Shown here one piece after another: positions 1 through 64,000 of a stretch of 64,000 nucleotides of DNA (positions are counted from its first letter, which is position 1; each line of letters starts with the position of its first letter). A program made the translations under genes and the position numbers. The notes beneath the pieces are model-generated. The model saw only the letters and a program-made list of their open reading frames with translations. It was not told the DNA's origin and ran no database searches. Source of the stretch: Herbaspirillum hiltneri N3 (GTDB taxonomy: Bacteria; Pseudomonadota; Gammaproteobacteria; Burkholderiales; Burkholderiaceae_D); the NCBI RefSeq assembly GCF_001267925.1, contig NZ_CP011409.1, forward strand, positions 4,898,001 through 4,962,000. Direction: 5' to 3'.

Positions 1-157
1 CGTTCATGTCGGCGAGCGCCAGGCCGCAGCCCTGCGCCGCCCATTGCGCGCCCTTGGCGGCGTCGCGCACGACCGCGCGCACGCCCTTGTGCCGCGCCAG
101 CAGCTGGCGCGCAACGACGCCGCCGACCTGGCCTGTGATTCCGGTAATTGCGTACAT
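1..157 (-). CDS. NAD(P)-binding, NmrA-like protein (N-terminal part only)
   Basis: The gene runs off the left edge, so only about 52 N-terminal residues are visible. They begin MYAITGITGQVGG, a Rossmann GxTGxxG nucleotide-binding loop, followed by a basic stretch (RAVVRD) that usually contacts the NADP phosphate. This matches the start of NmrA-like / atypical SDR proteins, which act as quinone or NAD(P)H-sensing reductases. The ATG at 157 has a good Shine-Dalgarno (GGAG) 6 bases upstream. Function beyond NAD(P) binding cannot be judged from the fragment. Confidence 0.75.
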   Translation of the reverse strand, partial: MYAITGITGQVGGVVARQLLARHKGVRAVVRDAAKGAQWAAQGCGLALADMN

Positions 158-364
158 GGTTTTCTCCGTTGATGAGGTGTTCGATTGACGGAGTGGATTG
201 TGGCGCTTCAATGCCTTCTTTAAAACAGCATCAATGTCATTTCATCCATGACATGGATGCATGAATCACCACACACGTCGCCACGCACGTTGCCACGAGC
301 GCCGGAATTTACCCTACACTCATCCCAAAGCAAGCTCCGCACAACAACAACGGGGAGAGCGGCC

Positions 365-1960
365 TTGAAACGATCGCGCGTCATCCTTATCGCCACAATA
401 CTGGCCATCCTGTGCGCCGTGCTGCCGCTGGCCTGCATGCTGTACCTGTCGTGGACGCGCGCGGTCAGCGAAGAACAAACCCGCCTCACCCAGTACGCCG
501 AACGCGCCATTGCGCGCGCCAATATTTCCTTCATCGAGATCCGCTCAGCGCTGCATGCGATCGAGCCGCTCAAACTGCCGCCCTGCTCGGATGCCCACAT
601 CGCGCGCATGCGCCAGCTGACCGTCAACACGCGCTCGGTGGAAGAAATCGGCTACTTCCGCAATGGCTTCCTGCAATGCACCTCATGGGGCCGCACCAGC
701 CAGCGCGTGGCGATAACGCCGCCCGACTTCGTCACCGCCGACGGCTTGGAGGTGACGCTGCGCATGTTGCCGGTGATCACCCAGAGCAATCCGATGACAT
801 CGGTGCAGTATGGTTCGCACAACGTGCTGGCGGTCCCCTCGCGCTTCGCCGACGTGATCGTCGATCCGGGCATCCAGCTGGCCACCGCGACCGACCAGGG
901 CTTCGTGCTCGGCGAGCAGAACGCTCCCGATCCGATGCTGGTGCGCGACATCATCGCCAATCCGGTCAACGGCGTCGACGACAGTTACCTGATCGCGACC
1001 GCGCGGTCGTTCGGCCTGATCGCCATCGCGATCGAGCCGCGCAATTTCCTGTCCAAGCGGCTACGCCAGGAGCAACTGTTGCTCTTGCCGGTCGGCATCG
1101 TGGTGGCGATGCTGCTGGTCGGCGCGCTGATCTGGGGCGTGCGCCGGCGCCTGTCGCCGCTGGGTGAACTGAGCCTTGCAGTCAAGCGCGCCGAGTTTGT
1201 GGTGCATTACCAACCCATCATCGAACTCGCCAGTGGACGCTGCATCGGCGCCGAAGCGCTGGTGCGCTGGCGCCGCCCGGACGGCACCATGGTGCGCCCC
1301 GACCTGTTCATCCCGCTGGCGGAGGAAAGCGGCCTCATCCTGCCCATCACCGACCAGGTGATCCGGAGCGTGGTGAGCGAACTCAAGGCGCTGCTGGTGT
1401 CCGATCGCGGCCTGCACATCGCGATCAACCTGAGCGCCGACGACATCAAGAGCGGGCGTGCGCTGAACTCGGTCGCGGCCGCGCTCCTGCACACCGGCAT
1501 CGAGCCGCAGCAGATCTGGCTGGAAGCCACCGAACGCGGCTTCATGGATGTCAACTCGGCGCGCGTCACGCTGACCAATGCGCGCAGCACCGGTTATGCG
1601 GTCGCCATCGACGACTTCGGCACCGGCTATTCGAGCCTGTCGTATCTGCAAACCCTGCCGCTGGATGCGCTCAAGATCGATAAATCCTTCGTCGACACCA
1701 TCGGCACCGATTCCGCCACCAGCAGCGTCACCCGGCACATCATCAGCATGGCCAAGACCCTGGGCCTGGGGATCGTCGCCGAGGGGGTCGAAACCCAGGA
1801 ACAGGCCGACTACCTGCGCAAGCACCGCGTCGAATACGTGCAGGGATGGCTGTACGCCAAGGCGATGCCGGCGGCGGACTTCATCGCCTACTACCGGCTC
1901 AACCGCGCCCGCGTGCCGCAAGTGCCGGAAGACGAGGACGACGGCCTGGCGCGGCCCTGA
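365..1960 (+). CDS. CSS-motif c-di-GMP phosphodiesterase (EAL), copy 1
   Basis: Membrane c-di-GMP phosphodiesterase of about 531 residues. Two transmembrane segments (about 6-28 and 240-262) enclose a periplasmic CSS domain with cysteines at residues 74 and 105. That spacing matches the disulfide-forming pair known in E. coli PdeC-type enzymes, where periplasmic redox state controls activity. The cytoplasmic EAL domain (from about 277) has EALVRW, EATERGF, DDFGTGYSSL, LKIDKSF and AEGVET, so the metal and substrate residues look intact; there is no GGDEF domain. I chose the TTG at 365 because it follows GGGGAGAG and aligns without gaps with the neighbouring paralogue; an upstream ATG at 248 would add an unlikely leader. 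It lies directly before a close paralogue. Confidence 0.88.
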   Translation: MKRSRVILIATILAILCAVLPLACMLYLSWTRAVSEEQTRLTQYAERAIARANISFIEIRSALHAIEPLKLPPCSDAHIARMRQLTVNTRSVEEIGYFRNGFLQCTSWGRTSQRVAITPPDFVTADGLEVTLRMLPVITQSNPMTSVQYGSHNVLAVPSRFADVIVDPGIQLATATDQGFVLGEQNAPDPMLVRDIIANPVNGVDDSYLIATARSFGLIAIAIEPRNFLSKRLRQEQLLLLPVGIVVAMLLVGALIWGVRRRLSPLGELSLAVKRAEFVVHYQPIIELASGRCIGAEALVRWRRPDGTMVRPDLFIPLAEESGLILPITDQVIRSVVSELKALLVSDRGLHIAINLSADDIKSGRALNSVAAALLHTGIEPQQIWLEATERGFMDVNSARVTLTNARSTGYAVAIDDFGTGYSSLSYLQTLPLDALKIDKSFVDTIGTDSATSSVTRHIISMAKTLGLGIVAEGVETQEQADYLRKHRVEYVQGWLYAKAMPAADFIAYYRLNRARVPQVPEDEDDGLARP

Positions 1961-2124
1961 TCCGGCATTCAACGCCGCCGGCAGACCGTCTGTCGGTTGT
2001 TTCGCAACACAACGCACATTGCCAAACGGACAACGGCAGAATTTGTGCCTACACTGGAACATAGCCGGGTCATCCTGTCCCCGCCCCCGCCCCCGCCGTT
2101 TCCTGCCCAGGGAAGGAGCCCATC

Positions 2125-3732
2125 TTGGACCGCTCTCGCGCCATCATCATCGCCACCGTGCTGGTCATCGTTTCCATCGCTGCGCCGTTGGGCAGCATGA
2201 TGTACCTGGCCTGGACCCGCGCCGTCAACGAAGAACAGGGACGCCTGGAACTGTTCGCCCGGCGCGCCATCCAGCGCGCCGACATCTCGCTGCGCGAAAT
2301 CCGCTCCGCGCTCTACGCGGTCGAGCCGCTCAACCTGCTGCCCTGCTCGCCCGACCACATCGCGCGCATGCGCCGCCTGACCGTCAACACGCGCGTGGTC
2401 GATGAAATTGGCTACTTCGAAAACGGCCTGCTCAAATGCACCTCCTGGGGGCTGGTAAGCGAACGCATCCAGCAGACCCCGGCCGACTTCGTCACCGAAG
2501 ACGGCATCGAGGTCACGCTGCGCATGCAGCCGCTGGTCAGCAGCGGCAACCCGATGATGGCGCTGCAATACCGTTCGCACAACGTGCTGACCGTGCCGTC
2601 GCGCTTCGCCGACGTGATCCTCGATCCCGGCATGCGCCTGGCGGTCGCCACCGCCGCCGGCCAGATCCTGGGCGACCTCAATGCGCCCGATCCGGAGGTG
2701 GTGCGCCGGGTCGTCGCCAACCCGGTCAACGGCATCGACGACGAGCGGCTCATTGCGGTGGCGCGCGGCGACAACATGGTTGCGGTGACGATGGAGCCGC
2801 GCAGTTTCCTTTTTGAACGCATGCGTGCAGAAGAACTGCGGCTGATTCCCATCGGCGTGCTGCTCAGCGTACTCATGGTGGGCCTGGTGATGTGGAGCCT
2901 GCGGCGTCGCCTGTCACCGCTGGGGGAGCTGGAAATCGCCGTCAGGAAACGCGAATTCATCGTCCATTACCAGCCCATCATCGAACTGGCCAGCGGCAAC
3001 TGCATCGGCGCCGAAGCGCTGGTGCGCTGGATGCGTCCGGACGGCAGCCTGGTGCTGCCCGATCTGTTCGTCCCGCTGGCGGAAGACAGCGGCCTGATCC
3101 TGGCGATCACCGACCAGGTCATCGACGAGGTCATCAAAGACCTCGGCGTGCTGCTGGTCAACGACCGCAGCGTCCACGTCGCCGTCAACCTCGGCGCCGA
3201 TGACATCCGCACCGGCCGCATCATCGACGTACTGCAGCAAGCCCTCGCACGCAGCGGCGTCGAGGCGGCGCAAATCTGGCTGGAAGCCACCGAACGCGGC
3301 TTCATCAACGTGCTGCCGGCGCGCCTTACGCTGGGCAACGCGCGTGCGCTGGGCCACGCGGTGGTGATCGACGACTTCGGCACCGGTTACTCCAGCCTGT
3401 CGCACCTGCAAAGCCTGCCGCTGGACGCGCTCAAAATCGACAAGACCTTCATCGACACCATCGGCACCGACTCCGCCATCAGCAGCGTGACGCCCCACAT
3501 CATCGGCATGGCGCGCACGCTGTTCCTCAAGATCGTCGCCGAGGGCGTGGAAACCGAAGAACAGGCCGAGTACCTGCGCCGGCAAAAGGTCGACTACGCA
3601 CAAGGCTGGCTGTATGCAATGCCGATGCCGGCGGCGGCGTTCATTGCCTTTCACCGGCAGAATCGCAGTGCGCAGGAGGTGGTGGCGAAGGCGGCGCAGG
3701 AGGAAGGCGCCGTTCAGCGCGATCCTGATTAG
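2125..3732 (+). CDS. CSS-motif c-di-GMP phosphodiesterase (EAL), copy 2
   Basis: A second CSS-EAL phosphodiesterase (535 residues), clearly a tandem duplicate of the gene ending at 1960. Layout is the same: TM1 near residues 6-28, periplasmic domain with cysteines at 74 and 105, TM2, then an EAL domain with EALVRW, EATERGF, DDFGTGYSSL, LKIDKTF and AEGVET. The start is TTG, preceded by GGAAGGAG. The periplasmic halves have drifted modestly, while the catalytic motifs are nearly identical. It hydrolyses c-di-GMP to pGpG, presumably in response to a periplasmic signal. A gap of 164 bases separates the copies, so each may have its own promoter. Confidence 0.88.
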   Translation: MDRSRAIIIATVLVIVSIAAPLGSMMYLAWTRAVNEEQGRLELFARRAIQRADISLREIRSALYAVEPLNLLPCSPDHIARMRRLTVNTRVVDEIGYFENGLLKCTSWGLVSERIQQTPADFVTEDGIEVTLRMQPLVSSGNPMMALQYRSHNVLTVPSRFADVILDPGMRLAVATAAGQILGDLNAPDPEVVRRVVANPVNGIDDERLIAVARGDNMVAVTMEPRSFLFERMRAEELRLIPIGVLLSVLMVGLVMWSLRRRLSPLGELEIAVRKREFIVHYQPIIELASGNCIGAEALVRWMRPDGSLVLPDLFVPLAEDSGLILAITDQVIDEVIKDLGVLLVNDRSVHVAVNLGADDIRTGRIIDVLQQALARSGVEAAQIWLEATERGFINVLPARLTLGNARALGHAVVIDDFGTGYSSLSHLQSLPLDALKIDKTFIDTIGTDSAISSVTPHIIGMARTLFLKIVAEGVETEEQAEYLRRQKVDYAQGWLYAMPMPAAAFIAFHRQNRSAQEVVAKAAQEEGAVQRDPD

Positions 3733-3750
3733 GCGATCGCCTGCCCGCCT

Positions 3751-4656
3751 TCAGGTTTTCAGCCTGAGCCGGGCCAGCAACGGCGCCCCGAATAAATTCA
3801 CGATCAGTCCCACCATCAGCAAGGCGCCGCCGATCAGGTGCACCGCCTGCAGCTCTTCGCCGAAGGCCAGCCGGCCGGTCGTCAGGCCGACCAGCGGCAC
3901 CAGCAGCGTGAACGGCGCGATGCGGTTGACGGCGTAGCGCGACATCAGGAAATTCCACACCGCGTAGCCGAACAGCGTCGACGCCCAGGCGATGTAGGCC
4001 ACCGCGGCGAAGGACTGCAGGCTGAAATGCTGTAGCGCCGAAGCGATGGCGGCTGGGCCTTCGATCAGCCACGATAGCAGCAGGAGCGGCAGCGGCGGCA
4101 CCAGGCTGGCCCACACCACGAACGCCACCTGGTTGATCGGACCGTGGCGGCCGACCGCGCGGCTGACGATATTGCCGCATGCCCACATGGCCGCAGCCGC
4201 AATCGTCAGCAGGAAACCGTTGAGCGGCATGGTCGCGCCGTGCGCGCTGCCGATCAGCACCAGTCCGGCGGCGGCCAGCGCGAGTCCCGCGAGCTGGTTG
4301 GCCTGCCATTTTTCGCGCAGCCAGAGCACCGTCAGCAGCAAGGTGAAGAAGGACTGCGACTGCAGCACCAGCGAAGCCAGTCCGGACGGCATGCCGACGT
4401 GGATGGCGCTGAACAGGAAGGCGAACTGCCCGACCGACATGGTCAGCCCGAACGCCAGATAAAGGCGCAGCGGCAATTTTGGCGGGCGCACGAACAGCAG
4501 CGCCGGAAACGCCGCCAGCAAGAACCGCAGCGCGCCCAGCAGCAGCGGCGGCACGCCGGCCAGGCCGACCTTGATGATGGCGAAGTTGACGCCCCAGACC
4601 AGGATGACCAGCAGGACGAGCGCCACGTGGCCGGGGCGCATGGGTTGAGCGAGCAT
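3751..4656 (-). CDS. eamA: EamA-type exporter (O-acetylserine/cysteine exporter-like)
   Basis: Inner-membrane drug/metabolite transporter of 301 residues with about ten transmembrane helices in two EamA repeats. It strongly resembles E. coli EamA (YdeD): the opening VWGVNFAIIKVGL, then GMPSGLASLVLQ and the repeat-2 segment WACGNI line up well. E. coli EamA exports O-acetylserine and cysteine; the substrate here is inferred. It converges on the second EAL gene with only 18 bases between stops. The first ATG (4656) has a weak Shine-Dalgarno; the next Met (4641) is a possible alternative. Confidence 0.8.
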   Translation of the reverse strand: MLAQPMRPGHVALVLLVILVWGVNFAIIKVGLAGVPPLLLGALRFLLAAFPALLFVRPPKLPLRLYLAFGLTMSVGQFAFLFSAIHVGMPSGLASLVLQSQSFFTLLLTVLWLREKWQANQLAGLALAAAGLVLIGSAHGATMPLNGFLLTIAAAAMWACGNIVSRAVGRHGPINQVAFVVWASLVPPLPLLLLSWLIEGPAAIASALQHFSLQSFAAVAYIAWASTLFGYAVWNFLMSRYAVNRIAPFTLLVPLVGLTTGRLAFGEELQAVHLIGGALLMVGLIVNLFGAPLLARLRLKT

Positions 4657-5111
4657 GAGTGACCTATGGGTTGATCTTTGATGACCGGAGACAGCCGGAC
4701 ATTTTATCGCTTAGTCGCGACAGGGATCGCCCATCATAAAATCGCGCCGGACGCCGTCAAGGCCTGCGCCGGCCAAGGCGCGGACCAAATGCGCCATGCG
4801 CGCGGCGACTCGCGACCTGTTCACGATCCTGCTGCGGGAGCGTGATGCGGCGCCGGTGCATGCGCTTGGATCCGCTCTCAACATTATTCGCTCGTCCGGT
4901 TTCAAAAATCAGAGTTTTCCGCACTACGTGCGCACGCGGCCATTATTTGCAACTAAGTTGCATTACAATGCGGCCGGCATATTGTCAGCAAGCATCTCCG
5001 TTACGTCGATCAGGCTTGTATCGCCGCGCCAGCCGCTGCCGCCAGCCGCATGGGCCACCAACATGACGCCGGAAACATCACCAACATCACTCCTGGGGAA
5101 GTCACCGTTCC
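4657..5111. other. 455-base divergent intergenic region
   Basis: This stretch separates the leftward eamA from the rightward TonB-dependent receptor gene. I see no convincing gene: the short open frames have no ribosome binding site or recognisable product. It holds a 15-base palindrome at 4948-4962 next to a TACAAT hexamer at 4964-4969, most likely the receptor promoter. Confidence 0.6.
4948..4962. promoter_or_regulatory. Candidate Fur-type operator
   Basis: Perfect 7-1-7 inverted repeat TGCAACT-A-AGTTGCA. Its layout matches the 7-1-7 Fur box architecture, and it lies just upstream of a TACAAT -10-like hexamer (4964-4969), about 150 bases before the siderophore receptor gene. Iron repression through Fur is an inference from position and symmetry; the bases are not the classical GATAAT hexamers. 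Confidence 0.4.
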
Positions 5112-7259
5112 ATGAAAAACAACGCCATCCGCTTTGCGGTATTGAGCCTGGTCGCCTGCGCGCAGACCGGTTACGCGCAAGCGCAATCCACCGCCACCGC
5201 CGCTGCCGGTGCATCGGCCGGCTCCGTCAATCCTCCGTCGTCGGTGCTGCAAGCCATCACCGTCACCGAAAGCAGCGACAAGGAACAATATCGGCAGTCG
5301 CGCAGCGCCAGCGCCACGCGCACCGACACCCCCTTGCAGGAATTGCCGCAGTCGGTGCAGGTGGTGTCGCGCCAGCTGATGGATGACCTGCACGCCACGC
5401 GCATGGACGACGTGCTGCCGTACGTCAGCGGCGTGGCGCGCCAGAACAATTTCGGCGGACTGTGGGACAACTACTCGGTGCGCGGTTTTTCCGGCAATGA
5501 AAACGGCGGCATGAATATCCTGTGGAACGGCTTCGCCTCCAACCGCGGTTATTCGCCGCCGCGCGATGTCGCCAACGTGGAGCGCATCGATTTCCTGAAA
5601 GGCCCCGCCGCGGCGCTGTACGGCGGCAGCGAGCCCGGCGGCACGCTCAACGTCGTGACCAGGAAACCGCAGTTCAAGGCTGCCAACGCACTCGACCTGT
5701 CGATCGGCAGCAATGACTTTTATCGCAGCGCCATCGACTCGACCGGTGCGCTCGGCGACAACGCGGCCTACCGTCTTGACGCCGCCGTCGAGAGCAAGGG
5801 CGGCAGCCGCGACAACGTGCGCAGCAAACGCGAATTCGTCGCACCGGCATTCACCTGGCTGCTCGGCAATCACACCACGCTTAGCTACGAGGCCGAGTTC
5901 CTGCGCCAGACCGCACCGCTGGATCGCGGCATCGTCGCCGTCAACGGCCGTCTCGATGCACTGCCGGCGTCACGCTTCCTGGGCGAGCCGAACGACGGCA
6001 ATATCAAGATGGACAACCAGAACCACCTGTTCACGCTGGAACACCAGTTCAACGAGCAATGGCATCTGCGCACCGGCGTGTTCCACAAGCAAGGCACGCT
6101 GGACGGCTACTCGACCGAGGCCTCGTCGCTGCGCGCCGACAACGCCACGCTGTGGCGCCAGCGCCGCTATCGCGACTACGCCTGGCACGATACTTCGCTG
6201 CAGGCGGAAATCGGCGGCAAGTTCGAGACCGGCGGCATCGGCCACGACATCCTGACCGGCGTCGAAGCCGACCGCATGACGCTCGACCAGCGCATGCTGC
6301 GCATCAATCCGGGCGCCGGCGCGCCGTATGCGATCAACGTCGGCAATCCGGTCTACGGCCAGCCCCAGCCGACGCCGCTGCCCAACACCGACACCGCGGA
6401 ACGCCAGACAAGCACGGCGCTGTTCCTGCAAGACCAGCTGAGCCTGGCGCAGCGCTGGCGCCTGCTGGCGGGAGTACGCTTCGACAGTTTCCGTTCGACG
6501 CCGGACAACCGACGCGTTGGCACCGCCACACGCCAGGACAAGAGTGCGACTTCGCCGCGCCTCGGCCTGACCTACCTGGCGACGCCTTCGCTGTCGCTGT
6601 ACGCCAGCGTAGGCAAGTCGTTCCGTCCGAACAGCGGCAGCGATGCAAGCGGCAACGCCTTCAGTCCGGAGACCGCGCGCGCCGCCGAGGCCGGTCTCAA
6701 GTACGAGAGCAGCGACAAGCTGGCGGGCGCCACGCTGGCGGTGTTCAACATCACCAAGCGCAACGTGCTGACCGTCGATCCGGCCAATACCTCCTACAGC
6801 ATCGCCGCCGGCGAAGTGCGCAGCCGCGGCATCGAATTGGATTTCAACGGCAAGTTCGCGCGGCATTGGCGCATCACCGGCAACCTGGCTTATACCGATG
6901 CTGCCGTGATCAAAGACAACACGCTGGCGACCGGGGCGCGCCTGATCAACGTGCCGCGCACCTCGGGCAGCCTGCTGACGGTGTATGAAGATGTCGACCC
7001 GCGCGGCGGCGTGTATGGCGTGGGCGGCGGCGCCAACTATGTCGGCGCGCGCACCGGCGACGCCGGCGCTACCTTCATGCTGCCGGCTTACGTGACGGCG
7101 AAGGCGCTGGCTTACTGGCAACTCACGCCGGCCATGCGCTTGTCGCTGGATGTCAGCAACCTGTTCAACAAGCGCTACTACGCCAGTTCCTACAGCAGCG
7201 TCTGGATCGCGCCCGGCGACGAACGCGCCGCCACGCTCGGCCTGAACGTCAGGTTCTGA
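5112..7259 (+). CDS. TonB-dependent siderophore receptor
   Basis: Outer-membrane receptor of 715 residues for ferric siderophore uptake. A Sec signal peptide ends near AQAQS (about 25). A TonB box-like stretch (QAITVTES) lies at about 48-55. The plug domain follows (LPQSVQVVS, VRGFSGNENGG, IDFLKGPAAALYGGSEPGG), then a 22-strand barrel ending in phenylalanine (LGLNVRF), as outer-membrane proteins do. The YGGSEPGGTLN segment is typical of the siderophore-receptor branch (FhuA/FpvA/FoxA type). No FecI/FecR pair or siderophore biosynthesis gene is nearby, so it may take up a foreign siderophore. Iron regulation is suggested by the palindrome upstream. Confidence 0.92.
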   Translation: MKNNAIRFAVLSLVACAQTGYAQAQSTATAAAGASAGSVNPPSSVLQAITVTESSDKEQYRQSRSASATRTDTPLQELPQSVQVVSRQLMDDLHATRMDDVLPYVSGVARQNNFGGLWDNYSVRGFSGNENGGMNILWNGFASNRGYSPPRDVANVERIDFLKGPAAALYGGSEPGGTLNVVTRKPQFKAANALDLSIGSNDFYRSAIDSTGALGDNAAYRLDAAVESKGGSRDNVRSKREFVAPAFTWLLGNHTTLSYEAEFLRQTAPLDRGIVAVNGRLDALPASRFLGEPNDGNIKMDNQNHLFTLEHQFNEQWHLRTGVFHKQGTLDGYSTEASSLRADNATLWRQRRYRDYAWHDTSLQAEIGGKFETGGIGHDILTGVEADRMTLDQRMLRINPGAGAPYAINVGNPVYGQPQPTPLPNTDTAERQTSTALFLQDQLSLAQRWRLLAGVRFDSFRSTPDNRRVGTATRQDKSATSPRLGLTYLATPSLSLYASVGKSFRPNSGSDASGNAFSPETARAAEAGLKYESSDKLAGATLAVFNITKRNVLTVDPANTSYSIAAGEVRSRGIELDFNGKFARHWRITGNLAYTDAAVIKDNTLATGARLINVPRTSGSLLTVYEDVDPRGGVYGVGGGANYVGARTGDAGATFMLPAYVTAKALAYWQLTPAMRLSLDVSNLFNKRYYASSYSSVWIAPGDERAATLGLNVRF

Positions 7260-7344
7260 CAAAGATGCCGGCGACGGCCGGTCAAACTCACGCTGGGCGC
7301 GGCAGCGTCGCCGCCGTCCACGCTGGCGCCTTGCCTGGCCGGCC

Positions 7345-8241
7345 CTAGGCGATCACCGCCGCATGCAGCAGATCGTCGATGCCGATGCGGCGGGCGAACT
7401 CTTCGCGCACGCGCTCGGCCACCTCGCTCACTTCACCGGCGCCATCGTCGATGAAATCCACCACGGCGCGGAACGGGCGCTGTCCGGCGGGCAGGTTGAC
7501 GATGCGCGTCATTTCATCGGCTACCGCCCGCGGATCGGCATTGTCGGGCGACAGCGCCGACAGGCGCACACCGACCTGGTCCATCAATCCTTCGTAGCGT
7601 GCATAGGCGCCTGCGGTTTTTTGGTCGGCCGGTTTGCCGGCATTGGGAAAATGATCGGTGCCGCGTGTAAACGCACCCGGCACCATGATCGAGGTTTCAA
7701 TGCCGAAGCGCGCCAACTCGTACGACTGGGTCACGGCGATCGAATCCATCGCCGCCTTGGCGGCGGCGTACGGCCCCATGAACGGCGGGAAGCCGCCACG
7801 CACCGTGGTGCTGCTGACCCACAGCAGCAAACCCGACTGGCGTTCGCGCATGTAGGGCAAGGCGGCACGATTGACGCGCTGCGCGCCGAGTACGTTGGTG
7901 TCGAAGACCTTGATCATTTCTTCCGGCGTGAAGGCTTCGGTCGGTCCCACCACGAGATGGCCGGCGTTGTGCACGACGACGTCGATGCGGCCTTGGCCGG
8001 CGATGATCTCAGCGGTGGCGGCATCGGCGGACACTTGCGACAGCACGTCGAGCTCGACGGCGCGCACATCCAGGCCATGCGCGAAACTCCAGTCCTGCAG
8101 TTCACGCACCTTGGGCGCGTTGCGGCCCCGGATGTCGCGCATGCCGGCGTAGACCACGTGGCCCGCTTGCGCCAGCGCACGCGCCGTGAGGTTACCGATG
8201 CCGGCCGACGCGCCGGTGATGAGGATGACTGATTTGTTCAT
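7345..8241 (-). CDS. SDR family oxidoreductase
   Basis: Classical short-chain dehydrogenase/reductase of 298 residues. It has TGASAGIG for cofactor binding, HNAG (a variant of NNAG), a catalytic Ser region (WVSSTT) and YAAAK. The C-terminal tail after about residue 230 is longer than in minimal SDRs. The start has GGGA upstream. It lies 27 bases downstream of a second SDR gene on the same strand, and both face away from a LysR gene that probably controls them. The substrate is unknown. Confidence 0.85.
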   Translation of the reverse strand: MNKSVILITGASAGIGNLTARALAQAGHVVYAGMRDIRGRNAPKVRELQDWSFAHGLDVRAVELDVLSQVSADAATAEIIAGQGRIDVVVHNAGHLVVGPTEAFTPEEMIKVFDTNVLGAQRVNRAALPYMRERQSGLLLWVSSTTVRGGFPPFMGPYAAAKAAMDSIAVTQSYELARFGIETSIMVPGAFTRGTDHFPNAGKPADQKTAGAYARYEGLMDQVGVRLSALSPDNADPRAVADEMTRIVNLPAGQRPFRAVVDFIDDGAGEVSEVAERVREEFARRIGIDDLLHAAVIA

Positions 8242-8268
8242 GATTTTTCCCTGGAATCCGGTTGATGT

Positions 8269-9024
8269 TCACACCAGGCCGCCGTTGGCGCGCAGCGTCT
8301 GGCCGTTGACCCAGCCGTCCGGCGCCGCCAGGAAGGTCACTGCGCGGGCGATGTCGTCGGGTGTGCCGAGGCGTTCCAGCGGCGCCATCCTGGCCAGGCG
8401 TTCGATGGCTTCCGGTGTCTTGCCGTCGAAGAACAAGGCGGTCGCGGTGGGTCCCGGCGCGACGGCGTTGACGGCGATCCGCTTGCCGCGCAGTTCCTTG
8501 GCGAAGATATTGGTCATCGCTTCGATTGCCGCCTTGGCGGCGACATAGACCGAGTAGCCGGGCAATCTGGTGCCGGTCAGGCTGCTCGAGAAGTTGACGA
8601 TGCGACCGCCCTGCTGCAGGTGGACGGCGGCGGCGCGCATGGTGTTGAAGCTGCCCTTCAGGTTGACCGCCACCAGGCGGTCGAAGGTGGCGTCGTCGGT
8701 ATCGGCCAGCATCGGCAGATGGGGCGGCATGATGCCGGCATTGTTGATCAGTACGTCGACGCGGCCGAAGGCGGCGATGGTTTGTTCGAACAGCGCGTTG
8801 ACGGCGCCGGAGTCGGCGACGTCGGCCTGGACGGCGATGGCTTTGCCCTGGCCGGCGACGATGGCGTCGACCACGTTTTGTGCTTCGGTAGCGTTGCCGG
8901 CGTAGTTGACGACGACGGCGTAGCCTTTCTTGCCGAGTTGTCTGGCGATTTCAGCGCCGATGCCGCGCGAGGCGCCGGTGACGATGGCGACTTGTGGCGC
9001 CGGGGTGGTGTGGGCGTGGTTCAT
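8269..9024 (-). CDS. SDR family oxidoreductase (FabG-like)
   Basis: Short-chain dehydrogenase of 251 residues with TGASRGIG, NNAG, a Ser in FSSSLTG and YVAAK, and the C-terminal NGQTLRANGG that places it near FabG / 3-oxoacyl reductase-like enzymes. A clear GGAG precedes the ATG. It is the first gene of a two-SDR unit reading away from the LysR gene at 9193. NADP preference is suggested by the Arg after TGAS; the substrate is not evident. Confidence 0.87.
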   Translation of the reverse strand: MNHAHTTPAPQVAIVTGASRGIGAEIARQLGKKGYAVVVNYAGNATEAQNVVDAIVAGQGKAIAVQADVADSGAVNALFEQTIAAFGRVDVLINNAGIMPPHLPMLADTDDATFDRLVAVNLKGSFNTMRAAAVHLQQGGRIVNFSSSLTGTRLPGYSVYVAAKAAIEAMTNIFAKELRGKRIAVNAVAPGPTATALFFDGKTPEAIERLARMAPLERLGTPDDIARAVTFLAAPDGWVNGQTLRANGGLV

Positions 9025-9192
9025 GGTGTGCTCCTGATAGCTGGTGAATGAAGAAAATGAGAAAGCAAGTTCGTTTGCCGTGTGGGCCCTGATTCGTGAG
9101 CCAGTGAAGCGATTGTGGACCTTGGCTTGAATTGGATAAATATGCTTAAATTGCTATTACTATTCAAAAATCACCAACAATGAAGGCAGCCG

Positions 9193-10098
9193 ATGGATCG
9201 CTTCGACGCCATGCGCGTATTCACCCGCATCGTGGAACTGGGCAGCTTTACCAAAGCGGCCGACGACCTGCACATCCCGCGCGCCACTGTCACGCACACC
9301 ATCAAGCAGATGGAAGCGCGGCTCGGCGTACGCCTGCTGCAGCGAACCACGCGCCAGGTCAGCGCGACGCTGGACGGCAACGCCTATTACGCGCGCTGCG
9401 TGCAGCTGATGGCCGACCTGGAAGAGACGGAATCGGCCTTCAGCGCCGCCGCCTCCAATCCGCGCGGCAAGGTGCGGGTCGATTTGCAGGGCTCGCTGGC
9501 GATGCATTTCATCCTGCCGCAGCTGCCCGAGTTCTGTGCGCGGTATCCGCAGATCGAACTGGAGATCGGTATGGGCGACCGCGCCGTCGATCTGGTGCGC
9601 GAGGGTTACGACTGCGTGCTGCGCGCCGGCGAGCCGCGCGATTCAAGCCTGGTGATCCGGCGCGTGGCGCGCTTGCAGCAGGTGACCGTGGCCAGTCCGG
9701 CTTATCTGGAGCAGCACGGCACGCCTGATTCACTGGCGAGCTTCGCGCAGCATCGGGCGGTCAATTTCTTTTCCTCGGTGAGCGGCAAGATCCTGCCCTT
9801 CGACTTCCTCGTCGACGGTACGGAACACAGTGTCAGCCTGCCCGGCCAGGTCGCGGTGAGCCATGCCGAGGCCTATGTCAGCTGCTGCGAAGGCGGACTC
9901 GGGCTGGTGCAGTTGCCGCGCTATCACGTGCAGCAGCAACTGGCCGAGGGCCGGCTGGTCGAGGTGATGGCGGCGTTCCGCCCGGCGCCGATGGCGGTGT
10001 CCGTCCTGTATCCGCATCAGCGCCAGCTGTCGCGGCGGGTGCGCGTGCTGGTGGACTGGATGGCGGATCTGATGCGCCAGGGCGAACACGCAGCCTGA
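9193..10098 (+). CDS. LysR-family transcriptional regulator
   Basis: LTTR of 301 residues. The N-terminal winged helix-turn-helix (FTKAADDLHIPRATVTHTIK) is followed by a linker helix and a LysR substrate-binding domain. It belongs to the large subgroup with R-V-L-x-R-x-G-E-P (CVLRAGEP) that often controls divergent oxidoreductases. It is transcribed divergently from the two SDR genes across a 168-base gap, the usual arrangement for a regulator and its target operon. Confidence 0.9.
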   Translation: MDRFDAMRVFTRIVELGSFTKAADDLHIPRATVTHTIKQMEARLGVRLLQRTTRQVSATLDGNAYYARCVQLMADLEETESAFSAAASNPRGKVRVDLQGSLAMHFILPQLPEFCARYPQIELEIGMGDRAVDLVREGYDCVLRAGEPRDSSLVIRRVARLQQVTVASPAYLEQHGTPDSLASFAQHRAVNFFSSVSGKILPFDFLVDGTEHSVSLPGQVAVSHAEAYVSCCEGGLGLVQLPRYHVQQQLAEGRLVEVMAAFRPAPMAVSVLYPHQRQLSRRVRVLVDWMADLMRQGEHAA

Positions 10099-10140
10099 GG
10101 CCGGCACGTCCGTAAATTGACATTGCCAATCCCCGGCCCA

Positions 10141-10169
10141 ACTTATATGATGTACGACAACATATAAGT
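10141..10169. promoter_or_regulatory. 29-base palindromic operator, GntR/FCD-like
   Basis: Near-perfect inverted repeat: left arm ACTTATATGATGT (10141-10153), 3-base spacer ACG, right arm ACAACATATAAGT (10157-10169). Twelve of 13 positions pair. The central TGTACGACA resembles operators of FadR-family GntR regulators that control sugar-acid catabolism. It lies about 185 bases ahead of the lactonase gene, so it probably controls that gene; no GntR gene is in this window. Confidence 0.6.
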
Positions 10170-10353
10170 ATGAACGGGCCGGCTACCCGCCGCGACCTGC
10201 CATTCAGGAGATAGCCTCACCCCTCTTTGCGACATGCCGACCGGCATTCCCCGTCGCAGCGCATGCCTATATGGAACAGAGCCGATTTCCTCACCTGCCT
10301 CGGATGCCGTCCGGCACCGGCGAGATCGGTATTTTTCCCACACGGAGACAACG

Positions 10354-11424
10354 ATGAATCAAGAAGACAAGAAGACAAACGCCGGTTTCGATGCAACTCG
10401 TCGTACAACATTGCTCGGCGGCCTGGCCATGGCCGCCACCGCCGTAACCGCCAAGGCCCAGAGTTTCGACTTCAAGGCCAGCCAGCGCTATCCCGATCCC
10501 AGCGTGCAGGTGCTGGACAACAGCTTCCTGAAGTACCGCCTGTACAGCTCGACGGTGGAGCAGCTGGCGACCGGTTTCCGCTGGGTGGAAGGTCCGGTCT
10601 GGTTCGGCGATGGCCGCTATCTGTTGTTCAGCGACATCCCCAACAACCGCATCATGCGCTGGGATGAAGTCACCGGCGCCACCTCGGTGTTCCGCAACCC
10701 GGCCAACTTCACCAACGGTCTGGCGCGCGATCGCCAGGGCCGCCTGATCGCCTGCGAACACCTGACCCGCCGCATCACCCGCACCGAATACGACGGTCGC
10801 ATCACGGTGCTGGCCGACAACTACAACGGCAAGCGCTTCAACTCACCCAACGACATCATCTGCAAATCGGACGGCTCGATCTGGTTCACCGATCCGCCGT
10901 TCGGCATTTCCGGCGAATGGGAAGGCGACAAGCAAGCCTCGGAACTGCCGCACGCGGTGTATCGCATCGACGGCCAGAGCGGCAAGCTGAGCCTGATCAC
11001 CGATGCGCTGGCCGGCCCCAACGGACTGGCCTTCTCGCCGGATGAAAAAGTCATCTACATCGTCGAGTCGCGCGCCACGCCGAACCGCCTGATCTGGGCC
11101 TATCAGCTGACCGACAACGGCACCAAACTCGGTTCGCGCACGCTGGCGGTCGACGCCGCCGGCGCCGGCGCAATCGACGGCTTCAAGGTCGATGTCGACG
11201 GCAACCTGTGGTGCGGCTGGGGCAGCAACGGCGCGCTCGACGCCAAACCGGCCGAGCTCGACGGCGTGCGCGTGTTCACCCCGCAAGGCAAAGCCATCGG
11301 CCACATCCACCTGCCGGAACGCTGCCCGAACCTGGTGTTCGGCGGGGCAAAGAAGAACCGCCTGTTCATGGCCAGCAGCCATTCTCTGTACGCGCTGTTC
11401 GTGGATACGCGCGGCGCGGTGTAA
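10354..11424 (+). CDS. SMP-30/gluconolactonase family protein, Tat-exported
   Basis: Six-bladed propeller lactonase of 356 residues. The SMP-30 domain shows VEGPVWF, FTNGLARD, SPNDIICKSDGSIWFTDPP and GPNGLAFSPDE, which supply the divalent-metal ligands of this family (Glu, Asn, Asp). The N-terminus has a twin-arginine signal (ATRRTTLLGG at 14-23, then a hydrophobic stretch and AKA), so the enzyme is probably exported folded to the periplasm. The ATG at 10354 has GGAG 7 bases upstream; a longer in-frame start at 10234 would bury the Tat signal. Likely role: hydrolysis of an aldonolactone after periplasmic sugar oxidation. It sits alone behind a GntR-like operator. Confidence 0.85.
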   Translation: MNQEDKKTNAGFDATRRTTLLGGLAMAATAVTAKAQSFDFKASQRYPDPSVQVLDNSFLKYRLYSSTVEQLATGFRWVEGPVWFGDGRYLLFSDIPNNRIMRWDEVTGATSVFRNPANFTNGLARDRQGRLIACEHLTRRITRTEYDGRITVLADNYNGKRFNSPNDIICKSDGSIWFTDPPFGISGEWEGDKQASELPHAVYRIDGQSGKLSLITDALAGPNGLAFSPDEKVIYIVESRATPNRLIWAYQLTDNGTKLGSRTLAVDAAGAGAIDGFKVDVDGNLWCGWGSNGALDAKPAELDGVRVFTPQGKAIGHIHLPERCPNLVFGGAKKNRLFMASSHSLYALFVDTRGAV

Positions 11425-11620
11425 GGCGTTGCGAACTTAGTCGTATCTGATCGTGCTGCTCCGTCAAGGCGGGGCGGAGCGGCGCGGCTTCCCCCTCTTT
11501 GTTCGCCGCCCGTGCGAATAAATCCTGCGTGCCTCAGCGCAGCGTCAGACGGATAAACTAGAATGGCTGCCAGCGCTGCATCCTGCGCGCGCTTCTCAAC
11601 CTGCATTCCCCACACCACAC

Positions 11621-12865
11621 ATGCCGCGCTGCCTCTCATTCGGCCTGCAATCTCATTCCCGGCGTCTGCGCTCGATTTCGCTTCTGTTTTTTTTGACACT
11701 GTGCGGCGTACTTGCCGCCTGCCAGCGCGCACCGCAAGCCTTGCCGCAGCAGGCCTACATCTGGCAGCGGCAATGGAGTCCCGCCGTCGCCGCCGCCATG
11801 CAGGCCAGCGACCAACTGGTCCGCGGCTGGCGCGTGCTCGCGGCGGAACTCACGTCACAGCGTCAATGGAAGACCGCCAATCCCGACTGGGAGGCGCTGA
11901 AAACGACGCAGCATGCCGTCGTGATGGTGGTGCGGCTGGACGGCCAGACCGACTCGCTCGACGCCGCCACGCAAAACCACGTCACGGGAATGCTTGCACG
12001 CTGGAAGCAACAGGGCGTACCGGTCGCCGGCGTGGAAATCGACTACGACTGCCCGACCTCGCAATTGCCGGCATATCGGAATTTTCTGACCGGCTTGCGC
12101 CAGAGTCTGGACCGCGACACCTCGCTGTCGATCACGGCGCTGCCGACCTGGCTCAATAGCCCCGAGCTGAGCAAGCTGCTGGCCGTCACCGATGAGTCGG
12201 TGTTGCAGGTGCATGCAGTGATGAATCCGCGCCAAGGGCTGTTCGACGCCGAGCGCGCGCAGGCGTGGCTGAAGGCGTATGCAAAACAGACCTCGCATCC
12301 CTGGCGCGTGGCGCTCCCCTCATACAGCACGCGCGTAAGCTGGGACGACAACGGCCGCATCAGCACGGTCGAGAGCGAACGCCCGCTGCTGGCGTCCGGC
12401 AACGTCGCGCAGGAACTGACGGCGTCGCCGACGGTGGTAAGCGCCTTCCTCGCGCAACTGGACAAGGATCCCTCACCGGGCCTGGTCGGCGTGGTCTGGT
12501 TCCGCCTGCCGACCGAAGACGATGTGCGCAACTGGAGCCAGCCGACCTGGCAGGCGGTGCTGGCGCGCCAGCCGCTCAAACCCGCCGTGACGGTGGAAGC
12601 ACTCGCTACTGCACAAGCCGGCCTGCACGACCTCACGCTGCGCAACAACGGCAACGCCGACAGCGCGCTGCCACTGATCGTGCGCATCGATGCGGCCTCG
12701 GCCTGCGACGCCGCCGATGGCATCAACGGCTACGCGCTGGAAGCCGACGCCCAGGGAAAATATCTGCGGCGCACGCGCGAAGGCCTGCTGCGCGCCGGCT
12801 ACCAACGTAATATCGGCTGGGCCCATTGCGGACAACAACACATCCAACTCCATGTGGAACACTGA
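11621..12865 (+). CDS. DUF3142 lipoprotein
   Basis: Predicted lipoprotein of 414 residues: basic N-terminus, hydrophobic segment and lipobox LAAC with Cys34. The body resembles DUF3142, a family of unknown function. The segment GVEIDYDCPTSQLPAY looks like an acidic strand end of a TIM-barrel glycosidase (GxxxDxD), so a carbohydrate-related role is possible but unproven. The last 90 residues form a separate domain (LTLRNNGNADSALPL). It is followed by the next gene after a single base, so the two are almost certainly co-translated. Confidence 0.75.
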   Translation: MPRCLSFGLQSHSRRLRSISLLFFLTLCGVLAACQRAPQALPQQAYIWQRQWSPAVAAAMQASDQLVRGWRVLAAELTSQRQWKTANPDWEALKTTQHAVVMVVRLDGQTDSLDAATQNHVTGMLARWKQQGVPVAGVEIDYDCPTSQLPAYRNFLTGLRQSLDRDTSLSITALPTWLNSPELSKLLAVTDESVLQVHAVMNPRQGLFDAERAQAWLKAYAKQTSHPWRVALPSYSTRVSWDDNGRISTVESERPLLASGNVAQELTASPTVVSAFLAQLDKDPSPGLVGVVWFRLPTEDDVRNWSQPTWQAVLARQPLKPAVTVEALATAQAGLHDLTLRNNGNADSALPLIVRIDAASACDAADGINGYALEADAQGKYLRRTREGLLRAGYQRNIGWAHCGQQHIQLHVEH

Positions 12866-12866
12866 C

Positions 12867-15344
12867 ATGCATATCAAACATCTCCGCATCGCAGTCGCGC
12901 TCGCGATCCCCTTCAGCACCGCCGTCGTGATCGCCTGCGGCCCCGACTTCCCGCCGCAGGTGCTCGACGATCGCGCCGGCACGCTCAAGGCGACGCCGGC
13001 CAATTCCTTCGCCTATGAAGCCGCGCATCTGGTGAAGCCCACCGACGCCTTGCAGGCCAATGAAGGCGGCGGCGCGTCCGATCCATCCGGCAAGCCCGAC
13101 GCCGCCGATGCCGCTTTCATGAACCCCGTCCAGCTGGCCCAGCTCAAGGCAGTGCGTGCACTCAAGGACGGCGATGCCGCTTACGCACAAGGTATCGACC
13201 TCCCGCCGGCGGTACGGCTGTATGCGGCCGGCGCGGTGGATTATCTTGCAGCAACGGACTCAGGAACGCGCGCGCAGAAACGCTTCCAGGCCGTGCTCGA
13301 TCTGCCCGACAAAGCCGATGGCGACAAACGCGCCGTGTGGGCCGCCTACATGCTCGGACAGAGCCACGCGGGCGCGATGTCCGGCGCCGGCAATAAGCCA
13401 AACGAAGAACGTGCGCAAGCCATCCGCGCATATGCACTGGCACGCTCGCGCGCGGTTGCGGGTGCTCTTGATTCCAGCGGCCTGGCGGTGGCGAGCTACG
13501 GCGAGCAGGCACGCACGTTCCTGGTCAACGGCGCGACGATGTGCGGCTATCTCGACTTCGTCAACGCCATGCCTTGCGCCGATGATGTCGCCGCCGCCGA
13601 TCTGAAGCAAGCCGTCCGCTTGTATGCGGAACAAGCCGCGCGCAATTCCAACAGCGGCGTGCAGTCGCTGCGCATCATCGCGGAATGGGCGCTGAGCGAT
13701 CCGGAACGCGCGCAAAAGCTGATCGACGATCCGGTCGCGCAACGCCTGCTGGTCAGCTATGCCCTGGCGCGCGTGGGCGACATGAGCGGCGCCGACGCCA
13801 CCCGGCCTGCGGAATATGAGGTTTCGTGGGGCGGCTACGGTTACGTCGACGCCGCCAGAGGCGGCAAGGACGCCAAGGTCAATCCGGTGCTGCCGTCGCT
13901 GGTGGCGGCCTTGCAGAAACGCGGCATCGCCAATCTCGCCGACGCCGACCGTGTGGCGGCTCTCGCATATCGCAGCGGGATGTATGACCTGGCGCAGACG
14001 CTGGCGGATAAGCAGCGCAGCGCTTTGTCGAGCTGGGTGCGCGCCAAGCTGGCCTTGCGCAAAGGCGACGCGGCGGCAGCTGCGCAAGCCTATGCCGAAG
14101 CCTCCAAAGCCTTTCCGCAGAATGACGCCAGCGTCGAGCCTGCCTCGCTCGGCCTGATCAGGGCCGAGCAAAGCGTGCTGTCGCTGTCGCGCGGACAATA
14201 CGTCGAAGCCTTCGACCAGCTCTACAAGGTCACCAGCGCCAGCCAGGCGCGCGGCAAGGATGACAGCCTGAGCCATCCACTCTACAGCGACTACAGTGGC
14301 GACACCTGGTACCTGGCCGAGCGCGTGCTGACCGTCGATGAACTCAAAACCTATGTCGACGCGCACGTGCCCGCGACGCCGGTACCGCCACCGCCGCAAG
14401 TCCTCCCGAGCACACCCGACAAGCCCTACTACGACTGGCTGAGCGCGCATCCGGCGCAACAGTCCGACTACCTGCGCAGGCTGCTGGCGCGCCGCCTGGT
14501 GCGCGAGGGCCGCATCAACGATGCGCTGCCCTACTTCCCTGACGACCAGGATTGGCGCTACGTCGATATCGACGAAAACTACTACACGGACGGCAAGCGG
14601 ACGCTGGCCTCCTGGCGCTATCGCGCCACAGCTAAAGAATATGGCGACGCGCTCGATGACGCCAAACATGCATGGCGCGCCGTGACGCGCGCCGAAGCCT
14701 GGTACAAGGCCGCCACGCTGGCGCGCCTGCGCGGCATGGAAATCATGGGATACGAAGAAGCGCCCGACTACGCCGGCCTTGGCGGCATGCTGGCGTTCGG
14801 CATTGGCCGCACGGAAGTCCTGGAATATCCGCGCGGCGACACCGGCAAGGCGCCCCTCGTTAAAACACCCGAACAGCGCGCCGCCGCCGACCTGCCCGGC
14901 CCCTTCGTCACCGATGGCGAACGCAAGCGCTACGCCGCCAGCGAGAGCAAGCCCAACCAGCGCTATCACTACCGCAACATCGCCGTCGACTACGTCATGA
15001 AATCGGCCGACGAACTGCCTGCCCGCTCGCAGGCTTTCGCCGCCGTGCTGTGCAAGGGCACCGGCTTCGTCTACTACGATGCCGCGCTGGCACCGCTGCC
15101 GTATCGCCGCTACGTGAAGGAAGGCGCGGCCGTGCCGTTCTCGGCGGACTTCGGCCAGAACTGCGCGGAGCCGGACTTCAAGGCGGCGGGACGTTTCCCG
15201 TATGTGCAGGCGTGGAAGAAGACGCGTCATTGGGTGGCGACGCATCGCGGTGCCGCGCTGGTCACTGCGGCGGCAGTGCTGATTGCCGCCGCAGCGCTTG
15301 CAGCGGGGCTGGTGCGACGCCGGCGACGCGCTGTTGAATCGTAG
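12867..15344 (+). CDS. Large lipoprotein of unknown function, partner of DUF3142 gene
   Basis: Protein of 825 residues that I cannot assign. It starts MHIKHLRIAVALAIP with a hydrophobic leader and a lipobox-like VIAC (Cys24), so it may be a lipoprotein. The middle is alanine-rich and helical with repeat-like blocks (for example WAAYMLGQSHAGAMSG, YALARSRAVAG, KAWYKAATLARLRG type helices), suggesting TPR/Sel1-like solenoids. A single hydrophobic segment (ALVTAAAVLIAAAALAAGLV) followed by RRRRR sits at the very C-terminus. The start ATG is one base after the TGA of the DUF3142 gene. Together they look like a two-protein envelope unit of unknown job. Confidence 0.72.
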   Translation: MHIKHLRIAVALAIPFSTAVVIACGPDFPPQVLDDRAGTLKATPANSFAYEAAHLVKPTDALQANEGGGASDPSGKPDAADAAFMNPVQLAQLKAVRALKDGDAAYAQGIDLPPAVRLYAAGAVDYLAATDSGTRAQKRFQAVLDLPDKADGDKRAVWAAYMLGQSHAGAMSGAGNKPNEERAQAIRAYALARSRAVAGALDSSGLAVASYGEQARTFLVNGATMCGYLDFVNAMPCADDVAAADLKQAVRLYAEQAARNSNSGVQSLRIIAEWALSDPERAQKLIDDPVAQRLLVSYALARVGDMSGADATRPAEYEVSWGGYGYVDAARGGKDAKVNPVLPSLVAALQKRGIANLADADRVAALAYRSGMYDLAQTLADKQRSALSSWVRAKLALRKGDAAAAAQAYAEASKAFPQNDASVEPASLGLIRAEQSVLSLSRGQYVEAFDQLYKVTSASQARGKDDSLSHPLYSDYSGDTWYLAERVLTVDELKTYVDAHVPATPVPPPPQVLPSTPDKPYYDWLSAHPAQQSDYLRRLLARRLVREGRINDALPYFPDDQDWRYVDIDENYYTDGKRTLASWRYRATAKEYGDALDDAKHAWRAVTRAEAWYKAATLARLRGMEIMGYEEAPDYAGLGGMLAFGIGRTEVLEYPRGDTGKAPLVKTPEQRAAADLPGPFVTDGERKRYAASESKPNQRYHYRNIAVDYVMKSADELPARSQAFAAVLCKGTGFVYYDAALAPLPYRRYVKEGAAVPFSADFGQNCAEPDFKAAGRFPYVQAWKKTRHWVATHRGAALVTAAAVLIAAAALAAGLVRRRRRAVES

Positions 15345-15511
15345 TTATTGCAATTTTTACAACTCTGTTTTTGAGAGTTTTCTCATATAAATCCGATCCT
15401 TAAATCGTCAGAATGGCTTCACTGCTTAAGCAAACACAAGGCGCTGAAGCAAAACGATTTGAACCGAATTCGACCGAATTCAACCCATTCTGACTCTTTG
15501 AGGAAACGATC

Positions 15512-16183
15512 ATGACCAAGCAAATCACTCTCTTCTCCGCCCTGGCTGCTTCCCTGCTGGTGTCTTTCGCCGCCCAGGCTGCCGATACCGCCGAACTGAA
15601 GGTCAAAGGCGTCATTCGTCCTTCGGCCTGCACCCCGAGCTTCACCGGCACCAACGTGGTCGACTACGGCACCATCTCCGCCAAGGGCCTGAGCACCACG
15701 GCAGCGAACGTACTGGCGGAAAAGACCATCGCCTTCACCGTCACTTGCGATGCAGCAACCAAAGTCGCTGTCCGCGCCATCGACAACAAGGCCTCGACTG
15801 TGGTCACCGGCCTGATGACGGCAATCGAATCGCGTCTGACCGACAAGTATGCCTACGGCCTGGGCGCAGCAGGCGGCAAGAACATCGGTGCCTACAGCGT
15901 TCGCGTCATCCCCAATTCGTTCAGCGCGGACGGCGCCACGCCTGACGTCATCTACGACGAAGCCAACAACGGCACCTGGATCAAATCGGGGGATGGCCGC
16001 TTCCACGCCGACGGCGCCGGCCGCAAGTCCTTCGCCGCCACCGGCACGACCACACCCGGCTCCTACAAGACCATGTCCGGCAACCTTGGCGTGACCGCCG
16101 TGCTGGACAAGGGCGCCAACCTGCCGCTGACACAAAACATCGACCTCGACGGCTCGGCCACGATCGAAGTGCAGTACCTGTAA
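15512..16183 (+). CDS. DUF1120-family secreted protein (fimbrial-like)
   Basis: Secreted protein of 223 residues with a clean Sec signal peptide (cleavage after AAQA). It resembles DUF1120 proteins, which are beta-sandwich proteins related to fimbrial subunits: the start AELKVKGVIRPSACTPSF has the conserved Cys, and a second Cys lies in TVTCDAATKVA. No chaperone or usher gene is next to it, so it is probably not part of a local pilus operon. GAGGAAACG precedes the ATG. A strong terminator follows, so it is a single-gene unit. Confidence 0.82.
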   Translation: MTKQITLFSALAASLLVSFAAQAADTAELKVKGVIRPSACTPSFTGTNVVDYGTISAKGLSTTAANVLAEKTIAFTVTCDAATKVAVRAIDNKASTVVTGLMTAIESRLTDKYAYGLGAAGGKNIGAYSVRVIPNSFSADGATPDVIYDEANNGTWIKSGDGRFHADGAGRKSFAATGTTTPGSYKTMSGNLGVTAVLDKGANLPLTQNIDLDGSATIEVQYL

Positions 16184-16217
16184 TTGAATTGACTTGAGGA
16201 GGCGCTGTCGTCGGCGC

Positions 16218-16254
16218 AAAGCCCGTCTCTGCATTGCGCGGCGACGGGCTTTTT
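16218..16254 (+). terminator. Intrinsic terminator after DUF1120 gene
   Basis: Stem AAAGCCCGTC (16218-16227) pairs with GACGGGCTTT (16243-16252), with more T residues after it. It lies 35 bases past the stop of the DUF1120 gene. It may serve the convergent YoaK-family gene as well. Confidence 0.85.
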
Positions 16255-16266
16255 CTATTGCGCTTG

Positions 16267-17016
16267 TCAGCGCCGATGCAATGCGCGGCGCACGTCATCC
16301 AGCACCGGCACCAGCGCGACGAAGACCAGCAACGCGGCGAGCGGCAAAGTGAAGACGAAGCCGATGTGCCTGAATCCCAGTGCGCCGGTCACACCGCCGG
16401 CGAAGAACAGCGCCACCAGCGTGCTCAGCGTCCTGAGCTTGGCGACATCGGCGCGCACCTGCATGTCGGGATGGCGACCGCTGTTCCAGTAAAGCGCCTT
16501 GCCCAGTTCGATGCCGATGTCGGTGACCATGCCGGTAACGTGGGTGGTGCGGATTTCCGCCCGCGAAAGCTTGGTGATCATGGCGTTCTGCAATCCCATG
16601 ATGAAGCACAGCAGCAACACCGTGACCGGCACGAACAGCCATTCGATGCCGGCGATATTGCCGCCCAGCAGGGCGAAGCACAGCAGCAGCAGCGCCTCGA
16701 CGATCAGCGGCGTGGCGTATTCGGCTTCAAGGTGGCGTTTGCGGGCCCAGTTGATCATCACCGCCGAACAGGCTGCGCCGGCGACGAAGAACAGCATGCT
16801 GGCCGCGCCCGACAACAGCAGGCCGATCGCGCCGACGGCCAGGTCCTCGGCCATCATCGACAGGATGCCGGACATGTGCGACGTGAATTGCCCCACTACC
16901 AGAAAGCCGCCGGCGTTGATCGCACCGGCAACCCCCGACAACACGAACGCCAGATGCCGGTTGGCGGTCAGGGTACGATTCTTGCCGGCGAGACTGCGCA
17001 GATAGGAGACGGGCAT
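16267..17016 (-). CDS. YoaK/DUF1275-family membrane protein
   Basis: Inner-membrane protein of 249 residues with about six transmembrane helices. It matches the YoaK (DUF1275) family: FLVVGQFTSHMSG near the N-terminus, GLQNAMITKLSRAEIRTTHVTG in the middle, which is the family hallmark. The function of the family is not settled. It converges on the DUF1120 gene and follows an unrelated LysR gene. Confidence 0.85.
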   Translation of the reverse strand: MPVSYLRSLAGKNRTLTANRHLAFVLSGVAGAINAGGFLVVGQFTSHMSGILSMMAEDLAVGAIGLLLSGAASMLFFVAGAACSAVMINWARKRHLEAEYATPLIVEALLLLCFALLGGNIAGIEWLFVPVTVLLLCFIMGLQNAMITKLSRAEIRTTHVTGMVTDIGIELGKALYWNSGRHPDMQVRADVAKLRTLSTLVALFFAGGVTGALGFRHIGFVFTLPLAALLVFVALVPVLDDVRRALHRR

Positions 17017-17197
17017 AAAGACTTTCTAATGCGGTGAAAGGAAGTGAAACCATCCTGTCCGACGAGTATAAAACAAGCGCCGGCAAAAAAAAGCCGCCAC
17101 ATGGGCCGCCGATGCACCGCTGGTTCGTCGCCGGCTCGGTTCGCTGATGAGGCAGGCTTGGGACGACGGACGACCCGCGCAAATAGAACCTGCGAAT

Positions 17198-18091
17198 TCA
17201 CACCAGCGCGACCTGCTCCGCCAGATGATTGAACACCGCCGACACGCGACGCAGGTGGCGTGATTCCGTGTGCGTGAGCAGCCATAGCTCGGTCTGGCAT
17301 TCATCGATCGTTTCGGTCAGCTGAAGCAGGTCGTTGCGCCGCTCTGCCAGGAACACCGGCAACAGGCCGATGCCCAAACCTTGCGCCGTCAATTCGGCAA
17401 CCGTGAGGATGCTGTTGACGCGATAAGCCGGCATCGCCCTGGGGAAATGTTTCTTGCGCCAGATCACCGAAGGGTGCTCAGGCAGCGCGTCGTCCGGAGC
17501 GATCCAGCTGCCTGCAGCGATGCCGGCGTCGATATCCTTTATCCCGCTTTTCTTGCCCGCATACAGCGCCACGCGGATCGGCCCGACGTGCTTGCCGACC
17601 AGGTGCTGCGGCGGCCGCCGCGTGGCGCGCACGGCGATGTCGGTGTCGCGCCGCGTCAGGCTGGCCAGTTCATTGCCGGCATGAATGTCATAGGTCAGCA
17701 GCGGATGGCTGGTGCGCAGCAATTTCAACGCCGGCGCCACCAGGCCGTGCAGCACGGTGTCTGTGGTGCTGATGCGCACGACGCCGGACACCTGGTCCGG
17801 CTGCAACTGTACGGCTGAGCGCGCCGCCTCGAGTTGCGCTTCCATCTGTTCTGCATGCACCGCCAGTTCCTGCGCCAGTTCAGAGGGCTGGTAGCCGCTG
17901 CGCGAGCGTTCAAACAGACGAATGCCGAGTCCCTTTTCCATGCGCTGCACGGCGCGAAACACGGTTGACGCGTCCACGCCCAGCCGTTCGCCGGCTACCG
18001 CCAGCGTCTGCGCGCGCACCAATGCGAGGATGATTTCCAGATCCGGCTGGCTGATTCTGTATCCCGGCTTGTATTGCAACTTTGCATTCAT
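17198..18091 (-). CDS. LysR-family transcriptional regulator
   Basis: LTTR of 297 residues with a winged HTH (AVAGERLGVDASTVFRAVQRME) and a LysR effector domain. It is divergent from doxX and the GST gene, with 80 bases between starts, so it likely controls them. LysR/DoxX/GST groupings often respond to electrophiles or aromatic compounds; the effector here is unknown. Confidence 0.9.
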   Translation of the reverse strand: MNAKLQYKPGYRISQPDLEIILALVRAQTLAVAGERLGVDASTVFRAVQRMEKGLGIRLFERSRSGYQPSELAQELAVHAEQMEAQLEAARSAVQLQPDQVSGVVRISTTDTVLHGLVAPALKLLRTSHPLLTYDIHAGNELASLTRRDTDIAVRATRRPPQHLVGKHVGPIRVALYAGKKSGIKDIDAGIAAGSWIAPDDALPEHPSVIWRKKHFPRAMPAYRVNSILTVAELTAQGLGIGLLPVFLAERRNDLLQLTETIDECQTELWLLTHTESRHLRRVSAVFNHLAEQVALV

Positions 18092-18171
18092 TGTTTGCGC
18101 CCCTGCCTATTTTCATTGCATTTCTGTAGACCTATATTACCCCTGTCTTTTTCATTCATCGGGAGTATTTC

Positions 18172-18627
18172 ATGTCTTCTCTTTCTTCCCCGCGCGCACA
18201 TGCCGCGGAGCGCGGCGTCGCCATCCCCGTCCATGCCTGGGGCACCCTGCTGTTGCGCGCGAGCCTGGCGGCGATGTGGATTTCGCATGCGTTGCTCAAG
18301 CTGCTGGTGTTCACGCTGCCGGGCACGGCGCAGTACTTCGAGAGCATCGGCTTTGCAGGCGTCCTGGCATACCCGGTGTTCGCGACGGAAATCATCGGCG
18401 GCGTCGCTATCCTCCTTGGCGTGTATGCGCGCCAGGTTGCACTGGCGTTGACGCCGATCCTGGCGCTCGCGACCGCGGTGCATTGGAACAATGGCTAGGT
18501 GCACACCAGCCAGGGCGGCGGCTGGGAATATCCGGCCTTCCTCATCGCCATGTCGGTGGTGCTGTGGCTGACCGGCGACGGCGCGTATGCTCTGGCGCGC
18601 AGCCAGCGCTTCGTGCCGACGGTGTGA
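18172..18627 (+). pseudogene. DoxX-family membrane protein broken by an in-frame amber codon
   Basis: The frame encodes a four-helix DoxX-like protein of 151 residues, but residue 109 is a TAG stop at 18496-18498. After it the same frame continues VHTSQGGGWEYPAFLIAMS and the last helix, ending at TGA 18625. The family normally has Trp after HxxNG (N-G-W-V-F), so a single TGG to TAG change explains it. Upstream the GIARLKLL-like first helix and ATEIIGG segment look intact. The truncated product would lack the fourth helix. It is co-directional with the GST gene that starts 8 bases later. Sequencing error, recent mutation or amber readthrough are all possible. Confidence 0.75.
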
Positions 18628-18635
18628 GGCGCGCC

Positions 18636-19310
18636 GTGGCTACTCCCCTTACGCTGATCAGTCATTACCTGTGCCCCTACGTGCAGCGCGTCGCCATCGT
18701 GCTGCAGGAAAAAGGCCTGCCCTTCGAGCGCATCGACATCGACCTGGCCGACAAACCCGGCTGGTTTCTGCGCGTGTCTCCGTTGGGCAAGACGCCGGTG
18801 TTGCTGGTGGATGGCGAGGCGATTTTCGAATCGGCCGTGATCTGCGAATACCTCGACGACAGCGTGGCGCCGCCATTGCATCCGGTCCACGTGCTGACGC
18901 GCGCGCGCCATCGCGGATGGATGGAATTCGGGTCGTCGCTGCTGAACGCCATCGGCGGCTTTTACGCTGCCCCGGATGACGTCAGCTTGCAGCGTCGCGC
19001 CGAAGATATCCGCGACAGATTCCTGCAACTGGAAGACGTGCTGGGCGATGGTCCGTACTTTGCAGGCGACGGATTTTGCATGGTCGACGCGGTGTTCGGG
19101 CCGGTGTTCCGCTACTTCGACGTGTTCGACGCCATCGCCGATTTCGGCTTCATGGCGACGACGCCGAAAGTACACGCATGGCGCGAGGCGTTGCGGGCGC
19201 GTCCTTCGGTGCGTGCCGCAGCGCCGTCCGACTACGAGGCAGCGCTGCAGCTCTTTCTATTGCAACGCAAATCGGCGCTGAGCGCACGAATGAAGTCCGT
19301 AGGCATGTGA
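18636..19310 (+). CDS. Glutathione S-transferase (CPY-type)
   Basis: GST of 224 residues. The thioredoxin-like N-terminal domain begins LISHYLCPYVQR, with Cys13 in the CPY motif seen in omega-like and beta-etherase-like GSTs, then GKTPVLLVDGEAIFESAVICEY, which binds glutathione. An all-helical C-terminal domain follows. The start is GTG at 18636, preceded by GAGG within the doxX stop region; a far longer open frame upstream overlaps doxX and is not real. Probable role: glutathione-dependent thiol transfer or dehalogenation, controlled by the divergent LysR. Confidence 0.85.
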   Translation: MATPLTLISHYLCPYVQRVAIVLQEKGLPFERIDIDLADKPGWFLRVSPLGKTPVLLVDGEAIFESAVICEYLDDSVAPPLHPVHVLTRARHRGWMEFGSSLLNAIGGFYAAPDDVSLQRRAEDIRDRFLQLEDVLGDGPYFAGDGFCMVDAVFGPVFRYFDVFDAIADFGFMATTPKVHAWREALRARPSVRAAAPSDYEAALQLFLLQRKSALSARMKSVGM

Positions 19311-19313
19311 AGA

Positions 19314-20198
19314 TTACGTGAACAGATGCGCCGCCATGAAATCCACAAACGCGCGCAGCTTGGGAGAGAGATAGGGACTCGACGGCCACAGCATGCGGAA
19401 GGTGCCGGAATGGTGAATATAGCTGTCGAGTACGCTCACCAGCGTGCCCTTGCGCTCCTGTTCGCGGATCGAGAAATCCGGCAGGCAGGCGATGCCCAGT
19501 CCCGCCTCGGCCATGTGGATCAGCGGCTCGATGGTGTTGACCACTGCGGTGGTCGGCAAGTCGAGCGTGAGGTCTTTGCGCCCCCGCCGCAGCGGCCAGC
19601 GTTCCAGCTTGCCGTTGGTCGCAAAGCGGTGATGCAGGCAGGCATGCTGCAGCAGATCGTCGGGCGTCTGCGGCATGCCGGCACGCTTGAGATAAGCCGG
19701 CGACGCCGCCAGCCTGAATCTGAACTTGCCGAGCGGCCGCGCCACCAGGCGTGAATCGGCCACGTCGCCGGAACGCACCACAGCGTCGAAGCCTTCGGCG
19801 ATAACGTCAACCAGCCTGTCGGTGAAATCCAGTTCCAGTTCGATCTCGGGATGCGCGCGCATGAAGGCGCTCAACGCCGGCATCATCAGCATGCCGACGA
19901 TAGGCATGCTCACGCGCAGCTTGCCGCGCGGTGCTCCCAGGCTATGTGCGAATTCCTGTTCGGCCGCTTCCACCTCGCTGAAGATGCGGCGGCAACGCTC
20001 GAGGAAGGCGGCGCCTTCCGGCGTCAGCGTCACCGAACGCGTGGACCGGTGGAACAGCCGCACGCCGAGTCGCTCCTCCAGTCGGGCAATCGACTTGCCG
20101 ACGGCCGAGGACGACACGCCGAGCTGCTGGCCGGCGGCAGTGAAGCTGCGCGCCTCGGCCGCCTGAACAAAGGCGTTGAGCGAGTTGAGACTGTCCAT
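19314..20198 (-). CDS. LysR-family transcriptional regulator
   Basis: LTTR of 294 residues with HTH (FTAAGQQLGVSSSAVGKSIARLE) and an effector domain containing VVRSGDVADSRLVARPLG, the CrgA/PtxR-like subgroup. It is divergent from an MFS transporter gene, its probable target. Its stop lies three bases from the GST stop (convergent). Confidence 0.9.
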   Translation of the reverse strand: MDSLNSLNAFVQAAEARSFTAAGQQLGVSSSAVGKSIARLEERLGVRLFHRSTRSVTLTPEGAAFLERCRRIFSEVEAAEQEFAHSLGAPRGKLRVSMPIVGMLMMPALSAFMRAHPEIELELDFTDRLVDVIAEGFDAVVRSGDVADSRLVARPLGKFRFRLAASPAYLKRAGMPQTPDDLLQHACLHHRFATNGKLERWPLRRGRKDLTLDLPTTAVVNTIEPLIHMAEAGLGIACLPDFSIREQERKGTLVSVLDSYIHHSGTFRMLWPSSPYLSPKLRAFVDFMAAHLFT

Positions 20199-20234
20199 GC
20201 CACTCCTTCGTGCGCAGTGCGCCGATTTTTATTA

Positions 20235-20250
20235 CGGACATATCGGTCCG
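20235..20250. promoter_or_regulatory. Candidate LysR operator between LysR and MFS genes
   Basis: Inverted repeat CGGAC-ATATCG-GTCCG lies in the divergent gap, 37 bases from the regulator start, with a TATAGC hexamer (20266-20271) that may be the -10 of the transporter promoter. Position and symmetry suggest an LTTR binding site. Confidence 0.35.
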
Positions 20251-20352
20251 AGGTGTTTGAAACTATAGCCCAATTGTCCGCAGTCGCTGAAAGCCTTATC
20301 TTGGTCGTTCATGCAATGGCGTTTGCCCGTTGCTTCACACCGGACCATCGAT

Positions 20353-21582
20353 ATGACTTCTTCCACCAGTTCCGATACCACCGCGCCGGCGTCTGCACGG
20401 CCTCACCCGGCAAACGAAGCCGCCGGCAAACTTCCGCTGTCCGGTTTGCTGGCGCTGGCCATGGCGGCATTCATTACCGTCCTCACCGAGGCCATGCCGG
20501 CCGGCTTGCTGCCGCAGATGGGCGCCGACCTGCGCGTGTCGGAGTCCCTGATCGGCCAGCTCGTGACCCTGTACGCAATCGGCTCGATGATCACCGCGAT
20601 TCCGCTCACGGCGACGACACAAAGCTGGGGGCGCAAGCCCCTGCTGATGACCGCCATCGTCGGCTTCGTGGTCGTCAACACCGTCACCGCGATATCGACC
20701 AGCTATCCGCTGACCCTGGCGGCGCGTTTCTTCGCCGGCGTGTTCGCGGGAGTGGTGTGGGCGCTGATTGCGGGTTATGCGGCGCGTATGGCGCCTGCGC
20801 ATCTGCAGGGCCGCGCCATCGCCGTCACGATGGCCGGCATCCCGGTTGCGCTGTCGCTGGGCATCCCCGCGGCGACCTTTCTCGGCGCGAGCGTGGGATG
20901 GCGCCTGAGCTTCGGCATCATGAGCGCGATGACGCTGATACTGATCGCCTGGACCATCGTCCGGGTGCCGGATTTCCCCGGCCAGAAAGACGACAGTCGC
21001 TTGTCGATCGCCGGAGTGTTCATGCTGCCCGGAGTACGTTCGGTTTTGTTTGTGACGCTGGCGTTCGTGCTGGCGCACAACATCCTGTACACCTACATCG
21101 CCCCCTTCCTCGCGCCGGCGGGCATGACGGACCGGGTCGGCGCCATCCTGCTGATTTTCGGCGTGAGCGCGCTGGCGTCGATCTGGATCACCGGCGCCCT
21201 GATTGACCGCCGGCTGCGCACGCTGGTGCTGCTCAGCATCGTGCTGTTTTCCCTGGCAGCGGCGACACTGGGCGTGTGGGGCGGCGTCCCGGCGATGGTG
21301 TATGCCGGCGTGGCGGCGTGGGGGCTGGCGTACGGCGGCGTGCCGACCTTGTTCCAGACGGCGTCGGCCAAGAATGCAGGCGAAGCGGCCGACGTCGCGC
21401 AGGCGATGATCGTGACGGTGTGGAATCTGGCAATCGCCGGCGGCGGGATTGTCGGCGGCGTCCTGCTCGATACCGTCGGGGTGGAATCGTTTCCGTGGGC
21501 CTTGCTGGCGCTGCTGGCGCCGACGCTGGCGGTGGCGTGGCTGGCCAGACACAAAGGCTTTCCGGCGACCGGGCACCATTAA
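20353..21582 (+). CDS. MFS transporter (AraJ/NepI-like efflux)
   Basis: Major facilitator of 409 residues with twelve predicted helices. The loop 2-3 motif A is reduced (TTQSWGRKPLL) and the helix-5 region GIPVALSLGIPAATFLG fits drug:H+ antiporter-1 members such as AraJ, YdhP and NepI. I chose ATG 20353 (MTSSTSSDTT); a longer start at 20311 lacks a ribosome binding site. Divergent LysR control is likely. The substrate is unknown. Confidence 0.87.
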   Translation: MTSSTSSDTTAPASARPHPANEAAGKLPLSGLLALAMAAFITVLTEAMPAGLLPQMGADLRVSESLIGQLVTLYAIGSMITAIPLTATTQSWGRKPLLMTAIVGFVVVNTVTAISTSYPLTLAARFFAGVFAGVVWALIAGYAARMAPAHLQGRAIAVTMAGIPVALSLGIPAATFLGASVGWRLSFGIMSAMTLILIAWTIVRVPDFPGQKDDSRLSIAGVFMLPGVRSVLFVTLAFVLAHNILYTYIAPFLAPAGMTDRVGAILLIFGVSALASIWITGALIDRRLRTLVLLSIVLFSLAAATLGVWGGVPAMVYAGVAAWGLAYGGVPTLFQTASAKNAGEAADVAQAMIVTVWNLAIAGGGIVGGVLLDTVGVESFPWALLALLAPTLAVAWLARHKGFPATGHH

Positions 21583-21602
21583 TCTGAAGGCGGGCGCTCA
21601 GG

Positions 21603-21608
21603 TATAAT
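21603..21608 (+). promoter_or_regulatory. -10 element TATAAT of the deacetylase gene
   Basis: A consensus TATAAT sits 65 bases before the deacetylase start codon and just after the MFS stop. The -35 region (about 21580) is weak. It gives the gene its own promoter. Confidence 0.45.
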
Positions 21609-21673
21609 CAGGCCGCCTCTGTGCGGCTCTTCCGTGGATTTGTCGACACTGAAATACTTGACAGGTCTGCAGC

Positions 21674-22573
21674 TTGAAAACCATCTCCTCCACTTTATCG
21701 GCAATCATCATGGCGCTTGGCCTGAGCGGCTGCATTGCGCCGCCCATCGCGCTGACGCCGCTGACCGAGCAGCGCCTGAAAGTGCAGGCGCCGATTCGTT
21801 TCCTGCTGACCTTTGACGACGGTCCGAGCGCCTCCGCTTTTGCCAATCCGACGCTGTCGATTCTTGATGACCTCGCCAACAATCCCCATCAACCCGGCGT
21901 CAAGGCGGTGTTCTTTGTCCAGACGCGCGCCAGCGGCGCAGGCGGTAGCGAACTCGGTCGCGAGATCATGCGGCGCGAGCATGCCGAAGGACATATTCTG
22001 GGCTTCCATACCAGCACCCGGGGACACACCAATCATCGGGATCTGAGCCCGCAGGCGCTGGAACAATCGCTCACCGACGGCAGCGCGGACATTGCCGCCA
22101 TCACCGGCGCCAAGCCGGTCTTTTTGCGTCCGCCGTTCTGGAACTTCGATCAGCGCACCTTCGCCGCCTATCAGCAGCACGGCTTTCACGTGCTGATGAC
22201 CGATGTCAGCCTGAACGACGGCAAGATCTGGGGCTATAACTTCAGCCTGCGCCGCCGCTCGAATATCCTGCGGCAGTTGTCGGAGGTGCGCGAACGCATC
22301 GCCGACGGCGAACTGCCGACGGTGGATGGGGTGATCCCGGTGGAAGTCACTTTCCACGATCTGAACCGCTACACCTCGCGCCATATGCTGGAGTACATGC
22401 AGATCCTGCTCGACAGCGCGCAGGAAACCGGCCTGAAAGTGGCAGCCAAACCGTTCTACGACGATAGCGCGGCTTTGCAGCGCGCGGTCATGGCGCGCAC
22501 GGTTACGGATCGCACCAAACCACTGCATTTGCCGGGATTGTGGGCGTGGATGTGGGACGGCAATTCGCACTGA
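21674..22573 (+). CDS. Polysaccharide deacetylase family lipoprotein
   Basis: Carbohydrate esterase family 4 (NodB fold) protein of 299 residues. Motif 1 TFDDGPS supplies the catalytic and metal-binding Asp; a histidine-rich stretch (FHTSTRGHTNH) supplies metal ligands; RPPFWN corresponds to motif 3. The start is TTG at 21674, which gives a full lipoprotein signal with lipobox LSGC at about residue 20; the internal ATG at 21710 would destroy it. Likely anchored in the outer membrane or periplasm and acting on peptidoglycan or an acetylated glycan. It ends at a strong bidirectional terminator. Confidence 0.85.
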   Translation: MKTISSTLSAIIMALGLSGCIAPPIALTPLTEQRLKVQAPIRFLLTFDDGPSASAFANPTLSILDDLANNPHQPGVKAVFFVQTRASGAGGSELGREIMRREHAEGHILGFHTSTRGHTNHRDLSPQALEQSLTDGSADIAAITGAKPVFLRPPFWNFDQRTFAAYQQHGFHVLMTDVSLNDGKIWGYNFSLRRRSNILRQLSEVRERIADGELPTVDGVIPVEVTFHDLNRYTSRHMLEYMQILLDSAQETGLKVAAKPFYDDSAALQRAVMARTVTDRTKPLHLPGLWAWMWDGNSH

Positions 22574-22594
22574 GTGTCCGGATGCGGAGACAAT

Positions 22595-22635
22595 AAAAAA
22601 CGGCCTGGTTCTTCAATGAACCAGGCCGTTTTTTT
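22595..22635. terminator. Bidirectional intrinsic terminator
   Basis: Perfect 11-base stem CGGCCTGGTTC / GAACCAGGCCG with a six-base loop, flanked by a run of A on the left and T on the right. It ends the deacetylase gene (+) and lipA (-), which converge here. Confidence 0.95.
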
Positions 22636-22660
22636 ACGCCGCCGTAGCCGGCGAGATTGC

Positions 22661-23632
22661 TTAGCCAACCAGGCCGTGCGCCTGTTGATCCGCGTGGTAG
22701 CTGGAACGCACCATGGCGCCGACCGCCGCATGGACGAAACCCATCTTGTAGGCTTCTTCTTCGTACATCTTGAAGGTGTCGGGATGCACGTAGCGGCGCA
22801 CCGGCAAGTGGTCGCCGCTGGGCATCAGGTATTGGCCGATGGTCAGCATGTCGACGTTGTGGGCGCGCATGTCGCGCATGACTTGCAGGACTTCTTCGTC
22901 GGTCTCGCCGAGGCCGACCATGATGCCGGACTTGGTCGGGGTGTTCGGGTGCAAGTCCTTGAAGCGCTTGAGCAGGTTCAGCGAATACTCGTAGTCGGAA
23001 CCGGGACGCGCTTCCTTGTACAGGCGCGGTGCGGTTTCGAGGTTATGGTTCATGACGTCCGGCGGGGCCATCTTGAGGATTTCCAGCGCACGGTCCATGC
23101 GGCCGCGGAAGTCCGGGGTCAGGATCTCGATGCGGGTCTCGGGCGACAGTTCGCGCACGCGCTGGATGCAGGCGGCGAAGTGACCGGCGCCGCCGTCGCG
23201 CAGGTCGTCGCGGTCGACGCTGGTGATGACGACGTAGCTGAGATTGAGCTGGGCGATGGTGCGGGCCAGGTTTTCCGGTTCATTCGGGTCGAGCGGATCG
23301 GGACGGCCGTGGCCGACGTCGCAGAACGGGCAGCGGCGGGTGCACTTGTCGCCCATGATCATGAAGGTCGCGGTGCCCTTGCCGAAGCATTCGCCGATAT
23401 TGGGGCAGGATGCTTCTTCGCACACCGTCACCAGATTGTTGGCGCGCAGGATGTCCTTGATTTCGTAGAAGCGGGTGGTCGGCGAGCCGGCCTTGACGCG
23501 AATCCAGTCGGGCTTCTTGAGCTTTTCCGCCGGCATGATCTTGATCGGGATCCAGGCCGTCTTGCCGGCGCCCTTTTGCTTGTCGGTGGCATTGCGCAGT
23601 GTCGGCGCGGCTGGAGTGATTTCGGTAGTCAT
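22661..23632 (-). CDS. lipA: Lipoyl synthase
   Basis: Radical-SAM enzyme of about 323 residues that inserts two sulfurs into octanoyl-protein to make lipoyl groups. It has the auxiliary-cluster motif [12 protein letters not shown], the radical-SAM motif CTRRCPFC, and the conserved C-terminal RSSYHADQQ serine. It follows lipB closely. I chose the MTTEI start (23632); another ATG at 23653 overlaps the lipB stop as TGATG and would allow translational coupling, so the true start may be seven codons upstream. Both genes are cytoplasmic and supply pyruvate and 2-oxoglutarate dehydrogenases and the glycine cleavage system. Confidence 0.96.
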
Positions 23633-23652
23633 AGTAGTGATTTCTTTGGCCA

Positions 23653-24345
23653 TCAAGGCGATGGCGCCATAGCAAAATGCGCAACAAGTTTGTCGGCAAG
23701 CAGCGTCTGCACGTCGCTCAGCGGCGCGTCGACATCCAACGTCCGCATGTCGACGGTGGCGAGGCCTTCGTAACCGCAGGGGTTGATCCAGGAAAACGGC
23801 GTCAGGTCCATCGCCACATTGAGCGATACGCCATGATAGGTGCAACCGCTGGCGCGGATTTTCAAGCCCAGCGCGGCAATCTTGGCGCCCTGCCACGGCC
23901 CTGCGCTGACGTAGATGCCGGGCGCGCCCTGCTTGCGCTCACCAGCGAGATTATACGCCGCCAGCGTGTCGATCACCGCCTGTTCGATCTTTTGCACGAA
24001 TTCGCGCGCGAACAGGCGCGCGCCGGGATGGTTGCGGCGCAGGTCCATGAGCAGGTAAATCACCACCTGGCCGGGGCCGTGGTAAGTGACTTCGCCGCCG
24101 CGGTCGGTCTGGACCACGGGAATGGCATGGGGGTTGAGCACGTGGGCGATGTCGGCGCCCAGGCCGAGCGTGAACACCGGCGGGTGTTCGACGATCCAGA
24201 GCTGGTCGGGGGAATCTGCGGTGCGGCTGTCGGTGTACGCACGCATGGCGTCGAAGCTGGCCTGGTAGTCTTCAACGCCGCGCCGGATGATCTGCGGCGC
24301 CGGTGGCGCCAGGAGTGCCGCGGGGGCTTGTGGAGCGGTATGCAT
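23653..24345 (-). CDS. lipB: Octanoyl-ACP:protein octanoyltransferase
   Basis: LipB of 230 residues, which moves octanoate from acyl carrier protein to lipoyl domains, the step before LipA. It shows [12 protein letters not shown], the catalytic lysine region [11 protein letters not shown] and the acyl-accepting Cys in NPCGYEGL. Its TGA overlaps an in-frame lipA ATG. In many Burkholderiales it follows a ybeD-like gene directly; here 3.4 kb of unrelated genes intervene. Confidence 0.96.
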
Positions 24346-24426
24346 ATGCCCGCAAGTGTAACGAAAATCGCCGGATTGCGCCGGATTGCGCCAGGTTCGG
24401 CGCCGGCCGAATTACCCCAAGGAAAC

Positions 24427-24756
24427 TCAGAACCTCTCAACCATCCAGGTCCGGGTACGGCCGCGCAGACGCCGGGCCAGCGTCAGCATTCCCTGGGCCA
24501 GCCGCATCAGCCAATGGCGGCGGCACAGTCCGACTTGCAGCCGGCTGGCGGTATCGACCGATTCGATCACCACCAGGCCGTGTCCGGGAATATCCAGGCT
24601 CTGGCCGCCGGCCAGCCAGTAATCGGTGCGGCCGCCTTCTATCGTGATCCAGACGCGGCCGCTGCCGACGTGCAGGCAGACCGGACGCGTGACCTGCAGC
24701 GACATGACGTCGCCGGCTTGCAGCCGGATGGCTCTCTTAGTGAATATATTTTGCAT
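24427..24756 (-). CDS. DUF2917 domain protein
   Basis: Small protein of 109 residues resembling DUF2917: a short beta-rich domain (LHVGSGRVWITIEGG, YWLAGGQSLDIPGHG) that looks like half a cupin, followed by a basic C-terminal tail (LARRLRGRTR). Function unknown. GAGGG lies before the ATG at 24756; the open frame extends further upstream without support. It is divergent from a GcvA-type LysR gene, a pairing that suggests regulation by it. Confidence 0.75.
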   Translation of the reverse strand: MQNIFTKRAIRLQAGDVMSLQVTRPVCLHVGSGRVWITIEGGRTDYWLAGGQSLDIPGHGLVVIESVDTASRLQVGLCRRHWLMRLAQGMLTLARRLRGRTRTWMVERF

Positions 24757-24915
24757 GATGCCCTCGCTCGGTTGCGCCGGGAAGGTCAGGCAACATGCCC
24801 TGCGGTCCCGGCTTGCACATACTTTTTTTACGATCAGTAAGGACATTCTAGTCAGCGCCCCAGGCAAACCAAAACGATATATATTGGCGTCTCTTGCTAG
24901 TTTTATTCACATGCC

Positions 24916-25836
24916 ATGGCCGACTTCCGTAAATTGCCGAATCTCGCCGCCTTGCGCGCCTTCGAGGCGGCGGCTCGGCACGACAGCTTTTCGCGCGCGG
25001 CCGAGGAAATCCATGTCACGCCGGGCGCCATCAGCCACCAGATCCGCGCGCTGGAAGAAGAACTGGGGCTGCCGTTGTTCACCCGCAACGGCAAGCGCAT
25101 CGCCATCACCGACGCCGGCCGGCGCTTCGCCGCCGCCATCCGCAACGCCCTGACCGAGATCGCCACCGCCGCCGAAACGCTGCAGGAACAGGGCGGCCGT
25201 CAGCGCCTGGTAGTGTCGTCGCCACCCTCTTTTGCCTCGCGCTGGCTGGCGCCGCGGCTGTGGAAGTTCATCGACCACTATCCGGACATCGAGGTGATCC
25301 TGCAATCGAGCAGCCATCTCAACGACCTCGCGCGCGACGGCATCGACGTCGGCGTACGCTTCGGGCTGGGCAATTATCCCGGACTGAAAACCGAGTTGAT
25401 CATGGAGGATTTCTATTACCCGGTGGCCAGCCCTCACTATCGCCAGGGTCGCCTGCCCTCGTCGCCGCAGCAATTGCGCGACTGCGTGTTGCTGCGCATG
25501 GACGGCCTGCAGGAGTCCTGGTTGCCGTGGTTCAAGCTGGCCGGTCTGGATCTGCCGGACCCGGCCGGCGGACTGGTGACGGAAGATTCGTCGCTGACCT
25601 TGCGCGCGGCTGCCGACGGCGCCGGCGTGGCGTTGACGCGGCATGCCATCGCCTCCCAGGAAATCGCCGCCGGCGAGTTGGTGCGCCTGTTCGACATCGC
25701 CTGGAAAAGCGAGCGCGCCTACTATTTCGTGTGCCATGCGGAAACGCTGGGCAAGTCGCAGGTCGGATATTTCCGCAACTGGCTGCTGGAAGAAATCGCG
25801 CTGTTCAAATCCAACCAGCGCTGGCCCGGACCCTAA
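24916..25836 (+). CDS. LysR-family regulator, GcvA type
   Basis: LTTR of 306 residues whose N-terminus (LPNLAALRAFEAAARHDSFSRAAEEIHVTPGAISHQIRALE) is typical of the GcvA subgroup. The effector domain follows with GIDVGVRFGLGNYPGL. It is divergent from the DUF2917 gene with 159 bases between starts. The target genes are not certain; GcvA itself controls glycine cleavage, but no gcv genes are here. Confidence 0.9.
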   Translation: MADFRKLPNLAALRAFEAAARHDSFSRAAEEIHVTPGAISHQIRALEEELGLPLFTRNGKRIAITDAGRRFAAAIRNALTEIATAAETLQEQGGRQRLVVSSPPSFASRWLAPRLWKFIDHYPDIEVILQSSSHLNDLARDGIDVGVRFGLGNYPGLKTELIMEDFYYPVASPHYRQGRLPSSPQQLRDCVLLRMDGLQESWLPWFKLAGLDLPDPAGGLVTEDSSLTLRAAADGAGVALTRHAIASQEIAAGELVRLFDIAWKSERAYYFVCHAETLGKSQVGYFRNWLLEEIALFKSNQRWPGP

Positions 25837-26161
25837 CTCGCAAATACCGCCCGAAAACCTCTCTGTTCGACTGCTTGGAAAACGCCGGATGCCCTATCGT
25901 TCAGGTATGGAGCGGCGAACAATATAAAACAATTGCCGACAGGTATCCGCCGATCGCGGCTGCCAATGACACCTCTCTCCCAAATTTGCTGCACCGGTTT
26001 GCCATCCGCGACGTGTTGCACATCGCCCCGCGCAGGCGACGTTTTATCTTGCCCGTGCGCTACTGCTCACCTGAGAACTGCCGGCGCTTTCCGGTTGGCA
26101 TGGTGTTGAAATTGTCTTGCAATCGCTTTTGAATATTGTTTGTTTTCGCCAGGAGTCTCTT
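25837..26161. other. 325-base intergenic region before the chemoreceptor gene
   Basis: No gene or hairpin of note is visible. A TAAA (25925) and a GCCGAT (25949) recall a flagellar sigma-28 promoter, but the spacing is about five bases too long. The chemoreceptor promoter is presumably here. Confidence 0.5.
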
Positions 26162-27703
26162 ATGAAAAATCTTAAAATCGGAACACGCCTCGGCATCGGT
26201 TTTGTCGTCATCCTCATGCTCATGGTCGTGATGCTCGGCATCAGCGTCTGGCGCTTGCAGCAGATCAATTCCGCCGTGGTGTCGATCACTACCGACTCGA
26301 TCACCAATGAGCGCAACGCGGTCGAATGGCTGGCGGTGATCCGCGAGAGTGGCATCCGCACGATGGCCGTGATCAAGTCCGAAGACCCCGATACACAGCA
26401 ATACTTCACTGCGCAGATCGCTGCCGAGTCGGCGCGCATTGCGCCAATGCGCAAAAAGATCGAAGAGATCAACACCTCGCCGCACGAGGTCGCACAGCTG
26501 GCCGAGATCAACAAGGTGCGCGATGCCTACCAGGCGACGCGCAACGATATCTTCAAGCTCAAGAAGGCCGGCAATCTCGACGAGGCCAAGAAGATGACGG
26601 CCGAGAAATTCATGCCGCTATATGCCTCCTACACCGACGTGGTCGCCAAGTTCCGCGACATGCAGCGCCAGGAAATCAGCACCTCGGCCGACGCGGTCGC
26701 CAACTACTATTCGTCCAGCCGCAACCTGCTGATCATCCTCGGCATCGTCGAACTGGTGCTGGGCGGCGCGCTGGCGTGGCTGCTGACGATCAGCATCACG
26801 CGCCCGCTCACACAGGCAGTGGGCATAGCCGAAACGGTGGCGGCGGGCGACCTGAGCTCGGACATCGTGGCCGGAGGCAAGGACGAGACCGGCCAGTTGC
26901 TCACTGCGCTCAAGACCATGAACGACAACCTGCTCAATATCGTCAGCCAGGTGCGCGTCGGCACCGACACCATCAGCACGGCGTCGAGCGAAATCGCCAG
27001 CGGCAATCTTGATCTCTCGGGCCGCACCGAACAGCAGGCCGGCTCGCTGGAAGAAACCGCTTCCGCGATGGAAGAACTGACCTCGACCGTGAAGCAGAAT
27101 GCCGACAACGCGCGCCAGGCGAATCAACTTGCGGTGTCCGCCTCCGAAGTCGCGCAACAGGGCGGCGCCGTGGTGAGCGAAGTGGTCGACACGATGGGTT
27201 CCATCAATGAATCCTCGCGCAAGATCGTGGACATCATCAGCGTGATCGACGGCATCGCCTTCCAGACCAACATCCTGGCGCTGAACGCTGCGGTGGAAGC
27301 CGCACGCGCCGGCGAACAAGGCCGCGGCTTCGCGGTGGTGGCGAGTGAAGTGCGCAGCCTGGCGCAACGCTCCTCGGCAGCGGCGAAGGAAATCAAGACG
27401 CTGATCGACGACTCGGTATCCAAGGTCGACGTCGGCAGCAAGCTGGTGCAGCAAGCCGGTGAAACCATGAACGAGGTGGTCGCCAGCGTCAAGCGCGTGA
27501 CCGACATCGTCGGCGAGATCAGCTCGGCCAGCCAGGAACAAAGCGCCGGCATCAACCAGGTCGGCCAGGCCATCACGCAGATGGATGAATCGACCCAACA
27601 GAACGCCGCGCTGGTGGAACAAGCCGCCGCCGCCGCGCAATCGCTGCAGGATCAGGCCGGACGCCTGGCGCAGGTGGTCAGCGTGTTCAAGCTGGATCGA
27701 TAG
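26162..27703 (+). CDS. Methyl-accepting chemotaxis protein
   Basis: Chemoreceptor of 513 residues. TM1 at about 12-32, a four-helix-bundle ligand domain to about 188, TM2 at about 190-212, then HAMP and the signalling hairpin. The tip sequence [29 protein letters not shown] is intact, with flanking methylation helices ([13 protein letters not shown]). There is no C-terminal NWETF-type pentapeptide, so it probably depends on other receptors for CheR/CheB tethering. AGGAG precedes the ATG at 26162. Ligand unknown. It sits between lipB and the ybeD-like gene. Confidence 0.94.
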
Positions 27704-27741
27704 CACGCAACGGCGTTGCGCCGGATCTGCGGCCGCAAACG

Positions 27742-27783
27742 AAAAACCGGTTCGCCTCTTGCGAGGATAAACCGGTTTTTTTA
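27742..27783. terminator. Bidirectional intrinsic terminator
   Basis: Arms AAAAACCGGTT and AACCGGTTTTTTT enclose a smaller CCTC/GAGG stem. It separates the chemoreceptor (+) from the convergent DUF493 gene (-). Confidence 0.9.
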
Positions 27784-27815
27784 CGCCTCCGATGAGAGGC
27801 GGGAATCGTTAGAGT

Positions 27816-28142
27816 TTACAGCACGAACTTGACCATCTCATGCGACGACAGCGCGCGGTAGAGATTGTCGAGCTGCTCGCGGCTGGTGGCGCGCACGGTA
27901 ACCGTCAGCGACAGGTATTTGCCTTGCGTCGAGGGCCGCATCTCGACCTTGCCGGCATGGAAGGTCGGGTCGTGTTCGGTCACCATGTTGATGATGATGT
28001 CGGTGAATTCATCGTGCATGACGCCGACGACTTTGATGGGAAAATCGCTGGGATATTCGATCAGCGATTCTTCCGCGGGAATCACGGGCATGGCGGGAAT
28101 GGCTGGTTCAATGGGATCAGCAGGGTCGTTGGGCAATGACAT
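27816..28142 (-). CDS. DUF493 (YbeD-like) protein
   Basis: YbeD/DUF493 family protein of 108 residues: an ACT-like regulatory fold (DFPIKVVGVMHDEFTDIIINMV, KYLSLTVTVRATSREQLDNLYRALSSHEMV). The N-terminal 35 residues are proline-rich and longer than in E. coli YbeD. The family is associated with lipoate genes, and here it sits between the D-amino-acid aminotransferase and, after an interruption, lipB. The start ATG at 28142 has no clear Shine-Dalgarno. Confidence 0.85.
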   Translation of the reverse strand: MSLPNDPADPIEPAIPAMPVIPAEESLIEYPSDFPIKVVGVMHDEFTDIIINMVTEHDPTFHAGKVEMRPSTQGKYLSLTVTVRATSREQLDNLYRALSSHEMVKFVL

Positions 28143-28266
28143 GGCGGTATGTTGAAAACTTGTATGGGATCCGCCTATTTTACGCCAGTCGCCGCGCTCC
28201 TGCGCATGTCTTGCCGGGCGACAAGACATGCGTTCGTTCCGGACGCAGCGATTGTCAGAGCGATGA

Positions 28267-29118
28267 TCAGAGCGCTGCCTTGGCCGCCTGGTAGGCCGCG
28301 TACAGCTTGCCGAACACCGGACCCGGCTTGCCGTCGCCGACGCGCTGGTCGTCGATGGCGACCACCGGCAAGACTTCCTTGGTCGCCGACGACAGCAGCA
28401 CTTCATCGGCGCCGAAAACTTCTTCGCGCGTGATGCGGCGCGCTTCGAACACGATACCCTGCGACTTGCACAGCTCTTCGATCAGGCCGTAACGAATGCC
28501 TTCGAGGATCAGGTTGTCCTTGGGCGGCGCCGACAGCTTGCCGTCCTTGACGATCCAGACGTTGGACGACGAGGCTTCGCTGAGGAAGCCGTCGCGGAAC
28601 TGGATCGCTTCGGTGACTTCGTGCTCGGCGGCATATTGGGCCGCCAGTACATTGCCCAGCAGCGAGGTCGACTTGATCTGGCAATTGAGCCAGCGCTTGT
28701 CTTCGAGCGTGACGCAAGCCACGCCTTTGGCGCGGACTTCGGCCGAAGGCACCGCCAGCGGGCTGGTCATCATGAACACCGTCGGCGTCACCGGATCCTT
28801 CGGGAACGCGTGGCCGCGCTTGGCGACGCCGCGCGTGACCTGGATATAGACGATCTGGTCATTGAGATCGTTGGCCTGCACCACGCGGTCGATCAGCGCC
28901 AGCCATTCGGCTTCGTTATGCGGATTGGTAATACCGATGGTGCCGAGGCTGCGGAACAGGCGCGCAATGTGATGCGTGCCGCGGAACGGCTTGCGGCCGT
29001 ACATCGGGATCACTTCATACACGCCGTCGCCAAAGATGAAGCCGCGATCCAGCACGGGGATGCGGGCTTCGGAGAGCGGCGTCATGTCGCCGTTGAGGTA
29101 CACGATGGGGTCGTTCAT
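28267..29118 (-). CDS. dat: D-amino acid aminotransferase (class IV)
   Basis: PLP enzyme of 283 residues, fold type IV. It has GDGVYEVIPMY near the N-terminus, the catalytic lysine in QIKSTSLLGN, and EASSSNVWIV and GIRYGLI for cofactor phosphate binding. It interconverts D-alanine and D-glutamate through 2-oxo acids, supplying peptidoglycan precursors. In Burkholderiales this gene usually precedes the ybeD-lipB-lipA block. Confidence 0.88.
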   Translation of the reverse strand: MNDPIVYLNGDMTPLSEARIPVLDRGFIFGDGVYEVIPMYGRKPFRGTHHIARLFRSLGTIGITNPHNEAEWLALIDRVVQANDLNDQIVYIQVTRGVAKRGHAFPKDPVTPTVFMMTSPLAVPSAEVRAKGVACVTLEDKRWLNCQIKSTSLLGNVLAAQYAAEHEVTEAIQFRDGFLSEASSSNVWIVKDGKLSAPPKDNLILEGIRYGLIEELCKSQGIVFEARRITREEVFGADEVLLSSATKEVLPVVAIDDQRVGDGKPGPVFGKLYAAYQAAKAAL

Positions 29119-29255
29119 GGCAGGTCTTCTTAGGGAGGTTCAGAGGGAGATGGATAGCGGAATGGAGACATTCTTGCACAGACCCGCGCAGGCCGTTATG
29201 CAAAGTCGGCATCGGGCGATGCCGCTCACCGGCGTCGCCCGGGACCGTTCAATGG

Positions 29256-31013
29256 TCACAGCGGCTGGATGCTCAGACTGCTGACGTTGCTGTCCGCGTC
29301 CTTGCGGGAGAAATGCCAGCGCTGCCGGTGATAGCGCGCCACGGTCTCGCGATGGGCGATGCTGACCACGGCGGCATCGGGCAGCTCTTCCTGCAACAGC
29401 GCGTACAAGGCTTCTTCGGTTTCGCCGTCCATGGCGCTGCTGGCTTCATCGAGGAAGACCATCTCCGGCCGCGTGAGGAACACGCGTGCAAACGCCAGGC
29501 GTTGCTGCTCGCCCGGCGACAGGCGATTGCCCCAGTTGTTGTAGACGTCGAGCTGATCCTTGAGATGCGGCAGGCGGCACAGGTCGAGATAGTGACGGAT
29601 CGCGAGGTCGGTGTAGGCGTCCTCGTCGGCCGGATAGGCCAGCACCGAGCGCAGCGTACCGATCGGCAGGTAACTCGCTTGCGGCACGAACATCAGCCTG
29701 GCCTTGTGCGGGATCTGAATGTCGCCGCCGCCGTAGGGCCAGATGCCGGCGATGGCGCGGAACAGCGTCGACTTGCCGCAGCCGGAGGGACCGCTGACCA
29801 GGATGCGCTCGCCGGGATGGATCGCACCGCTGATGCCCTGATCGCCGCCGATCAGCGTGCGGCCGTCAGGCAGCGCGAGGTTCAGTTTGTCGAACAGGAT
29901 GGCGCCGACATTGTTGCGTTCCACCGAGATGCTGGCGGGTTGCTTCTGCGCCAGTTCCACCGCGAGATTGAAGCCGGCCAGACGGTTGATGCTGGCCTTC
30001 CAGTCGGCCAGCGTGGTGAAGGCGTTGATGAACCACGACAAGGCGTCCTGCACCTGGCCGAAGGCGCTGCTGAGCTGCATCAGCACGCCCAGCGACATGG
30101 CGCCGGAGAAATAGCGCGGCGCCGCCACCAGCAACGGAAAAATGATCGCAAACTGGCCGTAGAAATTGGTCGCGATGTTGAGGCTCTTGGTGGTGCGCAT
30201 GATGGCCCACCAGTTTTGGCGGATGTCTTCGAAGCGCAGGTTGAGTTCGCCGCGTTCGCGCCGCTCGCCGCGATACAGGGCGATGGCTTCGGCATGTTCA
30301 CGAATCCGGATCAGGCCGAAACGGTAGTTCGCCTCGAAGCGCTCCTGGTTGTAGCTCTGCACCACCAGCGGCTTGCCGATCCACCAGATGATCCATGAAC
30401 CGACGCCGGCATAGGCGATGGCGAACCACACCATGTAGCCGGGGATGACCCAATCGCGCTGCATGAACGCAAACGAGATCGGACCACTGATGGCCCACAG
30501 GATGCCAACGAAGGACACCAGCGTCACCAGGCTGGAGATGAAACCCAGCACCAGGCTGATGGTGTTCGAGGTCAGCGAACGCAAGTCCTCGGCGATACGC
30601 TGGTCCGGGTTGTCGGCGATGCGGCCCTGCTCCATGCGGTAGTAGGCGTGATGCTCGAGCCACTTGCCCATGTACTTTTCGGTCATCCAGGTGCGCCAGC
30701 GGATCTGCAGCGACTGCGTCAGGTAGATGCGCGCGGTGGCGACCACGATGTAGGCAAAGGCCAGGTAGCTGAACTGCCACAGCAGGCCTTTGAAGGCGAC
30801 GTAATCCTTGTTCTGCATGGAATCGTACATGGTGCGATTCCAGTCGGTGATGAGTACGTTGATGTAGACCATGACCAGCACCAGCGCGATGATCACCGCC
30901 AGCAATCCCCACGCCTTCCCTCGTTCTTCCGAGACCCAGTATGGTTTGATGAGTCGCCAGACGGCGTGGCGGTCAAAGGCGTTGTCGGTGGATTTTTTCT
31001 TGTTGGCTGTCAT
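29256..31013 (-). CDS. ABC transporter ATP-binding/permease protein, YddA/SbmA-like
   Basis: Fused half-transporter of 585 residues. The N-terminal membrane domain, with about six helices, belongs to the SbmA/BacA-like family (DWNRTMYDSMQNKDY, NPDQRIAEDL). The C-terminal ATPase has Walker A GPSGCGKST, signature LSPGEQQRLAFAR and Walker B MVFLDEASSAMD. It resembles E. coli YddA and ABCD-type transporters that move peptides, bleomycin or cobalamin-like compounds; substrate unknown. It works as a homodimer. It is divergent from another ABC half-transporter across a region with a long hairpin. Confidence 0.88.
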   Translation of the reverse strand: MTANKKKSTDNAFDRHAVWRLIKPYWVSEERGKAWGLLAVIIALVLVMVYINVLITDWNRTMYDSMQNKDYVAFKGLLWQFSYLAFAYIVVATARIYLTQSLQIRWRTWMTEKYMGKWLEHHAYYRMEQGRIADNPDQRIAEDLRSLTSNTISLVLGFISSLVTLVSFVGILWAISGPISFAFMQRDWVIPGYMVWFAIAYAGVGSWIIWWIGKPLVVQSYNQERFEANYRFGLIRIREHAEAIALYRGERRERGELNLRFEDIRQNWWAIMRTTKSLNIATNFYGQFAIIFPLLVAAPRYFSGAMSLGVLMQLSSAFGQVQDALSWFINAFTTLADWKASINRLAGFNLAVELAQKQPASISVERNNVGAILFDKLNLALPDGRTLIGGDQGISGAIHPGERILVSGPSGCGKSTLFRAIAGIWPYGGGDIQIPHKARLMFVPQASYLPIGTLRSVLAYPADEDAYTDLAIRHYLDLCRLPHLKDQLDVYNNWGNRLSPGEQQRLAFARVFLTRPEMVFLDEASSAMDGETEEALYALLQEELPDAAVVSIAHRETVARYHRQRWHFSRKDADSNVSSLSIQPL

Positions 31014-31393
31014 GGATTTTCCGGAGTCTGTGCAAGATCATCTGCGATGATAAGCAATCCGGCCGTTTTCGGCTGCGGAATAAATGCAACCAAGTGCAAC
31101 CACGCGCCCGCCGGCGGCGCCCGTCAGGCTTCAGCAAGCTACCCGCCCTGTTTTGGTGAACGGGTTAGAATCTCTGTTCTTCGCCGCACCGATTCCATCG
31201 CATGAATTGTTTCATGCACACCTCGGTGCCGAACGTGCTCACGATCTGTAGCGAGAGGCCGTCAGCCGGTGTCGGACGGAGCGGAGGAACCGGAATGTAC
31301 TTGAGTACATGAGGATTCCGAGCACCGCCCGACGCCGGATCACGGCCTCGCAGTAAGATCGTGAGCACGTTCCGGCGACACTCTGGAGATTGC
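31014..31393. other. 380-base divergent gap between two ABC transporter genes
   Basis: No coding sequence is apparent. It holds a TAGAAT hexamer (31166-31171) without a good -35, and the long hairpin at 31231-31372 directly ahead of the rightward transporter gene. Confidence 0.6.
31231..31372 (+). ncRNA. 142-nt long hairpin, candidate cis-acting RNA
   Basis: The ends form a perfect 17-base stem: GAACGTGCTCACGATCT (31231-31247) and its complement (31356-31372). Inside, AGGCCGT, CCGG, GTCGG and CGG blocks of the left half pair in order with the right half (ACGGCC, CCGG, CGAC, CCG) with small bulges. The tip is ATGTACT-TG-AGTACAT (31295-31310). The structure ends 21 bases before the ATG of the ABC transporter, so it would be in that mRNA leader. 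It has no U-tract, so it is not a simple terminator. I do not recognise a known riboswitch. Strand is assigned by the downstream gene. Confidence 0.55.
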
Positions 31394-33235
31394 ATGCTTG
31401 CATGGTTTGAAAAACTGGTTCACCCCTACCCCGACAACGTCATCAAGCCGCCGCCGCGCGGTTTCACCGCCTTCATCTGGGCCTGTACCAAGGGTCTGCG
31501 CCGCTATATCGTGGCGATGACCGCATTGACCGCGATCATCGGCGCGTTCGAAGCGCTGCTGTTTGCGATGATGGGCCGTATCGTCGACTGGCTCAGCCAT
31601 ATCGAGCCGTCGCAACTGTGGACGCAGGAGCGCGGCAGCCTGATCTGGCTGGCGGTGGTGCTGGCCGGCAGTCCGCTGCTCATCGCGCTGCAGACCTTCT
31701 TCAAGCACCAGACCCTGGCGGGCGCATTCCCGATGATGCTGCGCTGGAAATTCCACCGCCTGATGCTCAACCAGAGCATGAGCTTTTATCAGGACGAGTT
31801 CGCCGGCCGCGTCGCCGCCAAGGTGATGCAGACCGCGCTCGCGGTGCGCGACGTGTGCATGATCATGGGCGACATCCTGGTGTTCGTGATGATCTATTTC
31901 GTCACCATGGCGGCCGTGGTCGGCGGCTTCGACCTGTGGATGCTGGCACCCTTCTTCGGCTGGCTGGTGCTGTACATGGCGGCGCTGCGCTACTTCGTGC
32001 CGCGCCTGTCGAAAGTGGCGCGCAACCAGGCCGACGCGCGCTCGCTGATGACCGGACGCATCACCGATGCCTATACCAACATCGCCACCGTCAAGCTGTT
32101 CTCGCACGCCGGTCGCGAGGCCGGTTATGCACGCAGCGCGATGCAGGATTTCTTGGTCACGGTGAATCGCCAGATGCGTCTGGTCAGCGGTTTTGAAATC
32201 GTCAATCACTCGCTCAACATGGTGCTGATCCTGTCGACCGCAGGCGTGGCGCTGTGGCTCTGGACGCAAGGCCAGGTCGGCATCGGCGCGGTCGCCGCAG
32301 CCACGGCGATGGCGCTGCGCCTGAACGGCATCGCGCATTGGGTGATGTGGGAAATGGCTGCGCTGTTCGAACACGTCGGCACCGTGCAGGACGGCATCAA
32401 CACGCTGTCGCGCGCGCATGAGGTCAAGGATTTGCCGGATGCGCAGCCATTGGATGTCAGCCGCGGCGAACTGGTCTTCGACAACGTCAGCTTCGCCTAC
32501 GGCGCCACCGGACCCGATGCGCGCCAGGTAATCGACAAGCTCAACCTGCACATCCGTCCCGGTGAAAAGATCGGCCTGGTGGGCCGTTCCGGCGCCGGCA
32601 AGTCGACCATCGTCAACCTGCTGCTGCGCTTCTACGATGTCGAGCAAGGCCGCGTGCTGATCGATGGCCAGGACATCGCGCACGTCACGCAGGACAGCCT
32701 GCGCGCGCAAGTCGGCATGGTCACTCAAGACACCTCGCTGCTGCATCGCTCGGTGCGCGACAACATCCTGTACGGCCGTCCCGACGCTGGCGACGACGAC
32801 ATGATCGCCGCCGCGCGCCGCGCCGAAGCACACGAATTCATCGGCAATCTGGCCGATGCGCACGGCCGCCGCGGCTACGATGCCCACGTCGGCGAACGCG
32901 GCGTGAAACTGTCCGGCGGTCAGCGCCAGCGCATCGCGATTGCGCGCGTGATGCTCAAGGACGCGCCCATCCTGTTGCTGGACGAAGCCACCAGTGCGCT
33001 CGACTCGGAAGTGGAAGCGGCCATCCAGGAGAGCCTGTATCGCCTCATGGAAGGCAAGACCGTGGTCGCCATCGCCCATCGCCTGTCGACCATTGCCGCG
33101 ATGGATCGCCTGATCGTGCTCGACCAGGGCCGCATCGTCGAGCAAGGCAGTCACCAGGAACTGCTGGCGCACAACGGTTTGTATGCGCGCCTGTGGTCGC
33201 ATCAGAGCGGCGGATTCCTGGGCGAGGAAGCGTGA
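31394..33235 (+). CDS. ABC exporter, ATP-binding/permease (ABCB type)
   Basis: Half-size ABC exporter of 613 residues: six-helix type I exporter domain to about 330, then an ATPase with Walker A GRSGAGKST, Q-loop MVTQDTSLLHRSVRDNI, signature LSGGQRQRIAIAR, Walker B ILLLDEATSALD and H-loop AIAHRLST. It most resembles lipid or multidrug exporters. The ATG at 31394 has CTGGAG upstream; a GTG at 31361 falls inside the hairpin stem and is unlikely. Its mRNA leader carries a long hairpin that may regulate it. Confidence 0.9.
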   Translation: MLAWFEKLVHPYPDNVIKPPPRGFTAFIWACTKGLRRYIVAMTALTAIIGAFEALLFAMMGRIVDWLSHIEPSQLWTQERGSLIWLAVVLAGSPLLIALQTFFKHQTLAGAFPMMLRWKFHRLMLNQSMSFYQDEFAGRVAAKVMQTALAVRDVCMIMGDILVFVMIYFVTMAAVVGGFDLWMLAPFFGWLVLYMAALRYFVPRLSKVARNQADARSLMTGRITDAYTNIATVKLFSHAGREAGYARSAMQDFLVTVNRQMRLVSGFEIVNHSLNMVLILSTAGVALWLWTQGQVGIGAVAAATAMALRLNGIAHWVMWEMAALFEHVGTVQDGINTLSRAHEVKDLPDAQPLDVSRGELVFDNVSFAYGATGPDARQVIDKLNLHIRPGEKIGLVGRSGAGKSTIVNLLLRFYDVEQGRVLIDGQDIAHVTQDSLRAQVGMVTQDTSLLHRSVRDNILYGRPDAGDDDMIAAARRAEAHEFIGNLADAHGRRGYDAHVGERGVKLSGGQRQRIAIARVMLKDAPILLLDEATSALDSEVEAAIQESLYRLMEGKTVVAIAHRLSTIAAMDRLIVLDQGRIVEQGSHQELLAHNGLYARLWSHQSGGFLGEEA

Positions 33236-33257
33236 CGCCGTTGCTCACGCGCGACCG

Positions 33258-33992
33258 TCAGACGTAGTAGCTGTCGTCCAGCAGCATGTCCTCGAAGAAG
33301 GCGCCGTAGCGTCCTTCCGGGTGGCGCAAATGGATCTCCAGAATCCAGCGCATCGCCGACGGCACGCCGTCGAACTCCGCCAGCGATCCGGTATGGATTG
33401 CCGCGTGCGGGAAGTCCGATACGCGATGGCCGGGCAAGTCGAAATTGAGCTCCCAGCCGCGCTTGCGCGCTTCGCTATCGGCGAAGGCGTACAACGCTTC
33501 TCCGCTCAGTCCCTGCTCGCTCCACGCGCGTCGCGCGGCGTGAAACACGGCTTCCGCATCCCGTGCGCAGCGCGCGTATTTTTCATGATTTCCGATCACG
33601 AACGCGGCGCCGCCGTCGCCTTCCCAGGCGCCGTGGCGCGGCGCGATGTCGATGAAGAAGATGTCGTCCTGCTGCAGCACCACGCCCGGTTCGGATGCCT
33701 GGCGCATCGGCTTGATGGTGTTGCGGCCGAAGCGCACGCGCGTCGGATGCCAGCTCAGCGTCAGGCCGGCGTCGAGGAGGACTTGTTTGGCCATGGCGAC
33801 GGCGTCTTCTTCCACCATGCCGGGCTGCACGCGCGACGCGATGTCGCGAATCGCCTGGCGCGTCTTGCCGCGCGCGGCCAGCATGCCCTCCACGGAAAAG
33901 GCGGGACCGACGCGCTCGGCGTTCGTGGCATCGGTGGCATCGGTGGCATCCGTGGCGGCGGTGATCGCGGCGGTGATTGTAGTGGTGTTCAT
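33258..33992 (-). CDS. M24 family metallopeptidase (aminopeptidase P-like)
   Basis: Pita-bread fold protein of 244 residues without the N-terminal creatinase domain. The metal ligands can be read: Asp in FIDIAP, Asp in GDGG, His in FPHAAIH, Glu in LEIHLRHP and Glu in FFEDML. It may cleave Xaa-Pro bonds or act as a related hydrolase. The first 25 residues contain an ATD repeat encoded by 9-base tandem units (about 33926-33952), probably a disordered tail. GGAG precedes the ATG. Divergent from a GlxA-type regulator, which may control it. Confidence 0.82.
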   Translation of the reverse strand: MNTTTITAAITAATDATDATDATNAERVGPAFSVEGMLAARGKTRQAIRDIASRVQPGMVEEDAVAMAKQVLLDAGLTLSWHPTRVRFGRNTIKPMRQASEPGVVLQQDDIFFIDIAPRHGAWEGDGGAAFVIGNHEKYARCARDAEAVFHAARRAWSEQGLSGEALYAFADSEARKRGWELNFDLPGHRVSDFPHAAIHTGSLAEFDGVPSAMRWILEIHLRHPEGRYGAFFEDMLLDDSYYV

Positions 33993-34202
33993 GATGTTCT
34001 CCGGAATGAGGATCGCGGAAAGCGCGACATGCGCTTCCGCTACGGAGAAAATTATCGGCGGCGCTGCGATCTAATGACAGCGCGGCAAGGCGGCGTTGAC
34101 AGCCATGCTGCGGCGTTTTCCTGCCAAGGCCTTGCCTGGGTTCTGCTGCCCGGCCCGGACGGCGCTATGATGGCGTCTATCGTTCCACTGCCGATTGCCG
34201 CC

Positions 34203-35183
34203 ATGCCTACTGTCGCCCTGCTGGTATTCCCCGGAGTCCAGGCGCTCGACGTCTCCGGTCCGCTCGACGTGTTCGCCGAGGCCAACCGTTTCCTGCTGCC
34301 GCAACAGCATTACCGTCTCAGCGTCATCGGAAGCACACGCGACACCGTCGCCTGCTCCAACGGCATGCAGATCGTGCCGCACCTGCACTACAGCGAAGCG
34401 CGCGAAGACTACGACCTGCTGCTCGCGGCCGGCGGCCCCGGCTTGCCGCAGCAGGAACGCGACGCCGCGCTGAGCGACTGGCTGGCCGATGCCGCGCAAC
34501 GCGCCGGCCGCCATGGCTCGATCTGCAACGGCGCGTTCTTGCTGGCGCGCGCAGGACTGCTCAGGGGCAAACGCGTGACCACGCATTGGAATGACGCCGC
34601 TGCATTGGCGCGCGATTTTCCCGAGCTTGAAGTCGACGCCGATCGCATCTATCTGTGCGACGGCAAACTGGTGACGTCGGCGGGAGTCACCGCCGGCATC
34701 GATTTGTCGCTGGCGTTGCTGGCCGAAGACGCCGGCCAGGAAGTCGCCCTCAACGTCGCCAAGCGGCTGGTGGTATTCATGCAGCGCAGCGGCGGACAAT
34801 CGCAGTTCAGTCCTTACCTCACTCCGTATGCGGAAGAGACCTCACTGGTCGGCCAGGTGCAACATTACGTGCGCGAGCATCTGCAGGAAAAGCTCAGCGT
34901 CGCACTGTTGGCCAAGCTGGTGTCGAGCAGTCCGCGCAATTTCGCGCGCGTGTTTGCACGCGATGCACGCATGACGCCGGCGGAGTTCATCGAAAGTGCG
35001 CGCGTCGATGCGGCGCGCGCAATGCTGGAGAGATCGGGAAGTTCGGCGGCGCCCTTGAAGACGGTCGCTTATCGTTGCGGCTTCCGCGACGCCGGCCATA
35101 TGCGCGTGGTGTTCCTGCGCCGGCTCGGCATCAGTGCGCAACAGTATCGGGATAATTTTTTTGCGGGCGCCGATGCGGCGTGA
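34203..35183 (+). CDS. GlxA-type AraC regulator with DJ-1/PfpI domain
   Basis: Regulator of 326 residues: an N-terminal DJ-1/PfpI-like domain (VALLVFPGVQALDVSGPLDVF, LLAAGGPG, GSICNGAFLLA with the nucleophile-elbow Cys) and a C-terminal AraC HTH pair (LLAKLVSSSPRNFARVF, TVAYRCGFRDAGHMRVVF). Family members such as GbdR and CdhR sense quaternary amines or amino-acid derivatives. I start at 34203 because the domain conventionally begins there; ATGs at 34167/34170 are alternatives. Divergent from the M24 peptidase gene. Confidence 0.87.
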   Translation: MPTVALLVFPGVQALDVSGPLDVFAEANRFLLPQQHYRLSVIGSTRDTVACSNGMQIVPHLHYSEAREDYDLLLAAGGPGLPQQERDAALSDWLADAAQRAGRHGSICNGAFLLARAGLLRGKRVTTHWNDAAALARDFPELEVDADRIYLCDGKLVTSAGVTAGIDLSLALLAEDAGQEVALNVAKRLVVFMQRSGGQSQFSPYLTPYAEETSLVGQVQHYVREHLQEKLSVALLAKLVSSSPRNFARVFARDARMTPAEFIESARVDAARAMLERSGSSAAPLKTVAYRCGFRDAGHMRVVFLRRLGISAQQYRDNFFAGADAA

Positions 35184-35195
35184 TCAAAGCCGGGA

Positions 35196-35600
35196 TCAGC
35201 TATCCGGCGCGACTTCACCGGCGGACCATTCCGGACTGTAGCCGCCCAGAGTCGGGTGGTACATTTCATCGCCGCTGTGCTGGGTGAATTCGACGTTGAG
35301 ACGGTCTTCGCGCAGGCCCAGCACCTCGATGCAATCGCGGCACAATGCCTTGGCGACTTCCATGCGCAACTCGGGCGTGCGGCCGCGGCGGATGTCGCAC
35401 ATCAGCACCGATACCGGCTCCACTTCGCCGCCGTCGACCGTGCGCCAGACACTGCCTGCGCCGCACTCGCGGATCACGATGCTGATGCGGCGGATATCGA
35501 CGCTCATCATGTCGGCATAGGTCTGCGCCATGCGCGCAGCGAGCTGCTTTTTCTGCTGCGCGGGATAGCTGTCGTTGACGTCGAGTTGCAGGTAAGGCAT
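35196..35600 (-). CDS. Tautomerase-family protein
   Basis: Small protein of 134 residues that begins MPYLQLDV, giving the N-terminal Pro1 used as catalytic base in the 4-oxalocrotonate tautomerase/MIF superfamily. The beta-alpha-beta unit is followed by RMEVAKALCRDCIEVLGL, as in MIF-like tautomerases. Substrate unknown. It converges on the GlxA-type gene and lies just downstream of parB. Confidence 0.8.
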   Translation of the reverse strand: MPYLQLDVNDSYPAQQKKQLAARMAQTYADMMSVDIRRISIVIRECGAGSVWRTVDGGEVEPVSVLMCDIRRGRTPELRMEVAKALCRDCIEVLGLREDRLNVEFTQHSGDEMYHPTLGGYSPEWSAGEVAPDS

Positions 35601-35662
35601 GGCGCATTCCTTTCATTGCGGCTGCATTTGCATCTGCGGTTGCAGCCGCCGAAACTCACGGT

Positions 35663-36571
35663 TTACTGTTCGACCGCTTCGCCGCGCAGGCGGGCAATCA
35701 CGCCGTCGAGTGCATCGAGGTCGGAGAAATTGATGATCAGCTGACCGCGATTCTTGGCGCCGGTCTTGATCGATACCTGCGTCGCCAGGATGTCGGACAA
35801 TTCTTCTTCCAGGCGGGCGATGTCGCGCGATTTTTCCTTGCCCCCGTCGCGCGGCTTGTTCGATGCGGCTTGCTCGGCAGTGGTGCGCACCACCAGCTTC
35901 TCGGCTTCACGCACCGACATGCGCTTGGCGACGATCTGGTTCGCCAGCGTGATCTGCGTGGCGGAATCCACCGCCAGCAAGGCGCGGGCGTGGCCCATGT
36001 CGATATCGCCGGCCATGAGCATGGTCTGCACCGGCTTGGCCAGGTTCAGCAAGCGCAACAGGTTCGACACCGCGCTGCGCGAGCGGCCGACCGCGACTGC
36101 CGCCTGTTCATGCGTGAAGTTGAAATCGGTGATCAGGCGGTGGATACCCTGGGCTTCTTCCAGCGGATTGAGATCCTCGCGCTGCATGTTTTCGATCAGC
36201 GCCATCGCGGCGGTGGTCTGGTCGTCGACGTTCTTCACCAGCACCGGCACTTCGGTCAGGCCGGCGATCTTGGCAGCGCGGAAGCGGCGTTCGCCGGCGA
36301 TGATCTCGTAGATGTCCTTGCCGTTCTTCTGGCCGATGGCGCGGATCAGGATCGGTTGCAGCAGGCCCTGCTCCTTGATCGAGGCGGCCAGCTCATTGAG
36401 TGCGCCTTCGTCCATGCGGCTGCGCGGCTGATACTTGCCGGCCTGCAGATCCGTGACCGGCATCACCGATGGCGAACCTGCGACCACCGGCACGTCTTCG
36501 GTGATATCGGAAGACCCGCCGAGAAGTGCGTCGAGACCGCGGCCGAGGCCTTTTGATTTTTTGGTTGCCAT
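35663..36571 (-). CDS. parB: Chromosome partitioning protein ParB
   Basis: ParB/Spo0J CTPase clamp of 302 residues. The N-terminal start (KGLGRGLDALLGG) precedes the CTP-binding region with GERRFRAAK, then the HTH that reads parS (FTHEQAAVAVGRSRSAVSNLLRLL) and a C-terminal dimerisation domain. It loads at parS sites, two of which lie at 41427 and 41538, and spreads to segregate the origin. Last gene of the mnmG-parB row. Confidence 0.97.
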   Translation of the reverse strand: MATKKSKGLGRGLDALLGGSSDITEDVPVVAGSPSVMPVTDLQAGKYQPRSRMDEGALNELAASIKEQGLLQPILIRAIGQKNGKDIYEIIAGERRFRAAKIAGLTEVPVLVKNVDDQTTAAMALIENMQREDLNPLEEAQGIHRLITDFNFTHEQAAVAVGRSRSAVSNLLRLLNLAKPVQTMLMAGDIDMGHARALLAVDSATQITLANQIVAKRMSVREAEKLVVRTTAEQAASNKPRDGGKEKSRDIARLEEELSDILATQVSIKTGAKNRGQLIINFSDLDALDGVIARLRGEAVEQ

Positions 36572-36652
36572 CTTTTACCTACCTGTTTCTGAATTGCTGA
36601 TTACTGAAATTGTTTATATCGTTTAGTGCATTTCAAGACTTCGGATCTACTT

Positions 36653-37423
36653 TTACAGCGTCTTGATGCGCTCGACCATTTCGGCGCCAAAGGCGATGTA
36701 CGCCTGCGCGCCTTTCGACGCGGCGTCGAAGTTCACGCCCGGCATGCCGTACGACGGCGCTTCGGCCAGACGGACATTGCGCGGAATGACCGTCTTGAAA
36801 ACCTTGTCGCCAAAATGCTGCTCGAGCTGTTCGGACACCTGCTGCGACAACGTCATGCGCGGGTCGAACATCACGCGCAGCAAGCCGATGATCTTGAGAT
36901 CGGGATTGAGCTTGGCGTGCACTTTCTTGATGGTGTTGACGAGGTCGGACAAACCTTCCAGCGCATAGTATTCGCACTGCATCGGAATCACCACGCCATG
37001 TGCCGAGCACAGGCCGTTGAGCGTCAGCAGCGACAGCGCCGGCGGACAATCGATGAGGATGAAATCGTAGTCGTCGGCGACGGCGGCGAAGGCGTCTTTT
37101 AGGCGCTTCTCGCGATTCTCGAGCTCGACCATTTCGACTTCGGCGCCGGCCAGTTCGCGATTGGCCGGCAGCACGTCAAAGTTGCCGCTTTCGGAACGCT
37201 TGCGCACGCTCTTGATGTCGGACATGCCGAGCAGCACTTCGTAGATCGAACCTTGCAACTCGGCCTTGTTGATGCCGGAGCCCATGGTGGCGTTGCCCTG
37301 CGGATCGAGGTCGGCGAGCAGCACGCGCTGATTGTGCTGCGCCAGGCCGGCGGCGAGATTGACTGCTGTGGTGGTTTTGCCGACACCGCCTTTTTGATTC
37401 GCAACGCAAAAGATTTTAGCCAT
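36653..37423 (-). CDS. parA: Chromosome partitioning ATPase ParA
   Basis: ParA/Soj ATPase of 256 residues with the deviant Walker A KGGVGKTT, switch region DLDPQGNATMG and FILIDCPPALSLLT as Walker B. It drives movement of ParB-parS complexes over the nucleoid. It lies 81 bases upstream of parB on the same strand. Confidence 0.97.
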   Translation of the reverse strand: MAKIFCVANQKGGVGKTTTAVNLAAGLAQHNQRVLLADLDPQGNATMGSGINKAELQGSIYEVLLGMSDIKSVRKRSESGNFDVLPANRELAGAEVEMVELENREKRLKDAFAAVADDYDFILIDCPPALSLLTLNGLCSAHGVVIPMQCEYYALEGLSDLVNTIKKVHAKLNPDLKIIGLLRVMFDPRMTLSQQVSEQLEQHFGDKVFKTVIPRNVRLAEAPSYGMPGVNFDAASKGAQAYIAFGAEMVERIKTL

Positions 37424-37498
37424 AGGTTCTTCTAGTTAGTGTTCCGTTGGGATTACAGTGAATCTTCAGTTTCTATCCGGGTTATCTTCAGTGCCGGG

Positions 37499-38131
37499 TC
37501 AATGCGTGCCCAGCTTGATGCCGAAGCCGATCAGGAAGACACCGGCCGCGCGCGACGCCAGCGCAGCGATCTTGCGGTTGCGCGCGAGACGTTTCGCCGC
37601 GGCGTTGCCGGCCAGGACCAGCAGACTGCCATAAATCAGCGTGCAGGTGCAAATCACCGTGCCCATGATCAGGAACGTGACGGCGCCCTTTTGCGTGGCC
37701 GGGTCGATGAACAGCGGGAAGAAGGCCATGTAGAACACGATGGCCTTCGGGTTCATCAGCGTCACGAAGAAGCCGCGGCGGAAATCTTCCATGTCCGAGA
37801 ATGGCACCACCGACGATCCGCCCTCTTCCTTTGCAAACAGCAGGCGCCCACCGAGGTAGGCGAGATATGCCGCACCCACATACTGCATGCCCTTGAACAG
37901 CAAGGGATTCGCGTGCAACAGCGCCGCCACGCCGATCGCCGCGAGAAACATCAGCACGATGTCGCCCAGCATCAGGCCGGCGATCGCCGCAAAACCGCCG
38001 CGCAAGCCGTGCTTGGCCGAGCAGGTCAGCACGCAGAAAGTACCGGGACCGGGCAACATCAGGAACACGACCGTGGCGGCGATCAGTTGCCAGACATCGG
38101 TAATGCCAATCGTGTGAAACAGTGCTTGCAT
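37499..38131 (-). CDS. LysE-family amino acid exporter
   Basis: Inner-membrane exporter of 210 residues with about six helices. It has the LysE/RhtB signature MLPGPGTFCVLTCSAKHGLRGG near the N-terminus and NPKAIVFYMAFFPLFI in the middle. It exports an amino acid or derivative. GGAG precedes the ATG at 38131. It stands between lipocalin and parA; a LysE gene at this place in the gid-par row is familiar in Burkholderiales. Confidence 0.88.
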   Translation of the reverse strand: MQALFHTIGITDVWQLIAATVVFLMLPGPGTFCVLTCSAKHGLRGGFAAIAGLMLGDIVLMFLAAIGVAALLHANPLLFKGMQYVGAAYLAYLGGRLLFAKEEGGSSVVPFSDMEDFRRGFFVTLMNPKAIVFYMAFFPLFIDPATQKGAVTFLIMGTVICTCTLIYGSLLVLAGNAAAKRLARNRKIAALASRAAGVFLIGFGIKLGTH

Positions 38132-38162
38132 GGCGTCTCCTTGATTGGGATATCGGTCGGAA

Positions 38163-38726
38163 TTATTCTTGCGGCGTCTTGACCAGCTTGGAGGTATCGA
38201 AGCCTTGCTTGGTGGCGTTGTTGACGGCGGCTTCATATTCCGCGGTCGACAGCACCGGCTTGCGCGCCAGGATCCACAGGTAATCGCGCGACGGCGTGCC
38301 GACGGTCGCAACCGAGTAGTCGGCATCCAGATCGATCACCCAGTAGTCCCCCCACACCAGCGGGAACCATGCCAGCCAGGCCGGCGCAAAACGCACCTGC
38401 AGTCTGGCGTTATGACTGCCTTCGATGACGCGCGCCTGGCCGTCGGCCTGGTCCAGCACGCCGCCCTCGACTTTGCAGCGGTTGATGACGTCAATGTCGC
38501 CGTCGCTGCGCGCGCGATATTCGGCGGTCACGTTGGCGATGCACTTCTTCTGGAAGCTGTTGGGGAAGCGGGCGATTTCGTACCATTTGCCGACGTAGCG
38601 CTTCAGGTCGACCGAAGGCACGGTGACGACTTCCTGCGCTTGCGCGGGCGCCGGCGCTATGGCCGACAGGAGTGCGGCGGCGATGGCGAAGCCCGAGAGT
38701 GCGCGGGTGACGGGTAGGCAATTCAT
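38163..38726 (-). CDS. Lipocalin-family protein (Blc-like)
   Basis: Secreted lipocalin of 187 residues with a Sec signal ending AQA. The conserved region GKWYEIARFPNSFQKKC carries the GxW lipocalin motif, and YLWILARKP is the C-terminal motif of bacterial lipocalins such as Blc. The signal has no lipobox, so it is probably soluble in the periplasm, unlike E. coli Blc. Its ATG directly follows the rsmG TGA. Confidence 0.87.
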   Translation of the reverse strand: MNCLPVTRALSGFAIAAALLSAIAPAPAQAQEVVTVPSVDLKRYVGKWYEIARFPNSFQKKCIANVTAEYRARSDGDIDVINRCKVEGGVLDQADGQARVIEGSHNARLQVRFAPAWLAWFPLVWGDYWVIDLDADYSVATVGTPSRDYLWILARKPVLSTAEYEAAVNNATKQGFDTSKLVKTPQE

Positions 38727-39386
38727 TCAAGACCTTTCGATAAAGATCAGATGACGTTCTGCATCCAGTCCAGGCACATGCAGGGCCTGGGTCTTTTCCA
38801 CTTTCCATCCATCCGGCAGGCGCGCGATTTCTTCCTGCGGCATCACGCCCTTCATGGCGATATAACGGCCGCCCGGTTGCAGCAGATGGTTCGACCAGTT
38901 GATGAAATCGTTGAGTTCCGCAAAGGCGCGCGAAGTGATGACGTCGAACAGTTGCTCGACCTGCAACTGCTCGACGCGCGCGGTGTAGACCGAAACATTG
39001 CTTAATTGCAACTCTGCCTTGGCCTGCGTGAGGAATGCCGTTTTTTTATGCACGGTATCGATCATCGACACCTTCATCGCCGGACGCGCTTCGGCCGCCC
39101 AGATGGCCAGCACGATGCCCGGCAAACCGCCGCCTGCACCGACGTCCAACACATTGTCGGCTTGCGCGAAAGCCGTCACGGCAGCCAGGGAATCGAGCAG
39201 GTGATGCGTCATCATCTGCGCCGGATCGCGCAACGCGGTCAGGTTGTAGGTGCGGTTCCACTTGGCCATCAGGGCCAGGTAAGCCAACAGCTTCTTGTGC
39301 TGGCCGGCGCTCAGCGTCAGGCCGAGCGCTTGGGCGCCGGCGGTGAGTGTGTCGCCCAATTGCAGGTCGGTAGTCGTGGTGTTCAA
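38727..39386 (-). CDS. rsmG: 16S rRNA (guanine527-N7)-methyltransferase RsmG
   Basis: GidB methyltransferase of 219 residues; it methylates G527 of 16S rRNA, and loss gives low-level streptomycin resistance. SAM motif [17 protein letters not shown] and the NLTALRDP and SRAFAEL segments are as expected. It begins five bases after the mnmG stop. Confidence 0.97.
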
Positions 39387-39391
39387 GATGC

Positions 39392-41326
39392 TCAGGCCGC
39401 TTCGTTGTGGTTGTCGGACACGGCGACGTTCTTCAGGCCGCCTTTTTTCAGGTGGACCAGCAGCAGGGACAAGGCCGCCGGCGTCACGCCGGAAATGCGC
39501 GAAGCCTGGCCCAGGGTTTCCGGCTTGTGCTTGTTGAGCTTCTGGCGCACTTCGATCGACAGCGCCTGGACGTCCATGTAATCGAGGTCGGCCGGCAGCT
39601 TGAGGCTTTCGTTGTGTTCCTGGCGTCCGATTTCCTTGGCCTGGCGATCGATGTAGCCGGCGTACTTGATCTGGATCTCGATCTGTTCGCGCACCGGGTC
39701 ATCGCTGACGCCCGGACCCGCCAGCGCCTGGCCGTCGGCGCCGGTCAGCGTCATCAGGCTGTCGTAGGTTACGTTCGGACGGCGCAGCAGATCGACCAGG
39801 TTGTATTCGCGCTCGATGGCTTTGCCCAGCACGCGCTCGGCTTCGGCGTCGGCGAGGATGCGCGGGTTGACCCAGGTGGATTTGAGGCGCTCCATTTCAC
39901 GTGCAACAGCTTCGCGCTTCTTGTCGAACATTTCCCATTGGGCGTCGCCGACGCAACCGAGCTGGCGGCCGATTTCGGTCAGGCGCAGGTCGGCGTTGTC
40001 TTCGCGCAGGCTCAGGCGATATTCGGCGCGGCTGGTGAACATACGATACGGCTCCTGCACGCCCTGGGTAATCAGGTCGTCGACCAGCACGCCGAGGTAA
40101 GCCTCGTCACGGCGCGGCGTCCAGGACTCGCGGCCCTGTGTTTGCAGCGCGGCGTTGAGACCGGCCAGCATGCCTTGGGCTGCCGCTTCTTCGTAACCGG
40201 TGGTGCCGTTGATCTGGCCGGCGAAGAACAAGCCCTGGATTTGCCGCGTTTCCAGCGAAGATTTCAGGCCGCGCGGATCGAAGTAGTCGTACTCGATGGC
40301 GTAGCCCGGGCGCAGGATGTGGGCGTTTTCCATGCCGCGCATCGAACGCACCAGCGCCAGCTGTACGTCGAACGGCAGGCTGGTGGAGATCCCGTTGGGG
40401 TAGAACTCGTTGGTTGTCAGGCCTTCCGGCTCCAGGTAAATCTGGTGCGAATCCTTGCCGGCGAAGCGGTGGATCTTGTCTTCGATCGACGGGCAATAAC
40501 GCGGACCGACTCCTTCGATCACGCCGGTGTACATCGGGCTGCGGTCGAGACCGGCACGGATGATGTCGTGGGTCTGGGTGTTGGTATGGGTAATCCAGCA
40601 TGGCATTTGTTGCGGATGCATGCCGACATTGCCCATGACCGAGAATACCGGGATGGGATCGAGGTCACCGGGCTGCTCTTCCAGGACTGAAAAGTCGATG
40701 CTGCGGCCGTCGATGCGCGGTGGTGTACCGGTTTTCAGGCGGCCTTGCGGCAGCTTGAGTTCTTTCAGGCGCGCCGACAGCGAGATCGCCGGCGGGTCGC
40801 CGGCGCGGCCGGCGGAGTAATTATTGAGGCCGACGTGGATCTTCCCGTCGAGGAAAGTACCCGCTGTCAGCACCACCGCCCTGCCCGCAAAGCGGATCCC
40901 GGCCTGGGTCACGGCGCCGATTACGCGGTCGCCTTCGACCATCAGGTCGTCCACCGCCTGCTGGAACAGCCACAGATTGGGCTGGTTTTCCAGGCGCGAA
41001 CGAATCGCCTGCTTGTACAGGATGCGGTCGGCCTGGGCGCGCGTGGCGCGTACGGCAGGACCTTTGGAGGAATTCAGGATGCGGAACTGGATACCCGCCT
41101 CGTCCGTCGCAATCGCCATCGCCCCGCCCATGGCGTCGACTTCCTTGACCAGGTGGCCCTTGCCGATGCCGCCAATGGAAGGATTGCACGACATCTGACC
41201 GAGGGTCTCGATGTTGTGGGTCAGCAGCAAAGTCGTTTGCCCCATGCGGGCGGATGCCAATGCAGCTTCGGTACCGGCGTGACCGCCGCCGACGACAATG
41301 ACATCAAAGTGTGTGGGAAATAGCAT
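39392..41326 (-). CDS. mnmG: tRNA uridine-5-carboxymethylaminomethyl modification enzyme MnmG
   Basis: GidA of 644 residues, the FAD partner of MnmE in making cmnm5U34 in tRNAs. FAD-binding [22 protein letters not shown] begins the protein; the conserved Cys in RYCPSIEDK and the C-terminal helical tRNA-binding domain ([18 protein letters not shown]) are present. First gene of the leftward row mnmG-rsmG-lipocalin-lysE-parA-parB, and the gene nearest the parS sites. Confidence 0.98.
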
Positions 41327-41426
41327 AATGCGCCTCGTGGAGACGGTGAACAGAGGCGAGATTATAAAGTCTTTTTGGACAGGTATCAGGCCCTACCCCA
41401 GTTATTCCCTTTTTATTCACGTTTTT

Positions 41427-41442
41427 TGTTTCACGTGAAACA
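41427..41442. other. parS: parS site 1 (perfect consensus)
   Basis: TGTTTCACGTGAAACA, an exact match to the 16-base bacterial parS consensus, in the gap upstream of mnmG. ParB (gene at 35663) should nucleate here. Confidence 0.95.
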
Positions 41443-41529
41443 GTTTGAAAAAAATGAACGTCTACCGACAAGCGATGGACAAATAAAAAGAGAAGCCTTG
41501 GCCTCCCTTTTTAACTACATCAATATCCT

Positions 41530-41561
41530 CCGGCGATTGTTCCACGTGAAACAATCGCCGG
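41530..41561. other. parS: parS site 2 inside a 32-base palindrome
   Basis: The core at 41538-41553 is TGTTCCACGTGAAACA, one base from consensus. Flanking bases extend the symmetry to a 32-base palindrome (arms CCGGCGATTGTT and AACAATCGCCGG) with one mismatch. It lies 111 bases from site 1 and 15 bases past the stop of the TauE gene, so it may also work as a transcription end for that gene. Confidence 0.88.
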
Positions 41562-41575
41562 AATCTATGCGGCTC

Positions 41576-42361
41576 TCATTTTAGAAATGCGTCGTAGCCG
41601 GTCTTCAAAATCAGCGCGCCCACCACGAACAAGAAGAGTTTGCGGACGAAGCTGCTGCCGTGCTTCATCGCCAAGCGCGTACCGACCAAGGAACCGCCGA
41701 TATTGAACACCGCCATCAACAGACCCAACTGCCAGATCACGTGGCCGCTATACGAGAACCAGAGCAGCGCCGCCAGATTGGTCGCAATGTTCACCACCTT
41801 GGACACCGCCGAGGCACGCAGGAAATCATAGCCAAAGATCCGGACGAAAAGGAATACAAAGAAGCTGCCGGTACCCGGTCCGAACAAGCCGTCGTAGAAC
41901 CCTACCCCGGCACCAACCAGAACAGCGTAGAGTTTTTCCTTGCTCCCGGACAATAACGGCGCATGGTGCTGACCGAAGTCTTTCTTCTTCAGGGTATAGA
42001 TCGCCACCGCTAGCAAGACAAACGGCAAAGCCTTACGCATCATATCGGTCGGCACATGCGTAACAAGGTAGGCACCGGAAAAGGACAAGGCAAATGCGGC
42101 CAACGCCGCAGGCGCCGCCGCCGCCCAATGGATGCGAACCTTACGGGCGAAATTGATCGCAGCGGCACTGGTGCCCATGACGCCGGCCACCTTGTTGGTG
42201 CCGAGCAGCGTCGCCGGCGCGACATTGGGAAAAACCGAGAACAAGGTCGGAATCAGCACCAGGCCGCCGCCGCCGACCACCGCATCAACCAGGCCGGCGA
42301 CGAAGGCGCCGAGACAGAGAATCAAATAATTGGAAAAGAGAGCAGGAAAAAGGTCAGCCAT
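41576..42361 (-). CDS. Sulfite exporter TauE/SafE family permease
   Basis: Membrane protein of 261 residues with about eight helices in two repeats. The first repeat has GAFVAGLVDAVVGGGGLVLIPTL and the second GVGFYDGLFGPGTGSF, the TauE/SafE pattern. Family members move sulfite, sulfoacetate or other organic anions. I start at MADLFPAL (42361, AGGT upstream); the open frame extends upstream without homology. Confidence 0.88.
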   Translation of the reverse strand: MADLFPALFSNYLILCLGAFVAGLVDAVVGGGGLVLIPTLFSVFPNVAPATLLGTNKVAGVMGTSAAAINFARKVRIHWAAAAPAALAAFALSFSGAYLVTHVPTDMMRKALPFVLLAVAIYTLKKKDFGQHHAPLLSGSKEKLYAVLVGAGVGFYDGLFGPGTGSFFVFLFVRIFGYDFLRASAVSKVVNIATNLAALLWFSYSGHVIWQLGLLMAVFNIGGSLVGTRLAMKHGSSFVRKLFLFVVGALILKTGYDAFLK

Positions 42362-42569
42362 AACGACCTGTCTGCGTGAAGATACTGCGCGGGAAAAACA
42401 ACGACATCGAGGGCTTTCGGTAAATGGGGAAGGAAGTGCTTGTCGGCTCAGCCTGACATCCAGAGCCGCGAAGCGAGCCGACGGCACTGTCAGAGCGACA
42501 AGCATTTTACTCCTGTGACCCGTGCTTCTCCACTCCCATGAGGTAGCCGACAGCATGTCGCGGCGAACG

Positions 42570-42849
42570 TTACTTGCGCACACGATCCATCAAGACGCTG
42601 CGCCAGCTTGGACAGTGAAGTCCCGAAACGATAGGATTTCCCCGACGGCAGGTACTGTGTGCATTCGGGAACGCCATCTCAAGATCGGCGGTGGAATAGA
42701 CAATATCCACACCGCGCGAAAAATTAACTATTTGATAACTATCGCCAACGTGGTGGTTTTACCCGAGCCGGCAACCGCCTCGATCATGACGATCTGGGCG
42801 GAACACCGCGACACTTCAAAATCCCAATTTGCTCGTCGGTCTGGGGCAC
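42570..42849 (-). pseudogene. Relic of a superfamily I (UvrD-like) helicase gene
   Basis: Two fragments read on the minus strand. From 42849: a Q-motif-like VPQTDEQIGILKCRG, then after a frameshift AQIVMIEAVAGSGKTTTLA with a full Walker A, then a stop at 42728-42730. Further on, near 42670-42590, a frame reads QYLPSGKSYRFGTSLSKLAQRL, like helicase motif IV (SYRFGxxIxxLA). Everything between and after is lost. It is a decayed gene, not an expressed one. Identification rests on short motifs only. Confidence 0.5.
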
Positions 42850-42925
42850 TGCCCTTCAATTCTCCGGAATACAATTGCTGCATTATTGCGCGGAGTGACA
42901 CGCTACAAGCAAACCGACCGGCGTG

Positions 42926-42975
42926 AAATGAAAACTGCCGCCGGACAGTCTGAACTGTGCAGCGGCAGTGATTGC
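42926..42975 (-). terminator. Terminator hairpin repeat, copy A (end of polyol cassette)
   Basis: On the minus strand the stem ACTGCCGC(T) / (C)GGCGGCAGT, with an inner ACAGT/ACTGT stem and TCAG loop, is followed by TTTTCATTT. It lies 29 bases past the SDR stop, so it terminates the leftward cassette. A nearly identical 49-base copy sits at 51212-51260. Confidence 0.8.
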
Positions 42976-43003
42976 CTTCTTGCCGTCGACGAACGCCTCC
43001 GAC

Positions 43004-43735
43004 TCATTGCGAGGTGTAACCCCCATCGATCGGCAAGCTCACACCACTGATCATCGCCGCAGCATCGCTCAACAGGAACAGGATGGGCGCCGCCACATCT
43101 TCGGGTGCAGCGAACTTGCGTAAAGGAATGGCTTCCAGAACCCGCCGGTTTTTCTCAGGATCGGCCCAGGCCTGCAATGCCATCGGCGTCAGCGTTACCG
43201 TAGGATTGACACTGTTGACGCGGATTCTGTGCGGACCGAGTTCTGCACACATGACGCGCGTGATGGCATCCATCGCCGCCTTCGATGCGCAATAGGCGAG
43301 ATGATCGTCCAACGCAACCAGGGCCGCCTGACTGGAAACATTGACGATACTGCCGCTGCGCCCTTCCCTGATCATGGTCGCCGCGACATGCCGCGACATC
43401 ATGGCTGTACCGCGAGCATTAACCTGCATCACCCGATCGAAATTTTCGGAGGTCAATGCTAGCGAATTTTCCAGCACCGATATGCCGGAGCAATTAACCA
43501 GGCCGTCGATACCTCGGACATCCTGCAACGCCACTTCCATTGCCCGGTCATCGGCGATGTCCAGCACCAGCGTTTCACAGCCGATCTCCTCCTTCAGCAA
43601 CGCCAGTTTGTCTTTTTGCCGACCTACCGCAACAACGGCAGCGCCGCATGACCGCAACAGCCTTGCCGTGACTTCACCAATGCCACTGGTGGCGCCCGTG
43701 ACAACATATTTTCTTTTTGCAACATCAAAGAGCAT
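43004..43735 (-). CDS. SDR oxidoreductase of the polyol cassette
   Basis: Short-chain dehydrogenase of 243 residues with TGATSGIG, NCSG in place of NNAG, VSSQAALVALDDHLAYCASK (Ser-Tyr-Lys), and the C-terminal PIDGGYTSQ typical of L-xylulose/carbonyl reductase-like enzymes. It probably oxidises a polyol or reduces a ketose in the pathway served by the adjacent kinase. AAGGA precedes the ATG. Last gene of the cassette. Confidence 0.86.
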   Translation of the reverse strand: MLFDVAKRKYVVTGATSGIGEVTARLLRSCGAAVVAVGRQKDKLALLKEEIGCETLVLDIADDRAMEVALQDVRGIDGLVNCSGISVLENSLALTSENFDRVMQVNARGTAMMSRHVAATMIREGRSGSIVNVSSQAALVALDDHLAYCASKAAMDAITRVMCAELGPHRIRVNSVNPTVTLTPMALQAWADPEKNRRVLEAIPLRKFAAPEDVAAPILFLLSDAAAMISGVSLPIDGGYTSQ

Positions 43736-43763
43736 GATTATTCCTTAAGGAAATGGCAAATGA

Positions 43764-45308
43764 TCAGCACGCATGCAATTGATGCATCGCTGATTTCAGA
43801 CTTGGATATAGCCCGCGATATTGCGCAAAAATATGCTGGTAGCGCCGGCTGGCTGCGATATCCGGCGTCGTTCTCAAGCGCAGCCGTGCCCACCCCTTTT
43901 CGACCTGAGACGTATCGATCAGACCCACGCCGAAAGCCGCCAGCAACGCTGCTCCCAATGCCGCTTCGACATTGTCGTCGATGGTATAGACCGGATAACC
44001 TGTGACGTCTGCAATGATCTGCATCCACAAATTGGAATGGCTGGCGCCTCCGACTACCACCAGCCGTTCATCGAGGAACTGTGCACCGCAGGCGCCAGCG
44101 TCGATGTTGTGCTTGAGCGCGAATGCCACACCTTCCAGCACGGCGCGATATAAATGCGCACGCCGATGATATAGACTCAGTCCAACAAAAGCGCCACTGG
44201 CCTTGGCATCCCAGATCGGGCCGCGCTCGCCCATCAGATAGGGCAAGAACACGATACCCTCAGCGCCCGGCGCAATCGCAGCGGCGTCCCGCTCCAACAG
44301 AAAATGCGGATCGACATCGCTGCGTAACGCCTCCGTCATTTCAGCCTGGCAGAATTGCTCCAAAAACCAGCTCACTGCTGCACCCGCCGTAATCGCGCCG
44401 CCAAAAATGTAGAGATCCTGCAAACCGTTGTACACGTGCGGCATGCTGATCAGACCGTGACCGGCGTCGACTTGCTGGTTGATATAGCCCCAGCACATGC
44501 TGGTGCCGATCATCGCCACATGATTGCCGGCCTTGGTGACGCCGGCAGCAAACGTCGCCATCGCAGCATCTACGCCGCCCGCAATCACTGGCGTGCCTGC
44601 GGCAAGACCCAACGCCATCGCCTGCGACGGCAACAACGGGCCAACCACATCGCTGCTGGCGATCAGCCGCTCAGGCATCAGCATCGGCGGAATGCCCAGC
44701 ATTGCCATCGCCTCCGTTGACCAGCAACGCTGCGTAATGTCGTACACCCCGCCGATGTTGCCCGCCGAGCTGTGGTCCACCGCCAATTCGCCAGTCAGCA
44801 AATAATTGACATAACTGTTCGGCGGCAGAAAATAACGTGTTTTCGCCCATACTTCTGGGCGCCGGTTCTTCAGCCACAGCATCTTGGTGTAGCCGTAGTA
44901 GCTGTCGACGCCGTTACCTGTCAACACCGCCAGCCGCTCCAGATCGACATGCCGTCGCACCCACTTGACCTCGTCGTCGGCGCGCCGATCCATCCAGATC
45001 AGGCAGGGATGCAAAGGCCGCATCTCCGCATCCACCGGAATGCCCGAACCGCCATACAGACTGCTGACGCACAACGCGCGAATGGCAGTCGCCGAAATAC
45101 CGGCGGCGGCGGCTTGCGCCACGCAATGCCGGATGCAATCGCTGACTGCCTGAAACCAGACATCCGGCCATTGCTCGGCCCACATCGGTTGCGGCGTTTC
45201 CACGGCATAAGCCCGGGTATGTTGAGCGACGATCCTGCCGTCCGTTGCGTCTATGCACAGAGCCTTGGTACTTTGCGTCCCGATGTCGACGCCAATCACA
45301 TAATGCAT
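43764..45308 (-). CDS. FGGY-family carbohydrate kinase
   Basis: Sugar kinase of 514 residues. It begins GVDIGTQSTKALCID (phosphate 1 loop) and has MDRRADDE, GGVDAAMATFAAG and the C-terminal VVGGASHSNLWMQIIADVTG that define FGGY kinases. It phosphorylates a ketose, polyol or keto-tetrose; the neighbouring dehydrogenase points to a tetrulose or pentulose. Typical length. It starts 13 bases after the dehydrogenase stop. Confidence 0.9.
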   Translation of the reverse strand: MHYVIGVDIGTQSTKALCIDATDGRIVAQHTRAYAVETPQPMWAEQWPDVWFQAVSDCIRHCVAQAAAAGISATAIRALCVSSLYGGSGIPVDAEMRPLHPCLIWMDRRADDEVKWVRRHVDLERLAVLTGNGVDSYYGYTKMLWLKNRRPEVWAKTRYFLPPNSYVNYLLTGELAVDHSSAGNIGGVYDITQRCWSTEAMAMLGIPPMLMPERLIASSDVVGPLLPSQAMALGLAAGTPVIAGGVDAAMATFAAGVTKAGNHVAMIGTSMCWGYINQQVDAGHGLISMPHVYNGLQDLYIFGGAITAGAAVSWFLEQFCQAEMTEALRSDVDPHFLLERDAAAIAPGAEGIVFLPYLMGERGPIWDAKASGAFVGLSLYHRRAHLYRAVLEGVAFALKHNIDAGACGAQFLDERLVVVGGASHSNLWMQIIADVTGYPVYTIDDNVEAALGAALLAAFGVGLIDTSQVEKGWARLRLRTTPDIAASRRYQHIFAQYRGLYPSLKSAMHQLHAC

Positions 45309-45321
45309 ATGGCCCGGCGTC

Positions 45322-46419
45322 CTAGCAATCGTTGACGGCCGGCTTGAGTAGCACCTTGATGGACGCCACCGAATTCGCCAAGGCGAAAGCCTCTTCCCAT
45401 TTTTCCAGCGGGAAGCTGTGAGTGACGATCCCCTTTGACGTCACCAGCCCGCGTGCCAGCAGATCAATCGCTACGGGATAGCAATAAGGACCGAGATGCG
45501 CGCCACGCACATCGAGCTCCTTGCGGTCGCCGATGATGGACCAGTCCGCGCTGGTTTCCTTCCCGAACACGCTAAACTCCACGAAGCGCCCCAAGCGGCG
45601 GATCAGTTGCAGCCCTTGGGTTACGCCTGCGGGCACGCCGGTGGTCTCGATATAGACATCGCAGCCATAACCTCCGGTCAATCCCTTGATCACCGCCAAA
45701 GCGTCTTCCTTGGTCGGATCGATGACCACATCGGCGCCGAATTCGCGCGCCAGCGCCAGTCGTTCCGGCACCAGATCGACGACCACCAGTTTCTTCGGCG
45801 TCTTCAGTTTCGCCACTTGGGTCATCATCAGTCCCAGCGGACCCGCTCCGGCGATCACCACCACATCGTCGAGCTGAATGTCGCCGCGATTGACGGTATG
45901 AATGGCGCAGGACAACGGTTCGATGATTGCCGCGTCTTCCAACGGCATGTCCATCGGGATCTTGTGCACCACCGCGTTCGACGGCAAGCGCATGTATTCC
46001 GCCATGCCTCCATCGGCGACTTCTCGCTGGAAGCCGAAGATGTTGTGGACTTCACACATCCAGTACTTGCCCGTCTTGCAGAACAGGCATGCTTCGCAAG
46101 GCACGATCTGTTCAGCTATCACGCGATCGCCCTGCTGCACGCCAAAGTGCTCGGCGGCACCCTCGCCCAACGCGGCGACGTAGCCGAAAAATTCATGGCC
46201 CGCCACCACCGGCGGCTTGACCCAGGAGTCCTGACCGTCGCCGCCCCAGAACATCGCCGCCCCGGAATGGCACTTGCAATCGCTGGCGCAAATACCGCAT
46301 GCGCCGATCCGGATCACCAGCTCATTGCGCCCCGCCTGCGGACAACGAATCGTTTGCAAACGATAGTCCTTGGGACCGTGGCAAACGACGGCTTTCATGT
46401 CCACTGCTGAATACTGCAT
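45322..46419 (-). CDS. Zn-dependent polyol dehydrogenase, erythritol/threitol type
   Basis: Medium-chain dehydrogenase of 365 residues. Catalytic zinc ligands appear in GICASDCKCHSG and GHEFFGYV; the structural zinc cysteines in CEACLFCKTGKYWMC; the cofactor loop in AGAGPLGLMM. The segments VVCHGPKDYRL, GAAMFWG and GDRVIAEQIVPCE resemble, from memory, the erythritol/L-threitol dehydrogenase of Mycobacterium more than sorbitol dehydrogenases. It likely oxidises a tetritol or similar polyol to a ketose for the downstream kinase. GGAG before ATG. Confidence 0.85.
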   Translation of the reverse strand: MQYSAVDMKAVVCHGPKDYRLQTIRCPQAGRNELVIRIGACGICASDCKCHSGAAMFWGGDGQDSWVKPPVVAGHEFFGYVAALGEGAAEHFGVQQGDRVIAEQIVPCEACLFCKTGKYWMCEVHNIFGFQREVADGGMAEYMRLPSNAVVHKIPMDMPLEDAAIIEPLSCAIHTVNRGDIQLDDVVVIAGAGPLGLMMTQVAKLKTPKKLVVVDLVPERLALAREFGADVVIDPTKEDALAVIKGLTGGYGCDVYIETTGVPAGVTQGLQLIRRLGRFVEFSVFGKETSADWSIIGDRKELDVRGAHLGPYCYPVAIDLLARGLVTSKGIVTHSFPLEKWEEAFALANSVASIKVLLKPAVNDC

Positions 46420-46477
46420 TTTTTCTCCTGAAGGATGATGAAGAGAGATAGAAAGGAATGGGCGGAGACGAATACAA

Positions 46478-47506
46478 TCAGCTCAGCCGCTTGCTGCGCT
46501 CCCGGCTGATATAAATGGCAAGCAGAATGATCACGCCCTTGATGATGTTCTGCACATACGGAGAGACGCCGATCATGTTCAGGCCATTGTTCAGCACGCC
46601 CAGCAGCATCGCCCCGATCAGCGTGCCGATGATGGAGCCGCGCCCGCCGCTGATCGACGTGCCGCCTATCACCACAGCGGCGATCGCATCGAGTTCGAAC
46701 GACACGCCCGCATTCGGCTGACCGCTCATCAGGCGAGACGTCAGAACCAGTCCGGCGATTGACGCGCACAGCCCGCTGATGGCGTAGACAAGCAGCTTGT
46801 AACGCGCCACCCGCACGCCACTCAGACGCGCCGCTTCTTCATTGCCGCCGAGAGCGTAGACGTAGCGCCCGAATGGCGTGTGGTCGAGCACCACATACAT
46901 GACGGCGAACACCAACAGCATGATCAAGATTGGCGTCTGCAAACCGAATACGTCGCCGCGACCGAAGAACTCGAACCAATCAGGCAACCCGTCGATTGGA
47001 TAGCCGCCGGTCGCCACCAGCGCAATGCCGCGCGCGATACCCATGGTCGCCAGCGTCACGATGATCGGCGGCATTCCGGCATAGGCAATGCAAAAGCCGT
47101 TCACCAGGCCGACGGCGATACCAACGGCAAAACCGATCGGTATCGCCAGCGCCGGCGGCACGGCGGCAATCATCAGTGCGGCAGTCAGCGTACCCGACAA
47201 TGCCATCACCGACCCCACCGACAAATCGATGCCGCCGCTCAGGATGACGCAGGTCATGCCGACCGCGATGATGGCGTTGATAGATACTTGCCGGCCGACG
47301 TTGATCAAATTGTCTGGCGTCAGAAATGCATCCGTCATCGTCACCATCACCAGGCACACCATCATCAGTCCGACCAGCGGATAACACACCGGTCCTTTGG
47401 CGAAACGCGCCAGTGAGATGCGCGTTCTGATCCCGACGCTGACATCAATGCCGGTATCTACTTTGTGTGATTCAGACGAATTCAAGTCGCGAACCTGTGG
47501 TTGCAT
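46478..47506 (-). CDS. Sugar ABC transporter permease (RbsC-like)
   Basis: CUT2-type permease of 342 residues with about nine helices. It has [21 protein letters not shown] and [14 protein letters not shown], the RbsC/BPD_transp_2 hallmarks, and [22 protein letters not shown]. It pairs with the double ATPase just upstream, whose coding region overlaps its start by 35 bases, so translation is coupled. Confidence 0.93.
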
Positions 47507-48989
47507 GGCGCATTACCTCGTTAGATTGAATGGAGTCTCCCTCCAGAATGGTGACGATCGCTCCTTGCCGGAACACAGCGACGCGATCGCACATGCCGAC
47601 GATCTCCGGCAGTTCGGAAGAGATCATGATGACCGCGTAGCCTTGTACCGTCAGCCGTCGCATCAAGCGATAGATTTCCGCCTTGGCGCCGACGTCGATG
47701 CCACGTGTCGGCTCATCGAAAATCAAAATCTTGCAATGGTGATTGAGCCAGCGCGCAATGACGACCTTTTGCTGATTGCCGCCACTCAGATTGCCCACGC
47801 GAGCAAACACGTCCGGCGCCTTGATATCGATATCGCGAGACATGCATTGCGCATCCTCGCGCTCTGCGCCGCGCCGAATGAACGGCAAAGCGCTGCAATA
47901 CTTCTGCAGGTTGTTAAGCGAAATGTTGTCCTTGATACTGAAGTCGAGAATCAGTCCCTCGGTCTTGCGATTCTCCGGCAGCAGACCGACGCCGGCGACC
48001 AGCGCCTCGGCGGGATCGTGCAAGGCCATCGTCACGCCGTGTACCGATACATCCTTGCGATGACACGGATCCGCACCGATCAGCCCCAATGCCAGCTCGG
48101 TGCGGCCGGAGCCGACCAGACCGGCGAAGCCGAGTATCTCGCCCTCACGCAACTGAAAACGATTAACCGGACCGTCACGACGCAATTGTATGGCGCGCAC
48201 ATCCATCGCGGTTCTCATTGACGTCGACATGCGCGCCGCCGTTTTGGGAGGAAAGGTATTTTGCAAACGCCGACCGACCATCATTTCCACCAGATCGTCT
48301 ACCGTCGTCGCCACCACCTCCGCACTGCCAACATAAGCACCGTCGCGCAACACCGTAACGCGATCACAGACTTCGAAAATCTCTTCCATATGGTGCGAGA
48401 TGAAGATCATCGCCACGCCCAACCGTTTCAGTTCACGCATCACCGTGAACAGATGCGCGGCTTCCGCTGGCGTCAGCGTCGCCGTCGGTTCATCGAGAAT
48501 CAGGATGCGCGCCTCCAGCGACAAGGCCTTGCCGATCTCCACGAACTGCTGCTGCGCCAGGCTCAAGCGCCTGACCTCCATCGACAAATCGATCGTGACG
48601 CCAAGACGCCGGAAAATCGCTTCCGCGCGTCTGCGCATCATCGTTCTCGACAACAGGCCAAAGGTGTTGCGCATCTCGCGGCCGAGGAACATGTTGTCCA
48701 CCGCGTTGAGATAAGGTATCAGGCTGAATTCCTGAAAGATGATCGCGACGCCCGACTTGATCGCGTCATGGTAACTGGTAAAATGCCGCTCCTCGCCGCC
48801 CACGATGATGCGGCCCTGATCTGGACGGTGGACACCGCCCAGTATCTTCATCAGCGTCGATTTACCCGCGCCGTTCTCGCCGAGCAGCGCGTGAATCTCG
48901 CCGCCGGCGACTGCCAGATCAACGCCGTTAAGCGCCTTGATCCGGCCGAACTGTTTGCAGATGCCCTGCAATTCCAGAATGGTGTGCAT
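47472..48989 (-). CDS. Sugar ABC transporter ATPase (RbsA-like, two domains)
   Basis: Double ATPase of 505 residues. Domain 1 has Walker [10 protein letters not shown], signature [11 protein letters not shown] and Walker [13 protein letters not shown]; domain 2 has [11 protein letters not shown] in place of Walker A (usual for RbsA second domains) and signature LSGGNQQKV with Walker [13 protein letters not shown]. This is the CUT2 architecture. It energises the permease next to it. Confidence 0.94.
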
Positions 48990-49010
48990 GATTATCTCAG
49001 TAGCGCATAC

Positions 49011-49946
49011 TTACCAGCGGAAACTGGCGGCCTGTTCTCTGTCGATCAGCTTGATGTCCACGGGAATGGTCGCCGGCGGCGTCGCCCCCCACTTCTTCGC
49101 CAGCGCCACGCCGAGTGCCAGCCTGATCTGATCGCGCGGATATTGCGCGGCGGTCGCGATGAATTTGGCATTGCTCTTCAGGATCGCCTTGATCGCATCC
49201 GGCGCGCCATCCACACTCACCAGCTTGACGTCCTTGCCGCTCGATTCGATCGCTGACAATGCTCCCAGCGCGCCGATATCGTTGACGCTGAACATGCCTT
49301 GCAGCCGGGGATGCGATTGCAAGATGTTTTCCGTCACGCTCAGAGCCTGGTCGCGCTCCTGCTTACCGTTTTGCGTAGCGACCAACTTGATGCCGGGGAA
49401 ATTGGTGAACGCTGCCTTGCAGCCGCGCACACGCTCCAGAATAGGAACGACCGGAATGCCGTCGAGAATGGCGACATCTCCCTTGCCCTTCAGGGTATTC
49501 GCCAGATACGTACAGGCCGCCTGACCGGCATCAAAGTTCTTGGAGCCGACGAAGGAATCGACCGGGCCTTGCGCATTGGCATCCACGGTAACGACCACGA
49601 TACCGGCCTTCTTGGCTGACTTCACCGCCGACTGTATGCCGACGGAATCGGTCGGATTGAGCAGCAGGATATCAATCTTCTTTTGAATCAGGTCTTCCAC
49701 ATCGCTGGTCTGCTTGGCAATGTCGTGCCGCGCATCCGTCACGATCAGCGTGGCACCGATGCTGGTAGCGGCTTCTTCAGCAGCCTTTTTCATGGTGACG
49801 AAGTAGGGATTGTTCATCTCCTGCAAAGACAAACCGATCTTCAATGGCGGTGCCGCTGAAACCGAAAACGACAGGCCGGTGAAACCAAATGCCATGCAGA
49901 TCGATGACACGAATTTACAAAAATGCGACCGACGGGGATGGAACAT
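49011..49946 (-). CDS. Sugar ABC transporter substrate-binding protein
   Basis: Periplasmic binding protein of 311 residues (peripla_BP_4 / RbsB type). Signal peptide ends SVSAAPP. The mature part reads IGLSLQEMNNPYFVTMKKAAEEAA, then VDANAQGPVDSFVGSKNFDAGQ and SVNDIGALGA, the ligand-cleft segments. It captures the sugar or polyol. GGAG precedes the ATG at 49946; the open frame runs further upstream without support. Confidence 0.92.
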   Translation of the reverse strand: MFHPRRSHFCKFVSSICMAFGFTGLSFSVSAAPPLKIGLSLQEMNNPYFVTMKKAAEEAATSIGATLIVTDARHDIAKQTSDVEDLIQKKIDILLLNPTDSVGIQSAVKSAKKAGIVVVTVDANAQGPVDSFVGSKNFDAGQAACTYLANTLKGKGDVAILDGIPVVPILERVRGCKAAFTNFPGIKLVATQNGKQERDQALSVTENILQSHPRLQGMFSVNDIGALGALSAIESSGKDVKLVSVDGAPDAIKAILKSNAKFIATAAQYPRDQIRLALGVALAKKWGATPPATIPVDIKLIDREQAASFRW

Positions 49947-50036
49947 GCTTGATCTCCTTTGATTGCCTGACAGTGAATGAAACGATGCGCAGCCGCTGTA
50001 GAAACACGCGCTTACGTACTCGCGTGTACCCGCCAT

Positions 50037-50984
50037 TCAGGCGGCTTGCGCAAGATTGCGCGACGCCATGTTGATCTCCTGGTACTTACGAAAGGCGGAC
50101 GGCGAAACGCCCTTCTGTATCAGGAAATGGCGATTGAAATTGGAAACGTTGTTGAAGCCGACGCGGAAACAGATATCCGTAATGCCCAGGTCGCCCTGCA
50201 TCAGCAATTCGCACGCGCCGTTGATGCGCAACTGGTTGATGTACTGGATGCAACTCATGCCGGTATGTTTGCGGAATGATCGCGAAAACGCGCTAGTGCT
50301 TTGCTGCGCCAGTTCCGCCAGCACGGATTCGCGCAAGTCGGTATCAAGATTCTCAGCAATGAAACGCAATACATGATTCAGCCGCGACGACATGTACGCC
50401 AGCGCATCCGGCACATAGCCGGGACTAGCCAACGGCATGCGGCCGGCATCGGCGATCATCAGATCAAACAAGGCCAGGAACAGTTGTATCCGCTTACATC
50501 CTTGGGCCGTCAGCAACTGGCGCATGATGGATTCGGCTGCGGCGCCGGTAGCAGCGGTAAACACCAGCCCGGCCTGGGCATCAAGCAACAGGTCTTCCAG
50601 TTCGTGTAATTCGGCGAATGCGTGGATGCCGTTGTTGATGAACTCGCTGGGGAACTGGATGATGAGGCCACGCTCGGGCACCTGTTCGCCGGGAGCGACA
50701 TCGCTGACCCAGTTGTGCGGAAGGTTCGGTCCCAGTAGCACCAGATTACCGGGTTCGAATTGGCCGATGAAATCGCCAACAAAATATTTACCGCTGGTCG
50801 CGGTGATAAACTGGATTTCGTATTCGGGATGAAAGTGCCAGCGCACCGTCCGATACGGATAACCATGCGACCAGATCGTGAAAGACTCGTTCCGACGCAC
50901 ATCCACCAGTTCCAGATCCGGCAGCGCAGCAAGGTTTGTTGCACGCCCATGCCCGACGCCACTGTCCGAGATACAACCTTTCAT
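50037..50984 (-). CDS. AraC-family regulator of the polyol cassette
   Basis: Regulator of 315 residues: an N-terminal cupin sensing domain (VRWHFHPEYEIQFITATSGKY, LLGPNLPHNWVSD) and a C-terminal double HTH (LAQQSTSAFSRSFRKHTG, ITDICFRVGFNNVSNFNRHF). GGAG precedes the ATG at 50984. It is the first gene of the leftward row and most likely activates it when its substrate is present. Confidence 0.91.
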   Translation of the reverse strand: MKGCISDSGVGHGRATNLAALPDLELVDVRRNESFTIWSHGYPYRTVRWHFHPEYEIQFITATSGKYFVGDFIGQFEPGNLVLLGPNLPHNWVSDVAPGEQVPERGLIIQFPSEFINNGIHAFAELHELEDLLLDAQAGLVFTAATGAAAESIMRQLLTAQGCKRIQLFLALFDLMIADAGRMPLASPGYVPDALAYMSSRLNHVLRFIAENLDTDLRESVLAELAQQSTSAFSRSFRKHTGMSCIQYINQLRINGACELLMQGDLGITDICFRVGFNNVSNFNRHFLIQKGVSPSAFRKYQEINMASRNLAQAA

Positions 50985-51308
50985 CGTACTGTCTCCTTGT
51001 TTTGGCTTGCCGCTCTTTTTTATGATTCCTAATATAGAGAGTCGCGCACAGTTACGCCAATACAAATACTTGAAGATTCAGATACTTTTTTGACTAGATT
51101 GATGCAACCGATGCTTGAAAGAACCGCGTTCAGATGAGCATGGACGGCAGTGTTATCGTGACGAAAACAGCACGCACTCTCCCTTGCTGCACGCCATGTC
51201 CGTGCGAGTTCAAATGAAACTGCCGCCGGACAGTCTGAACTGTGCGGCGGCAGTGATTGCTGCGGTTGTTGCGATTGCTCTAGCCGGCAAGCCGGCCTGA
51301 GCGACAAA
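50985..51308. other. 324-base region between AraC gene and livM
   Basis: It holds the promoter of the AraC gene and copy B of the terminator hairpin (51212-51260). Short open frames here have no recognisable product. Confidence 0.55.
51212..51260 (-). terminator. Terminator hairpin repeat, copy B (end of liv cluster)
   Basis: Same sequence as copy A with one base less in the T run and one substitution: stem ACTGCCGCC / GGCGGCAGT with an inner ACAGT/ACTGT stem. It lies 48 bases past the livM stop, so it terminates the leftward liv cluster. Confidence 0.7.
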
Positions 51309-52301
51309 CTAGTGTGATGCAGTCGGCGAACGTTTGCCGAACAGGTGCAGGATCTCGCCCACGATACCGCGGCGGAACGCCAGCACGCAGACGATGAAGA
51401 TGAAGCCCGTCACGATGGTGACCGAGTCGCCCAGCGTATTGAACCACTCGATGTGCGTCACGCCGGCCAGCCAGTTGCCGATGTCGCCCAGCTTGTTCTC
51501 CAGCATGATGATGATCACCGCGCCGACGATAGGACCGACGATCGTGCCCAGGCCGCCGACCAGCGTCATCAGCACCACCAGGCCCGACATGCTCCAGTGC
51601 ACATCGGTCAGCGTTTCGAAACCCAGCACCAGCGCCTTGGTCGAACCCGCCAGACCGGTCAGCGCCGCCGACAGCACAAACGCCAGCAGTTTGTAGCGGT
51701 CAACGTCGTAGCCCAGCGAGATCGCGCGCGGCTCGTTTTCCTTGATCGCCTTGAGCACCTGGCCGAACGGCGAGTGAATGGTCCGCACGATCAGGGCAAA
51801 GCCGGCAATCGCGATCGCCAGCACGACGTAGTACAAGGTCATGTCGCTGGACAGATCGATGAAGCCAAGCAGCTTGCCGCGCGGGATGCCTTGCAGGCCA
51901 TCTTCGCCGCCGGTGAACGGCGCCTGCAGCGCAACGAAGAACAGCATTTGCGCCAGCGCCAGGGTGATCATGGTGAAGTAGATGCCCTGGCGGCGAATCG
52001 CCAGCAGGCCCATCACCAGACCGATCAGCGCGCCTGTCAGCGTACCCAGAATCAGGCCGATTTCAGTCGGCACGCCCCAGGCCTTGATCGCCTGACCGGC
52101 GACGTAACCGGCGCCGCCGAAGAAAGCGGCATGGCCGAACGACAGCAGGCCGGTGTAGCCGATCAGCAGATTGAAGGCGCACGCGAACAGCGCGAAACAC
52201 AGCATCTTCATCAGGAACACCGGATACAGGCCGAACGGCGCCAGCAACGCGAGGATCAGCAGCACGCCGTAAAAAAGTTTCTTGTTCAATGGGTTGTTCA
52301 T
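51309..52301 (-). CDS. livM: Branched-chain-type ABC permease LivM
   Basis: Permease of 330 residues with about ten helices: LIGYTGLLSFGHAAFFGGAGYV and NEPRAISLGYDVDRYKLLAFVLSA are LivM hallmarks, with GLGTIVGPIVGAVIII near the end. It forms the membrane channel with LivH. It starts ten bases after the livH stop. Confidence 0.93.
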   Translation of the reverse strand: MNNPLNKKLFYGVLLILALLAPFGLYPVFLMKMLCFALFACAFNLLIGYTGLLSFGHAAFFGGAGYVAGQAIKAWGVPTEIGLILGTLTGALIGLVMGLLAIRRQGIYFTMITLALAQMLFFVALQAPFTGGEDGLQGIPRGKLLGFIDLSSDMTLYYVVLAIAIAGFALIVRTIHSPFGQVLKAIKENEPRAISLGYDVDRYKLLAFVLSAALTGLAGSTKALVLGFETLTDVHWSMSGLVVLMTLVGGLGTIVGPIVGAVIIIMLENKLGDIGNWLAGVTHIEWFNTLGDSVTIVTGFIFIVCVLAFRRGIVGEILHLFGKRSPTASH

Positions 52302-52311
52302 CTTGTGCGCC

Positions 52312-53196
52312 TTATTTCTCTTTACCGAACAGACCGGCCGGACGAATCATCAGCACGATGGCCATGATGATGAACACGACGGTTGCCGACAGTTCCGGAT
52401 AAAACACGCGGGTCAGGCCTTCGATCACGCCCAGGCCCAGGCCGGTGACGATCGAGCCGAGGATGGATCCCATCCCGCCGATCACCACCACCGCAAACAC
52501 CACGATGATCAGGTTCGAGCCCATCAGCGGCGACACCTGAATCACCGGCGCCGCCAGCACGCCGGCAAATGCCGCCAGCGCCACGCCGAAGCCGTAGGTC
52601 AGGGTCACCATCAGCGGCACGTTGATGCCGAAGGCTTCCACCAGCTTCGGGTTCTCAGTGCCGGCGCGCAGGTAGGCGCCCAGACGGGTCTTTTCGATCA
52701 CGAACCAGGTCGAGAAACACACCACCACCGACGCCAGCACAACCCAGGCACGGTAGTTCGGCAAGACCATGAACCCGAGGTTGGTGGCGCCCTGCAGTGC
52801 GTCAGGCACAGAGTAAGGTTGACCGGAGACGCCGTAGATCGAACGGAAGATGCCTTCCACCATCAGCGTGATGCCGAAGGTCAGCAGCAGACCGTAAAGG
52901 TGATCGAGCTTGTAGAGCCAGCGCAGCATGGTCTTTTCGATCACGATGCCGAATGCGCCGACGATGAGCGGCGCCAGAATCAGCATCACCCAGTAATTGA
53001 TATTGAAATAGCTCAAGCCTATCCATGCCGCGAACGCGCCGAGCATGTAAAGGGTGCCGTGTGCAAAGTTGATCACGTTGAGCAGGCCGAAGATGACCGC
53101 CAGTCCCAGCGACAGCATCGCGTAGAACGAACCGTTCACGAGGCCCAACAGCAGCTGGCTCAACAAGGCTTGCAGGGGTATGCCGAATAATTCCAT
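52312..53196 (-). CDS. livH: Branched-chain-type ABC permease LivH
   Basis: Permease of 294 residues with about eight helices: LLLGLVNGSFYAMLSLGLAVIFGLLNVINFAHG is the LivH N-terminus and GGMGSILGSIVTGLGLGVIEG the conserved end. It lies downstream of the binding-protein gene across a gap with a hairpin. Confidence 0.94.
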   Translation of the reverse strand: MELFGIPLQALLSQLLLGLVNGSFYAMLSLGLAVIFGLLNVINFAHGTLYMLGAFAAWIGLSYFNINYWVMLILAPLIVGAFGIVIEKTMLRWLYKLDHLYGLLLTFGITLMVEGIFRSIYGVSGQPYSVPDALQGATNLGFMVLPNYRAWVVLASVVVCFSTWFVIEKTRLGAYLRAGTENPKLVEAFGINVPLMVTLTYGFGVALAAFAGVLAAPVIQVSPLMGSNLIIVVFAVVVIGGMGSILGSIVTGLGLGVIEGLTRVFYPELSATVVFIIMAIVLMIRPAGLFGKEK

Positions 53197-53270
53197 AGAA
53201 ACTCATTCATTCCGATTGACCGGAAGTTGCGCGGCGGACCGCTCGCTTCCGGCTTATCAAATACAACAAG

Positions 53271-53319
53271 AAAAATCTGTCATCCCGATTCTTCAACAGA
53301 AATCAGAAATGACAGATCC
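53271..53319 (-). terminator. Hairpin with T-run between binding-protein gene and livH
   Basis: On the minus strand ATCTGTCAT and ATGACAGAT form a 9-base stem with a 25-base loop, followed by TTTTTCTTG. It lies 37 bases past the binding-protein stop. It may stop part of the transcripts or protect the upstream mRNA, giving more binding protein than permease. Confidence 0.5.
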
Positions 53320-53355
53320 TTTTGGTGCGTTGATTGTCCGTCGATTACCGGCGGA

Positions 53356-54567
53356 TTATTTCCAGGCCGAGCACTTGGATTCAGCCTTGGTGGTCCAGGC
53401 TTGTTCTCCAGGGATGGTCTGGACCAGCTTGTAGTAGTCCCATGGATACTTGGACTCGGCCGGTGTCTTGACCTGGTACAGGTACATGTCATGGACCACG
53501 CGGCCGTCGGCGCGCAGGTAGCCGTTCTTCTGGAACACGTCGTTGAACTTGGTCTTGCGCAGTTGTGCCATGACCTTGTCCGAATCATCCGTACCGGCAG
53601 CCTTCACCGCTTGCAGGTATTGCAGCGCGGCGGAGTAGTCGGCCGCTTGCAGGCTCGACGGCATCTTCTTTTGCTTTTCGAAGTAGCGCTTGGCGAACTT
53701 GCGAGTCTCGTCGTTGGTGTCCCAGTACCAGCTGTCGGTCAGGTACATGCCCTGGGTCAGCTTCGGCGTCAGCGAGTGCACGTCGTTGATGAACACCAGC
53801 AGGCCGGCCAGCTTGGCGGTCTTGGTGATGCCGAACTCGTTGGCTGCCTTCACCGAGTTGATGAAGTCGCCGCCGGCGTTGGCCAGGCCGATGATCTGGG
53901 CCTTGGAAGTCTGCGCCTGCAGCAGGAAGGACGAGAAGTCGGATGCGCCCAGTGGATGCTTGACCGAACCCACGACCGTGCCGCCCGATGCCTTGACGAC
54001 GTTGCTGGTGTCGCTTTCCAGCGAGTGGCCGAACGCGTAGTCGGCGGTCAGGAAGAACCAGCTCTTGCCGCCCTGCTTCACGACTGCCGAACCGGTGCCT
54101 TTGGCCAGCGCGACGGTGTCGTAGGCGTAGTGGACGGTGTAAGGCGAGCATTCTTCATTGGTCAGGCGAGCCGAGCCGGCGCCGTTTTCGATGAAGACCT
54201 TTTTCTTTTCGTTGGCGACCTTGGCCATTGCCAGCGCCGTGCCGGAATTGGTGCCGCCGATCAGGACGTCAACGCCCTGCTGGTCGAACCATTCGCGCGA
54301 CTTGCTGGCGGCGACGTCAGCCTTGTTCTGGTGATCGGCGACAACCAGTTCGATTTTCTTGCCGTTGATCGAACCGCCCATGTCGGCGATCGCGAACTTG
54401 ATCGCTTCCGCACCGCCCTGGCCGTCGATGTCCGAATAGACGCCGGAGATGTCGGTGATGAAACCGATCTTGATCACGTCTCCGGAAATTTGCGCCGAAG
54501 CCGGTGCCGCGAATGCGAACGCTGCTGCTGCAGTCGACACGGCGAGTGACATTGCCTTTAACTTCAT
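53356..54567 (-). CDS. ABC transporter substrate-binding protein (LivK-like)
   Basis: Periplasmic binding protein of 403 residues (peripla_BP_6 family). Signal peptide ends PASAQ; the mature start reads IKIGFITDISGVYSDIDGQGG, with GGTNSGTALAM and YDTVALAKGT in the cleft. The cysteines NEECSPY and SKCSAWK could form a disulfide. I start at 54567 because GGAG is six bases away; the ATG at 54573 abuts the GGAG. The ligand is probably a small organic acid linked to the neighbouring GMC and MmsA enzymes, not necessarily an amino acid. Confidence 0.92.
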   Translation of the reverse strand: MKLKAMSLAVSTAAAAFAFAAPASAQISGDVIKIGFITDISGVYSDIDGQGGAEAIKFAIADMGGSINGKKIELVVADHQNKADVAASKSREWFDQQGVDVLIGGTNSGTALAMAKVANEKKKVFIENGAGSARLTNEECSPYTVHYAYDTVALAKGTGSAVVKQGGKSWFFLTADYAFGHSLESDTSNVVKASGGTVVGSVKHPLGASDFSSFLLQAQTSKAQIIGLANAGGDFINSVKAANEFGITKTAKLAGLLVFINDVHSLTPKLTQGMYLTDSWYWDTNDETRKFAKRYFEKQKKMPSSLQAADYSAALQYLQAVKAAGTDDSDKVMAQLRKTKFNDVFQKNGYLRADGRVVHDMYLYQVKTPAESKYPWDYYKLVQTIPGEQAWTTKAESKCSAWK

Positions 54568-54700
54568 TTCCATCTCCTTTTGTTATAACGCCAGTGATGC
54601 TGGTAACGTTTGTGATGCCCGCTCAATAAGTATTTATTCAATACGTGCGTAATGCCGATTTTTACAAACGGGCGCATGAATGATCACGCGACCGCTCGTC

Positions 54701-54726
54701 GCACCATGATCCACGAACCATGGTGC
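54701..54726. other. Hairpin upstream of the binding-protein gene
   Basis: Perfect 8-base stem GCACCATG / CATGGTGC with a 10-base loop, in the gap between livF and the binding-protein gene, about 135 bases before that gene. It could be an operator or an mRNA structure; there is no T-run on the transcribed strand. Confidence 0.35.
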
Positions 54727-54826
54727 ATTCTTTTTATGACTGCTTTGTTAATTCAGAATAATGATGCGACAGCTTGGATAGCGAAACCAGCGAAACTAGC
54801 GAAACGATGATCCGCCTCTGCTTTAC

Positions 54827-55582
54827 TCAAACGCCCAGCAGCTCATTGAGCTTCTGCGTCTTCGACTCGAGTTCCGAAGAAGCGAACGACTCGACGATCT
54901 GGCCGTGTTCCATCACATAGAAACGATCAGCCAGGGGCGCGGCAAAGCGGAAGTTCTGTTCCACCATCACAATCGTGTAACCCTTGGCCTTGAGCATGAG
55001 GATCATGCGCGCCAGCGCCTGCACGATCACCGGCGCCAGGCCTTCGGAAATCTCGTCGAGCAGCAACAGGCGGGCGCCCGTGCGCAGGATGCGCGCCACC
55101 GCCAGCATCTGCTGTTCACCGCCGGACAAACGCGTGCCCTGGCTGTTGCGGCGTTCCTTGAGGTTGGGGAACATGTCGTAGATCTCTTCGATCGACATGC
55201 CCTTGTCTGTCTTCGATACGAACGGCGGCAGCATCAGGTTCTCTTCCGCCGACAGCGATGAGAAGATGCCGCGCTCTTCCGGACAATAACCGACACCCTG
55301 ATGCGCGATCTTGTAGGTCGGCATGGCGATGGTTTCATTGCCGTTGATCTTGATCGAGCCCTTGCGCGCGCCGACCAGTCCCATGATGGAACGCAGCGTC
55401 GTGGTGCGGCCGGCGCCGTTGCGGCCCAGCAGCGTCACCACTTCACCTTTGTTCACCGACAGGTTGACGTTGTGCAGGATGTGCGATTCGCCGTACCAGG
55501 ATTGCAGGTCGGAGATCTCCAGCGCGGCCGTGCCGCTGCCGGTGGAGGCCACGCCGCCTTGTTGCATTGTCGCCGTGCTCAT
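54827..55582 (-). CDS. livF: ABC transporter ATPase LivF (Walker A Lys replaced by Arg)
   Basis: ATPase of 251 residues. It has the signature LSGGEQQMLAVAR, Walker B LLLLDEISEGLAP and H-loop MVEQN, as in LivF. Walker A reads GRNGAGRTTT: the usual Lys is Arg (codon CGC). Its partner LivG keeps the Lys. The start ATG overlaps the livG TGA as TGATG, giving translational coupling. Confidence 0.93.
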   Translation of the reverse strand: MSTATMQQGGVASTGSGTAALEISDLQSWYGESHILHNVNLSVNKGEVVTLLGRNGAGRTTTLRSIMGLVGARKGSIKINGNETIAMPTYKIAHQGVGYCPEERGIFSSLSAEENLMLPPFVSKTDKGMSIEEIYDMFPNLKERRNSQGTRLSGGEQQMLAVARILRTGARLLLLDEISEGLAPVIVQALARMILMLKAKGYTIVMVEQNFRFAAPLADRFYVMEHGQIVESFASSELESKTQKLNELLGV

Positions 55583-56352
55583 CAGTGTGCTCCTTCCAGC
55601 GCGCCGGCAGTGGTGCCCATGTAGGCTTCCATCACCTGCGGATTCTTCGATACCTGGTCATACGTGCCTTCGGCCAGCACGGCGCCGCGTTGCAGCACGC
55701 TGATGCGGTCGCAGATGCCGGCGATGACGTTCATGTTGTGTTCCACCATCAGGATGGTGCGGCCGGCGGAAACCTTCTTGATCAGCGCCGTCACGCGATC
55801 GACGTCTTCGTGGCCCATGCCCTGGGTCGGTTCATCGAGCAGCATCAGTTCGGGTTCCATCGCCAGCGTCGTGGCGATTTCCAGTGCGCGCTTGCGGCCG
55901 TACGGCAAATCGACGGTCAGCGTATCGGCGAAACTGGTCAGGTCGACTTCGTCGAGCAAGGCCATGGCGCGGTCGTTGAGTTGCTTCAGGCTGTCGCTGC
56001 TCTTCCAGAAATGGAAGGAGGTGCCGAGCGTGCGCTGCAAACCGATGCGCACATTCTCCATCACGCTCAGGTGGGGAAACACCGCGGAAATCTGGAACGA
56101 ACGGATGATGCCCTGGCGCGCAATCTGCGCCGGCGCTTCCATCGTGATGTCACGGCCGTTGAACAGGATCTGGCCCGAGGTCGGCACCAGGAATTTGGTC
56201 AGCAGGTTGAAGCACGTCGTCTTGCCGGCGCCGTTCGGGCCGATCAGCGCATGGATATGGCCGCGCTCGACTTGCAGGTTGACTTTGCTTACTGCTGTAA
56301 AACCCTTGAATTCCTTCGTCAGGTTTTTTGTCTCCAGAATGACATCTGTCAT
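55582..56352 (-). CDS. livG: ABC transporter ATPase LivG
   Basis: ATPase of 256 residues. Walker A GPNGAGKTT, signature LPYGRKRALEIA and Walker B LMLLDEPTQGM with the long LivG insertion (HFWKSSDSLKQL). I start at MTDVILE (56352); an upstream in-frame ATG at 56376 has less support. It pairs with LivF to drive LivHM. Confidence 0.93.
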   Translation of the reverse strand: MTDVILETKNLTKEFKGFTAVSKVNLQVERGHIHALIGPNGAGKTTCFNLLTKFLVPTSGQILFNGRDITMEAPAQIARQGIIRSFQISAVFPHLSVMENVRIGLQRTLGTSFHFWKSSDSLKQLNDRAMALLDEVDLTSFADTLTVDLPYGRKRALEIATTLAMEPELMLLDEPTQGMGHEDVDRVTALIKKVSAGRTILMVEHNMNVIAGICDRISVLQRGAVLAEGTYDQVSKNPQVMEAYMGTTAGALEGAH

Positions 56353-56517
56353 AGTGTCTCTTCTCATTCTTCCCATGAATACCTTGCGTGTGTCCGCAAG
56401 GCCGCCTTGTGTAAATCGCTACGCTTCTGGCGCCGCAATCTGAGCCTGTGAGGCTCTCGTGCGAGAGTCTTATTTTTTTAATATCTGGCGCATAGTAGCC
56501 GAGTCGTACCATTACTA

Positions 56518-56540
56518 CAATACGTATAAGTACCGTATTG
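56518..56540. promoter_or_regulatory. Inverted repeat in the livG leader region
   Basis: CAATACG and CGTATTG form a 7-base inverted repeat with a 9-base spacer, in the 223-base gap between the GMC gene and livG. It may be an operator for a separate livG promoter. Confidence 0.3.
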
Positions 56541-56575
56541 GGGAAAGGTCGGAAATTTTATTTTCGGCGCAACTT

Positions 56576-58222
56576 TCAGGGTGTTCCGCGCCGTGCTGCG
56601 CGGATCAATTCTGCTGCCTTTTCGGCAATCATCAGGGTCGGAGAGTTGGTGTTGCCGGAGGTGATGGTGGGCATCACGGACGCGTCTACAACCCGCAGCC
56701 CGCCTACGCCGCGCACGCGCAGCTGACTGTCCGTCACGGCGTGCAAGTCGTCGGCGCGACCCATCTTGCAGGTGCCGACCGGATGGAAAATCGTCGTGCC
56801 GATTTCGCCGGCGGCCTTGTATAACTCTTCCTCAGACTGGTATTCCACACCGGGCTTGCATTCATCGGGTTGGTACTTTCGCAACGCCGGCGCGGAGACG
56901 ATTTTTCGGGTCAGTTTGAGCGAGTCGGCGGCAACCTTGCGATCGGCTTCCGTGCTCAGATAATTGAGCGTGATTTTTGGCGCTAAAGCACCGTCATTGC
57001 TACCCAGTCGGATATGCCCGCGCGAAGTCGGACGCAGGTTGCAGACGCTGGCGGTGAACGCCGGGAACGGATGCAGCGGATCGCCGAATTTTTCCAGCGA
57101 CAAGGGCTGCACGTGATATTCGAGGTTGGCGCTGCTTTGCGACGGATCGGACTTGGCGAACACGCCGAGCTGCGACGGCGCCATCGACATCGGGCCGCTC
57201 TGGAACATCGCGTACTGCACGCCGATCATCATCTTGCCGTACCAGTTGCCGGCCATCATGTTGAGCGTCTTCACGCCCTTCACCTTGAATGCCATGCGGA
57301 TCTGCAGATGATCCTGCAGATTTTCACCGACGCCGGCGAGTTCCTTCACCACCGGAATCTGATGTTGCTGCAGCAAGGCGACCGGACCGATTCCGGACAA
57401 CTGCAGGAGATGCGGCGAACCCACCGCACCGGCGGCGAGAATGGTTTCGCAGGTCGATTCGGCATACCACTCGCTGCCGCCGCCAGTGAATTCCACACCG
57501 ACGCACACGGGACCGCTTATTCCATTGACTTCGCGTTGTTCAATGCGCAGGCGCTTCACGTGCGAGCCGGTCATGATGTCGAGGTTGCCGCTTTTCATGG
57601 CCGGTTTCAAAAATGCCTTCGATGCGTTCCAGCGGATGCCGCGTTTTTGATTGACGTCGAAATAGGAACTGCCCTCGTTGTCGCCGCGATTGAAATCGTC
57701 GATCTTGGGAATGCCGGTTTGCGCCGCCGCATCGCGGAAGGCGTCGAGGATTTCCCACGACAGCCGCTGCTTCTCGACGCGCCATTCGCCGCCGGCGCCG
57801 TGGAACTGGTCGGCGCCCTTGTAATGGTCTTCGCTCTTCTTGAACAGCGGCAGCACCTGATCCCAGCGCCAGCTGTCGTCGCCGGTCAGTTGCGCCCACT
57901 CGTTGTAGTCGCGTTCCTGGCCGCGCATGTAGATCATGCCGTTGATCGACGAGCAGCCGCCCAACACTTTACCGCGCGGATAAATCAGGCTGCGGCCGTT
58001 GAGGCCGACATCGGCTTCGGTGCGATACAGCCAGTCGGTGCGCGGATTGTTGATGCAATACAGGTAACCGACAGGAATATGGATCCACAGGTAATCATCC
58101 TTGGCGCCCGCCTCGATCAGCAGCACCCTGACGCCGCGATCCTTGCTCAGGCGGTTGGCCAGCACGCAACCAGCCGTGCCGCCACCGACGATGATGTAAT
58201 CGTATTTACCTGCTGACTCCAT
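56576..58222 (-). CDS. GMC-family FAD oxidoreductase (hydroxy-acid/alcohol dehydrogenase)
   Basis: Flavoprotein of 548 residues. FAD loop YIIVGGGTAGCVLANRL, GMC signature 1 GKVLGGCSSINGMIYMRG, signature 2 ILAAGAVGSPHLLQLSGIG, active-site His in HPVGTCKMG and the C-terminal SGNTNSPTLMIAEKAA. It is close to choline dehydrogenase-like enzymes. Its neighbour MmsA and the divergent LysR match the known 3-hydroxypropionate gene group of Pseudomonas, where a GMC enzyme (HpdH) makes malonate semialdehyde. That substrate is inferred. GGAG precedes the ATG. Confidence 0.9.
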   Translation of the reverse strand: MESAGKYDYIIVGGGTAGCVLANRLSKDRGVRVLLIEAGAKDDYLWIHIPVGYLYCINNPRTDWLYRTEADVGLNGRSLIYPRGKVLGGCSSINGMIYMRGQERDYNEWAQLTGDDSWRWDQVLPLFKKSEDHYKGADQFHGAGGEWRVEKQRLSWEILDAFRDAAAQTGIPKIDDFNRGDNEGSSYFDVNQKRGIRWNASKAFLKPAMKSGNLDIMTGSHVKRLRIEQREVNGISGPVCVGVEFTGGGSEWYAESTCETILAAGAVGSPHLLQLSGIGPVALLQQHQIPVVKELAGVGENLQDHLQIRMAFKVKGVKTLNMMAGNWYGKMMIGVQYAMFQSGPMSMAPSQLGVFAKSDPSQSSANLEYHVQPLSLEKFGDPLHPFPAFTASVCNLRPTSRGHIRLGSNDGALAPKITLNYLSTEADRKVAADSLKLTRKIVSAPALRKYQPDECKPGVEYQSEEELYKAAGEIGTTIFHPVGTCKMGRADDLHAVTDSQLRVRGVGGLRVVDASVMPTITSGNTNSPTLMIAEKAAELIRAARRGTP

Positions 58223-58265
58223 ATTCCTGTCTCCGTTATTTTTATCGCTTGGTTTTGCTGCGCAA

Positions 58266-59783
58266 TTATTTCGCCACCGGCATCGTAAATTCCGCGCCCT
58301 TGCCGATAGTAGCCGACCAGCGCTGCATAATGGACTTATATCGCGTATAGAACTTGATGCCCTCTTCGCCATAAGCATGCGTATCGCCGAACAGCGAACG
58401 CTTCCAGCCGCCGAACGAATGCCAGGCCATCGGCACCGGAATCGGCACGTTGATGCCGACCATGCCGACCTGGATGCGGCGCGAGAACTCATGCGCCGTG
58501 TTGCCGTCGGCGGTGAACAGCGACACGCCGTTGCCGTACTCATGTGCATTGATCAGCCGCACCGCTTCGGCGAAATCGGGCACGCGCACCACGCACAGCA
58601 CCGGTCCGAAAATTTCTTCCTTGTAGATCTTCATGTCCGGCGTGACGTGGTCGAACAAGGTGCCGCCGACGTAGAAGCCGTTTTCATGACCCGGCACCTT
58701 GATGCCGCGGCCGTCGACCAGCAGCTTGGCGCCGGCGTTGACGCCGTCGTCGATGTAGCCTTCCACCTTAGCCTTGTGCGCCGCAGTGACCAGCGGGCCC
58801 ATTTCGGCGTCGGCTTCCATGCCGTTCTTGATCTTCAGGGCTTTCACGCGCGGAATCAGCGCTTCTACCAGCTTGTCGGCCACGCTGCCGACTGCCACCG
58901 CCACCGAAATCGCCATGCAGCGTTCGCCGGCCGAACCGTAGGCCGCACCGATCAGCGCATCGACCGCCTGCTCCAGGTTGGCGTCGGGCATCACCACCAG
59001 GTGATTCTTGGCGCCGCCCAGCGCTTGCGCACGCAACGGGAAAGTGCCGGCGCGCTTGGTCGCCTCGCTGTAAATGTATTCCGCAATCGGCGTCGAGCCG
59101 ACGAAGGAAATCGCCTGCACCTCCGGATGCTGCAGCAGCGCATCGACCGCCACCTTGTCGCCCTGGACCACATTGAACACGCCATCCGGCAAACCGGCGC
59201 GCTTGAACAGGTCGGCCAGCATCAGCGACGGCGTCGGATCGCGCTCGGACGGCTTGAGGATGAAGCTGTTGCCGGTAGCGATCGCCATCGGCGCCATCCA
59301 CAGCGGCACCATGACGGGGAAATTGAACGGCGTGATGCCGGCGGTGACGCCCAGCGGCTGGCGCAGATTCCAGTTGTCGATGCCGCCGCCAATGTTGTCG
59401 GTGAACTGGGTCTTCAGCAATTGCGGCACGCCGCAAGCGAACTCGACGATTTCCAGGCCGCGCGTAACTTCGCCCTTGGCATCGGAAAACACCTTGCCGT
59501 GTTCACGCGTGATCGCGGCAGCCAGATCGTCGTGATGCTGCTCGATCAGCTCCTTGAACTTGAACAGCACGCGGGCGCGCTTCAACGGCGCGGTCTCGGC
59601 CCAGCCAGGCGCAGCGGCGCTGGCGGAAGCGACCGCCGCATTGACTTCCGCTGTCGAGGCCAATACGACCTGGCCGGAGACTTCGCCGGTCGCCGGGTTG
59701 AATACGTCCTGCCGGCGTCCGCTTTCGGACGGCGCGATGCGGCCATTGATGTAATGCTGAATCGTGGATGGTGCGGCAGTCAT
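58266..59783 (-). CDS. mmsA: CoA-acylating (methyl)malonate-semialdehyde dehydrogenase
   Basis: Aldehyde dehydrogenase of 505 residues. It converts malonate or methylmalonate semialdehyde with CoA and NAD to acetyl- or propionyl-CoA and CO2. [27 protein letters not shown] and the catalytic Cys in GERCMAIS are typical of MmsA. I start at MTAAPS (59783), after AGGGAC. It is the first gene of the leftward cluster, 43 bases ahead of the GMC gene, and divergent from a LysR gene. Confidence 0.94.
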
Positions 59784-59881
59784 AAGCGTCCCTTTGGTAT
59801 GAAGTAATGTCAGATTGGAAAAAATGGCGTATTTATCTTGTTTTGGGAGAATATCGCGTAGATTCAGATGAATCCAATCAG

Positions 59882-59918
59882 TTATTATCAACAGCAATAT
59901 AAGAATCGCTGATAATAA
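59882..59918. promoter_or_regulatory. Palindrome in the mmsA/LysR divergent gap
   Basis: TTATTATCA (59882-59890) and TGATAATAA (59910-59918) form a perfect 9-base inverted repeat with 19 bases between. It sits between the divergent mmsA and LysR starts and is the best candidate for the regulator's site. Confidence 0.45.
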
Positions 59919-59974
59919 TGCGGCCAGCGAAGGTTTCCACCTGGCTGTTTATTCTTCTTTTTCCGCATTTAGCC

Positions 59975-60856
59975 ATGGATTTCACGCAGTTACGCGCTTT
60001 TATCGCCGTCGCCGAGGAAGGTAACCTGACGCGCGCCGCCGACCGGCTCCACGTCACCCAGCCGGCCGTCAGCCTCCAGATCAAACTCCTGCAAGAACGG
60101 CTCAAGCTGCAATTGTTCGTGCGCACCAGCGCCGGCATGCGGCTGACCAACGAAGGCAGCAAGCTGTTGCCGGTCGCGGAACGCGTACTCAACACCCTGC
60201 AGGAATTCCACCAGCACGCCGATGCCCTCCACACCAGCGCCGGCACCCTGAGCGGCACCTTATCGCTGGGAACCATCCTCGATCCCGAATTCATCCGTCT
60301 TGGCGCCTTCCTCAAGCTGCTGGTCGAACGTTATCCCCAACTGTCCACACGTCTTCAACATCATATGTCCGGTTCGGTGCTGCAATTGGTGAAAAACGGC
60401 GAACTCGACGTCGGCTTCTTCCTGGGAACGCCCGGCAAGGGCTTCCACAGCCTCACCCTGACGCCGTTCACCTACAACGTCATCGCCCCCGCCGGTTGGA
60501 AGAACCGCGTCGCTGGCAAGGGCTGGAAGGAGCTGGCACAGCTTCCCTGGATCTGGACCCCACCGGAGTCCGCGCATCACCGTCTGCTAAACCGGGTTTT
60601 CACGCAATACAAGCTGACGCCCAATACCGTCGCGCTGGTCGATCAGGAATCCTCCATGCTGGATCTGGTGAAATCCGGTGTCGGCCTGTCGCTGGCGCGC
60701 GAGTCGATTGCGCTGAGCCAGTCCCATGCACACGGGCTGGTGATCGCGGATGCGGTGGATCTTTCTACCGAACTGTCTTTCATTGCGCTGGAGAAACGCA
60801 GGAATGAACCAGCCATCAGCGCGGTGTTTGCCTTGTTGCAGAACGTCTGGAGCTGA
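59975..60856 (+). CDS. LysR-family regulator of the mmsA cluster
   Basis: LTTR of 293 residues starting MDFTQLRAFIAVAEEGNLTRAADRLHVTQPAVSLQIK, a standard winged HTH, followed by the effector domain. Start at 59975 chosen by the family pattern; the frame extends to 59918 upstream. Divergent from mmsA, it probably activates the cluster in response to the hydroxy acid, as HpdR-type regulators do. Confidence 0.9.
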   Translation: MDFTQLRAFIAVAEEGNLTRAADRLHVTQPAVSLQIKLLQERLKLQLFVRTSAGMRLTNEGSKLLPVAERVLNTLQEFHQHADALHTSAGTLSGTLSLGTILDPEFIRLGAFLKLLVERYPQLSTRLQHHMSGSVLQLVKNGELDVGFFLGTPGKGFHSLTLTPFTYNVIAPAGWKNRVAGKGWKELAQLPWIWTPPESAHHRLLNRVFTQYKLTPNTVALVDQESSMLDLVKSGVGLSLARESIALSQSHAHGLVIADAVDLSTELSFIALEKRRNEPAISAVFALLQNVWS

Positions 60857-61275
60857 GTTTTTTATGTAGGTTTCCAGAAAGGAATTTTTCAGGTTTCCCG
60901 AAAATGAGGTGATTTGGTTTTTAAATTAATAGTTTATATATATAAATAGTAGTAGTAGTTAACACAGGCACTTTTCTGTGGATAACCGGGTAAACCTTCA
61001 TCGAATCATCGACTTGCGAAATTCATAAGTGCTTGGCAAGTCTTGTATGGCAAAAGAACAGATGTTGGAGAGAAATGCACGCTGTGCAAAACTCTTGAGC
61101 TATCCCCAATTCACACCCGAGTTATCCAAAGACTTATCCACAGATTAGCTGAAAATAGCTGTTTTTATTGGTATTTTGTTAATCAAACCAAAACAATAGA
61201 CCTGTATCCATCCAGATTCGCCTTTTCGGCATGGATGGCCTTCAATCAAGCTCCAGAGCCAAACAGATTTTTCCA
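60857..61275. other. 419-base origin-like region (module A) before the ferredoxin gene
   Basis: AT-rich non-coding stretch. It holds origin module A at 60920-61142. The short open frame from 61043 is not credible. Confidence 0.6.
60920..61142. other. oriC: Replication origin module A (AT-rich element, TAG trios, DnaA boxes)
   Basis: In order: an AT-rich stretch (60920-60946), four TAG trinucleotides (60947-60958) like the DnaA-trio that binds single-stranded DNA, 18 bases, a perfect DnaA box on the minus strand (TGTGGATAA, 60977-60985), an IHF-like site AATCATCGACTTG (61004-61016), a degenerate box CTATCCCCA (61100), TTATCCAAA (61122) and a perfect box TTATCCACA (61134-61142). The spacing of AT-rich element, trios and box follows the bacterial unwinding module. 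A second copy lies 748 bases to the right. parABS is 20 kb away, which supports a chromosomal origin. Confidence 0.78.
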
Positions 61276-61590
61276 ATGCCCATGGATGAACCAATACCCA
61301 AACATGCCTACAAGGTCTCCTTGCTGCCTTCAGGATTGGAATTTGAAGCCGGTGCGGAAAGTTCTTTGCTTCAGGCGGCTTTGCGAGCGCAAATACGTTT
61401 GCCCAGTTCTTGCCGAAATGGGACATGCCGCACTTGCCTGTGCATGTTGAAAAGCGGGGAAATCAGTTACCAGATCGACTGGCCCGGTCTGACCAGGGAA
61501 GAAAAAGCCGAAGGCTATTTGTTGCCCTGCGTGGCGGTTGCCGAATCGGACTTGGTCATTGATGCACCGGATGCTCTTTCCCTGAAATGA
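61276..61590 (+). CDS. 2Fe-2S ferredoxin-like protein
   Basis: Plant-type 2Fe-2S domain protein of about 104 residues. The cluster cysteines are in SSCRNGTCRTCLC (CX4CX2C) and in YLLPCVAV. It would carry electrons for an unidentified partner. Two in-frame ATGs (61276, 61282) and an earlier one (61231) are possible; none has a good Shine-Dalgarno. It lies exactly between the two origin modules, with no other gene in between. Confidence 0.82.
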   Translation: MPMDEPIPKHAYKVSLLPSGLEFEAGAESSLLQAALRAQIRLPSSCRNGTCRTCLCMLKSGEISYQIDWPGLTREEKAEGYLLPCVAVAESDLVIDAPDALSLK

Positions 61591-61625
61591 GCATCTTCGG
61601 CTTTTGAAGTGTTTTTCAATTTTTT

Positions 61626-61653
61626 AACCCGTTTGGAAAGAAAGCGGGTTTTC
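61626..61653 (+). terminator. Weak terminator-like hairpin after the ferredoxin gene
   Basis: AACCCG (61626-61631) pairs with CGGGTT (61645-61650), followed by TT and a C. It lies 36 bases past the ferredoxin stop and just before module B. Confidence 0.45.
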
Positions 61654-61662
61654 AGGGTTTCT

Positions 61663-61890
61663 GGTTTTTATATAAAAGTTTATATATATATAAATAGTAG
61701 TAGTAGTTAACGCAGCGCCTTTTCTGTGGATAACCCGGTAAATCGTCATTGAATCATCGACTTGCGAAATTCATAAACGCTTGGCAAGTCTTGTATGACA
61801 AAAGAACAGTTCGGGGACAGAAATCGCGCCTGTGTAAAACTCGTCAACTATCCCCAATCCGCGCAAACCTTATTCACAAAGTTATCCACA
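61663..61890. other. oriC: Replication origin module B (second copy)
   Basis: AT-rich stretch (61663-61694), four TAG trinucleotides (61695-61706), 18 bases, perfect minus-strand DnaA box TGTGGATAA (61725-61733), IHF-like AATCATCGACTTG (61752-61764), degenerate CTATCCCCA (61848), TTATTCACA (61870-61878, fits TTATNCACA) and perfect TTATCCACA (61882-61890). From the trios to the CTATCCCCA box, 163 positions align with module A without gaps, with about 25 differences by hand count (about 85% identity). It ends 42 bases from the AsmA stop. Confidence 0.78.
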
Positions 61891-61931
61891 GGATGACGTT
61901 CTGATAAGAATTCGTATTGCCAAACGACAAT

Positions 61932-63962
61932 CTACCGCCTGGCCGCCTCTGGCCTGGTTTTGCCGGGTGGAGGCGCAGTCGGTTTTTTTTGCACTTCTTG
62001 CAAAAGATTGGCGCAATCCGTTTGTTGTTCACCGCTGATATTGATCAGCGGGAGGATCGCCGCCACCGGCGCCAGCACACCCAGAGCGATTGCGCCTCCG
62101 GTCTTCAGCGCCAGCACGCCCTTGTCGACGCCGACGTTCGGATCCTTGAACGGACCGGTCACATACAGGGGTGAGCGCAGCGAAATGATGCGCAAGCCCT
62201 TGCTGCGCGGATTGATGGTCAGGTTCAGCTGTTCCTGCGCCAGGTTGACGTCGCCGGTGATGGTGATGATTGCGTCCTCGGTATCCAGCGTGAACGTGCG
62301 CGCCTGCGCCAGGCCGTTGGTCACGGTGAAATCACCGGCCATGCAATTGAGCTTGACCTGCTTGTCGCCGAACAGCTTGGACACCACCACGTTGCCGATG
62401 TTGAGACCCATCTCTTCCAGCAGCAGCTTGCTGATGGCGCCGTGATTGATCAGCGTCTTCAGTTCGCCGTTGGAGGAACCCAGCATTGCCGCCACCGAAT
62501 TGCCGGTCGCCGTCAACGCCGCGTCGCCGTTGATCTCACCGAAACTGGTCTGGGCCGCATTGAGATTAGGGAACAACTGCTGGATCTTGATGCGTCGCGC
62601 CGACAGTTTGACGTCGGATTTCATCTTCGGCTCGCGGCCGTCCAGCCGCATGTTCGACGTCAGGTTGCCGCCGGCGATGCCGAAGTTCAGCGGCGTCAGC
62701 GACAAGACTTTGTCCTTCAGGTGCAGATCGGCCTGAATGTTGTTGACCGGCAGATCCTTTTCCTTGACCACGCGATGTGCAGTCAGCTTGACGTCGGCGT
62801 CGATCGCACCCCAGGCTTCGGTCTGGAATTCCTTGACCGGCAACACCTTGTCGGCCGGCTGGCGCTCTTCCGCACCGCGCTTTTCCTTGCTGGCGTTGGA
62901 GTCGGCGCCGATCAGCGGGCCCAGGTCTTCAAAGCGCAGCAGGTTCGATACCACTTCACCCTGCAGCAGGGGACGCGGTTCTTTCGATTGATATTCGAGC
63001 GTACCGCCGATGTCGCTGGAACCGACCTGGCCCTTGAATTTTTCATAGGTCCAAGTGCTGCCGTTCTTCTGACCCACCGTATTGAGTTTGCCGATCAGAT
63101 GGCCGGAGGTGGAAAATGGCGGCGTTTCCGGCAGCAGCACGCCGGTCAGCGGAAACAGATGCGCCATGCTGTCGCCCGACAGGTTCAGCTGCAGGTCTAG
63201 CGCGGCCAACTCCTGCGGCTTGGTCAGCGTGCCCTTGACGGCGATGCGCGTCTTGCCGACGCGCACATCGGCTTCGAGCGGATACGGTTTGCTTTCATCC
63301 TGCAGCGACAACACGCCGCCGGCCTTGCCTTCGCCGTTGATGTCGGCCTTGTTGAACGAGCCCTTCACACTCCAGCCGATGCCGTAGATTTTTTCCTTGT
63401 CGGGATCGAGCGTATCGATTTCAGCGCGCGCGCGTGCTTTTTGAATCGCGTCGTCGAGCTCAACCACGCCTTTGCGGATGACGATTTTTTCAGGACGGAA
63501 TTGCCAGGTCGACGGACTGTCGTCGGACTTGAACGTCCAGTTGTTGACGGCGTCTTTCCTGCGCAGCAATTGCAGGTAAGGATCCTGCGCTTCGAGATCG
63601 GGCAGCACGATCTTGTGCTGCAGCAGCGGCCACGGATTGAGCGTGACGTTGAGTTGTTTGACCGTCGCCATGTTGGAGTTGGCCGGCGCCCAATCGGGAT
63701 TGCCGAGCACGATGTCGTTGGCGCTCACATGCGGCCACGGGATCCATCTGGCCCAGCTGGTCTGCGGAGAATCAGGTGCCCGCCATTTGACGACGAGATC
63801 GCCCTGGATAGCGAAGTGGCGTCCGGTGGCGTCGCTGACGCGCTGGTTGATCCACGGCCGCGCGCGATTCCAGTCGAAGGTGATGATCAGAATGACCAGC
63901 AACACGATCAGCGCAATGACGCCGGCCAGACTGAATCCGATTATTTTTGATGTCCGTGGCAT
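61932..63962 (-). CDS. AsmA-family protein
   Basis: Protein of 676 residues with an N-terminal membrane anchor (FSLAGVIALIVLLVILIITFDW) and an AsmA-type periplasmic body (WINQRVSDATGRHFAIQGDLVV, LPDLEAQDPYLQLLRR, and a C-terminal AsmA_2-like SPLYVTGPFKDPNVGVDKG). Members of this family bridge the envelope and help move phospholipids to the outer membrane. It is transcribed toward the origin modules. The end is proline- and basic-rich. Confidence 0.88.
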   Translation of the reverse strand: MPRTSKIIGFSLAGVIALIVLLVILIITFDWNRARPWINQRVSDATGRHFAIQGDLVVKWRAPDSPQTSWARWIPWPHVSANDIVLGNPDWAPANSNMATVKQLNVTLNPWPLLQHKIVLPDLEAQDPYLQLLRRKDAVNNWTFKSDDSPSTWQFRPEKIVIRKGVVELDDAIQKARARAEIDTLDPDKEKIYGIGWSVKGSFNKADINGEGKAGGVLSLQDESKPYPLEADVRVGKTRIAVKGTLTKPQELAALDLQLNLSGDSMAHLFPLTGVLLPETPPFSTSGHLIGKLNTVGQKNGSTWTYEKFKGQVGSSDIGGTLEYQSKEPRPLLQGEVVSNLLRFEDLGPLIGADSNASKEKRGAEERQPADKVLPVKEFQTEAWGAIDADVKLTAHRVVKEKDLPVNNIQADLHLKDKVLSLTPLNFGIAGGNLTSNMRLDGREPKMKSDVKLSARRIKIQQLFPNLNAAQTSFGEINGDAALTATGNSVAAMLGSSNGELKTLINHGAISKLLLEEMGLNIGNVVVSKLFGDKQVKLNCMAGDFTVTNGLAQARTFTLDTEDAIITITGDVNLAQEQLNLTINPRSKGLRIISLRSPLYVTGPFKDPNVGVDKGVLALKTGGAIALGVLAPVAAILPLINISGEQQTDCANLLQEVQKKPTAPPPGKTRPEAARR

Positions 63963-64000
63963 AAACCATCCTGAAGGTGAGTGACTGCGCCGACGGCATC

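Follow-up and report, generated by a model that had tools for sequence, protein, structure and literature searches.

Bacterial replication origins have been reported to contain, as a general feature, a reverse DnaA box of the R1 type proximal to the DUE, together with an opposite distal box (PMC5043019). Chromosomes that carry more than one origin have been described as well. The putative double origins listed by Gao (2015) include a pair in Acidaminococcus fermentans that lies close together and goes with two dnaA genes, and others that are 150, 291 and 882 kb apart (PMC4403523), and a natural single-chromosome strain of Vibrio cholerae has been reported to contain two functional origins (PMC10225481). 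The published search for the basal unwinding system (BUS) asked for at least three DnaA-trios, situated at most 16 bp from a DnaA box (PMC8287927). Computed double origins and a two-origin strain are thus already in print; a conserved tandem of homologous units was not found in the passages of these papers drawn on here or in the openly licensed literature, and titles and abstract openings of that literature gave no description of repeated origins in these bacteria.

The locus described here, from Herbaspirillum hiltneri N3, consists of two direct copies of a sequence of about 200 nt. Judged from the sequence, the two copies together probably form the chromosomal replication origin (we put the probability at roughly 60%), i.e. 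a composite of two complete units in direct tandem, with the parts ordered as in oriC of Escherichia coli.

Anatomy of the two units

The window, i.e. the whole stretch of 64 kb that was analysed, covers positions 4,898,001-4,962,000 of a single contig of 4,965,474 bases. A repeat search within it recovered direct copies at 60935-61143 (unit A) and 61683-61891 (unit B), both 209 nt long, 82% identical without gaps and spaced by 748 bp. The initial annotation had given the same spacing for copies of some 210 bases that were about 85% identical over 163 positions, which is compatible with these figures. BLAST of 60915-61150 against the own genome returned the query itself and one copy (83%, E 2.2e-59); a third copy was not found in this genome, the remaining four matches being 17-25 bp long with E-values of 0.157 or worse.

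Each copy contains TGTGGATAA and TTATCCACA, together spanning 166 bp, and the annotated layout of two opposite, perfect DnaA boxes per copy was thereby recovered. The 64-kb window holds four perfect TTATCCACA boxes, all of them inside the two units (0.11 expected), a number that was reached in none of 100 shuffles of the window. From left to right, a unit is made up of: 30 AT-rich bases, TAGTAGTAGTAGTTAAC, 13 bases, the reverse box TGTGGATAA, an IHF-like site that starts 27 bases past the start of the reverse box, 117 bases, and the forward box TTATCCACA. We refer to the reverse and the forward box as R1-like and R4-like, respectively, following what we take to be the accepted nomenclature. 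In unit A, the AT-rich element, presumably the unwinding element, is found at 60917-60946 (93% A+T), directly left of four TAG triplets that resemble DnaA-trios and are followed by TTAAC (60947-60958, + strand); the R1-like box is found at 60977-60985 (- strand), the IHF-like site at 61004-61016 (+ strand) and the opposite-facing R4-like box at 61134-61142 (+ strand). The corresponding positions in unit B are 61665-61694 for the AT-rich element (97% A+T), 61695-61706 for the four triplets, again followed by TTAAC (+ strand), 61725-61733 for the R1-like box (- strand), 61752-61764 for the IHF-like site (+ strand) and 61882-61890 for the R4-like box (+ strand). A distance of 18 bp separates the last triplet from the left box in both copies. 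The IHF-like sites, scored against WATCARNNNNTTR, which we take to be the IHF consensus, have one mismatch each and an identical offset, and the genes for IHF alpha and IHF beta are both present, above cut-off. The E. coli-type order R1-IHF-R4 with opposite-facing outer boxes is therefore present, a cluster of DnaA boxes lies beside an AT-rich element in both units, as in oriC, and the initial view that both copies look like complete origin modules is supported.

Spread, conservation and history of the units

Genomes, genera and families are labelled G, g and f, where G000 is the genome of the window, g1 its genus and f1 its family, and the other g and f numbers denote other genera and families. 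Over the 34 genomes of the genus, BLAST with copy A (E 0.001) gave two matches in 25, one in five and none in four. The box-pair pattern TGTGGATAA-(131..160)-TTATCCACA was present twice in 29 of these 34 genomes, so that the second copy, the loss or poor conservation of which in close relatives had been named as evidence against the initial annotation, is retained as a perfect unit in most of the genus. The pattern was present once in G005, G017 and G030, and was not found in G007 and G022, the assemblies of which consist of about 820 and 450 contigs. Family-wide, it was recovered from 281 of 392 genomes, representing 28 of the 44 genera, and the reversed pattern, used as control, was absent among the table rows listed. 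In an order-wide draw of 220 genomes the pattern was found in 14, namely five of the seven genomes of the own family and nine of the 213 others.

The number of copies was determined with a sequence-only profile that covers the left half of a unit; it was derived from 61 units and run over 165 family genomes (E 0.01, with stricter filters for large searches; tallied by hand). The profile gave no match in 13 genomes, one in 38, two in 89, three in 24 and four in one, and hence two or more in 114 of the 165; the genome with four is G051, the fourth match of which is weak (E 0.004) and far away. At least one genome with two or more matches was found in 26 of the 44 genera, and in 17 genera this held for every genome. 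Two or three units are retained in most genomes of g1, g6, g12, g24, g28 and g32; a single match was found in g5 and g41, which have genomes of 2-3 Mb, and none to one in g7, except for one genome with two weak matches. The tandem pair, which had initially been called unusual, is thus real and complete, but it is not peculiar to its own genome and is common in the family. Profile matches and perfect box pairs were equal in number in g1 (10/10 genomes) and g6 (9/9). In g19, six of nine genomes (G088, G110, G128, G154, G175 and G185) had three profile matches and no perfect box pair, so the boxes drift in this genus; many units without a perfect box pair were found in some genera.

Outside the family, the profile gave mostly single and weaker matches: of 160 genomes of the order 61 matched (four of five of the own family and 57 of 155 others). 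Close pairs were recovered in G482 and G521 (f49), G417 and G543 (f27) and G483 (f51). Those in f49 and f27 are close direct pairs of the unwinding half (L230 in G482; L227 in G521; G417 C9:74989-75315; G543 C2:38973-39300), and the multiplication of units may therefore have occurred on more than one occasion within the order. In G580 (f31), which has a genome of 1.2 Mb, two box pairs that look identical were seen 17 kb apart (C2:41575-41740 and 58853-59018; L073 and L084).

We extracted 111 perfect units of 56 genomes from the fetched loci. The units point in the same direction in 48 of the 49 genomes that have two or more of them, the exception being G050 (about 400 contigs). Opposite-facing pairs were observed among the profile matches, with equal scores within each pair in G155 (C1:245900 and 247044) and G167 (C10:228202 and 228885), and further in G186 (C1:4043184 and 4043893) and G156 (C1:4057313 and 4060221). 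The perfect boxes of the 111 units constitute no independent evidence, because the search pattern required them. Conservation within the genus was determined for motifs not used in unit detection, on 30 sequences of copy A and 27 of copy B. The TAG triplets with GTTAAC scored 0.93 in both copies and the IHF core 0.89 in copy A and 0.90 in copy B, against a background of 0.70 in both, in line with the initial remark that motifs are conserved inside drifting copies. The respective values for 54 units of other genera were 0.89, 0.83 and 0.56. The A+T fraction of the stretch from -60 to -30 was 0.84 in copy A and 0.81 in copy B. An IHF-like site with at most one mismatch was found in 103 of the 111 units, in 101 of them at the identical offset, and in 3.4% of shuffled segments.

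The two DnaA-box regions with a gene between them follow the plan of a bipartite origin of the Helicobacter/Bacillus kind, in which one unit would open and the other would bind DnaA, form a loop with the first and regulate it. In Epsilonproteobacteria, unwinding is reported to occur in oriC2 alone, with DnaA bridging both halves (PMC5043019), and in one subclade of the own genus the left end of copy B is, by eye, less TATA-rich than that of copy A. We consider such a division of tasks unlikely, since the AT element, the triplets, the R1 box and the IHF-like site are kept equally in both copies and would be needless in a half that only binds; moreover, the halves are homologous here and do not flank dnaA. 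Both units are taken as probably able to open, because a binding-only half need not keep the unwinding side.

With respect to their history, the copies in g6 group by position (0.164 between species vs 0.446 between copies), and although they have diverged to about 0.45, all three keep the motifs. The copies of g4, g12 and g40 join the g6 position groups in the tree, and the duplication would therefore predate these genera; the unit trees rest on about 250 bases and their deep nodes are weak. In the own genus, the nearest neighbour has the same position for 54 of 57 units. The divergence between A and B within a genome amounts to 0.24-0.32 in the subclade of the window and to 0.34-0.48 in the sister subclade, and the greater likeness in the former suggests gene conversion between A and B. 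In g2, g10, g18, g24, g27, g28 and g30 the copies of one genome or genus cluster together, and independent duplication or conversion is possible there. The signs of conversion and the existence of genomes with a single unit would be compatible with a redundant duplication, where one unit is enough and the other is kept by chance and occasional gene conversion. This appears quite improbable in view of the motifs kept in the strongly diverged g6 copies, and of the expectation that direct repeats a few hundred bases apart should vanish easily, set against the two or three units kept in most genomes of g1, g6, g12, g24, g28 and g32.

Genomic surroundings, dnaA and GC skew

To the left of unit A is the end of a LysR regulator gene, and to the right of unit B that of an AsmA-family gene; between the units lies a gene for a 2Fe-2S ferredoxin of 119 aa (61231-61590, + strand). 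Neighbour families were derived from an all-against-all BLAST of the ORFs of 21 loci, some families being antisense frames. They recur across genera, although the distance to dnaA varies from 3 to 719 kb: GMC oxidoreductase (F2) in 16 genomes, LysR (F6) in 13, AsmA (F14) in 10 and an aldehyde dehydrogenase family merged with longer proteins (F0) in 20; in this comparison, none of the recurring families was found near the units of G064. The ferredoxin gene was present between the units in 25 of the 30 own-genus genomes examined, absent at the units in G017, G029, G030 and G032, and located beside the one unit on its contig in G005; at the 26 loci of other genera that were tested it was not found. 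A duplication tied to the ferredoxin gene was rejected, because G029 and G032 have two perfect units without the gene and none of these other-genus loci has it. A plasmid source was rejected as well: a blastn comparison of 60860-61930 with 72,556 plasmid records yielded two matches (69-74% identity), both beginning at query position 541, i.e. within the ferredoxin gene, and showed no sign of a plasmid origin.

The distance from the units to dnaA, which lies on their right and begins at base 10 of the contig, is 5.6 kb. A cluster of DnaA boxes was not found at dnaA: the first 6 kb of the contig contain no perfect box, and the 3.5 kb from the end of the window to the end of the contig contain a single one. 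Two small ORFs with similar ends, perhaps a duplicated small protein, were observed between the units and dnaA (L009:8145-8390 and 8872-9190). The genes mnmG and rsmG are located 20 kb to the left of the units, and just upstream of mnmG, likewise 20 kb from the units, are two perfect 16-mers (41427-41442 and 41538-41553) that we take to be parS-like (0.16 expected at two mismatches); no perfect DnaA box was found at these sites. Units and dnaA were on one contig in 18 of the 25 genomes checked, separated by 3-6 kb in g1, 48-87 kb in g15, g24 and g28, 143-147 kb in g32, 280-348 kb in g6, g12, g19 and g30, and 719 kb in g2.

The initial annotation had named a GC-skew minimum away from the units as evidence against it. 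In the own genome the minimum is elsewhere: over a contiguous 147 kb the cumulative skew is lowest at C1:58,337, past the units by 64 kb and past dnaA by 58 kb, and hence not at dnaA either. This is the main result against the reading of the units as an origin. An inversion of 64 kb as the cause was rejected, as it would flip dnaA with respect to the units, whereas both have the same orientation in g1 (G000) and g28 (G060, G236). The skew is weak throughout. In the relatives, where 20-kb stretches were sampled, the expected switch at the units was found in G034, with dnaA 719 kb off: the best single break in plain GC skew falls between the stretches that flank the units, with means of -0.0375 to the left (6 stretches) and +0.0241 from the units to dnaA (13 stretches; Mann-Whitney p 0.005). 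In G051, the best break in strand-balanced third-position skew is at 1.70-1.76 Mb, with the units at 1.854 and dnaA at 2.201, i.e. about 95-150 kb from the units and farther still from dnaA; the stretches from the units to dnaA are like those to the right of dnaA (p 0.64) and unlike those to the left of the units (p 0.02). In G270 (units at 350 kb, dnaA at 0), the best break, at 160-180 kb, misses dnaA and is 170-190 kb away from the units; the stretches that separate the units from dnaA differ from those on the right side (p 0.001). The skew in G051 and G270 thus speaks against dnaA, without pinning the units. The dnaA region as origin was rejected on the missing box cluster and the G034 break at the units. 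A further reading puts the true origin at another locus and regards the units as a site for binding or titrating DnaA, or else as promoters of the ferredoxin region under DnaA control. It would fit the displaced skew breaks of the own genome, G051 and G270 and is nonetheless very improbable, considering the G034 break, the lack of a box cluster at dnaA, the full unwinding anatomy, the nearby parS-like sites and mnmG, and the fact that all 26 other-genus loci tested have units but no ferredoxin gene.

Proposed mechanism and comparison with known systems

The best reading is a composite origin, of two units here and of three elsewhere, with both or all units under selection. We counted in its favour the recurring gene families around the units and the two perfect parS-like sites, and against it the 38 and 13 of 165 genomes with one and no profile match, the box drift in g19, the skew breaks in the own genome, G051 and G270, and the distance of the TAG triplets beyond the BUS limit. 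In such an origin, the R1-like and R4-like boxes of each unit would serve as anchors for DnaA, with IHF bending the DNA in between; starting from R1, DnaA would extend along the TAG triplets and unwind the AT-rich element. A fork from either unit would copy the other almost at once, and the locus could still give one initiation per cycle because the units are only 748 bp apart. Selection would keep the second unit, most likely for one of two reasons: either unit can open, which would make initiation more reliable, or the DnaA complexes on both units cooperate. A stronger claim can be made tentatively, with the odds somewhat against it: that members of the family naturally operate two or three adjacent origins on one chromosome, all of them complete and competent on their own, able to start a bidirectional round each and selected since before several genera split, their closeness ensuring that only one start per cycle counts.

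Two or three complete, homologous units, spaced by a few hundred bases, have been retained in much of the family, and the idea of a single start site for bacterial chromosomes is directly testable in this chromosome. The locus raises the questions whether both units start replication, how the control to one start per cycle deals with two units and what is gained from the second copy. The repeated units are natural within-cell replicates for finding out which origin motifs matter, and software built on the assumption of one oriC next to dnaA may, in these bacteria, place the origin wrongly or report only half of it.

In comparison with oriC of E. coli (NC_000913 3925500-3926300), the units share the AT-rich side, the reverse box R1, the IHF-like site and the forward box R4, as well as, in many relatives, a position apart from dnaA. 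They differ in the R1-R4 span (166 bp vs 189 bp in E. coli), in being two tandem units instead of one and in the Dam GATC sites, which are many in the E. coli type and number zero in each unit of the window (mean 0.39 over 111 units). A DnaA box beside repeated 3'-GAT-5' triplets and AT-rich DNA is shared with the BUS as described (PMC8287927). The spacer of 18 bp in both window units exceeds the published 16 bp; the triplet run lies within 16 bp of the box in 17 of the 111 units and within 18 bp in 69, and, by a rule of our own, a run within 20 bp was not found in 36. In the two-origin strain of V. cholerae, two unlike origins were reportedly joined by chromosome fusion, and it differs from a tandem repeat kept across a family. 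The regions listed by Gao (2015) have in common with our locus that there is more than one origin-like region per chromosome; the text mentions no Oxalobacteraceae and describes no tandem of homologous units that is conserved (PMC4403523). The bipartite origins of Helicobacter pylori, Bacillus subtilis and the Epsilonproteobacteria share two DnaA-box regions that are split by a gene. They are described as flanking dnaA and opening in one half only (PMC5043019). Here, by contrast, both halves carry the complete unwinding anatomy and are homologous repeats in direct orientation; dnaA is located on one side only, at a distance of 5.6 kb, and the halves are separated by a ferredoxin gene or by no gene at all.
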